From IMG/VR virus record IMGVR_UViG_3300032086_001581, positions 1 through 54,753 of that record: DNA of 54,753 bases; one strand, 5' to 3'. Source of the stretch: a virus. Every line of letters begins with the position of its first letter. Positions within the stretch are counted from its first letter, which is position 1. The notes beneath the pieces were generated by a model. That model was given only the letters and a program-made list of their open reading frames with translations, made no database searches and was not told the DNA's origin. Made by a program: the position numbers and the translations under genes. Shown here one piece after another: positions 1 to 54,753 of this stretch.

Positions 1-2
1 AT

Positions 3-197
3 GCTAAACGTATTGTAACAGAAGATGGCGAAGTAAAAGTTGTAGAAATGAAAATGCGAGGTCGTAAAACAGGCGAAAGCGATGAGGATTACGATAGTGA
101 ATTATTTGAATTTGAACCTGATTACAAACCTAAAGGCGGAAGTAGTATAGGTTGGGATACAGACACGGATGGTCTAGGAGGAGCAGACGATGGCTGA
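3..197 (+). CDS. 3' end of an unidentified gene (5' truncated by window edge)
   Basis: An open frame runs from the window edge to a TGA at 195-197 and encodes the last 64 residues of a protein. The tail is very acidic and glycine-rich, with runs such as ESDEDYDSELFEFEPDY and a GGSSIGWDTDTDGLGG end, which suggests a flexible C terminus. It overlaps the next gene by 8 bases, as is usual in this cluster, so it is probably the preceding member of the same operon. No domain is visible in the part that remains and no function can be given. Confidence 0.7.
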   Translation, partial: AKRIVTEDGEVKVVEMKMRGRKTGESDEDYDSELFEFEPDYKPKGGSSIGWDTDTDGLGGADDG

Positions 198-939
198 GTT
201 GTATGCTAATATCAGCATAGGTCATGAAAATGACTGGACTGTATTAGAAAAACGTATTATTGCGGCGGCACAATGTCATAGTGATGCTATTGTAATTTCT
301 AAAACAACTCCTGAATATACTATACCAAAAAATAAAAAATATGTTAGTATTAATAGTAAGTGGGGTAACCTACCTTATATAGATGTGGCAAAGAGAAGTG
401 AGATAGATGAATTAAATGTGCATAAATTTAATAAACTAACAGAAGAGATTGGGATACCTGTAATATGGAGTATTACAGACTCAGAAGCAGGAAGTTGGGT
501 ACTAGAAAATACAAACTGTACTGATGTAAAAATACATTTTGAGTCTAGAAATAATTTTGATCTATGGAAATTTTGTGAGGAAAGATTTAAACATATAATA
601 ATTCCTTTTGGCGGCATTTTAGAAACAGTAAAACCTAAACTTTGGCGTACAAAAGAACATGTGTCAGTATACCATGCGGCATACAAAATGCCTAGTTCTA
701 TTGAAGACTTAAACTTAGATAAGATAGAAGTTTTAAAAGAATATTCCGATAGAGTTGGATATGAAGGCAGAAGCTCAGATATATATCCTGATTGTGCAGT
801 AGAATTAAAAAATATAAATTATATAGAAAAGTTTTTAGGTGATGATGCTGGTGATCTTGGTGATGCTGTTTTAACTCCTAAGAGATTTTATGATATGTTT
901 ATAAACTTAAATCAACTTGAGATAGCAAATGGCGGATAA
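190..939 (+). CDS. Divergent NeuB/SpsE-like nonulosonate (sialic acid) synthase
   Basis: The 249-residue protein resembles the TIM barrel of NeuB-type synthases, which condense phosphoenolpyruvate with a hexosamine to make sialic-acid-like sugars. The N terminus has an ISIGHEND block like the family's EISxNH start. The centre has IPFGGILETVK (138-148), then YHAAYKMPSSIEDLNL (161-176), VGYEGRS (189-195) and IEKFLGDD (212-219), in family order. It is short (family about 340) and has no C-terminal antifreeze-like SAF domain. The usual metal-binding His in GYSDHT is replaced (GYEGRS), and the His of IEKH is lost, so activity is uncertain. The family call is a pattern match by eye. The gene overlaps both neighbours and opens the visible cluster. 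Confidence 0.6.
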   Translation: MAELYANISIGHENDWTVLEKRIIAAAQCHSDAIVISKTTPEYTIPKNKKYVSINSKWGNLPYIDVAKRSEIDELNVHKFNKLTEEIGIPVIWSITDSEAGSWVLENTNCTDVKIHFESRNNFDLWKFCEERFKHIIIPFGGILETVKPKLWRTKEHVSVYHAAYKMPSSIEDLNLDKIEVLKEYSDRVGYEGRSSDIYPDCAVELKNINYIEKFLGDDAGDLGDAVLTPKRFYDMFINLNQLEIANGG

Positions 940-1081
940 ATTTTGGACTCATAAATGTAAACAGGTGGGGCACACAGGAACACTTAAAGGGGAGCCTTGC
1001 AATTATTGTGACGTCACAGAAGAAGACATAGAGCAAGAAGATATGCATGACGACTTTTTATTTAATCCTGAAATAGTATGA
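929..1081 (+). CDS. 50-residue putative zinc-binding protein
   Basis: A short frame begins at ATG 929, inside the end of the NeuB-like gene, and stops with a TGA that overlaps the ATG of the next gene (ATGA). It starts MADKFWTHKCK and contains C10, a PCNYCD pair (C24, C27) and a very acidic second half (EEDIEQEDMHDD). The CxxC and upstream Cys/His suggest a single small zinc site. Its position between two coupled genes, with overlaps on both sides, makes it a real gene rather than a chance frame. Function is unknown; a small accessory or scaffold for the following radical SAM enzyme is only a guess. Confidence 0.6.
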   Translation: MADKFWTHKCKQVGHTGTLKGEPCNYCDVTEEDIEQEDMHDDFLFNPEIV

Positions 1082-2481
1082 GTAAAATTAAACCTAAATG
1101 GGAACACGGTGCTATGCACCCAGATTCAGAAAACAAAGTGTTTTGTACTGCACCCTGGACCCACACATATATTTCTCCGCAGTCAGAGAGGCGTATGTGC
1201 TGTGCATCACGTGAAGACCATATGATGCAGAAACAATATATAGATGCTAGTAATGATGAAAGCACAGGATTATTTAGACCAGTAGGAACTATAGCAGACT
1301 ACAAACCAGTTACACTAAAAGAACATTGGAACTCACCTTACATGATGGACATTAGAAAGAAACTAATGGCAGGTGAGGAAATACCACAATGTAATGTTTG
1401 TAATGATAGTGTGTTAAGCCAAAGTACATATAGACAATGGTTTACAGGTTATTTGTTTGAAGATAAAATAGATAAATGTTTTGAGGAGACAGACGAAAAT
1501 GGATACACTACAATGGAACCTATCTCTTTTGATTATAGGGTTAGTAATTTATGCAATTTTAAATGCCGTATGTGTGGCGAGCCGCTCAGCTCAGCATGGG
1601 AGGCTGAGAAGCGAAAGCATGATCAATGGTCGCCTGAGAACCAGCCGTTCATGGTTCCAGAGAATAAAAAGATAATTGACAAGTTTCAAAAAGAAGTAGT
1701 AGAAGAAGAGTTTTGGGAATATATTTGTTCGGGTACAGTAGAAGAATTATACTGGGTAGGTGGTGAACCATTAATGTATGATATACATTGGCGAGCAATG
1801 GATAGATTAGCACAAGATGATACACTAAAACTTGTACACTTACGTTACAATAGTAATTTAAGTCGTGTGAGATTAGGTAAGCATTACTTATATGACTGGT
1901 TGCCACAAGCAAAAGACTGGACAATGTGTGCAAGTATAGATGGCACAGGTTGGATAGGGGAATTTATTCGCACAGGTCTTAAATGGGACGAGTGGGATAA
2001 AAACTTTAGAGAAGGTGTAGCATTACCAGGCGGACATGATAAAATGCTAATGGACTTAACACTAACTGGTCCTGGTATGTTAGACTTAAAAAACTTTTTT
2101 GACTACGCAATAGAATTAGATGTAAAAATTGAAACAAAAAGAATGTTTGCCTTCCATAGTGATATTGTTTTTAGTCCCATGGCATGGCCTAGACATATAT
2201 TAGACAGAATAATACATGAGAACTTAGATTATATCCGTCCACGTGCAACACATAAGCAACAAACATTAATAAACGAATTAGAAAATATGCTCACAGTCCC
2301 TACATTTGAGGAACAATGGCCTGACGAGCATGAGGATAATTTCTTTAAAGGCAGAAAATGGCAAAGGCGTATTGCTGAAATGAGACCAGAAGAAGCAACT
2401 ACTATAGAAGATGTCTATAAATTAGACAATGAGCTATATGATTGGTGGATGAGAACAGACTACAAGGACAATCAGAGATAA
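1078..2481 (+). CDS. Radical SAM protein, paralogue 1 (N-terminal SPASM/twitch-like block)
   Basis: This is the first of six related proteins (467 residues, the longest). The radical SAM [4Fe-4S] motif is CNFKCRMC at C159, C163 and C166, followed by a GGEP motif for SAM amino-group binding. Ahead of the core is a Cys-rich block: VFCTAPWTH (C23), MCC (C41, C42) and CNVC (C105, C108), with C23 and C41 separated by exactly 17 residues as in all six paralogues. In known SPASM/twitch enzymes such a cluster domain follows the core; here it precedes it. The substrate is unknown. Radical SAM enzymes of this type oxidise or rearrange sugars, amino acids or peptides. The neighbours favour a sugar, which is inference. 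Confidence 0.85.
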   Translation: MSKIKPKWEHGAMHPDSENKVFCTAPWTHTYISPQSERRMCCASREDHMMQKQYIDASNDESTGLFRPVGTIADYKPVTLKEHWNSPYMMDIRKKLMAGEEIPQCNVCNDSVLSQSTYRQWFTGYLFEDKIDKCFEETDENGYTTMEPISFDYRVSNLCNFKCRMCGEPLSSAWEAEKRKHDQWSPENQPFMVPENKKIIDKFQKEVVEEEFWEYICSGTVEELYWVGGEPLMYDIHWRAMDRLAQDDTLKLVHLRYNSNLSRVRLGKHYLYDWLPQAKDWTMCASIDGTGWIGEFIRTGLKWDEWDKNFREGVALPGGHDKMLMDLTLTGPGMLDLKNFFDYAIELDVKIETKRMFAFHSDIVFSPMAWPRHILDRIIHENLDYIRPRATHKQQTLINELENMLTVPTFEEQWPDEHEDNFFKGRKWQRRIAEMRPEEATTIEDVYKLDNELYDWWMRTDYKDNQR

Positions 2482-3227
2482 TGTTATTAGTAAAAAAAGA
2501 CTGTAGTATGTTAGTGTATAGTGTGGGTAAGACAGGCACTACATCTATACTTAAAAGTGTTTTAGGATTTAATCCTCCACCATTTGCAGATGCAAGTTTA
2601 TACACAAACCTAGATTATGTGGGCGTAGGAGAGGGCTCAGGAAGAGTTATTTTAGAACAGTTTAATCTTGTAGATAAAGATGATCATGATTATATAGACC
2701 AATTTAATGCATTAAAAAGATTGATACAAAAAGGTGCTGTACCACACTTTGTTATTAGAGATCCTTGGCAACGTTATGTTAGTGGTGTAAAAGAAGTACT
2801 ACTTGATTTATTAGAGCCACTATATGGTAATGAGAACGGTATTAAACTTAATGAGTTAGTATTACAGCAACCATTAAAATGTGAAGACCTTTTAAACAGA
2901 TTTATATACCTAACTGAATATGATGCAATAAATTTGTCTAAATACAATTATAAGTACTTAAAATCATATGCTATTAATGACAACTATCATACCAGAAACT
3001 GGTTAAAAGAAATAAGTCATTTCTCAAATAAAGTAATTATAAAAAGTAAAGACATAAACAACTTTACCAAAGATATAGGATTTACTCCTGTGGAGTTCCA
3101 AAATACTACAGACAAAAAATTTAAAAATCACCTAAGTGAAATCATAAAAAACTTAAACTTGTACTATGTGTTAGAAGAATATTTAAGTCATGAAATACAA
3201 GAATATAATAATTTATGTAAAAAATAA
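2481..3227 (+). CDS. Sulfotransferase-like protein (PAPS-dependent family), copy 1
   Basis: ATG 2481 overlaps the previous stop (TAATG), so I prefer it to an upstream in-frame start at 2442. The 248-residue product has a 5'-phosphosulfate-binding loop, VGKTGTTS (15-22), near the N terminus and a 3'-phosphate-binding signature, RDPWQRYVSG (93-102). These are the two hallmarks of cytosolic and carbohydrate sulfotransferases, which move sulfate from PAPS to a hydroxyl or amine. No membrane segment is seen, so it would act in the cytoplasm. It is directly followed by a second divergent copy. No PAPS synthetase is seen in the window, so the donor would come from the host. Confidence 0.7.
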   Translation: MLLVKKDCSMLVYSVGKTGTTSILKSVLGFNPPPFADASLYTNLDYVGVGEGSGRVILEQFNLVDKDDHDYIDQFNALKRLIQKGAVPHFVIRDPWQRYVSGVKEVLLDLLEPLYGNENGIKLNELVLQQPLKCEDLLNRFIYLTEYDAINLSKYNYKYLKSYAINDNYHTRNWLKEISHFSNKVIIKSKDINNFTKDIGFTPVEFQNTTDKKFKNHLSEIIKNLNLYYVLEEYLSHEIQEYNNLCKK

Positions 3228-3997
3228 TGAGAGTAATAGAAACAGATAAACAAATTATTTTTGCGGCCAGTAAATGTGGAACTTCGACTTTTTTAGGTTC
3301 ACAAGATAGCGAGGAATATAGAATTTTTACTACTAAAGGATGTCCATATAGAAAGCAAATAAATTTATGTAAAAAACTTTTACATAAAAGTAAAAAAGAA
3401 TTAATTATTTGTATTAGAGAACCTGAAGAGAGATTTTTAAGTGGCTTATATGAAGTTGTTTTTAAACAAAACTGTTTGTTATTAATAGAACAACTAGTCG
3501 ATTCAAATGCTGATACAAGCACTATATCAGATGTATTTAATGCCTACACAGATATAAAATTTTGGGATAGAACATTACCTGTATATTTACAAAGTGCAAT
3601 GCCTTTATATTGGCAAAATGGAATACTATTTAATTACCAAGCAGAATTATTTTGTGGTAATTGGTTATCACATGCAGATTCAATAAAAGAATATGCACAA
3701 GACACAGGCTACAATTACAAAATTATAGACTTATCTAATTTATCTAAATGGCTTTCAGAAGAAAATCTACCTATTTTAAATAAAAATGAAAAAAACGATA
3801 TATTTTATTATATGCCAAAATTAAAATCCGCATATAAAAATAATAAAGATTTATATGACAGTGACTCTATATTTAAGGCTTTTGCTGATGCATTCTATAA
3901 TTGTCCTCCTTTTGTAAAAGAAAACTTTGAAAGGTATATTAGGGAAGAAAAAAATATGTATAGTAAATTACTATCAGAAGCATACCAAACAAAATAA
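3227..3997 (+). CDS. Sulfotransferase-like protein, copy 2
   Basis: The start ATG overlaps the preceding stop codon. This 256-residue protein repeats the layout of its neighbour: a loop SKCGTSTF (15-22) in the 5'-phosphosulfate position and REPEERFLSG (64-73) in the 3'-phosphate position. In the first motif Lys-Cys-Gly replaces the more usual Lys-Thr-Gly. The rest is strongly diverged from copy 1, so the two probably act on different acceptors or positions. The family assignment rests on the two motifs and their spacing from the N terminus; the substrate cannot be read from the sequence. Confidence 0.6.
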   Translation: MRVIETDKQIIFAASKCGTSTFLGSQDSEEYRIFTTKGCPYRKQINLCKKLLHKSKKELIICIREPEERFLSGLYEVVFKQNCLLLIEQLVDSNADTSTISDVFNAYTDIKFWDRTLPVYLQSAMPLYWQNGILFNYQAELFCGNWLSHADSIKEYAQDTGYNYKIIDLSNLSKWLSEENLPILNKNEKNDIFYYMPKLKSAYKNNKDLYDSDSIFKAFADAFYNCPPFVKENFERYIREEKNMYSKLLSEAYQTK

Positions 3998-4064
3998 AAA
4001 CGCAAAATCTATTCCGATAAATATACAGGTAGTAAAAACTACACAAACAACACAGGAGATAGAG

Positions 4065-5384
4065 ATGGCCTCAGTCGGATTTATCGGTGTAGGTAAGTTA
4101 GGACAAGCCTGTGCCGAGATGGTCGCTGAAGTACATGATGTTGTTGGTTATGATGTTAATCCTGTAGAGCCTGAAAACTTTACAATGAGTGACACGTTGG
4201 AAGGAGCAGTAAAAGGACAAGATATTGTTTTTATTGCTGTACCTACACCGCATGACCCACAGTATGATGGAAAAGCACCAACCAGCCATTTACCAAACAA
4301 GGACTTTGACTACGGTTTAGTTAAGCAAGTTCTTTCAGAAGTAAATGCGGTTGCAACAAAAGACCAATTAGTAGTCCTTATATCAACAGTTCTCCCTGGA
4401 ACTACCAGGAGAGAGTTTATTGATTTAATTCCAAATGCCAGATTCGTTTACAATCCATACTTAATTGCTATGGGTACAGTAAAGTGGGATATGGTTAATC
4501 CAGAAATGGTAATGATTGGAACAGAAGATGGAAGTGAAACAGGTGACGCATTGGAACTTGTAGACTTTTATAAAACAATAATGCAAAACGAACCAAGATA
4601 CATTATAGGTACTTGGGACGAAACAGAATGTATTAAGGTATTTTACAATACATTTATATCAGCAAAAGTAAGTTTGGTAAACATGATACAAGATGTTGCA
4701 GAAAAATCAGGTAATATAAACGCAGAATTAGTTTGTGATGCCTTAGCAACATCCGATAGACGTATTATGGGTCCAGGATATATGAAGCCAGGTATGGGCG
4801 ATGGTGGTGCATGTCATCCACGTGATAATATTGCTCTACGTTACATGGCAGAAAAACTTGATTTAGGATATGACTTATTTGATGCTGTAATGTTAAGTAG
4901 AGAAAAACAAGCAGAAAATATGGCTAAATCTTTAATGGATTTTGCAGGTGATTGGCATCCTACAACACAGACAACTATACCAAGTATGCCTGTTATTATT
5001 GTAGGCAAAGCATACAAGCCATTAGTAGAATATGAAACAGGTTCTAGTAGTATGCTTGTAGGACATTACATTGAAAAAGCAGGGTTCGAACTGCATTACT
5101 ACGACGAAAAAACCGGTGATATACCGCCACAAGATGTACTCGACAATCCTGCAGTATATTTACTTGCACATAATCCAGGCATTACATATGGTGATCAGTT
5201 GGATACTGTACCAGGTTGGTACAATGGCGAGCATAGTGTGACAGATTGTGATACTGCTTTAACAGTAGCAACAGGTAATGGAACAGAATTAAATTTTGCT
5301 AAGAATAGTATTATTGTTGATCCATGGAGAAAAACTCCAGACATTGACGGTGTTACAGTAATACATTACGGTAATACTAGGTAG
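4065..5384 (+). CDS. UDP-glucose/GDP-mannose dehydrogenase family protein
   Basis: I chose ATG 4065 because AGGAG lies 6 bases upstream and the protein then begins with the dinucleotide fold, VGFIGVGKLG (4-13); an upstream start at 3927 would add 46 non-homologous residues. The 439-residue enzyme has the expected middle-domain pattern (E188, K191, N195, K201) and the catalytic Cys loop GMGDGGACHPRDN with C250. The family oxidises a nucleotide-sugar C6 alcohol to the uronic acid with two NAD+. The C-terminal domain has GKAYKPLVEYETGSS, like the UDP-binding region. It supports a sugar-making role for the cluster; the exact sugar is unknown. Confidence 0.85.
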   Translation: MASVGFIGVGKLGQACAEMVAEVHDVVGYDVNPVEPENFTMSDTLEGAVKGQDIVFIAVPTPHDPQYDGKAPTSHLPNKDFDYGLVKQVLSEVNAVATKDQLVVLISTVLPGTTRREFIDLIPNARFVYNPYLIAMGTVKWDMVNPEMVMIGTEDGSETGDALELVDFYKTIMQNEPRYIIGTWDETECIKVFYNTFISAKVSLVNMIQDVAEKSGNINAELVCDALATSDRRIMGPGYMKPGMGDGGACHPRDNIALRYMAEKLDLGYDLFDAVMLSREKQAENMAKSLMDFAGDWHPTTQTTIPSMPVIIVGKAYKPLVEYETGSSSMLVGHYIEKAGFELHYYDEKTGDIPPQDVLDNPAVYLLAHNPGITYGDQLDTVPGWYNGEHSVTDCDTALTVATGNGTELNFAKNSIIVDPWRKTPDIDGVTVIHYGNTR

Positions 5385-5388
5385 TAAT

Positions 5389-6714
5389 ATGTCAGACCCA
5401 AAATATTGTTCACTACTCTGGAAACACATTAGTAACGAGCCGTTAGGGCATGTTAGGACATGTTGTATTGCCAGAGATAGAGTGCCTGATGAAAATGGCA
5501 GAGAATATACTTTGGGTCAAACGTCTGTAAAAGATATATTTCACAGCAAATATTACAAAGAAATAAGACAAGCAATTAGAGATGGTGAAATGCCTAAAAA
5601 CTGTGAGCCTTGTTGGCAAGATGAACGCAACGGCAAAAAATCTAAAAGGCAACTATATAACGAAATTGCAGAACAAAGATATGGCGATATAAATTATGAC
5701 GAAGAGCCGGATCTACCTGAAGACTTTCAACTTATACTTAGTAATACTTGTAATTTAAAATGCAGAAGTTGTAATCCAAACTACAGTAGTAAATGGGTTA
5801 AGGAAGCAAAAGACAGAAAACTTCCTTACATAGAAGAAACTGTAAAAATAGGCATGAATGATTCAGCATCTAAGTTTTGGACCCATATGGACGATTGGCT
5901 ACCTAACATAAGATTTTTAGAAGTAATGGGTGGTGACCCGTTATATATGAAAGAGTTCAGGACATTTGCAGATAAACTTATGGCTGATGATATTGCAAAA
6001 GATTTAGAAATATCCTTTAGTACAAATGGCACTACAGTAAATAGACCATTTATAGAAAAAATGTTATCTAATTTTAAAAGTGTAGGATTTAATGTTAGTA
6101 TTGATGCCGCAGTACCTAAAAGATTTAATTATTTAAGACACGGCGCAGACTGGAAGGAGGTTGCAGATAATTTAGATTGGTTCCACGATTTATTAATAGA
6201 AAGAGGAATTAGTATAGGCATAACTGTAACTATAACAGCATTAAATGTTATGTATCTAGGTGAATTACATAAAATATTTGAAGAACGTTGGCCTCAATTT
6301 ATTATATTTCATAATATGGCTAATTTTCCAACTTGGTTTAATTGTAATGTGTTCCCAGAAGAATGTAAGCCTGAAATAGTTGAAAGTTTACAAGATACTA
6401 GTAATTTTAGGCCAGAATACCAACAGGAAATAAATGGTATTTTTCATCATGTTATGACTCCACGAACTCTTACAACTTTGCCTTACGGTACAAGTGGAGA
6501 AGATACAGTTGAAGCAGAAATAGAAAAACGATGGTTTATGTTTTGTAAAGAAGTTGTCGCTGGTGATTTATATAGAAAGGAAAATTTTAGAGAAAGTTTC
6601 CCTGAATTGTTTACGATACTTGTAAAACATAGAGTTTTTAACTATGATACTTTTAAGTATAATATTGAAAACATTCCAAACTTTGGAAACCTCCAAGCAG
6701 GAACAATTATATGA
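5389..6714 (+). CDS. Radical SAM protein, paralogue 2
   Basis: A 441-residue protein beginning 4 bases after the dehydrogenase. The radical SAM motif is CNLKCRSC (C121, C125, C128), and a VMGGDPLYM segment stands in the GGEP position, so the conserved Glu is an Asp here. The N-terminal block is YCSLLWKH (C7), TCCIAR (C25, C26) and CEPC (C72, C75), with C7 and C25 again 17 residues apart. It ends with a conserved tail (ENFRESFPELFTILVKH) also recognisable in the other copies. It overlaps the next paralogue by 4 bases (ATGA). Substrate unknown. Confidence 0.85.
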   Translation: MSDPKYCSLLWKHISNEPLGHVRTCCIARDRVPDENGREYTLGQTSVKDIFHSKYYKEIRQAIRDGEMPKNCEPCWQDERNGKKSKRQLYNEIAEQRYGDINYDEEPDLPEDFQLILSNTCNLKCRSCNPNYSSKWVKEAKDRKLPYIEETVKIGMNDSASKFWTHMDDWLPNIRFLEVMGGDPLYMKEFRTFADKLMADDIAKDLEISFSTNGTTVNRPFIEKMLSNFKSVGFNVSIDAAVPKRFNYLRHGADWKEVADNLDWFHDLLIERGISIGITVTITALNVMYLGELHKIFEERWPQFIIFHNMANFPTWFNCNVFPEECKPEIVESLQDTSNFRPEYQQEINGIFHHVMTPRTLTTLPYGTSGEDTVEAEIEKRWFMFCKEVVAGDLYRKENFRESFPELFTILVKHRVFNYDTFKYNIENIPNFGNLQAGTII

Positions 6715-7958
6715 GCATAAAAGACGATAAATTTTGTCCGTTGCCATGGAATCATTTAGGCACCCATCCACATGGTGGTGTTACACCTTGTTGTATATCA
6801 GATATGACAGCAGGTAAAAATAGAGCAAGAAATTACGGTGAAGAACGAGATGAGTTCTTTAATTTAAATGATCACGATATAGAAACACATATGAATAGTG
6901 ATTATTTTAAAGAGATAAGAAAGGAGATGTTAAATGATATTGAGCCTAAAGCATGTAAAAGATGCTACCAGGAAGAAAGAAAGGGAATTGAGAGCAAACG
7001 TATCTACGAGTCCAAGATATATAAGGACTTTGACCCCGATTACGCATCCAGAATTACGAGTGAGGATGGTAGCATACCTATGGACCTTCGTTTTGTTGAG
7101 TTGCGTCTCGGTAATGTATGTAATGTCCGCTGTCGTACATGTAATCCAGCAAGTAGTTCGCGTTGGGTGGCAGACTATAAAAAAATTGTGGATTCCCTGG
7201 ACTTCGTAAATGACGGATACAGTTGGTTAGATCACAAACACGATTTTCAATGGCCAGAAGATGAAAAATTTTATGAAGATTTATTTAAATGTGCACCTAA
7301 TATGGAAGTACTTTATATTAATGGCGGAGAGCCCACACTTATAAAAGCACATTGGAAGTTTTTAGAAATGCTTGTTGAAAGTGGACGTAGTAAAAATATT
7401 ATACTATGGTATAATATTAATATGACGCAAGTACCTGATAAAGCGATTCCACTTTGGAAAGAATTTAAAGAGGCAAGAGTTTGTCCTAGTATAGACGATC
7501 TTGATCACAGAAACAAGTACATAAGGTTCCCTACAGAATGGTCAGATGTAGAGAATAATTTACAAAAAATTATACAAGTACCTGAACTTACTGTGAGGAT
7601 AACACAAACAGTAAGTGCATATAGTTATATCTATTTAGACGAGTTTTTAGACTGGGCACCTGTGCCTGTAGATATGAACTTTGTATATGACCCTGATTAC
7701 CTATCGCCTGGAATACTACCTCCTGTCGTGAGACACGAGGCCCATGCCAAGTTTAGAAAAACGATGGGTAACAGACATGAGCTTGGAACATTGTTGAGCA
7801 TGTATAATGACGATGATTGGGATGAAGTTAAGTGGGAACACTTTTGTCGGTACAATGACGAGCTAGATAAAATACGCAATCATGAAGATGGTTGGAGGGA
7901 AGTTTTTCCTGAACTAATTGAAATATTGGATAGACATGGAATTCAGCACAAATATTGA
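6711..7958 (+). CDS. Radical SAM protein, paralogue 3
   Basis: A 415-residue member of the tandem array. Core motif CNVRCRTC (C137, C141, C144) with INGGEPTLI downstream. N-terminal block: FCPLPWNH (C9), PCCISD (C27, C28) and CKRC (C82, C85), followed by EERKGIESKR, a piece shared with copies 2, 4 and 5. The tail GWREVFPELIEILDRH matches the copy 2 ending. The local base composition around 6930-7210 is less AT-rich than the rest of the cluster. It is translationally coupled at both ends. Confidence 0.85.
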   Translation: MSIKDDKFCPLPWNHLGTHPHGGVTPCCISDMTAGKNRARNYGEERDEFFNLNDHDIETHMNSDYFKEIRKEMLNDIEPKACKRCYQEERKGIESKRIYESKIYKDFDPDYASRITSEDGSIPMDLRFVELRLGNVCNVRCRTCNPASSSRWVADYKKIVDSLDFVNDGYSWLDHKHDFQWPEDEKFYEDLFKCAPNMEVLYINGGEPTLIKAHWKFLEMLVESGRSKNIILWYNINMTQVPDKAIPLWKEFKEARVCPSIDDLDHRNKYIRFPTEWSDVENNLQKIIQVPELTVRITQTVSAYSYIYLDEFLDWAPVPVDMNFVYDPDYLSPGILPPVVRHEAHAKFRKTMGNRHELGTLLSMYNDDDWDEVKWEHFCRYNDELDKIRNHEDGWREVFPELIEILDRHGIQHKY

Positions 7959-9159
7959 AGATCACGATAATGATGTAATGTGTATCCTGCCATGGATTCA
8001 TATGCACCCTTGGCCTAACGGCAAAACAATGTTATGCTGTGACTCGCCATGGGAACATAATATAGGTGATCTACGAGAAAATAGTTTACAAGAAGTATGG
8101 AACAGTGAGCGAATGAAAGAAATTCGTCTTAATATGTTGAACGGTAAAAAATGTAAAGAATGTGTACGTTGTTATGAAAAGGAAGAAAAAGGACACGATA
8201 GCCTAAGAGTAAGAAGTAACAAAGATTGGTTACAACCTCATTGGGGCAAAGTATCAAATACAAATCCTGACGGCAGTTTAGATGATTTACACATAGTATA
8301 TTTAGATTTTCGTTTTAGTAATGTTTGCAACTTACGTTGTAGATATTGCGGGCCTGAACTTAGTAGTAACTGGTATGCTGATGCTAAAGCAAGTACATTT
8401 AATGTAAGTCCAACAGAAAGAATAATACAAATCCGTAAAGACGTAGATAACTTTATGGAAGAATTTGATCCTATGTTGGAACACATAGAGCAAATTTATT
8501 GGGCAGGTGGTGAACCTATTTTAATGGACGAGCATTGGGGCATAATGAACAGGCTTGTTGAAATGGGCAAAACAGATATACGGATTTTTTATAATACAAA
8601 TTTTACAACATTAGAATATAAAGGGCAAAGTGTATTAGACTTATGGAAAAACTTTGATAATATAAGTGTTGGTGCAAGTTTAGATGCAGAAGGCGTACGT
8701 GGAGAATATCAACGTAAAGGAACTGTGTGGGGTGACGTTGAAAATAACATTATAGAACTGCGAGAACGCTCTCCTGAAGTAGACTTTTATATAAGTGCTA
8801 CAGTTAGTGCCTATAATGCCTGGCATATAACAGACTTTCATAGAAGTTGGGTAGATAAAGGTTACATAAAGCCAGGTGACTGGTATATGAATGTATTACT
8901 TAATAATGAAAGATTTAGAATGAGTGTACTACCACAAGGCTTAAAAGCAGAAATAAAAGAAAAATGGAAAAAGCACCTACGTTGGTTAGAACCTCAAGAC
9001 AATATAGGCAGAGCGACAGAAGGTTATAAGAGTGCAATAAAATTTTTAGATGATGACCACACTCATTTACTAAACGAGTTTAAATCATTTAATGTAGAAT
9101 TTGATAAACTGAGAGATGAAAACTTTGACGATGTGTATCCAGAGTTGGCAGGAATATGA
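7936..9159 (+). CDS. Radical SAM protein, paralogue 4
   Basis: I place the start at ATG 7936; the longer frame from 7918 would need a TTG. The gene overlaps copy 3 by 23 bases and gives 407 residues. Core motif CNLRCRYC (C131, C135, C138), then WAGGEPILM. The N-terminal block is MCILPWIHMHPWPNGK (C16), LCCDSPW (C34, C35) and CVRC (C76, C79). The run ENSLQEVWNSERMKEIR between the clusters closely resembles the segment between Cys clusters of ordinary C-terminal SPASM domains, which is the best evidence that this block is SPASM-like but relocated. Substrate unknown. Confidence 0.85.
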   Translation: MEFSTNIEDHDNDVMCILPWIHMHPWPNGKTMLCCDSPWEHNIGDLRENSLQEVWNSERMKEIRLNMLNGKKCKECVRCYEKEEKGHDSLRVRSNKDWLQPHWGKVSNTNPDGSLDDLHIVYLDFRFSNVCNLRCRYCGPELSSNWYADAKASTFNVSPTERIIQIRKDVDNFMEEFDPMLEHIEQIYWAGGEPILMDEHWGIMNRLVEMGKTDIRIFYNTNFTTLEYKGQSVLDLWKNFDNISVGASLDAEGVRGEYQRKGTVWGDVENNIIELRERSPEVDFYISATVSAYNAWHITDFHRSWVDKGYIKPGDWYMNVLLNNERFRMSVLPQGLKAEIKEKWKKHLRWLEPQDNIGRATEGYKSAIKFLDDDHTHLLNEFKSFNVEFDKLRDENFDDVYPELAGI

Positions 9160-10313
9160 GTTGTATTTTACCATTTATAAATTTAGAAGCACGAACAGAT
9201 GGAACGATGGCTGTGTGTTGTATAATGCAGGAATCTGCTAAAAAGGAGGATGGCACAGAGTTTAATTTAGCAAATGGAGATACTTTAAGTGATGTTAAAA
9301 ATAGTAAATGGCTTAAAGAGTTACAGCAAAAATTTTTAAATAATGAAAAACTTGATGCATGTAGAAATTGTTGGCATGAAGAGCAGGCAGGTATACAAAG
9401 TAAAAGATTAAGAGAAAATTTTTATTGGGGAGAAGAATTTGTTCCAAATACTAAAGCATTAGACTTAAAATTAGGTAATATTTGTAATAGTAAATGTAGA
9501 ATATGCAGTAGTTTTGCGAGTAGTCAATGGGCGGCAGAGGAACTTAAAATAAATCCTCAAAATGAAAATGCTAAAAAATTTAATAAGCAAGGAATGTGGC
9601 CTAAAACAAATGAAAATTTTTGGAGTGATATAGATACACATTTAAAAGATATAGAAAAATTAGAATTTTTCGGTGGCGAGCCGTTAATGATAGAAAGGCA
9701 TTATGAAATTTTAGAAAGATGTGTAGATTTAGGCATTGCAAAAAATATTAGTTTATCATATAATACAAACGGTAGCATATTTCCAGAAGATAAAATTAGT
9801 TTATGGGAGCAATTTAAAAAAGTAGAAATTTTTGTAAGTATAGATGATATAAATGAAAGATTTGAATATATAAGGTTCCCAGGTAACTTTACAGAAGTTA
9901 TTACTAATTTAGGACATTTTAGTAAACTTAATAAAGATATATTCTCAATAGGTATTTTTCAAACTATAAGTGTTTTTAATATTATGCATATGGCTGAATT
10001 AACAGAATTTATAAGTAGGCATTTTGATAATATAGATATACATTATAATATGGTTTTCACACCAGATCATATATCACCTAAAGTACTACCTAAAAGAATT
10101 AAAGAAAAAGTTACTTTAAAATATCAAGATAATAATCTAGATCATGTAAATAGTACATTAAAGTTTATGAATGGAGAACAATATTCTAAAGATGAGTACA
10201 TAAATTTTTTAATACAAACAAAACAAATAGACAAGTTTAGGAAAGAACAATTTGATAAAGTATTTCCAGACTTATTTAAACATATAGAGAAAGATTGGAA
10301 TGGAATACAGTAA
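9156..10313 (+). CDS. Radical SAM protein, paralogue 5
   Basis: The shortest copy at 385 residues, coupled to copy 4 by ATGA. Core motif CNSKCRIC (C110, C114, C117) followed by FFGGEPLMI. The N-terminal block begins almost at the first residue: MSCILPF (C3), VCCIMQ (C21, C22) and CRNC (C69, C72). The C-x17-CC spacing is kept even though the protein has lost nearly all sequence ahead of it, which argues that this block is functionally needed. The tail EQFDKVFPDLFKHIEK matches the family ending. Codon use is even more AT-rich than in copy 3. Confidence 0.85.
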   Translation: MSCILPFINLEARTDGTMAVCCIMQESAKKEDGTEFNLANGDTLSDVKNSKWLKELQQKFLNNEKLDACRNCWHEEQAGIQSKRLRENFYWGEEFVPNTKALDLKLGNICNSKCRICSSFASSQWAAEELKINPQNENAKKFNKQGMWPKTNENFWSDIDTHLKDIEKLEFFGGEPLMIERHYEILERCVDLGIAKNISLSYNTNGSIFPEDKISLWEQFKKVEIFVSIDDINERFEYIRFPGNFTEVITNLGHFSKLNKDIFSIGIFQTISVFNIMHMAELTEFISRHFDNIDIHYNMVFTPDHISPKVLPKRIKEKVTLKYQDNNLDHVNSTLKFMNGEQYSKDEYINFLIQTKQIDKFRKEQFDKVFPDLFKHIEKDWNGIQ

Positions 10314-11604
10314 AACATTTTGTCCGTATCCCTGGATACATGTAATGACCCAACCTACAGGTACTGTAAGTTGGTGCTGTGTTGCACGTGATAATTTTAA
10401 AAATGACGATGGTTCAATGGTTGACCTAAATAAAGGACATAAAATAGAAAGTGTCTGGAACAGCAACCATATGCGTAAAATCCGTAAGCAAATGATAGAA
10501 GGCGACGTGGTAAAAGGTTGCGAACATTGTTATGATTTGGAAGATATGGGTTTCCCTAGTTATAGAACTAACTATATTAGGGATTGGTTCGAGTATAGTG
10601 GAAGAGGAGAAGAGATCCATGAAATAATAGAACGAAGTATCAACAACGACTATAGAGTAGAAGAATCCCCGATGTACTTAGATTTTAGACTTGGCAATAT
10701 GTGTAACCTGAAGTGTAGAATGTGCCAACCACAAAATTCAAGTCAAATTCAAAAGGAATACAAAAAAATAGAAGAGGCTGAACCCAGGGCAGGGCAGTTT
10801 ATTAAAGACAACTTTACCTGGGGTCAGTTTGTTGACAACTTAACTAATTGGGAAGACGATCCAGAGTTTTTAAGGCAAGTAGAGGAGTGGCTCCCAAATG
10901 TAAGTAAACTTTATTTTACAGGTGGCGAACCAACTATTATAGAACGTGTATATTGGATAATGGAAAAGTGTGTAGAAATGGGCATTGCTAAAGATATAGA
11001 GCTAGTGTTCAACAGCAACATGACTAACATTCAGAAACGTTTTCTGGACTTGGTAGAGCAGTTTAAAAGTGTATTAATGTGTGTAAGTGTAGATGCTTAT
11101 GGACATGAAAACGAATACATTAGAGGAGCAAGTCATTGGAAACAAGTTGAGAAAAATTTAAGAAAGTATTGTGCAAGTGACGTTATAGGTACTGTATTGT
11201 TTAGTCCAGTTATACAAATTTATAATGTATTAACTATTACAAAATTATTAACATTTATAGAAGAACTTGAAATAGAATATGGTAGAGAAGTATTTGTAAC
11301 ATTCCTAATATGCGACTACCCTACTAGTTTAGACTTTAGAAATTGTCCTGAGCAGGTTAGAGAAGTAGCCGCAGGTAGATTAGAACAATGGTTAAAGCAA
11401 AGTAAAGTACTAGCAAATAGACCTGAAAACGTCCAAAGTATTAATGCAACCATAAAAGCCCTTAAAGAAAATCGAAAAGAAAATTGGGAACAAGAACTAG
11501 TAACATTTAAAAAGTATACAAAATTGTTAGATAAACAAAGAGATGAAAGCATGGAAGAAGCACTTCCAGAATTACACAGGTTGATGTACAATGCCAATAG
11601 ATAG
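10300..11604 (+). CDS. Radical SAM protein, paralogue 6
   Basis: A 434-residue protein overlapping copy 5 by 14 bases. Core motif CNLKCRMC (C135, C139, C142) with FTGGEPTII. N-terminal block FCPYPWIH (C8), WCCVAR (C26, C27) and CEHC (C74, C77), again C-x17-CC. SVWNSNHMRKIRKQM lies between the cluster halves and resembles the SPASM pattern. It has a longer insert than copies 3-5 between CEHC and the core (about 58 residues), comparable to copy 1. It ends ESMEEALPELHRLM, the family tail. The gene is the last of the array and overlaps an SGNH-like gene. Confidence 0.85.
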   Translation: MEYSKTFCPYPWIHVMTQPTGTVSWCCVARDNFKNDDGSMVDLNKGHKIESVWNSNHMRKIRKQMIEGDVVKGCEHCYDLEDMGFPSYRTNYIRDWFEYSGRGEEIHEIIERSINNDYRVEESPMYLDFRLGNMCNLKCRMCQPQNSSQIQKEYKKIEEAEPRAGQFIKDNFTWGQFVDNLTNWEDDPEFLRQVEEWLPNVSKLYFTGGEPTIIERVYWIMEKCVEMGIAKDIELVFNSNMTNIQKRFLDLVEQFKSVLMCVSVDAYGHENEYIRGASHWKQVEKNLRKYCASDVIGTVLFSPVIQIYNVLTITKLLTFIEELEIEYGREVFVTFLICDYPTSLDFRNCPEQVREVAAGRLEQWLKQSKVLANRPENVQSINATIKALKENRKENWEQELVTFKKYTKLLDKQRDESMEEALPELHRLMYNANR

Positions 11605-12286
11605 TATAGCATTTTTTGGTGATAGTTATTGTGCTGATGTACAAAATAGTTATATTGGCGAATTAGCAAAAGATTATAAAATCTTACATCTTGGTAGTTG
11701 TGGATTAGGGTTGAGTCACTCCGTTAATAAACTACAAAATTTTTTAGATAATAGAGTTAACCATCCTGCAAATAACAATAATATATTTTATGTTTTTTGT
11801 AATAGTTCCTCAAGTAGAAGACAATTTAAAGTTCCTTATAAAGAAAAAACTGGTTGGGAATATTATGAAGAGCCATTAACTGCTAATTGGCAGGGGGATG
11901 GAGTAAGAGATAGGGAAAGAATAAAAAAAGCAATAGAATTATACTACTTATATCTTCAAAATGATAAAGAGGATAGAAGAATTTATAAAAATGCACTATT
12001 GGCACAAAGGTACTTAATCGAACGTCTAAGTATAAAATCCTCTATAAGATTTTCTTGTTTCCAAAAAGAAGCATTATGGAATAATGCAGATTTTTACTGG
12101 TTTAACGATGAAGGCAAAGAAGAAAAATGGAATAACTTATATGATTTTGCATATCATTTTGATGATCATACTGCCGACCCTAAAGGGCAATTAGATAGTT
12201 TTATATACCCAAATCATTTTAGTCCTAAAGGGCAAAAGGCAATGGAACAAATAATACGGACAGCAATTAATGAACATTCTAATTAA
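11591..12286 (+). CDS. SGNH-hydrolase-like protein, copy 1
   Basis: The 231-residue protein starts with AFFGDSYCAD (7-16), matching block I of SGNH/GDSL esterases with the nucleophile Ser in GDS (S12). Near the C terminus PNHFSPKGQKAMEQI supplies the family's catalytic His in a HxSPxG setting. An internal SCGLGLSHSVNKL could hold the oxyanion Gly. Enzymes of this fold remove or transfer acyl groups on sugars, lipids and glycans. No signal peptide is seen. It overlaps both neighbours, and three more SGNH-like proteins follow in the cluster. The acceptor is unknown; sugar O-acetylation or deacetylation is an inference from context. Confidence 0.6.
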   Translation: MPIDSIAFFGDSYCADVQNSYIGELAKDYKILHLGSCGLGLSHSVNKLQNFLDNRVNHPANNNNIFYVFCNSSSSRRQFKVPYKEKTGWEYYEEPLTANWQGDGVRDRERIKKAIELYYLYLQNDKEDRRIYKNALLAQRYLIERLSIKSSIRFSCFQKEALWNNADFYWFNDEGKEEKWNNLYDFAYHFDDHTADPKGQLDSFIYPNHFSPKGQKAMEQIIRTAINEHSN

Positions 12287-12890
12287 TGGTTGCAGTCATA
12301 CTGAAGCAAGTGAATGCGATAAAGGTCTAGCAGAATTTTTATCAGAAAATTTAAACGCAGATGTTACTAATATTGCTAAAGGTGGTGGAAGCAATCACCG
12401 TATACTCCGCAGTACTATAGAATACTGTGAAACTAATCCAGTAGACTTAGTGTTTATAGGATGGAGTACACACGAAAGATTTGAATTTTCCTGGAGAGGA
12501 CAACGTACTGATTATACACTTTATAAACAGTCAGATGATAAAGACTTAGAAAAGTTTTATAGGTATTTAGATTTAAATGTTGCTGATTGGAATGTAGGCT
12601 TAGAAGATACTATAACTTATCAGTTTGCTTTACAAACTTATTTAGAACGCAAGGCAATAGATTACATTTACTGTAATATGTTTAATAGCATACCTAATGA
12701 CTGCCAGATACCGCTATGGAATAGCATAGATACAAGTAAATACTATAAGCCACATGAAAGTTTTATAGAAACATATATGGAGATATGGCCAGATAAGTTT
12801 AGCGAAACAAAACATATCAATCACAAAAGTCTGTACAAAACTATAGCAGATGATTTAATAGAAATGTATAGATGGAGATATTTTACATGA
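12270..12890 (+). CDS. SGNH-hydrolase-like protein, copy 2
   Basis: A 206-residue protein beginning MNILINGCSHTEA, where GCSHT takes the position of the GDS block, followed by AKGGGSNHRILRSTIEY, a GxSN-type block III carrying Gly and Asn of the oxyanion hole. LVFIGWSTHERFEF follows. The C-terminal HINHKSLYKTIADDLIEM holds candidate catalytic His residues. The same GCS ... GGSN ... arrangement occurs in copies 3 and 4. This family is often left unnamed in marine phage genomes. It overlaps the previous gene by 17 bases and the next by 4. Confidence 0.5.
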   Translation: MNILINGCSHTEASECDKGLAEFLSENLNADVTNIAKGGGSNHRILRSTIEYCETNPVDLVFIGWSTHERFEFSWRGQRTDYTLYKQSDDKDLEKFYRYLDLNVADWNVGLEDTITYQFALQTYLERKAIDYIYCNMFNSIPNDCQIPLWNSIDTSKYYKPHESFIETYMEIWPDKFSETKHINHKSLYKTIADDLIEMYRWRYFT

Positions 12891-13018
12891 CAGAAGAAAA
12901 TAATACCCCAAACCCTAAAAACGAAAACGAAGATTTAAAATTGACTCCTGAAGAGGAAGAGCAGTTAAAAAAGAAATTAGAAGAATTAAGAAAAAGAGAC
13001 CCATTCGTTTATAGATAA
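12887..13018 (+). CDS. 43-residue charged helical protein
   Basis: A frame starting at ATG 12887 (overlapping the TGA of the preceding gene) and ending with TAA that overlaps the ATG of the carbamoyltransferase. It consists of a polar N-terminal tail rich in Asn and Pro, a charged helix (EEEEQLKKKLEELRKR) and a DPFVYR end. The perfect fit between its two neighbours, with coupling at both ends, supports it as a gene. Function unknown. Proximity to the carbamoyltransferase suggests it could be an accessory of that enzyme, but nothing in the sequence proves it. Confidence 0.6.
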   Translation: MTEENNTPNPKNENEDLKLTPEEEEQLKKKLEELRKRDPFVYR

Positions 13019-14532
13019 TGAGAATTTTAGGACTTAGTTTTGGTTTCCACGATGCTGGTGCCTGTATGCTACAGGATACCAATATAGAATTTGCTGGACA
13101 CTCAGAACGTTATAGCAAAATTAAAAATGATCCATGGCTTAATCACGAGCTAGTTGGTGCCGCAATAGAAGGTGGAAAACCAGATATAATTGTATTACAT
13201 GAAAAAGCATGGCTTAAAAAACTAAGAAACATATATGGAAGAAATTGGTATGGGTTAAGAGAGCCCACACAACGCCAATGGATTAAAAAGTTTTATCCTG
13301 AATTAAAAGATATACCTATTAAAGATTATTTACATCACGAAACACATGCGGCCGCAGGTGTATTAAGCAGTAATTTTGATGAATGTGCTGTTATGGTAAT
13401 AGATGCCATAGGAGAATTTGATACTGCTACTATATGGAAATGGCAAAACGGCAATCTTAAAAAAATGCATACTACATCTTTTCCTAGTAGTTTAGGATTA
13501 TTTTATAGTGCAGTTACACATCACGTAGGACTAAAACCTATGGAAGATGAGTATATACTTATGGGTATGGCCGCTTATGGTAAGCCAGAAAACTGGAAGC
13601 CATTGAGTAAAAAGATGGGTAAAAGATTTTTTAGAATGAAACATCCGTGGATGAGTCACAGTAGAACAATACAAATGAAAGAAAACCTACAAAGAGGATT
13701 GCCTAAAAATAGTTTTGTAGGTGTTGATGATTTTGACATGGCCGCGGCCGCTCAAGATCAAGTTGAACAACGTGTAAATGCTTATGCTCAATATGCCAAG
13801 GAAATTACCGGTAGTAATAATTTGGTTTATATGGGTGGAGTAGCACTAAACTGTGTAGCAAATAGTATGCTGACAGATATATTTAAAAATATTTTTATAA
13901 TGCCTAACCCAGGCGATTGCGGTAGCAGTTTAGGTGCCGCCGCTCTTGAGTTGTACAATACAACAGGTGAACGTGTGAAGTGGGAAACACCGTATTTAGG
14001 ATACAACATAGAGGGTAAGTATCCAATTAAAAAAGCATTAAAAAGTTTAAAAGAGGGGGAACTCTTTGGAATAGCAAATGGTAGAGCTGAATTTGGACCA
14101 CGTGCATTAGGTAACAGAAGCCTATGTGCAGATCCAAGGGGGCCTGACGTAAAAGATAAGATGAACGTTATCAAAAAACGTCAAAAGTTTAGGCCATTTG
14201 CACCAATGATTTTGGAAGAGTATGTGCATGAATATTTTGAAATGCCAGGAGGTATTTCACATGCACCATACATGCAGTTTGTAGCAAAGTGTAAAAAGCC
14301 AGATGAGTTTCCTGCTATTATTCATGAAGACGGTACAAGCCGTGTTCAAACAGTTCGCAAGGAAGAACATCCTGACTTACATAAACTTCTTACAAAGTTT
14401 TACGAAGAAACAGGCTGTCCAATGTTACTTAATACAAGTTTAAACATTAAAGGACAACCTATTGTAAACGATGAAGAAGATGCCAAAGCCTTTGCTCAAC
14501 ACTATGGAGTAAAGGTTCATGTCCGAGATTGA
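13018..14532 (+). CDS. O-carbamoyltransferase (NodU/CmcH/TobZ family)
   Basis: The 504-residue enzyme has the family's N-terminal Kae1-like domain: ILGLSFGFHDAGACML (3-18), HHETHAAAG (106-114), MGGVALNCVANS and the SLGAAALELY block. The C-terminal YrdC-like region starts at GRAEFGPRALGNRSLCADPR and ends TGCPMLLNTSLNIKGQPIV, both strongly conserved in the family. These enzymes use carbamoyl phosphate and ATP to make carbamoyl-AMP, then carbamoylate a sugar hydroxyl, as in Nod factors, tobramycin and cephamycin. Similar genes are widespread in marine T4-like phages. Its presence beside sugar enzymes supports sugar tailoring. Confidence 0.9.
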   Translation: MRILGLSFGFHDAGACMLQDTNIEFAGHSERYSKIKNDPWLNHELVGAAIEGGKPDIIVLHEKAWLKKLRNIYGRNWYGLREPTQRQWIKKFYPELKDIPIKDYLHHETHAAAGVLSSNFDECAVMVIDAIGEFDTATIWKWQNGNLKKMHTTSFPSSLGLFYSAVTHHVGLKPMEDEYILMGMAAYGKPENWKPLSKKMGKRFFRMKHPWMSHSRTIQMKENLQRGLPKNSFVGVDDFDMAAAAQDQVEQRVNAYAQYAKEITGSNNLVYMGGVALNCVANSMLTDIFKNIFIMPNPGDCGSSLGAAALELYNTTGERVKWETPYLGYNIEGKYPIKKALKSLKEGELFGIANGRAEFGPRALGNRSLCADPRGPDVKDKMNVIKKRQKFRPFAPMILEEYVHEYFEMPGGISHAPYMQFVAKCKKPDEFPAIIHEDGTSRVQTVRKEEHPDLHKLLTKFYEETGCPMLLNTSLNIKGQPIVNDEEDAKAFAQHYGVKVHVRD

Positions 14533-14719
14533 TTGGCATAAAATCCAACGAAAATTAGAAGGCAGATGTCACTTTTGCGGTGGCGACTTACCTGATCATA
14601 GAGGTGTATGTCCTGTATACGGTGAAGAACTACATAAAAAATGGAACGGTATTAATAAAGGCATAGATGAAATAGAAGATGCAGTAAATTATATATTGGA
14701 AAAGAATAAACATGTTTGA
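14519..14719 (+). CDS. 66-residue zinc-ribbon-like protein
   Basis: The start codon overlaps the end of the carbamoyltransferase and the end overlaps the start of the repeat protein. GRCHFCGGDLPDHRGVCPV provides a CxxC pair (C17, C20) and a third Cys with nearby His, a half or asymmetric zinc ribbon. The second half is a charged helix with the run GIDEIEDAVNYILEK. No enzymatic motif is visible. Together with the 50-residue Cys protein at 929 it is one of two tiny Cys-rich proteins embedded in the cluster. Function unknown. Confidence 0.65.
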   Translation: MSEIDWHKIQRKLEGRCHFCGGDLPDHRGVCPVYGEELHKKWNGINKGIDEIEDAVNYILEKNKHV

Positions 14720-17700
14720 TATATTTTACATAGGCGAAAACAATAGTCTTGCAGATCTTTTTCCATTTGCTAAACAAATAAAATCTGTAGACCAAGCAAT
14801 ACCAAATACAAAAATGTATTGGCTTGTAGACCCTAACATAGAAATAATAGATGTAGATGTATTTGACTTTAGGCCTGAAAGTTACGATATGGGGTACACT
14901 CATGTATGGAAATGGGATAACCTTAATTATGGTGGTGTTACATTATTACCAAAAAATAAATCTGAAGGGACAAAAGAAATAAACAAGATAGTTTGTAAAA
15001 AAACTTTTGAAAAATTATATACAAAAACACCAGGAAAATATTTTGAAAAGAATCTATTTGCAAGTCATGTATGGTGTATAGATAAAGAATACAAGTTACC
15101 AGAAGACATTAATTGGGCACCCAGTAATTTTGAACCTAAATTTATACATAGTTTTCACTTACGTGGTCAATTAGAGCATAAGTATCCTGATAAAGAAGGT
15201 GGAATTAAATTATATCCAAGAGAATGGAAATCAGCAGATATAAAATATCATAACTTCTTAGACATAAAATTATCTTATCCTGTGATGTTAGTAGCAGATG
15301 TAGAAAATTATAGCCAAAGAAATACTTTTATGGAAGACTATGTTTGGTTAGTTGATGCTGGTCATAAAGTAAATTTAAATACATTTGATTGGGTACCTAA
15401 TCCTTTCGAAGACGGTATGGTTCATGTATTTAAAATGCCATATCAGTTACAAGAAAAATATCCTATGGCAATGGGTGGTATACGTTTAGTACCTAAAAAT
15501 TGGAAAGATGCAGAAACTAAAATCCATCCTGCTTGTCCTATAGAGGATGAAAGTTATGATGTATTTTACATAGACGAAGACGAATTTAGTGCAGAAACAT
15601 ATAGCGACTGTGCAGAGCGTAGTAAAAGTGATTGGTTTTGGGTAGTGGATAGAGAGTACGACTTTAATGGAAAACTATCCTTTGTCCCAGCAAAACACGA
15701 AAGAGAATATATACATGTATTTAAATTGCCTGATCATTTAGAGGAAAGATATCCAATAGATAATACAGACCCTTGGGATATCAGATGCGGTGGAATAAGA
15801 CTTGTAAATAAATTATTTGACATGACAAAGCACAAATATCAGTTAAATGTTTGTCCTGTAAGGTTTGATATTTTTTATACAAATAATTTAACAGATTATG
15901 AAACATTTGCTAGAAAAAGTAGAACAAAAATGTTTTGGTTAATTGATGAGGAACATGAATTAGATAATATTTTTAGATATGTACCTCATAGATATGATCA
16001 AAAAACAATACAGATTTTTAAAATAGAAAATCAACTCAATCATAAGTATCCTAGAAGTGTAACTAACGTAAGCGATAATAGATGTGGCGGTGTAAAATTA
16101 GTTCCAGTAAAATATGACGAAAATGACATAAAATATATTTCAATGTCTCCCACAGGATCAAAACAATATCCAATCTTATATGTAGAAAATGTTGACGATT
16201 ATACCGTTGCTACTCAAGACTGCTGGGTTATAGATAAAGACTATCAATTTGACGAAGAAGTAGACTGGACTCCACCTGACTTTCAAAAGAATATGATACA
16301 TACTTTTCATTTAGGCGATCAATTACGTCATAAGTATCCTGAAGAGATAGGCGGAATAAGATGGGTACCAAAAACTTGGAAAGATGCTGAAATAGTAATC
16401 CACCAAATTGCTCCTTTTAATGATGTAGAGTTTGAAAAGTTTGAAAGTGAAGAAGAGGGAAGGCTCAAAAGCAAAAATAATTGGTTTTGGGTAATAGAAC
16501 CTGATGTTGATGTCCTAGAAGAATTTGATTTTGACTTTATACCTGATACATGGGACGAAGGAAAAACTCATGTATGGCAAAAACTTAATCCAGTAACAAA
16601 AAGACAATACGATTACGGCGGTATAACACTATACCCTAAAGTAAAACAAACTAAAGGAAGACCTAAATATATTAGAGAACCTTCTTGCGTACAACAGGAA
16701 TATCCAGTATATTACTTACAGGCATCTGATTATGAAAATGGCTTACAGAGCGTCTATGAGCGTCTATCAGCACAGTCTAACAGCAATATGTACTGGATTG
16801 TAGATGCTTTTACACAAATAGACCCTGAATTTAAGTTTGATTATTACCCTACACAATACGATCAACATAATGTACATGTATTCCTAAATGAAGATAATGC
16901 GTATACGAGCGTTAGATTAGTACCTAAGCATACATTTTTAGACAACGAGTACACAGATAAAGAGATAGAAAACAATTCATTCCATCACTTAAAACAAATA
17001 AATACTATTGCGAGCCTTAGGCCTAAATGGCCTGTTATTCACTTGCAAAGTTTAGAAAAGAACGAGTTTATAAACGCGATAAAGGATATAGAAACTCCCT
17101 TTGTTTGGACTGTAGACCCAGATGTGAAAGTGAATCAAAGTTTGCTCGACAGTGGATATCTGCCTACAATAACTCAAACAAATAAAGTACATGCATGGCA
17201 AAAAGTAAATCCTGTCACAGAAAAAGTTCATGCATATGGTGGGCTAAGATTATGGCCCACCAGTAATGACTATTCAGATATCAAATCTGATGATTTAAAA
17301 TTAAACAGAATTAAAGATATAAACTATGTAAGGGAAATAGGCAGTAAAACTATACCTTATGATATTATATTCTTAAGTTATAAAGAACCTAATGCAGAAG
17401 TTGGCTTCCAAAAACTTCAAGATCATTTAAGAACAAACAGTTTAAATATAAATCTTATATGGATAAGAGATATAGAGGGTATATTTGAAGCCCATAAACT
17501 TGCATCTACAAGGGTATCAAGTAAAATGTTTTGGGTTATAGATGCTGATGCAGAATTAGTAGAAGATTTTAATTTCGATTACATACCAGATGTATACGAC
17601 CAAGAAGTTGTACATGTATGGGCAAGTAAAAATCCTATTACACAAGATGAATATGGATATGGAGGAGTAAAACTATTCCCTACAGATATGGTTAGAGAAG

Positions 17701-18035
17701 CCACTAGTTGGGGATTGGATTTTACAACAGGACTAAGTTCTAGATTTAAGTCTATGCCACAAGTAAGTTGCATAACAAGATTTAATACTGATGCATTTAG
17801 CACTTGGAGGAGTGCGTTCAGAGAGTGTGTAAAACTTACACTTAATGATGATGCAGAAAGTAAACAACGTTTAGAAACTTGGTTAAACACTAGGGGCGAG
17901 GAGGAGTTTACTGCTGAAGCAGTAAGCGGAGCACTAGCGGGGAACCAGTTTGCATTAGCAAACAAAGATAGTCTAGCAGAACTAGATAAAATAAATGACT
18001 TTAACTGGTTAAGAGAGCAATATGATAGATCTTAA
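14712..18035 (+). CDS. Ten-unit repeat protein with glycosyltransferase-like C-terminal unit
   Basis: The 1107-residue protein is built from about ten related units of 85-110 residues. Each has a W-x-(I/V)-(D/E) strand (W37, W121, W212, W310, W409, W505, W593, W695, W799, W941), then H-(V/S/T/A)-(W/F), then a GG-(I/V/L)-(T/K/R)-L strand, the last missing in unit 8. Units start near residues 1, 104, 189, 282, 385, 486, 572, 664, 773 and 882. Only the last resembles a whole GT-A catalytic half: FLSYKEPNAEVGF, then IEGIFEAHKLAS, then FWVIDADAE with a D944-x-D946 metal motif. Other units carry partial versions (DPD, EPD) or none. I infer a glycan-related protein with one active and several degenerate units; sugar unknown. 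No signal peptide. Confidence 0.6.
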   Translation: MFDIFYIGENNSLADLFPFAKQIKSVDQAIPNTKMYWLVDPNIEIIDVDVFDFRPESYDMGYTHVWKWDNLNYGGVTLLPKNKSEGTKEINKIVCKKTFEKLYTKTPGKYFEKNLFASHVWCIDKEYKLPEDINWAPSNFEPKFIHSFHLRGQLEHKYPDKEGGIKLYPREWKSADIKYHNFLDIKLSYPVMLVADVENYSQRNTFMEDYVWLVDAGHKVNLNTFDWVPNPFEDGMVHVFKMPYQLQEKYPMAMGGIRLVPKNWKDAETKIHPACPIEDESYDVFYIDEDEFSAETYSDCAERSKSDWFWVVDREYDFNGKLSFVPAKHEREYIHVFKLPDHLEERYPIDNTDPWDIRCGGIRLVNKLFDMTKHKYQLNVCPVRFDIFYTNNLTDYETFARKSRTKMFWLIDEEHELDNIFRYVPHRYDQKTIQIFKIENQLNHKYPRSVTNVSDNRCGGVKLVPVKYDENDIKYISMSPTGSKQYPILYVENVDDYTVATQDCWVIDKDYQFDEEVDWTPPDFQKNMIHTFHLGDQLRHKYPEEIGGIRWVPKTWKDAEIVIHQIAPFNDVEFEKFESEEEGRLKSKNNWFWVIEPDVDVLEEFDFDFIPDTWDEGKTHVWQKLNPVTKRQYDYGGITLYPKVKQTKGRPKYIREPSCVQQEYPVYYLQASDYENGLQSVYERLSAQSNSNMYWIVDAFTQIDPEFKFDYYPTQYDQHNVHVFLNEDNAYTSVRLVPKHTFLDNEYTDKEIENNSFHHLKQINTIASLRPKWPVIHLQSLEKNEFINAIKDIETPFVWTVDPDVKVNQSLLDSGYLPTITQTNKVHAWQKVNPVTEKVHAYGGLRLWPTSNDYSDIKSDDLKLNRIKDINYVREIGSKTIPYDIIFLSYKEPNAEVGFQKLQDHLRTNSLNINLIWIRDIEGIFEAHKLASTRVSSKMFWVIDADAELVEDFNFDYIPDVYDQEVVHVWASKNPITQDEYGYGGVKLFPTDMVREATSWGLDFTTGLSSRFKSMPQVSCITRFNTDAFSTWRSAFRECVKLTLNDDAESKQRLETWLNTRGEEEFTAEAVSGALAGNQFALANKDSLAELDKINDFNWLREQYDRS

Positions 18036-18693
18036 AACTTGGGACGAAGTAGAGCATTATATAGATAATAGTTACCTATATATACCACCTAGTTACTTTG
18101 AAAGGGCAGTCATGGATAGACGTTATCCGCGTGATGCTTTTAGCAAAGGACAATTGGCTAGTAAGAGTTGGCTGTTGCAAGAATTAAGTAGTATAAAACA
18201 ACTGCCGGAAAATATGACTATTGCTATTTTAGGTTGTTGGATAGGAACACTAGTAGAGCCTTTATTAATTTCTACAATACCAATAGAACGTATATATGGA
18301 TTAGACATAGATGCACAAAGTATAGAACTTGCAGAAAAGTTTAATCAAAAACATGTAGCAAACGATTGGAAATTTAAAGGTGTGGTTGCTGATGTAAGTA
18401 TTATAGATACTAATCATATGGAGTTTGAAACAGGCGGAGAACTTATTAAAGTATCTCCGGATTGTATTATTAATACAAGTTGTGAACACATGGATACTGA
18501 ATGGTTTGAATCTGCAGGTAGCGAACAACTAATTGTTATGCAAACAAATGATTCAGAAGAATTTGACGGGCATATAAACGTATGTTATACTGCTGAAGAA
18601 ATGCAAGAAAAATATCCGTTGACAACAACATTTTTTGTTGGCAGTTTAAAAACACCAAGTTATACAAGACACATGCAGATAGGATACAAATAA
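18022..18693 (+). CDS. Class I SAM-dependent methyltransferase
   Basis: A 223-residue protein with a clear Rossmann-type motif I, IAILGCWIGTLVEPLL (66-81), followed by IYGLDIDAQSIELAEKF with the acidic residues that bind the SAM ribose, then DCIINTSCEHMD as the motif IV/post-motif region. The first Gly-rich loop has a Cys-Trp in place of the usual Gly-Xxx, so binding may be tuned. It overlaps the repeat protein by 14 bases. The Ser-Cys-Glu-His-Met segment resembles that of small-molecule methyltransferases rather than DNA methylases (no DPPY motif). Substrate unknown; a sugar or its precursor is inferred from context. Confidence 0.7.
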   Translation: MIDLKTWDEVEHYIDNSYLYIPPSYFERAVMDRRYPRDAFSKGQLASKSWLLQELSSIKQLPENMTIAILGCWIGTLVEPLLISTIPIERIYGLDIDAQSIELAEKFNQKHVANDWKFKGVVADVSIIDTNHMEFETGGELIKVSPDCIINTSCEHMDTEWFESAGSEQLIVMQTNDSEEFDGHINVCYTAEEMQEKYPLTTTFFVGSLKTPSYTRHMQIGYK

Positions 18694-19241
18694 TGAAAAC
18701 AAAAGTGATAAACTTTTATGGTGGCCCTAATTCAGGCAAGAGTACTAAAGCCGCAGGACTATATTATCAAATGAATATGGCTGGCTTTAGTGTAGAACTA
18801 AACAACGAGTTTGCAAAAGAGTGTGTATGGGAAGATAACGTACCTATGTTAAAGGATCAACTATTTATGTTAGCACACCAGCATAGAAAAATACTTAGAC
18901 TTGTAGGAAAAGTAGATTACGTTATTACAGATTCGCCTGTAATGTTGAGTGGTATATACAGAGAGTTATACAATGGGCCATTATATAGCGATTTAATTGA
19001 CAAACTTGCCAGAGAGTGTTATGACAAATACGATAACATTAACTTTATGTTAGATAGACCTAAGTTTTTTAATCAAACAGGTAGAGCTCAAAACCAGGAA
19101 CAAAGTATTAATATAGATAATGCTATACTAGAAATGTTTAAAAATGAAAATTTACCATTTTTTTACTTGAAAGATTTAACTGATAATGCTGTAGACGTTG
19201 CATTTAACTATGTACAAGAAAGAGCAAAAAGAGGAAAATGA
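18693..19241 (+). CDS. P-loop kinase/NTPase
   Basis: The 182-residue protein opens with a Walker A loop, NFYGGPNSGKSTKAAG (8-23), and has VDYVITDSPVMLSG as a Walker B-like strand with Asp. DRPKFFNQTGRAQNQEQS may act as a lid. It resembles small AAA/NadR-like nucleotide or nucleoside kinases of phages. It lacks the APS-kinase signature, so it is probably not the source of PAPS for the sulfotransferases. Translationally coupled to both neighbours (TAATG and ATGA). Confidence 0.6.
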   Translation: MKTKVINFYGGPNSGKSTKAAGLYYQMNMAGFSVELNNEFAKECVWEDNVPMLKDQLFMLAHQHRKILRLVGKVDYVITDSPVMLSGIYRELYNGPLYSDLIDKLARECYDKYDNINFMLDRPKFFNQTGRAQNQEQSINIDNAILEMFKNENLPFFYLKDLTDNAVDVAFNYVQERAKRGK

Positions 19242-20092
19242 AAAAATTAGTTGTTTGCGGCTGTAGTTGGAGCAGTAGAGATAGACATCAACCAGGTGTT
19301 GAGTTTGGACAACTTATTGCAGATCATTACAGTTGGAACTATGTAAATACCGCAGTTGTAAGTGCTAGTAATTTTATAATAAGACTACAAATACAACATG
19401 CAATAGAAAATGAAAGTCCAGATTTGTTTATTATAAATTGGACTAACCCAGCAAGGATAGAATGGAACTTTGCCGGCAAGGAATACAATCCTTTACAAGG
19501 ATTAAAACAGGTAAGTTATACAACTAGCACACAATCTCCTGACGATGAGCTTCATCCTGCTGGAGAATTAGTAGATCCTACAATAGCATTTAACACATTC
19601 CAGAGTTTATTTTGCGAGGATTTACAACTTAGTTTTACAGAAGTTTGTGAAACTTATCCTGTAATGGCTAGTACTTGTACAGAACAAAATTGGAATGCAT
19701 TACGTCATTACTATACTAATTTATACGATACTGCATTAGAGTGCCACAAGCAAATATACATTATGCAAAGTGCTATACAGGAACTACAAAGGCACAATAT
19801 ACCTTTTTTAATGAGTCCTAATACATTAGACTTTTTACATGATTTACAAACATTACGTGGAGAAACAGACCCGCAAAAAATATTAAAAGATAGTTACTAT
19901 CCGTTATGGGATATGATACCTGAGGAAAGCAAAATTGATGGTGTTGCAAGTATGTTATCAGAAGTTGATAGCAAATTGTATGATACTTATGATAAAAATC
20001 CAGGACGATTTCTTAGTAGCCACATATCCCCACTTGCCCACAAGGCTTATGCTGAAAGATTAATACCCAGTATTAATAATTTGATTGTATAA
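19238..20092 (+). CDS. SGNH-hydrolase-like protein, copy 3
   Basis: A 284-residue protein starting MKKLVVCGCSWSSRD, where GCSWS corresponds to the GDS nucleophile block, followed by ASNFIIRLQIQHAIE (Asn of block III) and LFIINWTNPARIEWNF. Near the end SSHISPLAHKAYAERL gives a catalytic-type His in the H-x-S context. It is clearly a paralogue of copy 4 at 21197: same start, same NWT motif and same ending. It ends convergently with the antisense gene at 20060, overlapping by 33 bases. Confidence 0.55.
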   Translation: MKKLVVCGCSWSSRDRHQPGVEFGQLIADHYSWNYVNTAVVSASNFIIRLQIQHAIENESPDLFIINWTNPARIEWNFAGKEYNPLQGLKQVSYTTSTQSPDDELHPAGELVDPTIAFNTFQSLFCEDLQLSFTEVCETYPVMASTCTEQNWNALRHYYTNLYDTALECHKQIYIMQSAIQELQRHNIPFLMSPNTLDFLHDLQTLRGETDPQKILKDSYYPLWDMIPEESKIDGVASMLSEVDSKLYDTYDKNPGRFLSSHISPLAHKAYAERLIPSINNLIV

Positions 20093-21172
20093 ACCTATAG
20101 AGTGTTCTCTAGGTAATTTTACTAAATGGTTTCTATTGTGTAATAAAACATCGTTCATGTCTCGTAGCATATCTATTAAATTATTATGGGTTAAGTAAGT
20201 TAATTCCGTAACAATATCTATAATTTTATCTGTACGTTTTACAAAATCTATTTCTAAATCATAACTTTCGTCCCACCATTTACTAAAGGTTTTGAATCCT
20301 AACTCATGTAGATGTTTTAAACTTCCTGGCATTCCGTTTACAATAAAAGGTTGTAAACAAGCAATAGGTTTAAGTGTTTTTTCATTTATAAACATGTGAT
20401 GTTTATTATAATGGAACAAACTTTCATTAACTACTTGTACATAACTTAGTTGTTGTAAGTCCCAACCCATTATACTTACTAAATTTGGTACATCTAAGTC
20501 TAAACTAAGATCATATTCCATTGGTAGCATAGGCATAAGCTCTGGATAATCCTGTGTGTAAAAATCTATATCATCCTGGTCAGGCATTCCTAAAGTACAT
20601 AAAACATCTGGATCATCTTTAAATGCATCAACAAATTTAAACCTATTTTCATCAGGACGTCTGTTAAAACTAGATACTTTATACTCACGTTGTGCAAAAG
20701 ATTGTGTTTTTTCAAACACCATAACATCACTATTTTCTGCAATAGGATGTAAACATGCTCTACCTACCTCAACAATAAATCTGTTAAAATATAAATCTAA
20801 ATCGTGACTATTATATGGATTACCGTCTACATATATGTAGGGTTTTTGTATGTTATACTTGCTTAAAGTGTTGTCTATTATGCTTTTATACTGGTCATAC
20901 TCATGCTGTATGCTGTTGTTTCTGCTCTCAAAAGTGTAATCAAAGAGCAGGAAACACTTGTCATTTTGTATGTCTTGTACAACTTTATCGCTTATATCAA
21001 ACACATACTCTGCGTCTAACATAGCAGTTAGTATTAAATGGTATATGTACTTGCCCTCTATCATTATTGTGTCTGTAGAGGTAAAGTAATCAGTATTACC
21101 AAAACACCTGGAAAGGTTGTCTTCCATAGTGAATTTGTTATGCTGGTCATAACCAATATAAATTTTGTCCAT
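20060..21172 (-). CDS. GT10-like glycosyltransferase family protein, copy 1
   Basis: A 370-residue protein on the opposite strand, set between two paralogous SGNH genes. The C-terminal half has HHMFINEKTLKPIACLQP, then FIVNGMPGSLKHLHELGF and KTFSKWWDESYD, a layout recalling the donor-binding region of GT10 fucosyltransferases (VTEKxxxA ... PI.xG). The upstream SSFNRRPDENRFKFVDAF corresponds to a conserved RxxR-type segment in the same family. A paralogue lies at 25430. The N-terminal half is unrecognised. The orientation gives it independent transcription; no promoter of the TTGACA type is seen in its 25-base upstream gap. Assignment is tentative. Confidence 0.45.
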   Translation of the reverse strand: MDKIYIGYDQHNKFTMEDNLSRCFGNTDYFTSTDTIMIEGKYIYHLILTAMLDAEYVFDISDKVVQDIQNDKCFLLFDYTFESRNNSIQHEYDQYKSIIDNTLSKYNIQKPYIYVDGNPYNSHDLDLYFNRFIVEVGRACLHPIAENSDVMVFEKTQSFAQREYKVSSFNRRPDENRFKFVDAFKDDPDVLCTLGMPDQDDIDFYTQDYPELMPMLPMEYDLSLDLDVPNLVSIMGWDLQQLSYVQVVNESLFHYNKHHMFINEKTLKPIACLQPFIVNGMPGSLKHLHELGFKTFSKWWDESYDLEIDFVKRTDKIIDIVTELTYLTHNNLIDMLRDMNDVLLHNRNHLVKLPREHSIGLYNQIINTGY

Positions 21173-21196
21173 ATCTATATTTAAGTAAATAGTAGT

Positions 21197-22054
21197 ATGA
21201 AATTAGTAGTTTGCGGTTGCAGTTGGAGTAGTAGAGATCATGCATATCCTGATACAGAATATGGTTATTTTATCTCTAACGAACTAGGCTGGGACTATCA
21301 AAACATTGCACGAGTAGGCGGAAGTAATTTTAATATTAGGTTACAAATAGACTATGCAATCAAAAATTTAAATCCTGACTTTATAGTTGTTAATTGGACC
21401 ACACCAGACAGATTTGACTGGAATCATCGTGGTAATTTATACGAAATAGAGAAAGGGTTAAAGCAATCAGACTATAATGTAGATAAGTTTTTTACTAACG
21501 AGTGGAATCACCCTTGTTATCCTGATGTAGAGCCTACTATAATGCATCAAAGTATGACTGGATTAGTTACATATGATGACTTCTCTAGAACATATGAAGA
21601 AGCCTGTGTTTGGTGGGACAATTTACCTGCTCATATGAATAAAGCACAATGGGAAAGTATGAAAACTTTCTATATAAATTTATATGATACAGATTTAGAG
21701 GCACACAAACAATACTACATGATGGAAAGTGCTGTAAATCAAATGCAAAGAGCAAATGTACCGTTCTTATTTTGTCCAAATACTTTTAACTGGAAACAAA
21801 ACATACAAGAACGATATAAACTAACAGATGAACAAAAAGAACAATACTATATAGACGGTTTAACTTACGATTTTGTACCTGAAAAAAACCTGCAACTATA
21901 TACAGGTATTGCAGATGCTTTGGCATGGGATTACGAAACTATGGAAGACCCAATAGGCAATCCTACACATAACCATTGTCATCATTTAAGTGCTAATGCA
22001 CATAAAAGGTGGGCTACTGAGATTGCTATTCCTAAAATTAAGCAAATTCTTTAA
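21197..22054 (+). CDS. SGNH-hydrolase-like protein, copy 4
   Basis: A 285-residue paralogue of the protein at 19238. It begins MKLVVCGCSWSSRDH, then VGGSNFNIRLQIDYAI (block III Gly-x-Asn) and FIVVNWTTPDRFDWNH. The C terminus CHHLSANAHKRWATEI supplies the catalytic-type His. The pair appears to be an old duplication with the GT10-like gene inserted between them. It ends convergently with the SWIM-type gene at 22038 (17-base overlap), closing the accessory cluster. Confidence 0.55.
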   Translation: MKLVVCGCSWSSRDHAYPDTEYGYFISNELGWDYQNIARVGGSNFNIRLQIDYAIKNLNPDFIVVNWTTPDRFDWNHRGNLYEIEKGLKQSDYNVDKFFTNEWNHPCYPDVEPTIMHQSMTGLVTYDDFSRTYEEACVWWDNLPAHMNKAQWESMKTFYINLYDTDLEAHKQYYMMESAVNQMQRANVPFLFCPNTFNWKQNIQERYKLTDEQKEQYYIDGLTYDFVPEKNLQLYTGIADALAWDYETMEDPIGNPTHNHCHHLSANAHKRWATEIAIPKIKQIL

Positions 22055-22343
22055 GGTGTTTACAATTACCTCTAAAGGTATATCCAGGGCAACTACATTT
22101 ACCATCTTCAATAGTATACGTTTTACCATTTGATCCTTTAACTACTTTTACATCAGGAGCAAGTTCTTCAGGCCTTTCGCCTATCTTAGTAAACTTACGT
22201 CTTGCTTTGCTGAATTGTTTTATTGGATTTTTAAATACTTTATCATTATGCTGAACAAGTTGTCCCGCACTATTAACATGATATACACCATTGGTAACGT
22301 TGTATTTGCCCCAATCAGTTATTTCTTGTAGTATCTCAATCAT
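22038..22343 (-). CDS. SWIM zinc-finger-like protein
   Basis: A 101-residue protein whose C terminus is GKCSCPGYTFRGNCKHLKEF: C-x-C then C-x-H, the CxCxnCxH pattern of SWIM zinc fingers, which bind DNA or proteins. The preceding sequence is basic (SKARRKFTKIG). RBS AGGAG precedes the ATG at 22343, and a strong TTGACA/TATAAT promoter lies directly upstream. The role is probably nucleic-acid binding early in infection; the target is unknown. Confidence 0.65.
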   Translation of the reverse strand: MIEILQEITDWGKYNVTNGVYHVNSAGQLVQHNDKVFKNPIKQFSKARRKFTKIGERPEELAPDVKVVKGSNGKTYTIEDGKCSCPGYTFRGNCKHLKEFA

Positions 22344-22368
22344 ATGTTACTCCTAACATTTACTATAT

Positions 22369-22396
22369 ATTATAGCAAATTTTTATGAATTGTCAA
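22369..22396 (-). promoter_or_regulatory. Sigma70-like promoter (TTGACA-N16-TATAAT)
   Basis: On the - strand TTGACA (22391-22396) and TATAAT (22369-22374) are separated by 16 bases, with TGC before the -10. It drives the SWIM-type gene. Confidence 0.85.
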
Positions 22397-22726
22397 CTAA
22401 TCTTCTGTGAAATACTTGTTAAGTAAAGAGTTTGCTTGGCTTGTAATCTTATTATGTATTATATCTAACTCTACTATTATTTCTATTTCTTCGACTACTC
22501 TGTCTATATCTTTCTTTTTTAATAGCCAATTTAAATCATCAATAATTATATCGTTTTCTATATTTGTAATTTCAGCCTGTGTGTCGTCATCATATTTTAA
22601 TGTCACTAGGCTAACAAACTCAGCAGGAATTTCCTGAGTAAATATCTCACTCAGGAAATTATTAATTTTTTTAGATCTATTTTTAGAACGCCCGAGTACA
22701 ATGATTCGAGCAGGACCTTTGGACAT
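22397..22726 (-). CDS. Conserved-looking phage protein, unknown function
   Basis: A 109-residue protein starting MSKGPARIIVLGRSKNR. A basic N terminus (RSKNRSKK) is followed by an acidic body with likely alternating strands and helices (YDDDTQAEITNIENDIII, DDLNWLLKKKDIDRVVEEI). No recognised domain. The stop lies at the -35 element of the downstream promoter, so it ends the upstream transcription unit that begins with the genes at 23315-23626. Function cannot be assigned. Confidence 0.65.
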   Translation of the reverse strand: MSKGPARIIVLGRSKNRSKKINNFLSEIFTQEIPAEFVSLVTLKYDDDTQAEITNIENDIIIDDLNWLLKKKDIDRVVEEIEIIVELDIIHNKITSQANSLLNKYFTED

Positions 22727-22731
22727 TACTA

Positions 22732-23313
22732 CTATACTTTAGGTGGTCTGCCTGGTCCTTTTTTAGGTGCTAGGCTAGGGTCTAAATCATATGCCGCTTG
22801 TCTTTTTGCTTTGGCATCTTCCATCATTGCTTTTGCATCACCTTCAATAAGTTCTGCTTGAGCTAGTAATCCTTCTGCTTTACTGTTTACTGATGATTCA
22901 TCAATTTGCTGTTCCATTAACGTATCAGGATTTACTTCCGTGTTCAATGGAGGATTGGTTCCTTGGTCTAACTTTTTAATTTCCTTATTTACATCTGCTA
23001 AAGCAATTTTATCAGTAGGCGTAGGTGTTAAAAATACTAAACTGCTTGAAACTTTAATTAGTTTTTTACTAAAGTGTAGATCATTAAGTACATTTGAGCC
23101 ATCTGGAAATTGTCTTCTGCTTAAAACTTCTGAAATCTCATTAGACTCCTGTGCTTCTAAACTTTGTACAATATTCATTAGCTCGTCATGTTTTTGATCC
23201 TCTAATGATGTTGTTTCTACAATTAAGCAATTTTCAGGTTCGTTAGGTACTTCTCTGAAAACCACAACACATGGTTTTTCACCATATTTACCGACATGTT
23301 TTAATACTGCCAT
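22732..23313 (-). CDS. Unknown phage protein with Pro/Lys-rich tail
   Basis: I set the start at ATG 23313 because a GGAGAA ribosome site sits just upstream, overlapping the end of the previous gene; the longer frame from 23379 would add a Lys/Gln-rich stretch that is a shadow of that gene. The 193-residue product begins MAVLKHVGKYGEKPCVVVF with a beta-rich domain and a coiled Ala-rich helix (EGLLAQAELIEGDAKAMM) near residues 150-175. It ends PSLAPKKGPGRPPKV, which contains an AT-hook-like GRPPK core. Function unknown; the tail hints at DNA contact. Confidence 0.65.
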   Translation of the reverse strand: MAVLKHVGKYGEKPCVVVFREVPNEPENCLIVETTSLEDQKHDELMNIVQSLEAQESNEISEVLSRRQFPDGSNVLNDLHFSKKLIKVSSSLVFLTPTPTDKIALADVNKEIKKLDQGTNPPLNTEVNPDTLMEQQIDESSVNSKAEGLLAQAELIEGDAKAMMEDAKAKRQAAYDLDPSLAPKKGPGRPPKV

Positions 23314-23314
23314 G

Positions 23315-23626
23315 TTATTCTCCTTCTGGAGCCTCTGCTGGTTCTTCTGCTTCTGCTTCTGCTTCTTCGTTAGCCGCATTTTGCTCTGCTACAAAGTTTA
23401 AGAATGTAGTAAGTTTGTCAAAAACTGTTCCTACTTGCGTAAGCTCATTACCTCTAAAGGCGCCTCTTTGTGAAGCCAAGTCTACAATTTGTGCTAGTAA
23501 CTGTAGATCTTGTAAGCCAATGCTTTCAGGTACGTCAGACCCTTGAGCCTCTGCTGGTGCTTCGGTTTCTGCAGATGCAACTTCTTCGTTTACTGCTTCT
23601 GCTTCTGTTTTCTTGTTATCAGCCAT
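23315..23626 (-). CDS. Acidic Ala/Glu-rich phage protein
   Basis: A 103-residue protein with Glu/Ala-rich low-complexity tails on both sides (residues 5-32 and about 86-103) and one ordered helical segment, GLQDLQLLAQIVDLASQR, between them. The tails look disordered. RBS GGAGAA precedes ATG 23626. It is the first gene of a short unit with the one at 22732. Function unknown; a structural or assembly accessory is possible. Confidence 0.65.
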   Translation of the reverse strand: MADNKKTEAEAVNEEVASAETEAPAEAQGSDVPESIGLQDLQLLAQIVDLASQRGAFRGNELTQVGTVFDKLTTFLNFVAEQNAANEEAEAEAEEPAEAPEGE

Positions 23627-23701
23627 TTATTTTCTCCAATAAATTAATTTTTCTATACCACTATTTAACACTATACTTAATGTTTAGGTAATAAAAATGG
23701 T

Positions 23702-24040
23702 CTATTTTGTTACTTTATCTATACCATAAATTGTATTATAGTAATGATAAAAGTTTTCCTTGTCTATGGGACTTGCAAAATACACATATATAGTTTTATA
23801 CCCAAAAACATCTTCTATATCATAATAAACAAGATCCTCAGGTATTGTTTTAATGTATTCAAGTACATTTCCTAGTAACGAATCTTCACTAGATACTCTA
23901 TAATCGTCAGAATTCCTAGCAACTTTTTTATCCTTTTCTATTTCAACTTTGACTTTATTACGCAACATGGTAACAAATACCTCGTTACCATGTAAATTTT
24001 GCCAATCTTCTTTTGTAAGAACAGTTGTATAATTAATCAT
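23702..24040 (-). CDS. Unknown phage protein coupled to the metallopeptidase/VWA gene
   Basis: The start at ATG 24040 overlaps the end of the VWA gene by 8 bases. The 112-residue protein starts MINYTTVLTKEDWQNLHG, is mixed alpha/beta and rich in Tyr near its end (YVYFASPIDKENFYHYY). No motif is recognised. Translational coupling suggests it works with the metallopeptidase/VWA protein, which is inference only. Confidence 0.6.
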   Translation of the reverse strand: MINYTTVLTKEDWQNLHGNEVFVTMLRNKVKVEIEKDKKVARNSDDYRVSSEDSLLGNVLEYIKTIPEDLVYYDIEDVFGYKTIYVYFASPIDKENFYHYYNTIYGIDKVTK

Positions 24041-25355
24041 CTTCTCTAGTATAAGGTACTGTAATACCAAAAGGTGCTACTGGACTCTTACCGCCATAGC
24101 CTGAACCATGTACAATAAACAAAGTGTCACAATAGTTTTCGTCACCCCAACTACCCCATGGATAACCGTCAGTAAACATAATATGTTTTTTAGGAACAAT
24201 ACCTGCTTCTTTCATGTAATCAAAAACACAATCGAACTCAGTACCGCCGCCACCTTGGATATCATATTCTAAAAATTCTTCCATATTGTGAGGTGTAAAT
24301 GTTACAGGGTTATGTACTTCAGTATCAAAGCAGAATAAATGTATTCTAAAGTCAGTATACTGATCCATAATACCTTTAACTTCTGATAAAAAGTCTCTTA
24401 ACATTACATCATGTATAGAACCTGATACGTCCATGGATATTGCAACATCTATTGTAGTTTCTCTGTCCATTCCTGGCAAGTAGAAACCCTCGTTAAGTCC
24501 TTTTCTGCTAGGTGTCTGATAAGTATAATCACTCTTTATAACACTCTGAATTTGCATAGCAATTAATTGTCTCCAATCAAGTTGCGGATTTAACAGTTTG
24601 TCAAGAACTCTTTTAACACCACCTGGTAAATTACCAGCACCAGCCGCCTTGGCGGCCTGCATAGTAGCATTTTTAAACTCTTGTGAAATCTGCTCTTTTT
24701 CTTCAGCAGTATATTTTGCAGGACCTTTTTCGTCACCACCTTCAGAATTTGCTTCTCCGCCTTCTCCAGTTGCTCCCTTGTCGTCTCCTTCTCCTCTGTC
24801 TAAATGCACATCAAAGGATTCAACATCAATAACCCTGCCTTCTTCTTTTGCTTGTTGGAATAGATCATCATAAATTTCTTCAGATACCATACCTCTATAT
24901 TTCCAGTCAAAACAAATTTGTACTAATTTAATCTCCTCTCCAATTTTAGCATCAATTAAATCAGCATTAATAACATAGTCGTTTGCAATATTCCATAAAC
25001 GTGGATCTCTGTCGCCTCGTCTAGTTGCATCAAAGTGATCATACACACAATGCAATACTTCATGACCAATACCAAATACAATTTCGCCATCGCTCATTGC
25101 CGCAACAAAGTTCCTGTTATAGTAAAAGTATCTGCCGTCAGTTGCAAGTGTAGGACACCATTCTGTAGCATCTTTAAATCTAAGTCTAGTAGCCAAGTTA
25201 CCAAAGAAAGGAGCAGAAATTAACATTTCTATCCTTGCCTTAATAAGTTTATCTTCTATTTCTGTAGATGTAAGCGAAGTTTCAGGTATTTCTGTTAGAG
25301 CTTTAGCAACTCTATCTTGTGGTCTTTCTGTCTTTGCACTTTTTGTATCTGACAT
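24033..25355 (-). CDS. DUF2201-type metallopeptidase with VWA-like domain
   Basis: The 440-residue protein has a zinc-protease signature, HEVLH (H98-H102), in GIGHEVLHCVYDH, with D126 in a plausible third position. A Gly/Glu-rich linker (about 185-215) follows, then a VWA domain with a MIDAS, DVSGSI (D309, S311, S313), and later IMFTDGYPWG. This DUF2201 N-terminal plus VWA-like layout is known in bacteria and phages paired with MoxR ATPases, as here (26661). Such pairs act as chaperone-like machines that load metals or remodel complexes. RBS AGGAG precedes ATG 25355, with a strong promoter upstream. Confidence 0.85.
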   Translation of the reverse strand: MSDTKSAKTERPQDRVAKALTEIPETSLTSTEIEDKLIKARIEMLISAPFFGNLATRLRFKDATEWCPTLATDGRYFYYNRNFVAAMSDGEIVFGIGHEVLHCVYDHFDATRRGDRDPRLWNIANDYVINADLIDAKIGEEIKLVQICFDWKYRGMVSEEIYDDLFQQAKEEGRVIDVESFDVHLDRGEGDDKGATGEGGEANSEGGDEKGPAKYTAEEKEQISQEFKNATMQAAKAAGAGNLPGGVKRVLDKLLNPQLDWRQLIAMQIQSVIKSDYTYQTPSRKGLNEGFYLPGMDRETTIDVAISMDVSGSIHDVMLRDFLSEVKGIMDQYTDFRIHLFCFDTEVHNPVTFTPHNMEEFLEYDIQGGGGTEFDCVFDYMKEAGIVPKKHIMFTDGYPWGSWGDENYCDTLFIVHGSGYGGKSPVAPFGITVPYTREDD

Positions 25356-25383
25356 TAGTTACTCCTTAATTAACTATACCATT

Positions 25384-25411
25384 ATTATAGCAAAAAAGTG
25401 TTATTTGTCAA
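25384..25411 (-). promoter_or_regulatory. Sigma70-like promoter (TTGACA-N16-TATAAT)
   Basis: TTGACA at 25406-25411 and TATAAT at 25384-25389 on the - strand, 16-base spacer, TGC before the -10. It drives the metallopeptidase/VWA gene. Confidence 0.85.
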
Positions 25412-25429
25412 GTGTATAATGTATGATTT

Positions 25430-26425
25430 TTAGATTAAATTATGTAATTTTTCCTTATTTTGCCTTGCAACATCAAATAATTGATTGTAATTATGCTCTA
25501 ATCTTGGCATAATACTATGTAGTAATTTATCCAGATCTTTTTCTTGTTTAAGATCATTTAGAACAGATATAATCCACTCTATTCTATCTTCGTGAGCTGG
25601 CATATTATATCCTGTACCAAACATATCATCAAAAGTGTCAAATCCCCAATCTTTTAATTGGGCATAAATGTTATTATCTCCTAAGATTAAAAACGGCCTT
25701 CGACCTATAATAGGTTTTAGTGTTTTTTCTGTTACAAATACATCTGTATATGTTGTAGTTTCTGTTACCACATTAAGGAAATGACTGTTCCAATTATGAG
25801 GGTGTCCTAAGGTATTAATATCGTTAGTAATTCCTACGTCTCCGCCTACTGCTTTATCACCCTCAGGATTACTTAGATCTGTTGATAATCTAATTACGGA
25901 ATCTCCTCCTAAACTGACATAACCCCAATCCATAAGATTATGATGTTTAAGTTGATTTACTAATTCTATTCTATGACGATGAGGTTTCCTGTTAAGGCAC
26001 ATATAAGTCTTTATAGGAAATTTAAGTTCATATGGATCGAATGTTTGATATTGCTCTATGTTTTCTATAACAAAGTCTACCCACCAACTAAAAAAATGTG
26101 TACCTCGTTGATTGCCTATATATGTTGTATTGCACTCTTTTAATGCATTATGGACGTTCTCATATCTATCATAAATTAAAGATTGAGGTAATGCATTATT
26201 CCAATCAGGACCACTATAGCAAAAAACACGGCTGTTTTTTTCTTTCGCTATATGTATAAGATTTTTTAAATCGCCGTCTAGATTTACCCAAGTTGAATCA
26301 ATAAAAATATCATCGTCTTTCATTTGATTATAAATGATATTCTTTATTTTAGTGTCATGAATACCTATAATGTTGCCTGGCTCAGCACACTCTGTATCGA
26401 ATCCTTTATTATATATTAACGGCAT
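25430..26425 (-). CDS. GT10-like glycosyltransferase family protein, copy 2
   Basis: A 331-residue paralogue of the protein at 20060. It has KTYMCLNRKPHRHRIELV (conserved Arg-rich motif), then VFVTEKTLKPIIGRRP, FLILGDNNIYAQLKDWGF and DTFDDMFGTGYN. TEKTLKPI ... PFLILG parallels the GT10 donor site. The N-terminal half includes YSGPDWNNALP. It sits between the MoxR and VWA genes, after a noncoding segment. A TATAAATA box lies 8 bases before the ATG, too close for a normal leader. The substrate is unknown. Confidence 0.45.
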   Translation of the reverse strand: MPLIYNKGFDTECAEPGNIIGIHDTKIKNIIYNQMKDDDIFIDSTWVNLDGDLKNLIHIAKEKNSRVFCYSGPDWNNALPQSLIYDRYENVHNALKECNTTYIGNQRGTHFFSWWVDFVIENIEQYQTFDPYELKFPIKTYMCLNRKPHRHRIELVNQLKHHNLMDWGYVSLGGDSVIRLSTDLSNPEGDKAVGGDVGITNDINTLGHPHNWNSHFLNVVTETTTYTDVFVTEKTLKPIIGRRPFLILGDNNIYAQLKDWGFDTFDDMFGTGYNMPAHEDRIEWIISVLNDLKQEKDLDKLLHSIMPRLEHNYNQLFDVARQNKEKLHNLI

Positions 26426-26446
26426 ATTGTAATATTTATAATTATT

Positions 26447-26566
26447 AGTTAAAAGAAAATCCGCTTTCTAGGACATACTATACTAACGGATCTTTCAACT
26501 AGGCTTTCGCCATATTGTAGTAACATCTGGCCCTACTGTTTTCAGGCACTCTACTACACGGTTCAA
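26447..26566 (-). ncRNA. Candidate structured noncoding RNA
   Basis: A gene-free stretch after the MoxR terminator with several potential stems on the - strand. TGTAGTA pairs with TACTACA (26514-26556 region). GGC-GAAA-GCC carries a GNRA tetraloop near 26503-26512. GAAAGATCCG can pair with CGGATTTTC with one bulge (about 26454-26494), followed by a T-rich run (TTTTCTTTT) that could end transcription. The tetraloop is GAAA only on this strand, which favours - strand RNA. No promoter of the common type is seen inside. This is a fold by eye, not a known family. Confidence 0.3.
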
Positions 26567-26569
26567 TAA

Positions 26570-26592
26570 AAAATCCCCCAGTTGCCTGGGGG
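26570..26592 (-). terminator. Rho-independent terminator after the MoxR gene
   Basis: CCCCCAG (26575-26581), loop TTGC, CTGGGGG (26586-26592). On the - strand the stem is followed by ATTTTTTATTG. It lies about 70 bases past the MoxR stop and insulates the GT10-like gene. Confidence 0.85.
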
Positions 26593-26595
26593 ACG

Positions 26596-26643
26596 AAACT
26601 AGAGATTCTTAGGTAGGGAGTAACATAGGTAGGTCTCTAGTTT
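26596..26643 (-). repeat. 10-base inverted repeat upstream of terminator
   Basis: AAACTAGAGA (26596-26605) and TCTCTAGTTT (26634-26643) are perfect inverse complements with a 28-base loop. The structure sits between the MoxR stop and the terminator hairpin and would form a second hairpin at the mRNA 3' end, possibly protecting it from exonucleases or marking a processing site. Confidence 0.6.
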
Positions 26644-26660
26644 TAAAATTTTTCTCTCCC

Positions 26661-27767
26661 TTAGGCGATATACTTTGTGTACCTCTCACTAAAAGTTTTG
26701 TGAAGTTCTTTATCAAGATCAGTTCTTACATTAAATCTGATCTGATAATCTTTCATAATTGTTTTAAATAAGAACACAACCATTTCAGGTTCAAAGTTAT
26801 CATAACTAAACTTAACAGTATTGTTTAATGCCTTTCTGAACTTATCGTCAATGCCATTATCTTTAAACATTTCATTGAGCTCATATGCAAGTCCTACTAC
26901 TAGAGAGTACTTTGCAGATATTTCCTTAGACAGTTTAGAGTCTAGTTTTTTAACTTCTCCACCAATAATTTGGTCAGGGTTAGGTAGTTTACTAGCAATC
27001 TTTCTGTGCTCTACAAACTTAATTGCCATTCCTTCTCCAATAGCACCTGCTATCTCGGCTTTCTGCTCAAAAGCATCTGCATTGTCGAAGCCATCTGCCG
27101 CCAACATCTCACTTACAAAGGTCCAACTTCTTGGTGTTGCAAATGATTGTGAGCTACTTTTTGCATCAAAGTCAAAAAGATCACCTTTAGCAAAACTTAG
27201 ATATCCTATAACATCAGGATGTATTGTATTTTGCATAGCCCATTGAGACCAATCTTCAAAGTTTACTTCCATATTAATATGTCTAAATCTGTTAGCCAAT
27301 GGTGCCGGCATTCTGTAAGTAACACCTCTGTCTGTTTCTCTGTTACCTGCCGCAATAATTTTCACATTATCAGGTAAATTGTATTGTCCTATACGTCTGT
27401 TCAATACTAACTGATAAGCCGCCGCCTGTACACTTGGAGGTGCTGAATTTAATTCATCTAAAAACAGTACCACATTGTCATATGAGTCTGCAAGATCTTG
27501 GCTAGGCAAGTCACTTGGCGGGCTCCACTCCATAGTGTTGTTTTCAGGATTTCTAAAAGGATACCCTCTTAGATCAGTTGGCTCTAATAATGCCAACCTC
27601 ATATCAATCATTAATGCATTTCCTAGTTCACCTTCGTCAACAAGTCCTTGCACTAATTCAGATTTACCAATTCCAGGTGCTCCCCAGATAAAAATTGGTC
27701 TGTTTACTTTTAAAGCCCTTAGAATAATTGGCTTTACTGATTTTGCTCTTACGTTTAATGTTTCCAT
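26661..27767 (-). CDS. MoxR-family AAA+ ATPase
   Basis: A 368-residue ATPase with Walker A IWGAPGIGKSEL (27-38), Walker B NVVLFLDELNSAPPSVQ (about 98-114) and sensor-type AAGNRETD. The PTDLRGYP motif after the first strand is typical of MoxR proteins. These form hexamers that work with VWA partners; the partner is the DUF2201/VWA protein at 24033, although a GT10-like gene and a noncoding block lie between. RBS AGGAG precedes ATG 27767, with promoter TTGACT-N16-TATACT upstream and a terminator downstream, making a one-gene unit. Confidence 0.85.
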   Translation of the reverse strand: METLNVRAKSVKPIILRALKVNRPIFIWGAPGIGKSELVQGLVDEGELGNALMIDMRLALLEPTDLRGYPFRNPENNTMEWSPPSDLPSQDLADSYDNVVLFLDELNSAPPSVQAAAYQLVLNRRIGQYNLPDNVKIIAAGNRETDRGVTYRMPAPLANRFRHINMEVNFEDWSQWAMQNTIHPDVIGYLSFAKGDLFDFDAKSSSQSFATPRSWTFVSEMLAADGFDNADAFEQKAEIAGAIGEGMAIKFVEHRKIASKLPNPDQIIGGEVKKLDSKLSKEISAKYSLVVGLAYELNEMFKDNGIDDKFRKALNNTVKFSYDNFEPEMVVFLFKTIMKDYQIRFNVRTDLDKELHKTFSERYTKYIA

Positions 27768-27800
27768 TTTTAGTTACTCCTTAATTTAACCTATACAAAT

Positions 27801-27828
27801 AGTATAACAAAAAATTACTCTAAGTCAA
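27801..27828 (-). promoter_or_regulatory. Sigma70-like promoter (TTGACT-N16-TATACT)
   Basis: TTGACT at 27823-27828 and TATACT at 27801-27806 on the - strand, 16-base spacer, TGT before the -10. The -35 overlaps the stop codon of the 59-residue gene. It drives the MoxR gene. Confidence 0.75.
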
Positions 27829-28004
27829 GCCTTATTTGAAAAAAGTTTTGAAAATATTTTTTCTTGGTCTTCTCTTGTATAAGGTTCCTCATTAAATGCA
27901 ATTCTTTCTTCTGTGTTTAGTTGAGACCAAACACTGAAATTACTATCATAACTTTCATTGTCATTATATGTAAATTTATATGGTCCTGCATCTGTCATAA
28001 TCAT
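27825..28004 (-). CDS. 59-residue acidic protein
   Basis: A short frame with a good ribosome site (AGGAG, 8 bases before ATG 28004) and its own strong promoter just upstream. It starts MIMTDAGPYKFTYNDNESYD and ends KIFSKLFSNKA. Rich in Asp, Asn, Glu and aromatic residues, with no Cys. Size, expression signals and early-promoter control fit the small host-takeover proteins that T4-like phages make early, but there is no recognised motif. A second start at the third codon is possible. Confidence 0.65.
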   Translation of the reverse strand: MIMTDAGPYKFTYNDNESYDSNFSVWSQLNTEERIAFNEEPYTREDQEKIFSKLFSNKA

Positions 28005-28028
28005 TGTTATCTCCTAAGTTGTCTATAC

Positions 28029-28056
28029 ATTATACACATTATATAACTTTTGTCAA
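28029..28056 (-). promoter_or_regulatory. Sigma70-like promoter (TTGACA-N16-TATAAT)
   Basis: TTGACA at 28051-28056 and TATAAT at 28029-28034 on the - strand, 16-base spacer. It drives the 59-residue gene and lies just past the terminator of the HTH gene. Confidence 0.85.
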
Positions 28057-28061
28057 GCCAT

Positions 28062-28087
28062 AAAAAAAGGCACCTAAGTGCCTTTTT
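28062..28087 (-). terminator. Rho-independent terminator after the HTH gene
   Basis: GGCAC (28069-28073), loop CTAA, GTGCC (28078-28082), flanked by A and T runs that extend the stem on both sides. Seven A residues at 28062-28068 give a U run on the - strand. It ends transcription of the HTH gene about 20 bases past its stop. Confidence 0.85.
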
Positions 28088-28103
28088 AAATACATAAGTA
28101 AAC

Positions 28104-28355
28104 TTATGAATTAGCCATTGCTTTATAACCAGCGGCAATTATAGCTCTTGAAGGTGTTCCAAGTCTATATACATTTCTGCTTCTGCCTTTTGTGTCAGTT
28201 ACAGTATTAAGATAGATTGGATAACCTTTAAATCTTAATGCTTGGATAACTGCCTGTGGGTTACCTGCTCCGAATTGAGCTCTTAGTTGTGCAGAACTTA
28301 GAGTTCTACCTGATTGAAGTGCTGATAGCACTTTGCTTTCTTTAGTAATTGTCAT
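28104..28355 (-). CDS. Small helix-turn-helix protein
   Basis: I favour the second in-frame ATG (28355), which has AGGAG 6 bases upstream; the first ATG (28361) directly abuts AGGAG. The 83-residue protein has a winged-helix-like unit: KVLSALQSGRTLSSAQL, then RAQFGAGNPQAVIQALRFKG with a recognition helix, and YPIYLNTVTDTKGRSRNVYRL as the wing. It is a likely DNA-binding regulator under a strong early promoter with its own terminator, so it is probably made in quantity. The target is unknown. Confidence 0.75.
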   Translation of the reverse strand: MTITKESKVLSALQSGRTLSSAQLRAQFGAGNPQAVIQALRFKGYPIYLNTVTDTKGRSRNVYRLGTPSRAIIAAGYKAMANS

Positions 28356-28410
28356 TGACATCTCCTATTTTTTACTTATTTCAGTTTAGCATAACACTAA
28401 ACATACAAGT

Positions 28411-28438
28411 ATTATACACTAAAATAGGTTAATGTCAA
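28411..28438 (-). promoter_or_regulatory. Sigma70-like promoter (TTGACA-N16-TATAAT)
   Basis: TTGACA at 28433-28438 and TATAAT at 28411-28416 on the - strand, 16-base spacer. The -35 overlaps the stop of the sulfotransferase-like gene. It drives the HTH gene with a leader of about 50 bases. Confidence 0.85.
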
Positions 28439-29019
28439 GCATTTAATTTTAAAATTGGTAATTTTTGGTATGTACCAAGATCTGGATTTAGATAATTGTG
28501 TATATCATTATACAAATCTTTGTCTGAATGTATAATGTTATACAAATATTGTTTATCTGTATCAGAATTATTGTTAAAATAAACATCAGTAATCTTTATT
28601 GGATTATAACCTAGTTTGCTTAACAATATACCGATGTCCCTAAAATGTATAACAGTCTTATTTGTAAAATCTTTGTCAAAGTAGCAATTTTGGGTATGGT
28701 CGTCAAAATTCCAGTTATTATCTAGAGAGTTATAACATTCATAAAAAGCATCATGTAAAGACAGTTTACTTATTCTATTATATAATTCTTGGTACTCGGG
28801 TGTTTTATTATCCTGATGAGAGCGATTATATAATGTACAAAATCCAGAAATAAATCTATCTAAAGGATACCTTACTGAAACATAATGCTTAATTGGCTGT
28901 GCATAAGTGCCCACTGATATGTCTGAGTGTTCTCTACACAACGAATCCATAAAAGTTGTTCCTGTTTTAGGAAAAACACTTATTTGTATATTTTGATTTC
29001 TAATTGCAAATGTTTTCAT
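28435..29019 (-). CDS. Sulfotransferase-like protein, copy 3
   Basis: A 194-residue protein with the same two hallmarks as the pair at 2481-3997: SVFPKTGTTFMDSL (14-27) as the 5'-phosphosulfate loop and VRYPLDRFISGF (49-60) as the 3'-phosphate region. It is shorter, with few residues after motif two. It lies far from the main cluster, among small phage genes, and its start overlaps the end of the 143-residue gene by 4 bases. The acceptor is unknown. Confidence 0.65.
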   Translation of the reverse strand: MKTFAIRNQNIQISVFPKTGTTFMDSLCREHSDISVGTYAQPIKHYVSVRYPLDRFISGFCTLYNRSHQDNKTPEYQELYNRISKLSLHDAFYECYNSLDNNWNFDDHTQNCYFDKDFTNKTVIHFRDIGILLSKLGYNPIKITDVYFNNNSDTDKQYLYNIIHSDKDLYNDIHNYLNPDLGTYQKLPILKLNA

Positions 29020-29447
29020 ATTACATCTATAAAAGCAGAAATATCTGAACCATTAAGTTTATACCAAGCAGAATCTTCTGCATCATAAAAAACCATCTTC
29101 TTCTTAGTAAAGTAATAAGGCCATTTCATTTGTTGATCTAGAACTAAATACATTTTTGGAGTGGGCTCTATACTATGACTGTAGTCATATGCTGTAAACT
29201 GTCTTTTAAGTAATTCGTTTCCTAAGTATGTTAAGCGAATTCCTTTAGGTACACCATTATCTATTCTGAAGTTATTAAAAATTTTATATGCGAGTTGTAT
29301 TCTGCTGTCTTCTAAAAACTGCTCGTAAAACTTATTCATTTTATTATAACCAGGACGTCTAGACTTACTTTCTAGTAATCCTTCCTCTATAAAACTAATA
29401 ATTTTATCTAGTATTTGATATTGAATATGTTTTGTATTAGACGTCAT
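29016..29447 (-). CDS. Unknown 143-residue phage protein
   Basis: Starts MTSNTKHIQYQILDKIISFI. Predicted helical first half with a basic SRRPGYNKMNKFYEQF segment; the second half has YYFTKKKMVFYDAEDSAWY. The segment RLTYLGNELLKRQF hints at a DNA-binding helix pair but is not diagnostic. It overlaps both neighbours, being preceded by the 98-residue gene (11-base overlap). No family recognised. Confidence 0.6.
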   Translation of the reverse strand: MTSNTKHIQYQILDKIISFIEEGLLESKSRRPGYNKMNKFYEQFLEDSRIQLAYKIFNNFRIDNGVPKGIRLTYLGNELLKRQFTAYDYSHSIEPTPKMYLVLDQQMKWPYYFTKKKMVFYDAEDSAWYKLNGSDISAFIDVI

Positions 29448-29733
29448 TTTCAGTAATCACTTTGCCTTCTGTAAGCATGACTACTGTGAATAAATCTGTA
29501 GAGAATGTTTTGTTTAATCGCTCTGCTAAATTAAAGGCATGCCCACTATTGCTGAAAGAAACCTTTTTATACTTAGGTCCAGGATAGGAAAGAAGTGTGT
29601 GTAAAGTTCTTAAATTTATTGGTTTACCATCATAGAAAACACTAAAAATAGCATCTGCAGAAAGTATTTGTTCTGCTTTAAATGTTTGCTTATTTACTGC
29701 TTCTAGTAATATTGTTGGCTTAGGTCTGCTCAT
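29437..29733 (-). CDS. Conserved T4-like marine phage protein
   Basis: I choose ATG 29733, which has AGGAG upstream; the longer frame needs a GTG at 29754. The 98-residue protein begins MSRPKPTILLEAVNK and contains FYDGKPINLRTLHTLLSYPG and KVSFSNSGHAFNLAERLN. From memory, proteins with this opening are common in cyanophages but unnamed. Basic and compact, it could bind nucleic acid. A GATAAATA late-type box lies 23 bases upstream of the ATG. Confidence 0.7.
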   Translation of the reverse strand: MSRPKPTILLEAVNKQTFKAEQILSADAIFSVFYDGKPINLRTLHTLLSYPGPKYKKVSFSNSGHAFNLAERLNKTFSTDLFTVVMLTEGKVITENDV

Positions 29734-29755
29734 ATGTGTAATTCTCCTATACACA

Positions 29756-29763
29756 TATTTATC
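29756..29763 (-). promoter_or_regulatory. T4-late-like promoter box (GATAAATA)
   Basis: TATTTATC on the + strand gives GATAAATA on the - strand, a one-base variant of the T4 late consensus TATAAATA, placed 23 bases before ATG 29733 with the RBS in between. Confidence 0.5.
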
Positions 29764-29787
29764 TTTTTCTGCTATTAAAACAGTTGT

Positions 29788-30234
29788 TTATTTGCTTGGC
29801 AACCCTGCTTCTATAAAGGCACCAATTGTTTCCATATCTTTATCAGATAACATTGCCGCCTGTCCCCACATCAAGGCACTTTGAGCACCTATCTGTCCTT
29901 TGTTTTTATATGTAGTTAGTTTGCTTACAATATCACTTGAACTTTGTCCTGCTAACATTGGTCCTATACCACCGCCACCATCTGCTCCGTGACATGCGGC
30001 ACAACCTGCCCATAAACTTCTGATATCACTAAACTCGTCCAAGTTAGCCAATGCTTGTTTACGTTGCTCTATCTCTGATGGTGTACCATTTAATGCTACA
30101 TACTCAGCATAACATTCACCTATACACGTGGTATTACTTTTAGCACCACTGTATTCTAAATTTGGATATACTTTAGCAACAAAGAAAATTCCTATTGCTA
30201 AACAACCTAATAAACTCATTCCTAATTCTTTCAT
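29788..30234 (-). CDS. Membrane-anchored cytochrome c
   Basis: The 148-residue protein has an N-terminal hydrophobic helix (about 5-22, MSLLGCLAIGIFFVA) and a single heme c attachment site, CAACH (C78-H82), in SLWAGCAACHGADGGGG. GPMLAG (M93) or M123/M128 could supply the distal ligand. Two more Cys (C37, C41) lie before the domain in the CIGEC pair. It would be exported and depend on host heme-lyase machinery. The gene overlaps the glutaredoxin start and belongs to a redox trio. Phage cytochrome c genes are rare and suggest manipulation of host respiration, which is inference. Confidence 0.85.
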   Translation of the reverse strand: MKELGMSLLGCLAIGIFFVAKVYPNLEYSGAKSNTTCIGECYAEYVALNGTPSEIEQRKQALANLDEFSDIRSLWAGCAACHGADGGGGIGPMLAGQSSSDIVSKLTTYKNKGQIGAQSALMWGQAAMLSDKDMETIGAFIEAGLPSK

Positions 30235-30464
30235 TATTTACTTGCTTCTACTAAGGCTTTGTATTCTGTAAAGCCACCAATCTTTTCGCCGTCTACTATA
30301 ATTTGTGGGAATGTTCTAGCACCAGGAAAAGTTTCCATTAGTGTTTCTCTATCAAAATCCTCATCGAGCATTTTGTATGTAAGTTCGTGTCCTTCTCTTT
30401 CTGCTAATGCTTTTGCTTGTACGCAGAATGGACATTGTGGTTTGCTGTATATTTCTACTTTCAT
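30234..30464 (-). CDS. Glutaredoxin
   Basis: A 76-residue classic glutaredoxin: MKVEIYSKPQCPFCVQA with the redox pair C11-P-F-C14, the cis-Pro loop TFPQIIVDG and the GGFTEY glutathione-binding segment near the end. It provides reducing power to ribonucleotide reductase or repairs thiols in T4-like phages. It overlaps its neighbours by one base on each side (stop/start overlaps), so it is coupled to the cytochrome c and the cold-shock-like gene. Confidence 0.92.
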   Translation of the reverse strand: MKVEIYSKPQCPFCVQAKALAEREGHELTYKMLDEDFDRETLMETFPGARTFPQIIVDGEKIGGFTEYKALVEASK

Positions 30465-30679
30465 TATTCTACTTTTGTTCTAGGCGTTAAATCGCATGTT
30501 GATTGTATTTCCATACCGTTAATTTCTGTATCAAAATCTACTTCCATTCCTGCTGATAATACTGCAGGTGATGTAGGATTAGTGACATGATGTCTTTTAA
30601 TGTATATGTTTGACTTTCCAACATTTACTACGCCGTAGTTTTTTCTGCTGTTCCAAAAATTAATTGTACCTTTTTTCAT
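30464..30679 (-). CDS. Cold-shock-domain-like protein
   Basis: The 71-residue product starts MKKGTINFWNSRKNYGVV, close to the KGTVKFFNxxKGYGFI start of cold-shock proteins, then NIYIKRHHVTN in the RNP2 position. The aromatic RNA-binding residues are partly replaced (Trp-Asn in RNP1, Tyr-Ile in RNP2), so binding may be altered. The rest forms the beta barrel. A likely single-stranded RNA or DNA binder; it opens the redox trio. Confidence 0.7.
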   Translation of the reverse strand: MKKGTINFWNSRKNYGVVNVGKSNIYIKRHHVTNPTSPAVLSAGMEVDFDTEINGMEIQSTCDLTPRTKVE

Positions 30680-30683
30680 GCTT

Positions 30684-30965
30684 TTATTTATGTATATCTA
30701 TACTGATCTTAACAAAAACAAGGTCTTTTTCGTCTTCAAAAGATAAGACCATTTTTTGTTTTTCAAACCATCTTTCATCATTGTAGTTCATATCTGGATT
30801 AGGTTTAAAATGCCAACCCCACCTTTTTTTACATAGTTTATGTATTACAGGTATAAGTGACATAGATAATCCATATACAGGTGTTATCCAATTATATCTA
30901 AAAATCTTATTGTAGCCACAATTTTCGGGTATTTCAAATTCAGAAGTCTTCAAAATTTCCACCAT
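30684..30965 (-). CDS. Conserved phage protein, unknown function
   Basis: The 93-residue protein contains IFRYNWITPVYGLSMSLIP and WFEKQKMVLSFEDEKDLVF. The last part is familiar from cyanophage genomes but has no assigned function. It is Trp- and Tyr-rich and ends with a beta strand (VFVKISIDIHK). Overlaps the end of the previous gene by 26 bases. Confidence 0.65.
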   Translation of the reverse strand: MVEILKTSEFEIPENCGYNKIFRYNWITPVYGLSMSLIPVIHKLCKKRWGWHFKPNPDMNYNDERWFEKQKMVLSFEDEKDLVFVKISIDIHK

Positions 30966-31119
30966 CTACTTCAATACTACCTGTAGTATTAGGCTTTTCA
31001 TTTTGCTCAGGAAGATTAGACAATATATCTAAAAGATAATCTACATTTATAGTAAATTGATTATGTCCTTGTTCTTTAAGATTTTTAAGTTGTAATTTTA
31101 GTTTGTCCAATTCTTTCAT
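30940..31119 (-). CDS. 59-residue coiled-coil phage protein
   Basis: I place the start at ATG 31119, which has an AGGAAA site upstream; the longer frame from 31251 is mostly a shadow of the overlapping upstream gene. The product is MKELDKLKLQLKNLKEQ (coil), then FTINVDYLLDILSNLP and an acidic tail. It overlaps the previous gene by 35 bases. Function unknown. Confidence 0.6.
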   Translation of the reverse strand: MKELDKLKLQLKNLKEQGHNQFTINVDYLLDILSNLPEQNEKPNTTGSIEVDGGNFEDF

Positions 31120-31633
31120 TAAGTTTCCTGTCCTTATTAATTTGCTTAAGAACAATCTTGCATTCATCCTCTGTTTTAAAAGGCCCTCTAAATCCATATT
31201 TAATAAGTGTGCTATACTTAGGACCATGTCCGTGTTTCCAACACTTATCAAAATTTATGCAATACCAACCTGCGGCATAATAAATGTCACTGTCAGGAGT
31301 TTTAGTATATAAAGGAACATCAGGATCATAGTTAGGCTCACTTGGATCTAATGGATAAGGAGTTTCATAATCAACAAGATGCCCTTTAATATAAAATGCT
31401 TCTGGCTCTGTTGGCGAATCTGTTATTTGCTGTGAAAAAATTTCTGCATTTCCAAAATACTCTTGTACCTCTTCTTCGTTGTCTAAGGCAATTCCTTTAG
31501 AACCATTGATGTAAAAGAAATGGTTTTGGACATCTTTATTTAAGATACCCATTTTATTTTTACCTTGCCTTACAAGCCATGCTACATCAGATATCTGCTG
31601 TAATGATGCTTTAGTTTTATTATTTTTTACCAT
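31085..31633 (-). CDS. Unknown 182-residue phage protein
   Basis: Starts MVKNNKTKASLQQISDVAWL. It has a proline/aspartate-rich middle (YPLDPSEPNYDPDVPLY) and an aromatic, His-rich block, WYCINFDKCWKHGHGPKY, that could hold a metal but is not a known motif, followed by TEDECKIVLKQINKDRK. In a run of small replication-region genes on the - strand, it overlaps both neighbours. No family recognised. Confidence 0.6.
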   Translation of the reverse strand: MVKNNKTKASLQQISDVAWLVRQGKNKMGILNKDVQNHFFYINGSKGIALDNEEEVQEYFGNAEIFSQQITDSPTEPEAFYIKGHLVDYETPYPLDPSEPNYDPDVPLYTKTPDSDIYYAAGWYCINFDKCWKHGHGPKYSTLIKYGFRGPFKTEDECKIVLKQINKDRKLNERIGQTKITT

Positions 31634-31869
31634 GCTCTATTCTCCTTATTACCATAGTCTTCGTCTTTACCAACAACTACTCCACCAATGGAATAAAGTT
31701 GTTTATTTGGTTCTCCTTTATCATTTTTAAATAATTCAGGACAAACATCTCTTCTCATTTGCCTATATACTTTGTCCTGATCGGGACTAGTAAATATCCA
31801 ATACGGGTTTTTAGGCCAATCCAAGCAAATTCTTTTCATTGCTTCTTCTACAGGATCAGGCTTTTCCAT
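31627..31869 (-). CDS. Unknown 80-residue phage protein
   Basis: Starts MEKPDPVEEAMKRICLDWPK and contains YWIFTSPDQDKVYRQM and DVCPELFKNDKGEPNKQLYS. It overlaps the exonuclease gene by 14 bases and the following gene by 7, so it is probably coupled to the exonuclease. No recognised domain. Confidence 0.6.
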   Translation of the reverse strand: MEKPDPVEEAMKRICLDWPKNPYWIFTSPDQDKVYRQMRRDVCPELFKNDKGEPNKQLYSIGGVVVGKDEDYGNKENRAW

Positions 31870-32848
31870 TCATGAACTCCGCATAATCTCCTGGATTCTG
31901 ACTCATACGTTCTAGATTCCATTTAGCACAAAACTTCATAAAATATATACCAACTTGCTGTTTAGATTCTTTCTCTTTTGCTTCTGCAATTCGTTGTTTA
32001 CATTCTGCTTTTATCTCATCAGGTTGTTGTGTTAAATCAATTAGTATTTTATTACGTTCAAAATCGTCTTTCACTCTGTGTTCTTGCTCTTCATGATCTA
32101 CCCAACGTTGTAGCATAAAGTTATTGTAATTGTATCCGCCTGTGTGCCTATCTTCATAGGCTTCTGTAATTCCTGTTTTATTTTTAGTGCCTTTTAATCT
32201 AGCACCAGGATAAGCACTAAACACATTATCACTAGAGTCGCCTCTAACACACTTCTCAAACAAGACCCATTCAGGTACTACTGGAGTTTTCTTTTCATTT
32301 GTCTTTTTGTCTATTACCCACTCACCTGTTTTACAATCTTTAAACCCTTCTAAACTAACAATTTGATCTGTTGTACCGTTATATTGTGTTACATTGTCTG
32401 CAATTAACTGATAAAAGTCACTGTCTGTACTTATAATTACATGATTATCTTCTGGATGTTCTTGTATCCAAGTAGCAATTAAGTCATCTGCTTCAGCATT
32501 AGGCTGTTGTATAACACTACAATTAGTACGTTTATCTAAAAACTCTACCATATCATTATAAGATTCAAAAAACAATTCGTCATCTTCTTGCTCTCTGACA
32601 CTTCTTTTATCCATTGTGACTTTACGGTTTGCTTTATATGGAGTATAAAAGTCTTTACGCCAAGAACGTCCTTCTAAACACATAACAACATGATCGCCAT
32701 CAAAATCTCGCCATACTTTCTTAATACTGTTAAACATAATATGCATAGCCATTCCAACTCGCATATCAATATCTCTTCCCCCACCAACATGTTTGGCACG
32801 GAAGAACATGTTTAAACTATCTACTAATATGTATGTCTTTTTACTCAT
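31856..32848 (-). CDS. 5'-3' exonuclease / flap endonuclease (T4 RNase H-like)
   Basis: A 330-residue member of the 5'-nuclease family that removes RNA primers and flaps. Metal-binding Asp/Glu motifs are in order: ILVDSLNMFFRA (D10), NAEADDLIATW, HVIISTDSDFYQL, and a helix-hairpin region with KCVRGDSSDNVFSA that contains the K+-binding GDSSDN motif. The overall size and motifs match T4 RNase H and T5 exonuclease. It starts within the end of the 82-residue gene (8-base overlap), as in a replication operon. Confidence 0.85.
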   Translation of the reverse strand: MSKKTYILVDSLNMFFRAKHVGGGRDIDMRVGMAMHIMFNSIKKVWRDFDGDHVVMCLEGRSWRKDFYTPYKANRKVTMDKRSVREQEDDELFFESYNDMVEFLDKRTNCSVIQQPNAEADDLIATWIQEHPEDNHVIISTDSDFYQLIADNVTQYNGTTDQIVSLEGFKDCKTGEWVIDKKTNEKKTPVVPEWVLFEKCVRGDSSDNVFSAYPGARLKGTKNKTGITEAYEDRHTGGYNYNNFMLQRWVDHEEQEHRVKDDFERNKILIDLTQQPDEIKAECKQRIAEAKEKESKQQVGIYFMKFCAKWNLERMSQNPGDYAEFMNGKA

Positions 32849-33089
32849 TATTAAATCCTAAGTCGTCATTTATTATAGCATCAAAAGGCGATTCTTTCAA
32901 GTTCTTTTCACGAAGTTTTTCAAAGTCTCTTGTTAAATCGTATTTTAAATGTTTCCTAAAATTAGCCAATATATACTCTACTTCAGCAGATGTAAAATCC
33001 TCTAATTGCTTTTCTACAACTGGCTCTATAGACTTAACTAGGATCGCTAGTTTTGTCTTGGCCTGTGTTTCCATTTGTTCTGATGACAT
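32841..33089 (-). CDS. Unknown 82-residue phage protein
   Basis: Starts MSSEQMETQAKTKLAILV, predicted mostly helical with FTSAEVEYILANFRKHLKY and a charged tail ending DDLGFNNE. A GGAGAAACTG ribosome site precedes the ATG. It lies between the exonuclease and the 174-residue gene, overlapping both. An accessory to the nuclease is possible but unsupported. Confidence 0.6.
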   Translation of the reverse strand: MSSEQMETQAKTKLAILVKSIEPVVEKQLEDFTSAEVEYILANFRKHLKYDLTRDFEKLREKNLKESPFDAIINDDLGFNNE

Positions 33090-33558
33090 CAGTTTCTCCT
33101 TCTTGCTGTAAGCCGTAATCTTGGTCTGCTATTTCTTGTACTAATACTGTTCTACATACGTCATTAAACCACTTATTAACAACATCTTCATCATTTTCGC
33201 CTCTATACCCGTTCTCATGTAAAAACTTAACAAAATGATCGTTCCAGTCTAATTCCATATATCCTGCTTTAGCATTTTCAGGATTTACGTCTAATTTAAG
33301 AACATTTACATATGGTGCCTGTGTAATATCAGCAACTGCTTTTTCATGTTCATATTTTCCAATTTTACCATTTTTAAGTTGTACATCAAGTTTAGCAATT
33401 TCCTTATCTTCATCAGTTTCTGCTTCAATTTCTGCTAATGCTTCTTCTAACTCTTCTCCATCATAATAATATTCTGCTTCTGCTATTGCACGAGTCTTAC
33501 CTTTAAGACCCCAACTAGCAGGCATCATGCTAAATGGTAGTTTAGTTTTCTTTGACAT
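33034..33558 (-). CDS. Conserved phage protein, unknown function
   Basis: A 174-residue protein with MPASWGLKGKTRAIAEAEY near the start, acidic helix EELEEALAEIEAETDEDKE, and a middle part GYMELDWNDHFVKFLHENG. Similar openings are frequent in T4-like marine phages but unnamed. The frame overlaps the downstream gene by 56 bases, an unusually long overlap, so its C-terminal 18 residues share sequence with the N terminus of the next product. Confidence 0.65.
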   Translation of the reverse strand: MSKKTKLPFSMMPASWGLKGKTRAIAEAEYYYDGEELEEALAEIEAETDEDKEIAKLDVQLKNGKIGKYEHEKAVADITQAPYVNVLKLDVNPENAKAGYMELDWNDHFVKFLHENGYRGENDEDVVNKWFNDVCRTVLVQEIADQDYGLQQEGETDVIRTNGNTGQDKTSDPS

Positions 33559-33988
33559 CTTCTTTCTCCTTTAATACTGCCGTAACACTTTTTATTGTAC
33601 AGGTGTGTTTACTTGGCCTGCCAAAACTAATTGGTATAATTTTATCGCCTCTGCCTATAGTATTAAATCCGCCCCAAGGCTGGAATACTATTCGTTGTGC
33701 AAAGGAAAGATCATAACAATAATATAACTCTATATCGTATTCTTGTTTTCTAGTAGTTCTAACTCTAATTACATTATTATTTTGTATAGAATAACCTCTA
33801 ATACTTCTCATATTAATACTTTTAACTTGTAAATCTTGTTTAGTTACAGCAATACCGTGTTCTGTATACCCAACAATTTCTTTTTCATCTGCTTTTGTTT
33901 CAAATGCCACCATCATTAAAAACATTACAAATGCTGTTATCAGCAAAGGAGACATGTTCTTTATAAAATTCCAATCGTGTTTATCCAT
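33542..33988 (-). CDS. Exported or membrane-anchored unknown protein
   Basis: The 148-residue protein begins with a basic residue cluster and a hydrophobic segment (about 12-30, LLITAFVMFLMMVAFETKA) and a plausible cleavage after ETKA, so it is likely exported. The mature domain has YYCYDLSFAQRIVFQPWGG, GRGDKIIPISFGRP and one more Cys in TCTIKS, which may form a disulfide with the first. The fold is unrecognised. Starts immediately after the QueE gene. Confidence 0.6.
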   Translation of the reverse strand: MDKHDWNFIKNMSPLLITAFVMFLMMVAFETKADEKEIVGYTEHGIAVTKQDLQVKSINMRSIRGYSIQNNNVIRVRTTRKQEYDIELYYCYDLSFAQRIVFQPWGGFNTIGRGDKIIPISFGRPSKHTCTIKSVTAVLKEKEDVKEN

Positions 33989-33989
33989 A

Positions 33990-34889
33990 TTATTTTCCTA
34001 TTGCGTTACCGTATATATGTACGTGAACCCTGCTCGTATAATTGTAGCCACGTTGTATGGCTTCGTCGGCTATACTTGCCTCTGTTTGTACTAGGCCTTC
34101 AAAGGTGCCGCCAACTCCCATGATCCATACAGGGAAGTTACAGCCGGCATCTCTAAATAATTTTGTGTGTTCTTCTACTTCTCTCCAACTTTCATCTGTG
34201 CCATTCACCACATACTTCAATTGACCATGTGGACTTACTTCTGCATATCTGCCTATTACTTCTGGCTTGATTGCTTTTTTGTTCTTCTCACCAGCAGTAC
34301 TCCATAGTTTAGGACTAAGGCTCCAATACCATTCTGAACCATTAGCCCATGCTGGATATTCTGAGCTAATATAATTAGCAAACTCATCTGTTATAGGCTT
34401 TGTGCCATTTGTTTCCACAGTTACGTTCATTGGCTTATTGCCTCTGCGTTTAAATTCTTCTATAACACTAATCATACCAGGCTGTGTGTTTTTAAGCATT
34501 GGCTCGCCACCTGTAAACACCATATGCACACTTTGTTTTGTAACAGGATGTACAAATTGGGAGTGCGGCAGAAGGGCTGTAAGTTCGTCTACTGCCTCCT
34601 CTACCGTCTTATCAGTAATTAAGTGCTTATACTTTTTGCTCCAAGTATAACTACTATCACAACCTTTTTCAAACACAGGCAAATCAAATACATTTGTTAT
34701 GTCTGTAATATCTAACTTTTCATAAGGTAAATCATATGTGCTTGGATCAGTAGGATCACTTTGTCCAAAGCCATTACATTGTAAATTACATAGGAAGAAT
34801 CTCATCCACAGACTAGGAATACCAACATACTGTCCTTCGCCTTGTGCGGAGTAAAATGTTTCGCTATATTTTAATGTAGTGTTATCCAT
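33990..34889 (-). CDS. queE: 7-carboxy-7-deazaguanine synthase (QueE)
   Basis: A 299-residue radical SAM enzyme. It has the QueE opening SETFYSAQGEGQYVGIPS (9-26), then FFLCNLQCNGFG (C34, C38), a later CDSSYTW (C77), TGGEPML and VETNGT, all in family order. QueE converts 6-carboxytetrahydropterin to 7-carboxy-7-deazaguanine. The three cluster Cys are spread as C-x3-C-x38-C by an insertion, unlike ordinary enzymes (CxxxCxxC). The insertion is also known to me from cyanophage QueE proteins. Placed between FolE and other small genes. Works with FolE, a QueD and QueC; the end product would feed DpdA. Confidence 0.85.
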   Translation of the reverse strand: MDNTTLKYSETFYSAQGEGQYVGIPSLWMRFFLCNLQCNGFGQSDPTDPSTYDLPYEKLDITDITNVFDLPVFEKGCDSSYTWSKKYKHLITDKTVEEAVDELTALLPHSQFVHPVTKQSVHMVFTGGEPMLKNTQPGMISVIEEFKRRGNKPMNVTVETNGTKPITDEFANYISSEYPAWANGSEWYWSLSPKLWSTAGEKNKKAIKPEVIGRYAEVSPHGQLKYVVNGTDESWREVEEHTKLFRDAGCNFPVWIMGVGGTFEGLVQTEASIADEAIQRGYNYTSRVHVHIYGNAIGK

Positions 34890-35382
34890 CTTGTTCTTTT
34901 AAAAAATTTATAAAATCCTGTTTATCAAATTCACCGTCAGTAATATCCATTATAGCACTATATACAATATTATGCAAGTCACTAGATTGGAATGTAATAC
35001 TGCCATTTAATTCATCTTCAAAAGATTCAATAGCACACATTCTAAATCCTTTATCATATAAAATGTCAAAATTGTCTTCTTTTTCAAGAAATACTTTACC
35101 ATATTGTATTGCTTTTAAAAAATACACATCAGACATTTGTCTTGCTTCTATAGTAAGTTGACCAACTTCCTCATTTACATTTTCGAGCTGTAAGTGTATA
35201 CCAGCATCTAACTTGTCTAAATCAGCAACACAGTCAAGACATTCCATAACCTCAAGTGGTGTTAACGGGTATCTAGTGCAAATCCAATCCATATTGAATC
35301 TATCACAAATTGCATCAGTAACCTCTCTAACAGGCACAGCATGTCTGCCTATAACTAAGTGACCATTACGAGTATTAATCAT
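34882..35382 (-). CDS. Unknown protein between FolE and QueE
   Basis: I set the start at ATG 35382, which overlaps the FolE stop (TAATG); a longer frame would need TTG. The 166-residue product begins MINTRNGHLVIGRHAVPV and has CTRYPLTPLEVMECLDCVADL (two Cys) and a C-terminal acidic region. It does not show the His-rich T-fold motif of QueD, so I do not call it a pterin synthase. Its coupling to FolE and QueE suggests a role in the same pathway or pure co-transcription. Confidence 0.6.
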   Translation of the reverse strand: MINTRNGHLVIGRHAVPVREVTDAICDRFNMDWICTRYPLTPLEVMECLDCVADLDKLDAGIHLQLENVNEEVGQLTIEARQMSDVYFLKAIQYGKVFLEKEDNFDILYDKGFRMCAIESFEDELNGSITFQSSDLHNIVYSAIMDITDGEFDKQDFINFLKEQDG

Positions 35383-36071
35383 TAGGTTCCGCAAGAATGT
35401 TGTTGCTGTAGTTTAATGTTATCGAAAAATTCTTTCTTAGTACTCTGGTCTTCCATAAATCTGCCTTCCAATACAGTTGTTTGTGTTAAACTGCTATGTG
35501 CTAATACACCTCTGTTCTCTACGCAACCGTGTGTTGCTTGTATGTAAACACCTAAGTTTACACTACCAGTTGCCGCCTTAATTTCTCTAGCAATATCATT
35601 AGCAAGTTCTTCCTGTAATGTACCACGTCTTGCACACCATTGTGCAATTCTAGTGTACTTAGAAAGCCCTATGAGCGTTTCTCCTGCAATAATACCTATG
35701 TATGCAATACCTTTAACAGGCTGATGATGGTGTGAACACATACTTTGTATTTCACTTCTCACAACCAACATACCTTTATAACCTTCTTCAATGTCATTAG
35801 GAAATGCTGTAGCATTAGGCATATCGTTATATCTGCCCCACATAAGTTCATTGATATACATTTTAGCAAGACGTTTAGCAGTACCTTGACTGTTAGGGTC
35901 ATTAAATCTATCAATTAGTAGTGTGTCTAATACACCTTCAAAATGAGGAATAAGTTCTTCAATAAGTGCTTGATCATCACCTTCGTCCATAAATGCTGAA
36001 ACATTATCACTTGCCCAATACTTAGCACCAGCATCTTTAATTCTTTGTGTTATTTTCTCACTAGTCTTCAT
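35382..36071 (-). CDS. folE: GTP cyclohydrolase I (FolE)
   Basis: The 229-residue enzyme has the zinc site MCSHHHQP (C112, H115) and C183 in THGCVENRG, GYIPDLN-type positions replaced by IGLSKYTRIAQWCARR (the GLSK-RI substrate region) and TAKRLAKMY. It makes dihydroneopterin triphosphate from GTP, the first step to 7-deazaguanine and folate. The C-terminal tail past about 200 (MEDQSTKKEFFDNIKLQ) is extra. Coupled with the following gene. Supports the 7-deazaguanine set with QueE, a QueD-like protein and DpdA. Confidence 0.92.
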   Translation of the reverse strand: MKTSEKITQRIKDAGAKYWASDNVSAFMDEGDDQALIEELIPHFEGVLDTLLIDRFNDPNSQGTAKRLAKMYINELMWGRYNDMPNATAFPNDIEEGYKGMLVVRSEIQSMCSHHHQPVKGIAYIGIIAGETLIGLSKYTRIAQWCARRGTLQEELANDIAREIKAATGSVNLGVYIQATHGCVENRGVLAHSSLTQTTVLEGRFMEDQSTKKEFFDNIKLQQQHSCGT

Positions 36072-36261
36072 TTTTCATTTCCTTAATTCTTTCTTTTAAT
36101 TCTTCAATTTCCCTTTTAAGAGCAAGTTTTTCGAACTTCTCTTGTCTAACTTTGTCATCACTATCATGATGTTCCCAATGCCTTGTAATTTTCTTATCTA
36201 GTTCTCGGTGTATGTTTTCCAAATGTTTTAAATGATTTGTTAAACTTTTTACCGTACTCAC
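36061..36261 (-). CDS. YdcH/DUF465-like small coiled protein
   Basis: I favour GTG at 36261 (AGGAG 8 bases upstream and GTGA overlap with the previous stop) over GTG 36270/36267, giving 66 residues starting MSTVKSLTNHLKHLENIHRE. It has HRELDKKITRHWEHHDSDDK and a final helix FEKLALKREIEELKERI, the DUF465 pattern (LxxxHxxLDxxI ... KLxLKDEI). Small DUF465 proteins are known in bacteria and phages with unclear roles. Coupled to the phosphoribosyltransferase and followed by FolE. Confidence 0.6.
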   Translation of the reverse strand: MSTVKSLTNHLKHLENIHRELDKKITRHWEHHDSDDKVRQEKFEKLALKREIEELKERIKEMKNED

Positions 36262-36749
36262 TTCCACCACTCCTCATAAGGAAATACAATCCATTTTTCT
36301 TCTTCTGGCGTCACTCTATTACCTGTAAAACTTACATGCTCAAATGCACTACTCTCTTTATCGAATAGTGTAGCATACTTTAAGCCTTCATGCAATGCCA
36401 ATAGGTTATTATTTTCTTCTGAATCCCATTTATCCACAACACCTTTAATACCGTTTAAAGTATGTCCTGAATCATTAATGTCATCTACAAGTAAAATATC
36501 TTCACTACTGTATTTAGATAAAATAGTCTCTAACCTAGTGGATTCCTTGATCATGTCATGATCTCTTGTTTGCCATTCAAAGCCATGGAAAGGAACTTCA
36601 AAGTAATGACTTAGCATTACGCCCATTACATAGGCACCTCTGCCAGGCCCAATTACAACATCAGGTTTAAAACCACTTACATGAATTTGTCTTGTTATTT
36701 CGCTAAGATCTTTGTCTAGATCTTTGTTAGAATAGTATAGTTTTGCCAT
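36258..36749 (-). CDS. Phosphoribosyltransferase (type I)
   Basis: A 163-residue type I PRTase with the PRPP-binding loop DILLVDDINDSGHTLNGIK (13-residue signature VVDDxxxxGxT), a hydrophobic N-terminal core PDVVIGPGRGAYVMGVML with the conserved PRGG-like turn (GPGRGA) and SFTGNRVTPEEEKW as a late strand. It may salvage purines (hypoxanthine, guanine or xanthine) or handle a modified base. Its placement next to the 7-deazaguanine genes is suggestive only. Confidence 0.75.
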   Translation of the reverse strand: MAKLYYSNKDLDKDLSEITRQIHVSGFKPDVVIGPGRGAYVMGVMLSHYFEVPFHGFEWQTRDHDMIKESTRLETILSKYSSEDILLVDDINDSGHTLNGIKGVVDKWDSEENNNLLALHEGLKYATLFDKESSAFEHVSFTGNRVTPEEEKWIVFPYEEWWK

Positions 36750-36755
36750 AATATT

Positions 36756-36783
36756 ATTATAGCAGAAAAGATTACAATGTCAA
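36756..36783 (-). promoter_or_regulatory. Sigma70-like promoter (TTGACA-N16-TATAAT)
   Basis: TTGACA at 36778-36783 and TATAAT at 36756-36761 on the - strand, 16-base spacer, TGC before the -10. It drives the PRTase, YdcH-like, FolE and QueE run. Confidence 0.85.
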
Positions 36784-36784
36784 G

Positions 36785-37750
36785 TTATTTTTTCTTGGAC
36801 GATTGAAATTCTATTTCTGACTTTACAATGTCCTCTAAAGAATTTGTTGGTTCCCAACCAAATAAATCTATTGCTTTAGAAATATTTGCATCTGTTTTTG
36901 CGGCGTCGCCTTCTCTTTTTGGACCATATTCAACATCAATTGTATTGCCTGTTTGTGCTTCTACTTCTGCTATAACTTGCTTAATACTTTTAGGAGAACC
37001 AGCACCAATGTTAAATACACCACTATCGCCACCATCAAACAGATAGTTTAATGATGCCAAATGAGCTGTTGCTATATCCAATACGTGAGTATAATCTCTA
37101 ACACAGGTTCCATCTATTGTGTCGTAGTCATCTCCGTTTACTACAAACTTTCCTCCATTTAGTGCCTTGTCTACTAAAACAGGCATTATATGTTCTTTAG
37201 GATCTAACTGATACCCAAATCCTTCATAACTACCTGCGGCACAAAAATATCTTAAACTATTATAAGTAAAATCGTGTACTGCTGATAGATCTTCTAAAAT
37301 AGTTTCCACCATTGCCTTTGTTCTACCATAAGGTGTTTTAGGATTGATATCATCTATTTCTGAGTTCAGTAAGTTGTCTGAGTCTCCGTAAACAGAACTT
37401 GAACTACTGAATACAAAATGTTTTACACCACCGTCTATAGCATGATCTAATAGTTTAATAGAATTTTCTACATTGTTTACATAGTATTCTTTTGCTTCTG
37501 CAATACTTTTAGGTACACTATGATGAGCCGCCAAATGAATAATTGCATCTGGTTTTGTCATTTCAATAACACCTTTAATTTGAGAGTTGTTAATATCAAA
37601 TGGATATTGTGTTACGCCCTCTATGGGTCTTTTTACTCTGTCTACATTAATAACATTGTAACCAGAATCAGCAAGTAACTTACAGGTTACACTACCTATA
37701 AAGCCACTACCACCTGTTACTAAAATTGTTTTTTCTTCATTACTGCTCAT
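36785..37750 (-). CDS. NAD-dependent UDP-sugar epimerase (GalE-like)
   Basis: A 321-residue SDR-type enzyme with TILVTGGSGFIGSVTC (8-23) as the NAD fold, the active-site pair in TPYGRTKAMVE (YxxxK), FVFSSSSSVYGDS with the catalytic Ser, and RYFCAAGSYEG as in UDP-glucose 4-epimerase. It would interconvert UDP-hexoses. It is coupled to a GT4-like glycosyltransferase (4-base overlap), so a phage-made sugar may be placed on DNA or virion glycan. The epimerase could also serve the + strand cluster; this is inference. Confidence 0.85.
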   Translation of the reverse strand: MSSNEEKTILVTGGSGFIGSVTCKLLADSGYNVINVDRVKRPIEGVTQYPFDINNSQIKGVIEMTKPDAIIHLAAHHSVPKSIAEAKEYYVNNVENSIKLLDHAIDGGVKHFVFSSSSSVYGDSDNLLNSEIDDINPKTPYGRTKAMVETILEDLSAVHDFTYNSLRYFCAAGSYEGFGYQLDPKEHIMPVLVDKALNGGKFVVNGDDYDTIDGTCVRDYTHVLDIATAHLASLNYLFDGGDSGVFNIGAGSPKSIKQVIAEVEAQTGNTIDVEYGPKREGDAAKTDANISKAIDLFGWEPTNSLEDIVKSEIEFQSSKKK

Positions 37751-38748
37751 ATTTTGTCGCCTGTGTTATCTCCAACACCAAACCAGGTTTGCATTACCTG
37801 ATCTGTGTTTAAGACTATTTGTTGCTCTTGATAATCATTAAGTGCATTAATTACCATATCCACACTTTCATCAAATCTATCAAATAGTTTTGTATCTGGA
37901 TATAGTTCAGGATACACTAGTCTATTAGGCAATACAGGTGTACAACCTAAATATACGGCTTCAGCAACTCCAAAGCCAAAGTTTTCTTGCAAGGCATAAC
38001 TTACTACTGCTTTACTTTTTCCTAGTAAACTGTAATATTCTTCCTTGCTAAGATCCATTTCCTGCGTTTTAAGAAATTGTATATCCCTATCAAGTCTTTT
38101 AGATACTTGCTCTCGCAGTTCATTAAACAACCAAGGTTGTTTCTCATCACAAAGTCTACCATTAAAAATAACAATATCTTTTTTAGTTTGCCCTTTGTGT
38201 TTTTCTAATCCTGAATAGTCTACAGGTAAACCTGAAACAACTAATTTATTAGGATTAACCATTCTTTTCTTTATAATATCATTTTTAATGAAATTACTTG
38301 CACAATAAATTGTATCACTAATATCAAAAATAATATCTTCAAAGTTCTTTGCCCAACGTTCCATATCCCTAACAAAGTCTGTATCAGTAAAACTACCTGC
38401 ATGTATGATGCCTGTAATTTTAAGGTTATCCATCTTGTTAAAATATTTCATGTAAGCAATACTTTCTATTCCTGGGAACCATATATCACTAAAGAATAAG
38501 GTATCACCATCTGTTATGACACCTCGTTCTATTAAGTCTGATATCTCTGCTATTTGCAATGCTTTAAATTTACTTGTAAAAGCAGAATTTAAAAATTGTC
38601 CTTCAGGAAGTGGAGGAGTTTCATATGTAGGCATAACTTTAATATAGTCAATATTTTCTCTGTTAAGATATTCCTCAATAGCAATATCCATATGAACAGT
38701 ATATCTACCATCTATGTGTTCTAAAGGAACATATATTAATTTACTCAT
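37747..38748 (-). CDS. GT-B glycosyltransferase (GT4-like)
   Basis: A 333-residue protein with a GT-B layout. The C-terminal half has KDIVIFNGRLCDEKQPWLF, typical of the donor half, and ENFGFGVAEAVYLGCTPVLP, the E-x7-E nucleotide-sugar signature of GT4. The N-terminal half has FFSDIWFPGIESIAYM and ITGIIHAGSF, an acceptor-side region. No membrane segment. It overlaps the epimerase stop, so the two form a unit; a sugar on modified DNA (as T4 does with HMC) or on glycans is possible. Target unknown. Confidence 0.8.
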   Translation of the reverse strand: MSKLIYVPLEHIDGRYTVHMDIAIEEYLNRENIDYIKVMPTYETPPLPEGQFLNSAFTSKFKALQIAEISDLIERGVITDGDTLFFSDIWFPGIESIAYMKYFNKMDNLKITGIIHAGSFTDTDFVRDMERWAKNFEDIIFDISDTIYCASNFIKNDIIKKRMVNPNKLVVSGLPVDYSGLEKHKGQTKKDIVIFNGRLCDEKQPWLFNELREQVSKRLDRDIQFLKTQEMDLSKEEYYSLLGKSKAVVSYALQENFGFGVAEAVYLGCTPVLPNRLVYPELYPDTKLFDRFDESVDMVINALNDYQEQQIVLNTDQVMQTWFGVGDNTGDKI

Positions 38749-38884
38749 CGCCTAAATCTCCATAATCAACAACATCAGTAATTTTGTCATCTAAACTTTG
38801 TGCAAAATCGTTTTTCTTATCTGCCTCATTTTTAGAAATAAAGTTAGGCTTAGATTCTGTATTACTTTTGTCGTCTTTTTCCAT
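38741..38884 (-). CDS. 47-residue acidic protein
   Basis: I choose ATG 38884; the longer frame from 38935 adds Lys-rich residues that are a shadow of the neighbouring gene. The product is MEKDDKSNTESKPNFISK plus a helical acidic tail ending DVVDYGDLGDE. It overlaps the GT4-like start by 8 bases and follows the 58-residue basic gene after one base. No motif. Confidence 0.5.
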   Translation of the reverse strand: MEKDDKSNTESKPNFISKNEADKKNDFAQSLDDKITDVVDYGDLGDE

Positions 38885-38885
38885 A

Positions 38886-39062
38886 TTACATTGAATTCCT
38901 TTTTTCTTGGATTTCAGTTCTTCTTGTTTTAGCAAGTTTAGTAAGTTCCATAAGTGCCTTTCTAGCTCTTGTTGAACTAGCCTTTACACCATTTACTTCA
39001 AACTTTTCATGTTCTGCTAAGTATGTTTCCATTGCTACTTTTAATTGTAGATGCGTTTCCAT
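38886..39062 (-). CDS. 58-residue basic helical protein
   Basis: The frame starts METHLQLKVAMETYLAEH and carries SSTRARKALMELTKLAKTRR, a strongly basic helix, and ends KRNSM. The pattern TRARKAL ... ELxKLAKxRRxEI is familiar in cyanophage genomes, where such small basic proteins are unnamed. Size and charge fit a nucleic-acid or RNA-polymerase binding protein. RBS AGGAGAAAAAT precedes the ATG. Confidence 0.7.
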   Translation of the reverse strand: METHLQLKVAMETYLAEHEKFEVNGVKASSTRARKALMELTKLAKTRRTEIQEKRNSM

Positions 39063-39074
39063 ATTTTTCTCCTT

Positions 39075-39449
39075 TTATGGTAATTTTACATATTCCATTT
39101 CAGCACCATTTTCATTATCTTCTGCTACTGAAATTTTTACCCAACGGCCAGGATACTTATTCTGTATCTGTTCCGCCAAATTATCTGCGATCATCTCGCA
39201 TGACTTGTTATTAAGTTGTATAACTTCTTCGTTATACAAACTTTCAAGCCATCTTTTAAACTGTATAAACTCGATGTCTCTATCATCATGAAACACTTCA
39301 ATCCACACTTTAAAGTGGAAAATATGTCTGTGTTTATACCCTAAAAAACTTACGTCGTCCCAATCGCCTGTTGCTAAATTAGGATCTGTGTCTGCTCCAG
39401 GATAGAAATGTATCCCTTCTTTACTAAATGTTACCCAAATACTTCTCAT
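39075..39449 (-). CDS. QueD/6-pyruvoyl-tetrahydropterin-synthase-like T-fold protein
   Basis: A 124-residue protein with the T-fold layout: a first His (H14), a HRH pair (H40, H42) in YKHRHIFHFKVWIEVFHDD, a middle DRDIEFIQFKRWLES, then SCEMIADNLAEQIQ (like PTxENLAxxI) and KISVAEDNENGAEMEY (like the VxVxExxxxxAxY end). QueD converts dihydroneopterin triphosphate to 6-carboxytetrahydropterin. The catalytic Cys of QueD, expected 4 residues before the His pair, is Leu36 here. So either the function differs or another residue serves. Its location near DpdA, FolE and QueE is supportive. Confidence 0.5.
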   Translation of the reverse strand: MRSIWVTFSKEGIHFYPGADTDPNLATGDWDDVSFLGYKHRHIFHFKVWIEVFHDDRDIEFIQFKRWLESLYNEEVIQLNNKSCEMIADNLAEQIQNKYPGRWVKISVAEDNENGAEMEYVKLP

Positions 39450-39475
39450 AATAATCTGCCTTCTATAGTGTTTAT

Positions 39476-39652
39476 TTACAGTTTATCCAGTTCTTCAATC
39501 AGTTCTTCTGGTATTTCTGCACCGTTTTTTATTAAGAATTTAAACAATAAAACTACCAATGCCTGTATATCTTCCTCATATTGGAAGTCTCCGTCATAAG
39601 ATGCGTATGTTTGTATTCCGTCATCGTCTGTTGCTGTTATATCTATTTTCAT
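39476..39652 (-). CDS. 58-residue acidic protein
   Basis: Starts MKIDITATDDDGIQTYASYD and has LVVLLFKFLIKNGAEIPEEL. Its start overlaps the stop of the 168-residue gene (ATGA), and it precedes the QueD-like gene by 26 bases. Acidic, with one hydrophobic helix, no known motif. Real by its coupling; function unknown. Confidence 0.6.
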   Translation of the reverse strand: MKIDITATDDDGIQTYASYDGDFQYEEDIQALVVLLFKFLIKNGAEIPEELIEELDKL

Positions 39653-40155
39653 TCTACTGGCTTATCGCCTCCATCAGTGTATTTAGACCAAGGAATAAAA
39701 TGTTCCTTATCTAATACATCTTGTAATTGCATTGACCAAGTACCTTCATTGGTCTTGTCAAACCCTTTATCAGCAATTTTAAATGCTGTATTAAAGTTGT
39801 ATTTAGATGAACTAGGCAATACTGCGGTTATAACAGGTATAAAATTGCTATAATCATGTAACCCCATTTTAAATATATCTTCTGCATACTTAACTTCAAA
39901 TTCTAATGTAACCTTAACACCATTATCGCATAAATGCAAAAGTAGTTCTTCCCAAAGTTTCCATTGATCAAATCTCTCTGCATCAAAATAGCATAAGTGT
40001 ATATGAGTACATTTTTCATTTAATGCTCTACTTAAAATTTCTTCTACTGGTTGCCAACCTGCTACAAACAAAGTAGTTTCACCTTGTGCAACGGTATGCT
40101 CAACTTCTTTACCAACAAAGAATTTTACGTCATTAAAATTAGGCTTATCTTTCAT
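39649..40155 (-). CDS. Unknown protein next to DpdA
   Basis: A 168-residue protein beginning MKDKPNFNDVKFFVGKEVEH. It has TTLFVAGWQPVEEILSRAL, then HIHLCYFDAERF, and VTLEFEVKYAEDIF, an alternating alpha/beta arrangement like a small Rossmann or TIM-barrel piece. From memory it recurs in cyanophages near base-modification genes but without name. It follows the DpdA stop by 3 bases, so it may share its pathway; this is inferred from location. Confidence 0.6.
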   Translation of the reverse strand: MKDKPNFNDVKFFVGKEVEHTVAQGETTLFVAGWQPVEEILSRALNEKCTHIHLCYFDAERFDQWKLWEELLLHLCDNGVKVTLEFEVKYAEDIFKMGLHDYSNFIPVITAVLPSSSKYNFNTAFKIADKGFDKTNEGTWSMQLQDVLDKEHFIPWSKYTDGGDKPVE

Positions 40156-40158
40156 TTA

Positions 40159-41694
40159 CTATGCCTCAAAGTCTCCAGACATAATATCATGTGTTTTAGC
40201 ACCAATATCATCATCCATATCAAACTCTTCCTCTTCAAAGAAAGCACCAAATCCTGCATTAGTTTTAGCACCAAAGCTCAACTCATCTAATAATTTAATA
40301 TTTTTTTCAATTAAGTCATATGCTTCATCAATAGATAATTTAGGGTCTAATACTTCCTGACAAAAACTATCGAAGTATAATGCTTTTGCAGGTACATAAG
40401 GACTAAACTCATTACTCTTACCACTTGATTTGTCTTTTATAAAGTCACTGTAATGTATATTAGTTCTGTACTTTTCTACATCTGCTAACCTGTTTGCTTC
40501 TTGTACCGCAGTAATATGGTTGTACACACTATGACCCATGTAATATAAGTAACTTTGTGTGTCCCAACTTGTACTGTCTGGTCCTTTTGCTTTACCGTTC
40601 TTGTCTTCGTCTCCTTCTGCCATTGCACAAATATCTCCAGCAGTTAGCCTGCTCATTATAGGAGAGTGTGCAAAAGGCATAGGCATATCAGACCCTTTAA
40701 GTGCCTGATTATCTATTGCTCTGTCCATTAAGTAACTGAACTTCTTAGGATGGAAACTGTTATGTGTATATGTACTACCATATGCACTATTAACAAACGG
40801 ACTTGCGGCATCCATACTCAAACATATTTCTGGACTATCATGTTTTCTTAACATTCTTTGTATGCTAGTTAAGTAACATGCCCAGTCTAGTTTACCTGTA
40901 CCTAGGAAATGTATCCAACCTTTGTCTTTAAGTAAGCCATCTTCTCTAAGTTTTAATATACGTCTTAGTGCCATTCTCATATTACGTTTTTGTAAATCAG
41001 CAAATGCATATCCTTCTAATGCAAGTTCACTATTGCCATATGCTTCTTGGCAAAACTTAGGATCACTAAAGTTTTTAACATTTTCATACCACTCATCACA
41101 AGTAGGTTGGTCAACACCACTCATTACATTTAAGAACTTACACTTACCTGGTGTTCTGTTCTTCATGTAGTAATCTAAGTTGTACAAACTAATTGTCATA
41201 GTTTGCTCAAATGTTTCTAAACCTGTTTTCTTATTAAAAGGAGGGAAGGCGGCAAAAGGAGGTACATCAAGTGTCATTGCCCAATCACATTGTTCTTCTT
41301 CCCATTTAAGTATTTTATCTACTAGCTCTATCCTGGCAGGATCATCTGGGTTAATAGCATTAGCCCAATCCATTTTAATAACACCTGTGGCAATCTGGAA
41401 ACCACCGGAGTCTCCTAGTATCATTGTTTTACTTCTATCTCTGTCAGTAATCATAGGCTCGCCATCTAACTTTGTTAAGTCTAACTGAGCATGACCGGCT
41501 GAATACAATCCCCAAGGATAATGATAGTAAGTGTCTTTGTCTTTTAGGAAATCCATACCTTCATGGCCTAATTCAAAGCCTTCAGGTATCCTGCCACCAT
41601 CTTTAGCAATTTTTTCTAATTGCTTTACATAGAAACTACTAATAGCAGGTAAGTATAAGGCGTAGTCTCTTTGTGTCTTTCCTAAATCGTACAT
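40159..41694 (-). CDS. dpdA: DpdA-like (TGT-family) 7-deazaguanine DNA transglycosylase
   Basis: A 511-residue protein of the tRNA-guanine transglycosylase superfamily. It has MILGDSGGFQIATG (D95, the TGT hallmark), MTLDVPPFAAF (D143), NVMSGVDQPTC, LALEGYAFADLQ (like the GGL region) and LSMDAASPFVNS with D295 as the likely nucleophile. It lacks the C-terminal Cys3-His zinc site of bacterial TGT. Phage DpdA proteins exchange guanine in DNA for preQ0-type bases and protect against host restriction. With FolE, QueE and a QueD-like protein here, DNA rather than tRNA is the likely target. Coupled to gp45 (TAATG). Confidence 0.75.
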   Translation of the reverse strand: MYDLGKTQRDYALYLPAISSFYVKQLEKIAKDGGRIPEGFELGHEGMDFLKDKDTYYHYPWGLYSAGHAQLDLTKLDGEPMITDRDRSKTMILGDSGGFQIATGVIKMDWANAINPDDPARIELVDKILKWEEEQCDWAMTLDVPPFAAFPPFNKKTGLETFEQTMTISLYNLDYYMKNRTPGKCKFLNVMSGVDQPTCDEWYENVKNFSDPKFCQEAYGNSELALEGYAFADLQKRNMRMALRRILKLREDGLLKDKGWIHFLGTGKLDWACYLTSIQRMLRKHDSPEICLSMDAASPFVNSAYGSTYTHNSFHPKKFSYLMDRAIDNQALKGSDMPMPFAHSPIMSRLTAGDICAMAEGDEDKNGKAKGPDSTSWDTQSYLYYMGHSVYNHITAVQEANRLADVEKYRTNIHYSDFIKDKSSGKSNEFSPYVPAKALYFDSFCQEVLDPKLSIDEAYDLIEKNIKLLDELSFGAKTNAGFGAFFEEEEFDMDDDIGAKTHDIMSGDFEA

Positions 41695-42440
41695 TAACTT
41701 CTCGCAGGTAATAAGTATGTGTATTTTGCCATTCCGCTGTCTACAATAATTTGTAGTAGGCCTTGATCATTAATACTCATTACACAATTACCAGTATCAC
41801 TTAGCCTTAATATTTTTAATACAATATCTAAAGGCCATTTCCAGTCACCTGTAATGCTACCATCAATATCACTATTAATTAAAATTTTTGTTCTGTCACT
41901 TACACCATCACCAATATGGAACCATAAACTAGTACCATCAGTTTTAGGACTAAAGTTCGCCTCAAATCCACCTAACACACTATTAAAGTATGCCATGTCT
42001 TTTAAATTTTTATCAGTAGGCACAATGTTTAAATCAAACTCAGCACCTTTAAACTTAATTGCTTTAAGTTGCTGGTTAATAACATCTGCTAACATAAATC
42101 TGTAATGTGCATCATTTCCATCTGCACTTGTAAATTCTACTTCAACAGGAACAGTTTCGCCATTACGGTCTTGTGTGTTTATTTTAACGTCTGAACCTTC
42201 GCCATCAAATCCAGGATATTGTAAGTAGCCCTGTAATACCTGCATTCTGCTTAACCCAACAGTTGAGTCCACAAACTCAGGATAAGGGTTATGTGTCTCA
42301 CCTTTAAAGATTACAGTTTTGTCTGCATCTACTGTTTCAACAGTAGTTTTTTCAACATCACCGGAAATCTTAACCATTTCAAATATACCTAAACCATGTG
42401 TATGTTTAAGTACGTCTTTCATTATGTCTTTAATTGCCAT
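41694..42440 (-). CDS. T4 gp45-like sliding clamp
   Basis: The 248-residue protein matches the T4-type clamp: length, MAIKDIMKDVLKHTHGLGIF opening, EGETHNPYPEFVDS-like loop, MLADVINQQLKAIKFKGAE, the interdomain LGGFEANFSPKTDG and the end AKYTYLLPARS, typical of cyanophage gp45. It tethers the polymerase and, in T4, activates late transcription. It is coupled with DpdA downstream and has its own strong promoter upstream. Confidence 0.85.
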   Translation of the reverse strand: MAIKDIMKDVLKHTHGLGIFEMVKISGDVEKTTVETVDADKTVIFKGETHNPYPEFVDSTVGLSRMQVLQGYLQYPGFDGEGSDVKINTQDRNGETVPVEVEFTSADGNDAHYRFMLADVINQQLKAIKFKGAEFDLNIVPTDKNLKDMAYFNSVLGGFEANFSPKTDGTSLWFHIGDGVSDRTKILINSDIDGSITGDWKWPLDIVLKILRLSDTGNCVMSINDQGLLQIIVDSGMAKYTYLLPARS

Positions 42441-42464
42441 TCATTTCTCCAAGATTAATATATC

Positions 42465-42492
42465 ATTATACATTGTTATTTAGATAAGTCAA
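42465..42492 (-). promoter_or_regulatory. Sigma70-like promoter (TTGACT-N16-TATAAT)
   Basis: TTGACT at 42487-42492 and TATAAT at 42465-42470 on the - strand, 16-base spacer. It drives the clamp and DpdA genes. Confidence 0.8.
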
Positions 42493-42511
42493 GTTGTTTT
42501 TAACCATTTTT

Positions 42512-45187
42512 TTAGAATTCAAAAAACGTTGATAACGTTTCACTTTGTGTAGTCCTGCTTAAATCAAAGCCCATAGGACCAATAACATTAGCAACTTTTT
42601 TATCTAATACTGTTTCTTCCATTGCCTCTTCATCAAATGGTAAATCCTTAAACCATTGTGGCAAATTAAGTTCATCTGTAGGATATGCTACACTAGTATA
42701 TCCCATTGGATTATTTTTAAGTTTACATACAATTACTTTAGCACCGTCTGTTACTGATAAACTATACGCATCACTGTTTGCTTTTTTAAGATTGTTCCAA
42801 TTAATACTAGCTCTAACATGCCCAGGTATCATATTGCTTTTGCCTTCATTTTTAAGAGCATGTAATTTATGTAACGTATTTGTATTAGGTGCTCTGGCTT
42901 GCTCCATCATTTTAGATGTATACATAGTAACATTATTAGCACGTTTAGGCATACCCTTGCCCCATGGCTCTAACTCTTTAAAATACTTTTTAAACTCTTT
43001 AATTTTTTCTATTACATGTTCTTCGCCTAAACCATTTAAACAATCTACTAATAATTCTTCTAAAAAGTCTTGTATAAACTCAGGAGTGTCAGAACGTTTA
43101 ATTTCTAAACCCATTGCCTTTAGTTTGCCACCTTCAGGCTGATAACCTTCAATATCTAAACACAATATACCATATCTCTTTTTAGTTAAAAACAATCCTG
43201 CTCTGCCAACAACTTCTCTACCAGCAATCATTACAGCACCACGTTCCAAAGGAACATTAAATGTGTCTTTTAAAAACTTAGGAAATGTACCACTCACTGT
43301 GTCTGATACATGATCATATAACTTAATAGCACTATCCATATCTAATGCTTGTTCACCCATAATAGGTGCCGCACTAAAATACACAGAATCAGTATCACCA
43401 TAAATTATTGTTTCGCCTTCATAATCATATTCGCCTGTAAATATTCTGTTTGTCTCAGCCGCCATATGCTTCGTAATAGCTCTGCCTGTTAGTGTTGTGC
43501 TTTGTCCTATACGTTTGTCATAAAACCTACAATGAGGATTAAGTATTGCACCATACAAACTGTTTAACTGAATCTTTTTAACTAACTGCCTTTTATCCCA
43601 ATATACCTGCTCTGCGCCTTCTGATTCTTTTTTCTTCTTCTGCATACGTTGTCTATCAGTATACCAAAGTTCCAATAAGCCAGGCACAATACCTTGTACG
43701 TCAGTTGTAAATATTGTGCCGTTAGCACTAATATTCCAGGGTTGGCCACTATTAAAAACTAAGTTATAAACGTCAGCACCTGTTACTTCATGTACTCCAC
43801 CATCTTCCATTTCTAACTTCATCATATGGTCAACGTCTTTGCTTTTAACAAACTCAAACTCGTTTGTACCAAACTTGCCATGCCAAGCATCAGCAAAACT
43901 TTTCTTCTCTAATTTTTGTGCATTTGTAATTTCTTCTAATGTATAACTAGGATCTAATTGTCCCACAATAGTCTCAGGCGCCATATTAAGAGCCCTAAAC
44001 ACACTAGGATATAGACTGTTTAAATCCATACTGCCTACCCAGTCATGATATCCTTTCTTAGGCGTAGCCACAAAGGCACCTGCCGCACTATCACGTTCAG
44101 ATGATTTAGGCTTATCAGGAACTACCATGCCACGTCTATGTGCTTCATTTATAATTGCTTGTTCAGTTGTTGCTACAGCACCCATAGTTGTTGGAATTAA
44201 TACTGTATTTTCATGTGCAATAATGTTTGCTAGATCAACAAACTGTAGTTTCTTATCCAGTTTATCCAACAGCATAACGTCTTGTATGTTATATTCACAA
44301 AACTTTAAGAAGTCATGATTGTAAAGTCTATCTAAACTACCTTCATATGGAACTTTCTTTTCACCAACTTCCATTTCACCAATATAGTCTAATCTATAAC
44401 TATGGCGTTCTTCATAGTTATATTTTCTATAAAGCTCTAAGTAATCTAAATGTATTCTACCTACTAAATCATATGTAACAACTTCACTGCCAAACTTTTC
44501 ATACTCTCTTCTCTTAGGCAGTTTTTTCATCAAACACATACGTCTTGTTTCTGCTTTACCTAATGTTTTAGTAATCCTATTAACTGTATAAGGTATATCA
44601 TATCCTTCACTGTTCCAGCCACTAAGTACGTCAGCATCTTCTATAATATCTAAAAATGTATCTAACATCTCCTTTTCTGTTTTAAACAGCATTACTTCAG
44701 GTAGAGGCTTAACAACTTCTTGTGCCTGTTCCCAACTTAAAGTTTTAGGAGGTACTGCTAAACATATCATTGCATCCATCCACTGTAAGTAAACACCTAT
44801 TGCTGTTATGGGAGTAAATGGGTCAGAAGGACTACTGTATCCACGTTGTGGATCGAAGTCTACCTCAATATCAAAAAATGCTACATTTAGATCTGGTGCA
44901 TCAGCACCGTTGTAGTCTTGTGCTAATACTTTATTAATAGGCCTTATATCGCTCTCGAATGTTTTATTACTGCTATGTATACCTAAATTTTTCTTAAAGT
45001 CTTTTATATTAGCACATCTTAGTTCAGTTACAGGGTCACCGTAAATGCTTTTATGTTTACCATGTGGGTCAGCATAATAAAAATTATGTGTGGGACTTAT
45101 TTCTTTTATAATACGTTTGCCATCAATACGCTCAACGACAGTAACAATGTCCTTGCCTTGATCGTAAAATGCGTCAACGTAACTCAT
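42512..45187 (-). CDS. Family B DNA polymerase (T4 gp43-like)
   Basis: The 891-residue enzyme carries the exonuclease motif I, FDIE (D106, E108), exo II WNSEGYDIPY, exo III region YNIQDVMLLDKL, motif A DLNSLYPS (388-395), motif B KKIQLNSLYGAI (537-548), motif C YGDTDS (596-601, two Asp), then KKRYGILCLDI. The size is near T4 gp43 (898). The last residues SETLSTFFEF resemble the clamp-binding tail of gp43-type polymerases. It is one intact gene with no intein or intron seen. Confidence 0.95.
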   Translation of the reverse strand: MSYVDAFYDQGKDIVTVVERIDGKRIIKEISPTHNFYYADPHGKHKSIYGDPVTELRCANIKDFKKNLGIHSSNKTFESDIRPINKVLAQDYNGADAPDLNVAFFDIEVDFDPQRGYSSPSDPFTPITAIGVYLQWMDAMICLAVPPKTLSWEQAQEVVKPLPEVMLFKTEKEMLDTFLDIIEDADVLSGWNSEGYDIPYTVNRITKTLGKAETRRMCLMKKLPKRREYEKFGSEVVTYDLVGRIHLDYLELYRKYNYEERHSYRLDYIGEMEVGEKKVPYEGSLDRLYNHDFLKFCEYNIQDVMLLDKLDKKLQFVDLANIIAHENTVLIPTTMGAVATTEQAIINEAHRRGMVVPDKPKSSERDSAAGAFVATPKKGYHDWVGSMDLNSLYPSVFRALNMAPETIVGQLDPSYTLEEITNAQKLEKKSFADAWHGKFGTNEFEFVKSKDVDHMMKLEMEDGGVHEVTGADVYNLVFNSGQPWNISANGTIFTTDVQGIVPGLLELWYTDRQRMQKKKKESEGAEQVYWDKRQLVKKIQLNSLYGAILNPHCRFYDKRIGQSTTLTGRAITKHMAAETNRIFTGEYDYEGETIIYGDTDSVYFSAAPIMGEQALDMDSAIKLYDHVSDTVSGTFPKFLKDTFNVPLERGAVMIAGREVVGRAGLFLTKKRYGILCLDIEGYQPEGGKLKAMGLEIKRSDTPEFIQDFLEELLVDCLNGLGEEHVIEKIKEFKKYFKELEPWGKGMPKRANNVTMYTSKMMEQARAPNTNTLHKLHALKNEGKSNMIPGHVRASINWNNLKKANSDAYSLSVTDGAKVIVCKLKNNPMGYTSVAYPTDELNLPQWFKDLPFDEEAMEETVLDKKVANVIGPMGFDLSRTTQSETLSTFFEF

Positions 45188-45210
45188 AGATGTGCTATCC
45201 TCATACTGTT

Positions 45211-45239
45211 ATTATACAGTAATAGTAGTATAAAGTCAA
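45211..45239 (-). promoter_or_regulatory. Sigma70-like promoter (TTGACT-N17-TATAAT)
   Basis: TTGACT at 45234-45239 and TATAAT at 45211-45216 on the - strand, 17-base spacer (the only one not 16). It drives the DNA polymerase gene. Confidence 0.8.
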
Positions 45240-45243
45240 TTAA

Positions 45244-45507
45244 TTATAGTGTTTTACCAACAGATTCCAAAATAGTTTCTAGTTCGTCAAACTTATCGAA
45301 CTCATCTTGGAACTTGGCTTTGTGAGCAATCTTTACTGCTTTCATTAAAACACCAGGCTTAAGATCCATTTCCTCTGCTATTGCTTTAACAGTTTCACGG
45401 AGGCCTGTGCTTAGAGCATCAACTTCATGTAGAACTTGATCTCCTTCCTGAATTAATTTTTTAAGCCTTGCTACTTCTTCTTGATTGAATGTTTTATTAA
45501 ATGCCAT
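45244..45507 (-). CDS. DsbA-like late-transcription/dsDNA-binding protein
   Basis: I choose ATG 45507 (MAFNKTFNQEEVARL) over the longer frame from 45528. The 87-residue helical protein has VDALSTGLRETVKAIAEEM and LKPGVLMKAVKIAHKAKFQ and an acidic tail. Length and composition recall T4 DsbA, an 89-residue dsDNA-binding RNA-polymerase accessory for late transcription; the cyanophage homologues I recall share the MAFN ... GLRETxKxIAEE pattern. A AATAAATA box lies about 22 bases upstream of the ATG. Tentative, since such small helical proteins diverge quickly. Confidence 0.6.
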   Translation of the reverse strand: MAFNKTFNQEEVARLKKLIQEGDQVLHEVDALSTGLRETVKAIAEEMDLKPGVLMKAVKIAHKAKFQDEFDKFDELETILESVGKTL

Positions 45508-45718
45508 TGTTTGTATCCTGTATGCCAATATTTATTTGTAATGGTTCTATTATAACAGGATTTACGGTAGAGTCAACAGATATTTCAAAAACACCTTTAA
45601 CTCCTGGAAATTGTTGGAAAGATAGGTTTTCTAGAATAGACCTATCTGTTATTTTTTGATTAGTTTTTTTATCGTAAGCGATAAATTCGTTGCCATTATA
45701 ATGGACTTCTAAAATCAT
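45497..45718 (-). CDS. Unknown 73-residue phage protein
   Basis: Starts MILEVHYNGNEFIAYDKKTN, likely all-beta, with TDRSILENLSFQQFPGVKG. Overlaps the DsbA-like start by 11 bases and starts on the stop codon of the upstream gene. No recognised motif; function unknown. Confidence 0.6.
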   Translation of the reverse strand: MILEVHYNGNEFIAYDKKTNQKITDRSILENLSFQQFPGVKGVFEISVDSTVNPVIIEPLQINIGIQDTNNGI

Positions 45719-46026
45719 TACACCTCTACAGAGGCTTCAAATGTAAATTTAATATCAGGAAACTCTTCAAAAAGTTGATCTGATATCTCATCTCCCTCTA
45801 CTGAATCTATTTCATCTTCAAGTATGATTTCGTATATAAACATATCACCTTCGTCATCTTCGCTAGTGTATGCCATTACTTCTATACCTACTTTAGATTT
45901 TTCGTCATCATATGCTGTTAAAAGTTTAGTTGGTACAACACTTTGTACAATATCGAAATACACAATAACGTCCTCATCACTGAGTTCTTCTCGTGTCAAC
46001 ATTCTTACAAAGTGTTTAATGAACAT
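45718..46026 (-). CDS. Unknown 102-residue acidic protein
   Basis: I place the start at ATG 46026 (MFIKHFVRMLTREELSDEDV), 4 bases past the end of the EF-hand gene; the longer frame from 46086 is a shadow of that gene. It has repeated acidic stretches (SEDDEGDMFIYEIILEDEID) and EFPDIKFTFEASVEV at the end. No recognised family. Because the EF-hand gene is immediately upstream, co-expression is likely. Confidence 0.55.
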   Translation of the reverse strand: MFIKHFVRMLTREELSDEDVIVYFDIVQSVVPTKLLTAYDDEKSKVGIEVMAYTSEDDEGDMFIYEIILEDEIDSVEGDEISDQLFEEFPDIKFTFEASVEV

Positions 46027-46030
46027 ACTA

Positions 46031-46357
46031 TTACTTACCTTTACTAAATGCTTGAGCACCAAAGAAAGCGGCAACAATACCAGCAACTGCTACAAAGTAT
46101 GTAGCCGCCATATCGCCTAATATTTCACTTGCTTGGTTAAGTCCAGCCAATACTGCAATTACTACAGCAAATGGATATAGTAACATACCACTTAAGGCAA
46201 ACCATGCCATGCTTCTTTGAGCATCACGCATAGCATCCATATCTTCTAATTCTTTACGTTTAAATTCTAAAAACATTGCCTCTTCGGCCTTGCTTACTTT
46301 TCCATCACCGTTTGTGTCAGCAGGATGAAATTCTTTCTTAACTGTGTCTTCTGCCAT
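46031..46357 (-). CDS. EF-hand protein with two transmembrane helices (possible holin)
   Basis: The 108-residue protein has a single calcium-binding EF-hand loop, DTNGDGKVSKAEE (14-26), a charged helix (FKRKELEDMDAMRDAQ) and two hydrophobic segments, about 48-71 (MAWFALSGMLLYPFAVVIAVLA) and 81-104 (GDMAATYFVAVAGIVAAFFG). The size, two-helix hairpin and charged tails resemble small phage holins, but an EF-hand would be unusual; calcium-sensitive gating is a speculation. The GATAAATA box 28 bases upstream of the ATG suggests late expression, which fits a lysis role. Confidence 0.65.
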   Translation of the reverse strand: MAEDTVKKEFHPADTNGDGKVSKAEEAMFLEFKRKELEDMDAMRDAQRSMAWFALSGMLLYPFAVVIAVLAGLNQASEILGDMAATYFVAVAGIVAAFFGAQAFSKGK

Positions 46358-46385
46358 TGTATAACTCCCTAATTTGTTATACTAG

Positions 46386-46393
46386 TATTTATC
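46386..46393 (-). promoter_or_regulatory. T4-late-like promoter box (GATAAATA)
   Basis: TATTTATC on the + strand gives GATAAATACTAGTATAAC on the - strand, 28 bases before the EF-hand gene. The same GATAAATACTAGTA sequence occurs upstream of the tail-fibre gene at 52319. Confidence 0.6.
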
Positions 46394-46394
46394 A

Positions 46395-46560
46395 ATATTT
46401 GGCCTCAGGCTATCAAGGGAAAACCCCTCTATTCGATCGCTATCTAATAAGAGAGGTTCTTTCTAATCTGATCGAGTTATAGACCTTGATCAGTTGTCTG
46501 GCAAATTATGGTTTTTTAGTTTTAAGAGTGTTCTAACCACCGGGCACCCGGAAAATCGCT
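46395..46560. other. Gene-free region with several potential hairpins
   Basis: About 165 bases between the late box and the 222-residue gene. CTGATCGAG (46468-46476) and CTTGATCAG (46485-46493) can form a 9-pair stem (one G-U on the + strand) with an 8-base loop. CCTCT/AGAGG segments (46416-46456) and CCGGGCACCCGG (46540-46551) add further pairing. It holds no frame with a ribosome site. It could be a small RNA, a leader or an origin-like element. Confidence 0.35.
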
Positions 46561-47229
46561 CTATTTGGTTTCGTCTTCGATGAACTTGATACGGTTAACA
46601 ACTGTTTCCTGTCCACTATGGTATTTACCTTTACTCTGAGATTTTACAAATCCTTCAAGTGTAACCTTTTTACCTTTTTCAATTTTTTTGTCTGTAAAAA
46701 ATTTAAGTATATGCTGATTTTTTACACTACAAGTAACAATGTAGCTCATTGTTCTAGGTATATATCTAGTAAATTCTACAACTGCATCTATTCTTTCTCT
46801 TTGATGCAAAGTACCAATATTTTGACTGGTTCTAGAAAGTTCCATTTCTCTGTCAGTCCAATTATCTTGATCTACTTTATTTAAGTAAACTTTAGGCAAA
46901 CTTGCCGCAATACCTAATTTGTCTTTAGCAATATCTTTAGAACTGACTAACTTTAATACATTGGTTTCAAACTCTGTAAGATCACGTTCCATTGCTTTAA
47001 AACTTAGACCTGAAAGATATTCTTTTACTTCTGTAGCAGTAGTTTTATCTGCATCAGTTATTTTAAACTTTTTATCAGTAAAGAAATAATCGTATAATAA
47101 ATCACTATTACAAGTTGACTTCTCATACTTTCTATCAAACCTTACTTGTTCTTTTTTTATGAATCCGTCATTAATTCTGTGCGCCGCACAACTTACTGCT
47201 AATACTTCTTCGATTGGAAATGTTTGCAT
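46561..47229 (-). CDS. Unknown 222-residue phage protein with OB-like C terminus
   Basis: Begins MQTFPIEEVLAVSCAAHRIN. The middle is helical (SSKDIAKDKLGIAASLPKVY). The last 60 residues, with ILKFFTDKKIEKGKKVTLEG and FVKSQSKGKYHSGQETVVNR, resemble an OB-fold strand pattern, so nucleic-acid binding is possible. It has its own strong promoter and no near downstream partner. Not identified; a single-stranded-DNA-binding role would be a guess. Confidence 0.55.
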   Translation of the reverse strand: MQTFPIEEVLAVSCAAHRINDGFIKKEQVRFDRKYEKSTCNSDLLYDYFFTDKKFKITDADKTTATEVKEYLSGLSFKAMERDLTEFETNVLKLVSSKDIAKDKLGIAASLPKVYLNKVDQDNWTDREMELSRTSQNIGTLHQRERIDAVVEFTRYIPRTMSYIVTCSVKNQHILKFFTDKKIEKGKKVTLEGFVKSQSKGKYHSGQETVVNRIKFIEDETK

Positions 47230-47259
47230 TTTTCTACTCCTTTACCTAATATATTATAT

Positions 47260-47287
47260 ATTATAGCAAAATTTAAGAACTTGTCAA
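47260..47287 (-). promoter_or_regulatory. Sigma70-like promoter (TTGACA-N16-TATAAT)
   Basis: TTGACA at 47282-47287 and TATAAT at 47260-47265 on the - strand, 16-base spacer, TGC before the -10. The -35 overlaps the end of the HAD gene. It drives the 222-residue gene. Confidence 0.85.
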
Positions 47288-47877
47288 GTATTATCTACAA
47301 TTAAATTATAAATTTCTTCCCAATTCTTAACAACATTAGCATCACCAGTAAAGTCTAAATTATGCCCATGTTCTATAAGAATACCATTAAGCCCTTCTTT
47401 TATTCCAGCATTTAAATTTTCTGGCTTGTCCTCTATCCAATAATTTCCTGGATACTTAGGCCCATACTCAGCAAGTATTTCATCTTTATCAGCACCTGTA
47501 TCTAAACATACAACTTCTATAAATGCATCTCCAAATAACTTTTTAAGATTTCTTTCTCTTAATTCTTTTGCATAAGGATCTAAACTTAAACTAGTAATTG
47601 CTATAAACTTGTACTGGTGTTGTTCGTGTAATTTCTTAACAAAGTATTGTGCATCACGAAGTGGAGGAAGGAATCCTATTGCCGCACTTTCATTAAATAC
47701 TTTAACCATTTGTGAGCCTTGCTCTTTAGAAATACCGTATCTATCACCAATATTGTACATATACTGAGCGCCTTCAACTTTACTATGTCCATGATGTTCC
47801 ATCCAAACTGAAAACCCTTCTTCCCAATCCAGTACAACACCATCGCAATCTGTTAAAATAATTTTATCTTTCTTCAT
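47284..47877 (-). CDS. HAD-superfamily phosphatase
   Basis: A 197-residue protein with the HAD motif I DCDGVVLDW (two Asp, 9-17), motif II FIAITSLSLDP (Thr/Ser), Lys in the LKKLFGDAF region, and NYWIEDKPENLNAG as motif III/IV with Asp. It resembles 5'-nucleotidase or phosphatase members found in T4-like phages. The substrate is probably a nucleotide or sugar phosphate, not readable from the sequence. Confidence 0.8.
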   Translation of the reverse strand: MKKDKIILTDCDGVVLDWEEGFSVWMEHHGHSKVEGAQYMYNIGDRYGISKEQGSQMVKVFNESAAIGFLPPLRDAQYFVKKLHEQHQYKFIAITSLSLDPYAKELRERNLKKLFGDAFIEVVCLDTGADKDEILAEYGPKYPGNYWIEDKPENLNAGIKEGLNGILIEHGHNLDFTGDANVVKNWEEIYNLIVDNT

Positions 47878-47900
47878 ATTATTTCCTATGTTACAGCACT

Positions 47901-47928
47901 ATTATACTAAGAAACTGTATTTTGTCAA
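47901..47928 (-). promoter_or_regulatory. Sigma70-like promoter (TTGACA-N16-TATAAT)
   Basis: TTGACA at 47923-47928 and TATAAT at 47901-47906 on the - strand, 16-base spacer. It drives the HAD gene and lies back to back with the + strand gene at 47951. Confidence 0.85.
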
Positions 47929-47950
47929 GTGTTTTTTGTTAAATAGTATT

Positions 47951-48523
47951 ATGGCATACAAAAAGAAAATACTATTTCCAGACTATTTATTTGAGGGACA
48001 ACTAGAGGTACCTAGTGATTTAAATAAAAACATTCAGGAAAGTTTAAAAAAGAATAAAGAATCTGGTATTACTACAGAAACTGTTTATGGCTGGTTTACA
48101 AACAAGCAGTTTCCTTGTGAAGGTATTATACCACAACTTGCAAACTTATTAGCAAAAAACTTTGTAGGCAATGTAGTTAATAATTTTGACTTGGGAGTTG
48201 CAAGAGATATTAATTTGCTTAACCCTTGGCTCATATCTACTAACCCTAACCATTCTTTCCCTACAACTTTAGAGTCACAAAGATGGTACAATGCAGGTGT
48301 ATATTTACAAACAACTAATAAAGGTAGTCATTTAAAATTAGATAACTATACATCTAAAGTTTATGCAGGACAAAATACACAGGAAAATAGTGTTTATATA
48401 AAACCTAAACAGTATAAAGTAATATACTGGCCTAGTCATATACCCTGGAGTTTAACTCCTAATATGAGTATGGTAGAAACAACAATGCTTATTTGTACTT
48501 TTAGAGCTGATGCTAAAAAATAG
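47951..48523 (+). CDS. Possible degenerate 2OG-Fe(II) oxygenase-like protein
   Basis: I place the start at ATG 47951 (MAYKKKILFPDYLFEGQL). The 190-residue protein has FPDYLFEG near its start, WYNAGVYLQ in the middle and VIYWPSHIPWSLTPNMSM near the end, positions that match TIGR02466-type putative 2OG-Fe(II) oxygenases (GVYY and FPSxLxHxVxPN). The usual iron-binding HxD is not evident, so it may be inactive or a different protein. It is the only + strand gene in this part and has no clear ribosome site. Family call is weak. Confidence 0.35.
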   Translation: MAYKKKILFPDYLFEGQLEVPSDLNKNIQESLKKNKESGITTETVYGWFTNKQFPCEGIIPQLANLLAKNFVGNVVNNFDLGVARDINLLNPWLISTNPNHSFPTTLESQRWYNAGVYLQTTNKGSHLKLDNYTSKVYAGQNTQENSVYIKPKQYKVIYWPSHIPWSLTPNMSMVETTMLICTFRADAKK

Positions 48524-48542
48524 TGTGGCCCCGAAGGGCCAC
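48515..48542 (-). terminator. Terminator after the 54-residue gene
   Basis: GTGGCCC (48525-48531), loop CGAA, GGGCCAC (48536-48542). On the - strand the stem reads GTGGCCC-TTCG-GGGCCAC, and six T residues follow after a 4-base gap. It overlaps the end of the + strand gene. No T run follows on the + strand. Confidence 0.6.
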
Positions 48543-48549
48543 GTATGCC

Positions 48550-48714
48550 TTAAGGATAGAAAGGATTATCTGTTATATAATCAGGTAACTCAGATTTTCT
48601 TTTAGAGTTAGTGACCATACGAGGAAAGAATTTTTCCTGCAAATCAGATTTTCTTTTTTCTCTTCTAAGGGCTAATTTGACTGCACGTTTAATTTGTGCG
48701 TTTTGATTAGTCAT
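48550..48714 (-). CDS. 54-residue basic protein
   Basis: Starts MTNQNAQIKRAVKLALRREK, very basic (many Lys and Arg), with KRKSDLQEKFF and a duplicated KRKSxL element (residues 21-25 and 39-43). It ends PDYITDNPFYP. AAAAGGAGATGAC gives a strong ribosome site before ATG 48714. A GATAAATA late box lies about 170 bases upstream with a long structured leader between. A nucleic-acid-binding or virion-packaged peptide is plausible, but function is unknown. Confidence 0.65.
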   Translation of the reverse strand: MTNQNAQIKRAVKLALRREKRKSDLQEKFFPRMVTNSKRKSELPDYITDNPFYP

Positions 48715-48736
48715 GTCATCTCCTTTTACAAAGATG

Positions 48737-48867
48737 CGTTCCTTCGGTCTAATTACCTACTTCCGTCGTCGCTCTACATTTAGAGTGGCGATGAACGAGT
48801 TCAGTACGTTCCTTCGTCCCAATTGACTACTTCCGTTCACTGCTACATTTAGAGTGAATGAACGAGT
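48737..48867 (-). repeat. Tandem about 60-base structured leader repeat
   Basis: Two imperfect direct repeats (48737-48800 and 48807-48867, spaced 70 bases) share CGTTCCTTCG, CTACTTCCGT, CTACATTTAGAGTG and ATGAACGAGT. On the - strand each can form a local stem around CTCTA-AATG-TAGAG or CGTTCA/TGAACG, joined by GGAAGTAG and GACGAAGGAACG. They lie between the late box and the 54-residue gene, so they would be in its 5' leader. Confidence 0.7.
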
Positions 48868-48887
48868 GTAACTTGCGTTACATTAAA

Positions 48888-48895
48888 TATTTATC
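48888..48895 (-). promoter_or_regulatory. T4-late-like promoter box (GATAAATA)
   Basis: TATTTATC on the + strand gives AGATAAATATTTAATG on the - strand. It is the only promoter-like site before the 54-residue gene and sits just past the tail-fibre terminator. Confidence 0.5.
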
Positions 48896-48902
48896 TTTAC
48901 TC

Positions 48903-48933
48903 AAAAAAAGGGCGGTTAAAAAACCGCCCTTTA
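48903..48933 (-). terminator. Rho-independent terminator after the tail-fibre gene
   Basis: AGGGCGGTT (48909-48917), loop AAAA, AACCGCCCT (48922-48930). On the - strand it is followed by seven T residues. It lies about 30 bases after the stop of the 1095-residue gene. Confidence 0.9.
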
Positions 48934-48959
48934 AAGTTACTCCCTACCCTAGGATATTA

Positions 48960-51900
48960 TTATACCCAGTTGTAGTGAACTGAGGCCACTGCCGCACCAC
49001 TTGTTGGTGCAACTGCGTTATCACTTGCATCAAAGAATGCTAACGTTACCGCCGCATTTTTTGTTAAAGTAATGTCGCCATCTAGTTCTATAATATAGTT
49101 ACCTACTGTAGCCGCATCTGCGTCTGCTTTAGCAACAAGTGTACTACCTGAACCACCGTTCTCTTTAATAGTAATGTAATTAACACTATTACCTGCAAAG
49201 GCTGTACTTACTTTTAATACTATTTTCTCAGCATAATAAGTTCTGCTGGAAACGTTAGGTACCGTACCAATAGAAGCCGTTGTGGCTCCACTTGTTACAG
49301 CCGCTCTTAATAAAAGTCCGTCACCGCCGTTGTTAGCAACATAGTCAACAACTGCCGCTGAAGTTGGAAGAGTAGTATCGTTATCGTTATTACTAATTCC
49401 ATCTGCTTCATCAACAAATTTTGTTACAGTAATGCTTTCGCCACTGTCTGTTAATGAACCAAAACTTACAGCACCACTAATAGTAGCACTTGTACCGATG
49501 AGTCCAGCCGCTTCAAAATCAGTTGCCGCTAGTGTTAAATCACCAGCAGTTGATCCGTCTGCAGTTGTAGTCGCCGCTACAAATCTATCTGTACTTTGAT
49601 CCCATCCTAAGAAACCGTTGTTTCCATCGGAGCCTCTTTCATAAATGTGACCAATGTCATTAGGGTTAGCACCAGTTAATCCACTTTGTAGTGTAATTAA
49701 GGTGTCAGTTATTGTTGTGTTAGTTGAATTAACACTAGTTTGTGTACCACTTACAGTTAAGTTACCACCAACTGTTACATCACCTGATGTAGCAATAGTT
49801 GTAACACCTGAAATAGCACCACTGTTAATACTTGCTACGCCATCAGTTAATGTACCTGCTGATACTTGTCCTGAGAAAGTACCTGCTGTCATATTAGTTA
49901 GTGTTGCATCAAGGTTTACAGTTAATGTATTATCAGCACCTGCTGTAGTAATATTAGTACCACCTGCGATGTCTAAAGTTTCGCTGTCTAAGTCTATGCT
50001 TAATGCTCCACCTGAGTCACCTTGGAAGTCTAAATCAGCCGCTGTTGCAACTGAATCTACGTATGCTTTAACTGATTGTTGTGTAGGAACAAGAGTAGCA
50101 CTATCACTAGCCATGTTATCTTCATCAACAAATCCAGCAATAGTAATACTACCATCACTTAATGATCCATACTGTACAGTACCACTTGCTGTAACATTTA
50201 CAGCACCTGTTACGTTACCTGCTGTTACAGTTAATGCACCATCTGTTAAAGTTGTTGCACTAACACTTGTTAATCCAGATACTGAACTTGCTAGTCCAAC
50301 AGTAATAGTATTGTTACTAACTGTTGTTGTAGTTTCGTTTGATGTACCTGCAAAGTTAATTGTGTCAGTTCCTACTCTTACAACGTCATCTGAACCACTG
50401 TCAGCACCGATTGTTAAATCTGAGCTAATAGCCGCTGTTCCGGCCGCTGTTAAACGTCCTTGATCGTCAACTGTAAAAGTTGGAATTGCTGTTGCACTAC
50501 CATATGAACCTGCTGTAACGGCAGTATCGTCAAGAGTTACAGTTAAAGTATCAGTAGCCGTAGCCGCTGTTGTTATACCTGTTCCACCTGCGATGTCAAC
50601 TGTGTCTCCACCGTCAACTGTTTGCGTACCACTGTCACCTGTTAATGTCCAAGATGTTGAAATACTTGCAGTTGAAGCCGCTGTAATTCTACCTTGTGCA
50701 TCTACAGTAATAACTGGAATAGCAGTTGAACTACCATAGTTACCAGCCGATACTGCTGTATTGTCTAGGCTCACAGTTAAAGTTTGTCCTGAACCGACTG
50801 TTGAAAGTCCTGTTCCACCAGCAATGTCTAGCACTTGTGAATCAAGGTCTACACTCAATGCACCACCTGAATCTCCTTGGAAATCTAGGTCTTGTGCGGT
50901 AATTTGTGTATCAACGTATGCTTTAACTGATTGCTGTGTAGGTACTTTAGTTGCAGAGTCTGAAGCCATATTGTCTTCATCTACAAATGTAATACCTGAG
51001 ATTGTACCATCACTAAATGATGTACCTTCTACAGCACCAAATTTTACAGCACCTGCTGAACCTGACATAACTGAACCTGAGTCAGTTGCATCTGGAATAA
51101 ATGTAAATACACCAGTACTATCGTCGAATCCAAAGAATCCTAATTTAGCACCACTGCTGTTATATTTAAAGTTTATACCTCTATCTAAGTTATCATCACT
51201 TGCATCATCACCAACTGTAAAAATTGGATCTGAAACTTCTACTGTTGTAGAGTTTGTTATAGTTCTTGTTCCAGTAACTGTTAAGTTACCATTAATTGTA
51301 ACAGTATCTGCTGTTATGTCGTCTGATAAGAAACTACCTGTAACACTTAGGTTATTACCTACTGTTACATCGTTAGGTAAACCTATTTGAATTTGGTTAT
51401 TACTAACTGTTGTTTCTATTTCGTTACTTGTTCCAACAAAGTTCAAAGTGTCAGTTCCAACTGTAACAGTATCATCAGAACCACTATCGGCTCCAATTGT
51501 TAATACACTTGAGGTAGCCGCAGTACTTACTGCTGTGACTCTACCTTTTGCGTCAACTGTTATTACTGGAATTGCAGAACTTGATCCGTATGAACCGGCA
51601 CTAACTCCACTGTCTGCTAAGGTTGTTGCGATAGTGGCAGTATTACCTGCACCTGTAAATGTCGCACTTCCTGTTGCATCACCTGACAAAGCAACTGTTA
51701 CTGCTGAAGTAAATTCTGTTGCTTGACTGGCTGTACCAGTTAAGTTACCAACAAACCCTGTACTAGCAGTAATTGTGGTACCTGTAATAGCCGCCGCCGA
51801 GTTGGCTCCGATTATTGTACCATCAATAGCACCGCCATCAATGTTTACTGAGTTTGCCGCCTGAACGGATAAGTTTCCAAGTCCCAAGTTGGTTCTTGCA

Positions 51901-52247
51901 TCACTGGCTCCAGTTGCACCTGTACCACCATTTGCTACTGGTAAAGCACCAGTTACATCTGCAGTAAGATCAATTGATCCAGCGGACATAGTACCGCTTG
52001 AAACTTTTATAACACCAGAACTACTACTGAAATTTTGTCCTGTACCACCGTACTGTGTTCCGATTGCCGTGCCATTCCAAGCACCCGCCGTAACTGTTCC
52101 TAATCTAATATCTTCTAGAGTAGTACCGTTACTTTGCGTTAGGTCAAATCTTCCGTTACCAGCATCGTATATTAAACGACCCCCGGATTTTCCCATTTGC
52201 ACATCGGCCGCAATACCTTTGATACCAAAGTTTTTTATGTCAGCCAT
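48960..52247 (-). CDS. Tail-fibre-like repetitive structural protein
   Basis: A 1095-residue low-complexity protein rich in Gly, Ala, Ser, Thr and Val, starting MADIKNFGIKGIAADVQMGK, an opening familiar from marine T4-like tail-fibre genes. It contains repeats: AIPVITVDAKGRVTAVSTA and two variants; FVDEDNMASDSATxVPTQQS twice; DLDFQGDSGGALS twice; and TIGADSGSDD twice. The C-terminal 110 residues are unrelated to the repeats. This is typical of a trimeric fibre shaft with a distal tip that binds the host. The GC content is higher than in neighbouring genes. Late box and terminator bracket it. Confidence 0.85.
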   Translation of the reverse strand: MADIKNFGIKGIAADVQMGKSGGRLIYDAGNGRFDLTQSNGTTLEDIRLGTVTAGAWNGTAIGTQYGGTGQNFSSSSGVIKVSSGTMSAGSIDLTADVTGALPVANGGTGATGASDARTNLGLGNLSVQAANSVNIDGGAIDGTIIGANSAAAITGTTITASTGFVGNLTGTASQATEFTSAVTVALSGDATGSATFTGAGNTATIATTLADSGVSAGSYGSSSAIPVITVDAKGRVTAVSTAATSSVLTIGADSGSDDTVTVGTDTLNFVGTSNEIETTVSNNQIQIGLPNDVTVGNNLSVTGSFLSDDITADTVTINGNLTVTGTRTITNSTTVEVSDPIFTVGDDASDDNLDRGINFKYNSSGAKLGFFGFDDSTGVFTFIPDATDSGSVMSGSAGAVKFGAVEGTSFSDGTISGITFVDEDNMASDSATKVPTQQSVKAYVDTQITAQDLDFQGDSGGALSVDLDSQVLDIAGGTGLSTVGSGQTLTVSLDNTAVSAGNYGSSTAIPVITVDAQGRITAASTASISTSWTLTGDSGTQTVDGGDTVDIAGGTGITTAATATDTLTVTLDDTAVTAGSYGSATAIPTFTVDDQGRLTAAGTAAISSDLTIGADSGSDDVVRVGTDTINFAGTSNETTTTVSNNTITVGLASSVSGLTSVSATTLTDGALTVTAGNVTGAVNVTASGTVQYGSLSDGSITIAGFVDEDNMASDSATLVPTQQSVKAYVDSVATAADLDFQGDSGGALSIDLDSETLDIAGGTNITTAGADNTLTVNLDATLTNMTAGTFSGQVSAGTLTDGVASINSGAISGVTTIATSGDVTVGGNLTVSGTQTSVNSTNTTITDTLITLQSGLTGANPNDIGHIYERGSDGNNGFLGWDQSTDRFVAATTTADGSTAGDLTLAATDFEAAGLIGTSATISGAVSFGSLTDSGESITVTKFVDEADGISNNDNDTTLPTSAAVVDYVANNGGDGLLLRAAVTSGATTASIGTVPNVSSRTYYAEKIVLKVSTAFAGNSVNYITIKENGGSGSTLVAKADADAATVGNYIIELDGDITLTKNAAVTLAFFDASDNAVAPTSGAAVASVHYNWV

Positions 52248-52289
52248 TTTGTATCTCCTAATACTTATGTGTTCTAATTCGTTATCGAT

Positions 52290-52313
52290 AACGTTTCGCT
52301 TTCGCTGAACGTT
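52290..52313 (-). promoter_or_regulatory. 5'-leader hairpin of the tail-fibre mRNA
   Basis: On the - strand AACGTT (52308-52313) can pair with AACGTT (52290-52295), closing CAGCGAAAGCGA, whose centre GC-GAAA-GC is a GNRA tetraloop. A 14-base palindrome CGTTATCGATAACG (52280-52293) overlaps it, so alternative folds exist. It lies just after the late box. Confidence 0.5.
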
Positions 52314-52318
52314 ACTAG

Positions 52319-52326
52319 TATTTATC
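52319..52326 (-). promoter_or_regulatory. T4-late-like promoter box (GATAAATA)
   Basis: TATTTATC on the + strand gives CGATAAATACTAGTAACG on the - strand, about 70 bases before the tail-fibre ATG (RBS AGGAG). It shares GATAAATACTAGTA with the box before the EF-hand gene. Confidence 0.65.
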
Positions 52327-52343
52327 GTTTTAAGGGTTTTTTA

Positions 52344-54353
52344 TTATACGTAGGTTAGTTTTACTGTTACATTTCCAGCACTGGCATTGTAATGATTACA
52401 ACGTGCTCTTACAGTAATGTCTTGCGTTTCAGATGCAGGGTACACATACTCTGGATTACAAAGATAAGACCCTAATCCAGTTAAGTCATTGCTAGGGCTA
52501 TCACAAAATACATCTGGGTCTGCTATAGTTCCAACTTCAATATTTGGAGAACCACCTGAGTGTCCTGTAAAGGCTGTATGAACTTCAACACTGACACTTT
52601 GTATTTTTCTGCCTGGAGATATATTACCCATATTGGTTGTTGTGCTTGTTCCAAAGCCGCCAACTGGCATTTCAAAGTTTACTGTTAAAGTTTTAGCATC
52701 TACTGTAGCACTATCCTGATTACTAACCTCTACCCAAGCACTTCCTGTATAAAGGTATAGACCCCATTCGCCGTCACCTTTGTTAGTAACGTATGCTTGG
52801 TCACCTGCTTGTGAGCTTAAACTGTCTCTTGCACTTATGTCAGCAACAAGTGTTGTTCCACCCGTTCTAATACCTTGTTCAATGTTCATTGCTAGTGGAT
52901 ACATTCCTGTATGTCCACTTGCTATACCTGTACCTACCCTAAAATTTTCTGTTCCTTCATATATGTCAATAGGGCCGCCATCTGATCTTGTAAGTTTTAG
53001 TTTGCTTGTACCTGGACTAGCATTAGTTAAAGGATATCCTGTTAAACTACTACCACCTGCAAAGGGATTGCTATTTGTATCTGCATTTCCATTAGCAAAT
53101 GTAATAGCATTACCATTTTCTTCCGTAAGTGTTAATACTGTTGCAGTTGAACTAATGGTTAAATTGGCTATATTTGCCGCAGTAATATCTGTAGCCATAT
53201 CTTGTGGTGTTGATACACCTGCATATTGTGAACCGTTTGTAGTAAAGTTTACAAGAGTATTACCACTACCACTATCAATGTATGCACTAAATGGAGTATA
53301 ACCACCTACCAATCCATATATAGCAGTACTTGAATCACTGTTAATAGCATTAGGTGTAGGTATTGTTGTGGCAACCACATTAGTGTTTGCAACATTGTTT
53401 ATTTGGCTTACTATTTGTGAAAGTGTTGCATTAGCATTATTAGTACCACTAAAGGTTACTGTTTTTGTATTTAATAAAATGCTATGAGTATCTGGTACAG
53501 AAGGATCATTTACTGTTCCTGTTAATACTGTGGGGATAGAATCTTGTACTTTTAAAAATGCTATCTTACCAGTATCACTAGTTGTAAATTCTCCTGCACT
53601 ACTAACATAAATGTAATCACCTTGATTACCAGGTATGCTAGGTTCAAAATCTATAATTTGGTTGTTAGGCATAATCATGAACTGGTTAGGTCCCGGTCCT
53701 GCCTGAGTTACAACACCTATCATTTTAGCCATTGTGGATGTGTTTGCTTTACTAAACCCTGAACTACTTACAGCAACTATATCACCCTTATCTAATCCAT
53801 GAGCTGTTTGCTCTAATACATAGTTTTGTTGTGGGTTTAAGTATTCAAATCTACTTGCTATTGTGGGATAATAACTTGAACTAACGGTTGTTGGTAAAGG
53901 ATCCAACATTGGGATACCTTTTTCATTTAAACTAAAGACAACACCTGCTCCATTACTAGGTGCTCCATTACCATTACTTGCTCTAAATGTGTTATACCTT
54001 AACCAGTCTTCAACAATACAGGTTACTGAATTTGCTGTTTTAGATGATACTGAAATAATTTTCCAGCAGTCACCACTTGTTGCTTCAGATAACCAATCCC
54101 CCACAACAACGTCTAAACCGTTATATTTAAAATCGTCTCTTGTTAAGTGGGAGCCATGTTGTTGTTCAGTAACACTAAATGTTACTTCCCATTGATAATA
54201 TTTCTTTGTGCCTGAACCTGAATACCATAAATCACCACTACCATTTTGGTGTGGCCAGTATGCATATCCATTTACAGATGATATACTAGTTGCTAATACC
54301 TTATTAGGTACGTTAAGTTCTATCTGTGTGGATTTGTAGTTACTAATTGCCAT
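52344..54353 (-). CDS. Virion structural protein, tail-associated (marine T4-like type)
   Basis: A 669-residue protein beginning MAISNYKSTQIELNVPNKVL. It has many Thr/Ser/Asn/Gly residues, a DGYAYWPHQNGSGDLWY-like N-terminal region, then HGLDKGDIVAVSSSGFSKA (a motif of baseplate/fibre collar repeats), and a QAYVTNKGDGEWGLYLYTGS segment that resembles short tail-fibre or surface repeats. The C terminus is beta-rich with DPDVFCDSPSND. Only the structural role is supported. It is followed by the tail-fibre gene and preceded by another structural gene end. Confidence 0.65.
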   Translation of the reverse strand: MAISNYKSTQIELNVPNKVLATSISSVNGYAYWPHQNGSGDLWYSGSGTKKYYQWEVTFSVTEQQHGSHLTRDDFKYNGLDVVVGDWLSEATSGDCWKIISVSSKTANSVTCIVEDWLRYNTFRASNGNGAPSNGAGVVFSLNEKGIPMLDPLPTTVSSSYYPTIASRFEYLNPQQNYVLEQTAHGLDKGDIVAVSSSGFSKANTSTMAKMIGVVTQAGPGPNQFMIMPNNQIIDFEPSIPGNQGDYIYVSSAGEFTTSDTGKIAFLKVQDSIPTVLTGTVNDPSVPDTHSILLNTKTVTFSGTNNANATLSQIVSQINNVANTNVVATTIPTPNAINSDSSTAIYGLVGGYTPFSAYIDSGSGNTLVNFTTNGSQYAGVSTPQDMATDITAANIANLTISSTATVLTLTEENGNAITFANGNADTNSNPFAGGSSLTGYPLTNASPGTSKLKLTRSDGGPIDIYEGTENFRVGTGIASGHTGMYPLAMNIEQGIRTGGTTLVADISARDSLSSQAGDQAYVTNKGDGEWGLYLYTGSAWVEVSNQDSATVDAKTLTVNFEMPVGGFGTSTTTNMGNISPGRKIQSVSVEVHTAFTGHSGGSPNIEVGTIADPDVFCDSPSNDLTGLGSYLCNPEYVYPASETQDITVRARCNHYNASAGNVTVKLTYV

Positions 54354-54363
54354 AACTTAATCC

Positions 54364-54753
54364 TTAATCGTACACTACAAATTCTACCCAGGCATGAGTA
54401 ACAGTTCCAAAACTCCTACTTGCACCAGTCTCTGTTTCTCTTAGTCTAAGTTTAAGTGCAATACTTGATGATCCATTAAACAATGTAGGTGAGCCTGAGC
54501 TTCCGCCACCTGCTATTTCTCTGAGTGCCATAGTTGTTTCTAAAGGAACAACTGAATATTTGTTGTTAGTATAATCGTAACCATATATTATTACTGATGC
54601 TGGTGGATAATTTATTGAGCTGTCAAAGTTTACTGTAACGTCTCCTCCACTAGCACTATCAATACTAACACTACTAATTAAACTTGTAGCATCTGTTATA
54701 CTACCCAAATTACCACTTGAAAGGTAATTAAGTTTAAATCTTTGTACTGTGGC
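54364..54753 (-). CDS. C-terminal end of a structural protein (5' cut by window edge)
   Basis: The frame stays open through the right edge; an apparent start at 54708 is only a TTG, so the real start is outside. The visible 129 residues begin ATVQRFKLNYLSSGNLG and are Ser/Gly/Val-rich with SGGDVTVNFDSSINYPPASV and THAWVEFVVYD at the end. Content and position next to the 669-residue protein suggest a tail or fibre component. The stop lies 10 bases before the next gene's ATG. Confidence 0.7.
   Translation of the reverse strand, partial: ATVQRFKLNYLSSGNLGSITDATSLISSVSIDSASGGDVTVNFDSSINYPPASVIIYGYDYTNNKYSVVPLETTMALREIAGGGSSGSPTLFNGSSSIALKLRLRETETGASRSFGTVTHAWVEFVVYD

Follow-up and report, generated by a model that had tools for sequence, protein, structure and literature searches.

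The NeuB barrel makes sialic and related acids. We take the two histidines of its GYSDHT and IEKH motifs, H215 and H236, to be ligands of the Mn ion, and K53 and S132 to be residues of the phosphoenolpyruvate (PEP)/sugar site. In one account of NeuB (PMC6795526), the residues around the ligand are E25, Q55, N74, T110, F112, K129, N184, Y186, S213, H215, E234, F288, and R314, and the enzyme has an antifreeze-like (SAF) domain with Arg314. Here, we describe a divergent phage relative encoded in a 54,753-nucleotide stretch of viral DNA (IMG/VR record IMGVR_UViG_3300032086_001581, positions 1 to 54,753; "the window"). The 15 best matches listed for the window's DNA polymerase are all from jumbo phages of 337–490 kb.

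A NeuB-type barrel without a SAF domain

A preliminary description of the window had read the gene at 190–939 as a NeuB-like barrel, and both its sequence and its predicted fold bear this out. In a Pfam scan, the protein scored 42.9 bits (E 5.2e-11) against PF03102 (NeuB), whose cut-off is 22.1, which places it in that sequence family; this was the sole Pfam family listed at E ≤ 1. The same family was found at E ≤ 0.1 in all 18 distinct members of the divergent family described below, and its cut-off was passed in 19/19 family records in a DNA search. The NCBIfam scores were below the cut-offs for both NeuB_NnaB (31 bits vs. 399.65) and PseI (16.1 vs. 340.25). Since P0003, a phage NeuB with an intact site, also misses these cut-offs (189.7 and 155.3), they do not tell active from inactive forms. 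The only PHROGs match was weak (E 0.042).

A model built from an 18-row alignment (pLDDT 88.7, pTM 0.87) is predicted to adopt the NeuB-type (beta/alpha)8 barrel. Its top eight VIA-align entries were of the NeuB, PseI, or SpsE types (Z 26.2–22.4), from 6ncs (Z 26.2, 2.5 Å over 236 residues) down to 1vli (Z 22.4, 3.6 Å over 233 residues), followed by the DAHP synthase 1rzm (Z 18.7, 2.8 Å over 217 residues); NeuB types likewise ranked top for an earlier model from a 9-row alignment (pLDDT 79.2). A better match to another TIM-barrel family, which would have spoken against the earlier reading, was looked for and did not turn up in the Pfam scan or in either fold comparison; neither KDO8P nor DAHP synthase was among the Pfam matches listed, and their fold scores were Z 18.7 and below. 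In BFVD, nine matches reached E ≤ 0.001; a KDO8P synthase ranked first, and second came a phage protein carrying the name N-acetylneuraminic acid synthase.

The missing SAF domain had also been pointed out, and the Pfam scan indeed lists no SAF match for the protein. The 18 family proteins end 31–43 residues past the H236 column, and the sister phage NeuBs end 53–63 residues past H236 in 82/82, as judged by length. Pfam scans showed NeuB without SAF in the phage NeuBs P0002 and that of MH319754.1 and in the bacterial proteins of L118 and L121, and NeuB with SAF in the longer bacterial proteins of L108 and L107, the SAF score of L107 lying just under the cut-off. Because all 82 sisters are also short, the absence appears to be inherited and is no mark of the divergent family. 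The short C-terminus is therefore real, but we reject it as an oddity: it is ordinary in this lineage, by length in 82/82 sisters and by Pfam in two phage and two bacterial proteins. A SAF domain hidden in the next small ORF (929–1081) was judged unlikely by eye and by length.

Sampling of the family and its relatives

The 44 records tried at the outset (43 of 80 polymerase loci plus L002; a later set comprised 39 of those 43 plus W01) contained a homologue of the same kind in three IMG/VR records and a canonical NeuB in LR756508.1. A search with a four-sequence alignment gave 9 loci, a second round gave 18, and a third, with alignment A5, gave 16 loci, all in records already known to carry the family. 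No relative was returned by a search of viral contigs with the single sequence P0001 or by a search of genome contigs with alignment A1. Each scan uses two short conserved patterns, so members without those patterns would be missed. The divergent family as used here comprises 19 records including the window, with 18 distinct sequences; L092, whose protein is identical to that of L091, was left out of alignments A3 and A4.

The sister set of 82 phage NeuBs consists of the best 80 of 442 viral-contig loci plus P0002 and the MH319754.1 NeuB. SAF-less NeuBs with an intact site (L175–L254) are common in viral contigs, with 442 stretches confirmed and the best 80 fetched, and in 12 further loci of these best 80 there is another NeuB-type ORF whose sequence includes a GxSxH-like motif. 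Among 398 genomes of one phylum, 33 matched the family profile, at 39.3 bits or less, and the 30 loci fetched from these cellular matches encode NeuBs with both His. This comparison set is unfiltered and took the place of one selected by a His motif; for cells and sisters alike, each ORF runs from stop to stop, and L136 is cut by the locus edge. The divergent form was thus not met in cells within the scope of those 398 genomes and of two 8-residue patterns in genome contigs. L106 showed a weak match to P0002, and a search of its genome for NeuB was negative. A literature search, which left most subscription papers outside its reach, found no title or abstract start on the divergent family.

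The active site is replaced in one fixed way

Columns were numbered by aligning the solved Neisseria NeuB to P0002 and then P0002 to the divergent family. The preliminary description had reported replacement of the GYSDHT His and loss of the IEKH His; the window protein indeed reads GYEGRS in place of GYSDHT and YIEKFLGD in place of IEKHF, so that H215 corresponds to R194 and H236 to F215. Beyond the two His, K53 is V35 and E25 is N7.

These changes are fixed in the 18 distinct phage sequences, the point that an alignment with relatives had been proposed to settle. Neither His occurs in any of them (H215 column, R13/K5; H236 column, Y13/F5), while the sister phage NeuBs keep both in 82/82, so that relatives retaining the pair, which would have counted against the earlier reading, lie outside the family. 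The PEP/sugar residues E25 (N18), K53 (V12/I6), Q55 (T8/S7/N2/G1), and S132 are each absent in 18/18, whereas K129 and E234 are retained in 18/18. T110 is S15/C3, F112 is T17/S1, S213 is E18, and H181 is H11/Y7, with S154 kept in 5/18 and D247 in 7/18; the N74 column is W18, and here the cellular sequences are aligned differently in the 18-family and sister-set site tables. N184 and Y186 vary within the family, showing that not every pocket column is constrained. The clade is of the NeuB family by sequence and fold but does not qualify as a nonulosonate synthase by its active-site residues.

All 30 bacterial NeuBs retain E25, K53, Q55, K129, H215, E234, H236, and D247. The sister phage NeuBs retain K53, Q55, K129, S132, S154, S213, H215, E234, H236, and D247 in 82/82 and E25 in 81/82; one of the two sister search patterns spans K53 and Q55, so these two columns were partly selected, while H215 and H236 lie outside the patterns. 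W58, K38, D97, K114, and E213 are common to the divergent family and the sisters. Twelve columns are fixed differently from the sisters, among them N7, E13, N14, T96, H116, E192, and G217.

A different degenerate NeuB-like protein of ~250 aa is encoded 1.6–3.0 kb from a canonical NeuB at L181 (7394–8134), L235 (8777–9529), L198 (1209–1967), and L199 (1183–1941), with three distinct sequences since L198 and L199 are the same. It keeps E25, Q55, and H215, has Tyr at H236 and Thr at K53, and lacks E234 in 4/4. Loss of the metal site by NeuB copies may be a repeated event.

Origin and constraint

In a 52-row tree with the root set on classical NeuBs, the 18 divergent rows form one clade with support 100/100, which is joined first (96/93) by P0003 and P0004, two canonical NeuBs from that gene run; an earlier 50-row tree lacked both. 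A long stem leads to the divergent clade (2.14 in the 50-row tree), and long-branch effects may therefore make the placement misleading. The family profile gave 114.5 and 112.6 bits for P0003 (L087) and P0004 (L093), 79.2 and 68.7 for two other phage NeuBs from named records, and 55.3 or less for bacterial NeuBs.

P0003 (273 aa) and P0004 (276 or 287 aa, according to which start is used) are second, ordinary NeuBs that lie upstream of the divergent copy. Their Pfam NeuB scores were 198.4 and 203.3 bits in a DNA search, and they retain AEIG, VKFQKR, STGM, GxSSHE, and the ERH of IEKH. Each follows a cytidylyltransferase-family gene and precedes a 302- or 272-aa gene without a Pfam family; this stretch (L087, 3620–5995; L093, 3659–5983) is a possible CMP-sugar route in two phages. 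Family records, which may be fragments, hold one NeuB match in 17/19 and two in 2/19.

The gene is an open frame in the window and likewise in the 18 IMG/VR loci. Values of dN/dS were 0.09–0.20 in 7 pairs of the family; dS exceeds 1 in 6 of the 7, so these values are rough. Eleven ligand-site columns were less variable than random columns (0.70 vs. 1.33 bits, p 0.009), five of them being invariant and two (N184 and Y186) variable, and the C-termini of strands showed only a weak excess of invariant residues (p 0.08; 0.04 when polar residues alone are counted). In a comparison of the window with L088, the NeuB-like protein is 76% identical and two neighbours are 96% and 92% identical. In the same comparison, dS was 1.41 for 190–939 and 0.47 and 0.48 for 1078–2481 and 4065–5384, perhaps through recombination or local replacement.

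Gene neighbourhood

The features around the gene are given in Table 1.

Table 1. Features of the window at and around the NeuB-like gene
Positions	Strand	Feature	Basis or remark
3..197	+	3' end of upstream gene	8-base overlap with the start of the NeuB-like gene
190..939	+	divergent SAF-less NeuB-family gene	249 aa; ORF, Pfam NeuB, site table, fold
929..1081	+	small ORF, 50 aa	homologues by eye, same place in L087 and L088
1078..2481	+	twitch-domain radical-SAM protein	NF033640 294.7 bits, cut-off 170
2481..3227	+	protein without listed Pfam family	cluster in 8/19 loci; sulfotransferase-like P-loop by eye
4065..5384	+	nucleotide-sugar dehydrogenase family	PF00984 65.5 and PF03721 55.5 bits, both over cut-off
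5389..11604	+	five more radical-SAM cluster genes	starts 5389, 6711, 7918, 9156, 10300
13018..14532	+	Nol/NodU-type carbamoyltransferase	phrog_1601 346.3 bits

By eye, the upstream fragment matches the C-terminal end of the upstream ORF of L086, and that ORF's counterparts at other loci belong to the radical-SAM cluster. In L087 and L088 as well as in the window, the 50-aa ORF directly after the gene carries Cys pairs. At L097 and L098 (6731) and L100 (6734), the gene is instead directly followed by a 73-aa ORF that appears Smr-type-like by eye; its LDLHG motif is presumably that of an Smr-type domain.

The twitch-domain protein scored 26.3 bits against Pfam Radical_SAM, below the cut-off of 29.5. 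Four of the five further radical-SAM genes were scanned with Pfam, and Radical_SAM was over its cut-off in three; the gene at 7918 was assigned by clustering. Across 1078–11604, six radical-SAM-cluster genes thus lie in tandem, and in the five scanned with Pfam a SPASM match is N-terminal, ahead of the radical-SAM match. The NCBIfam scores of the dehydrogenase (NDP-sugDHase, 149 bits vs. 189.8) and the carbamoyltransferase (NodU, 130.7 bits vs. 1000) were below their cut-offs. Further along, 14712–18035 encodes a 1107-aa protein with weak PHROGs matches and, by eye, a recurring motif like H-V-F/W ... GG-I/V-x-L-x-P.

ORF clustering placed radical-SAM-type genes in 19/19 loci and the nucleotide-sugar dehydrogenase in 18/19; L092, the sole locus without it, ends ~0.9 kb past the NeuB-like gene. 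The dehydrogenase directly follows the NeuB-like gene in L101, L103, and L104, and its relatives in Synechococcus phage Bellamy and Pelagibacter phage HTVC008M adjoin NadE-like, carbamoyltransferase, and methyltransferase genes. With radical-SAM genes, a nucleotide-sugar dehydrogenase, and a carbamoyltransferase around the NeuB-like gene, the neighbourhood looks like one for glycan synthesis.

Discussion

From the computed homology, fixed replacements, single clade, constraint, and neighbourhood, we infer a loss of synthase activity, a sugar ligand, and catalysis: the 190–939 protein probably arose from a duplicated and remodelled phage NeuB; it would no longer be a usual synthase and would have a new pocket where a sugar or sugar acid is bound and probably converted. 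It would have kept the NeuB barrel along with some of the ligand pocket, namely K129 and E234 plus a Trp and an Asp common to the phage NeuB lineage, while the metal site and most of the PEP site would have been lost; with these gone, the protein is not expected to produce nonulosonic acids through the standard Mn-dependent condensation. N7, E13, T/S96, H116, E192, R/K194, and Y/F215, fixed or nearly so, may form a different pocket, most likely for a sugar or sugar acid of the adjoining radical-SAM/nucleotide-sugar-dehydrogenase pathway, on which the protein would act without metal and without PEP. The uniform loss of the His, with other conserved residues in their place, suggests a different job in a phage sugar-making cluster. 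Against this reading stand the variable columns within the pocket (N184, Y186, S154, D247, and H181), the weak enrichment at strand C-termini, the rough dN/dS values, and the long stem of the clade. A more specific version, which we put forward tentatively, is a phage-born NeuB-fold enzyme whose new N-E-H-E-R/K pocket carries out a metal-free, non-synthase step on a sugar acid that the neighbouring dehydrogenase and radical-SAM enzymes provide. The earlier proposal of either another chemistry or a repurposed barrel thus finds support at the level of sequence, given replacements fixed in 18/18, purifying selection in seven pairs, and no better barrel family.

Alternatively, the protein could be a pseudoenzyme, a NeuB paralogue without catalysis of its own that joins an active partner in a complex or regulates it, whether a canonical phage or host NeuB or a radical-SAM neighbour. 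The presence of a canonical NeuB a short way upstream, within one gene run, in 2/19 records would suit such a role, as would the other partly degenerate protein near canonical NeuBs in four other records (three distinct sequences). However, the divergent copy is the only one in 17/19 records, one of them of 250 kb, although all may be fragments, and its pocket columns are conserved, which a pure scaffold would not need; we regard this reading as rather unlikely. We consider it improbable that the protein is still a PEP-condensing synthase that runs the NeuB type of reaction independently of metal, with R/K194 and E192 replacing the metal's role. The retention of K129 and E234 speaks for it, as does the occurrence of the related KDO8P synthases in metal and non-metal forms (by entry titles, e.g., 2nxi), but K53, S132, and E25 are lost in 18/18 and S154 in 13/18, and no STGM stretch like that of the sisters was seen in the window protein, L101, or L103.

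That the gene is simply decaying on its way out seems very improbable, even though catalytic residues are lost and, from the window to L088, the protein has diverged more quickly than two of its neighbours. The frames are open and identical replacements recur, and the low dN/dS together with ligand-site columns of above-average conservation fit a rebuilt NeuB copy and not a decaying gene; we rejected decay on the selection test in 7 pairs.

A clade that retained the barrel and exchanged its catalytic core in a single uniform manner offers a clear instance in which to study phage enzyme remodelling, with the nearest intact relative still adjoining the divergent copy in two phages. It raises the question of what phage radical-SAM sugar clusters make, and the Pfam label "NeuB" in a phage genome is no guarantee of a nonulosonate synthase.

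The canonical SAF-less phage NeuBs, including P0003 and P0004, resemble the divergent family in the barrel, the lack of SAF, and W58, K38, D97, K114, and E213, but keep E25, K53, STGM, H215, and H236, at which the family differs. The predicted barrel is also like those of Neisseria NeuB (1xuu, Z 25.1), Campylobacter PseI (8h2c, Z 24.4), and Bacillus SpsE (1vli, Z 22.4), which, unlike the 190–939 protein, bear the metal and PEP residues. DAHP and KDO8P synthases share a related barrel at a lower fold score, and the best fold match, the Leptospira N-acetylneuraminate synthetase 6ncs (290 residues), has GYSDH and IEKH intact in the alignment.
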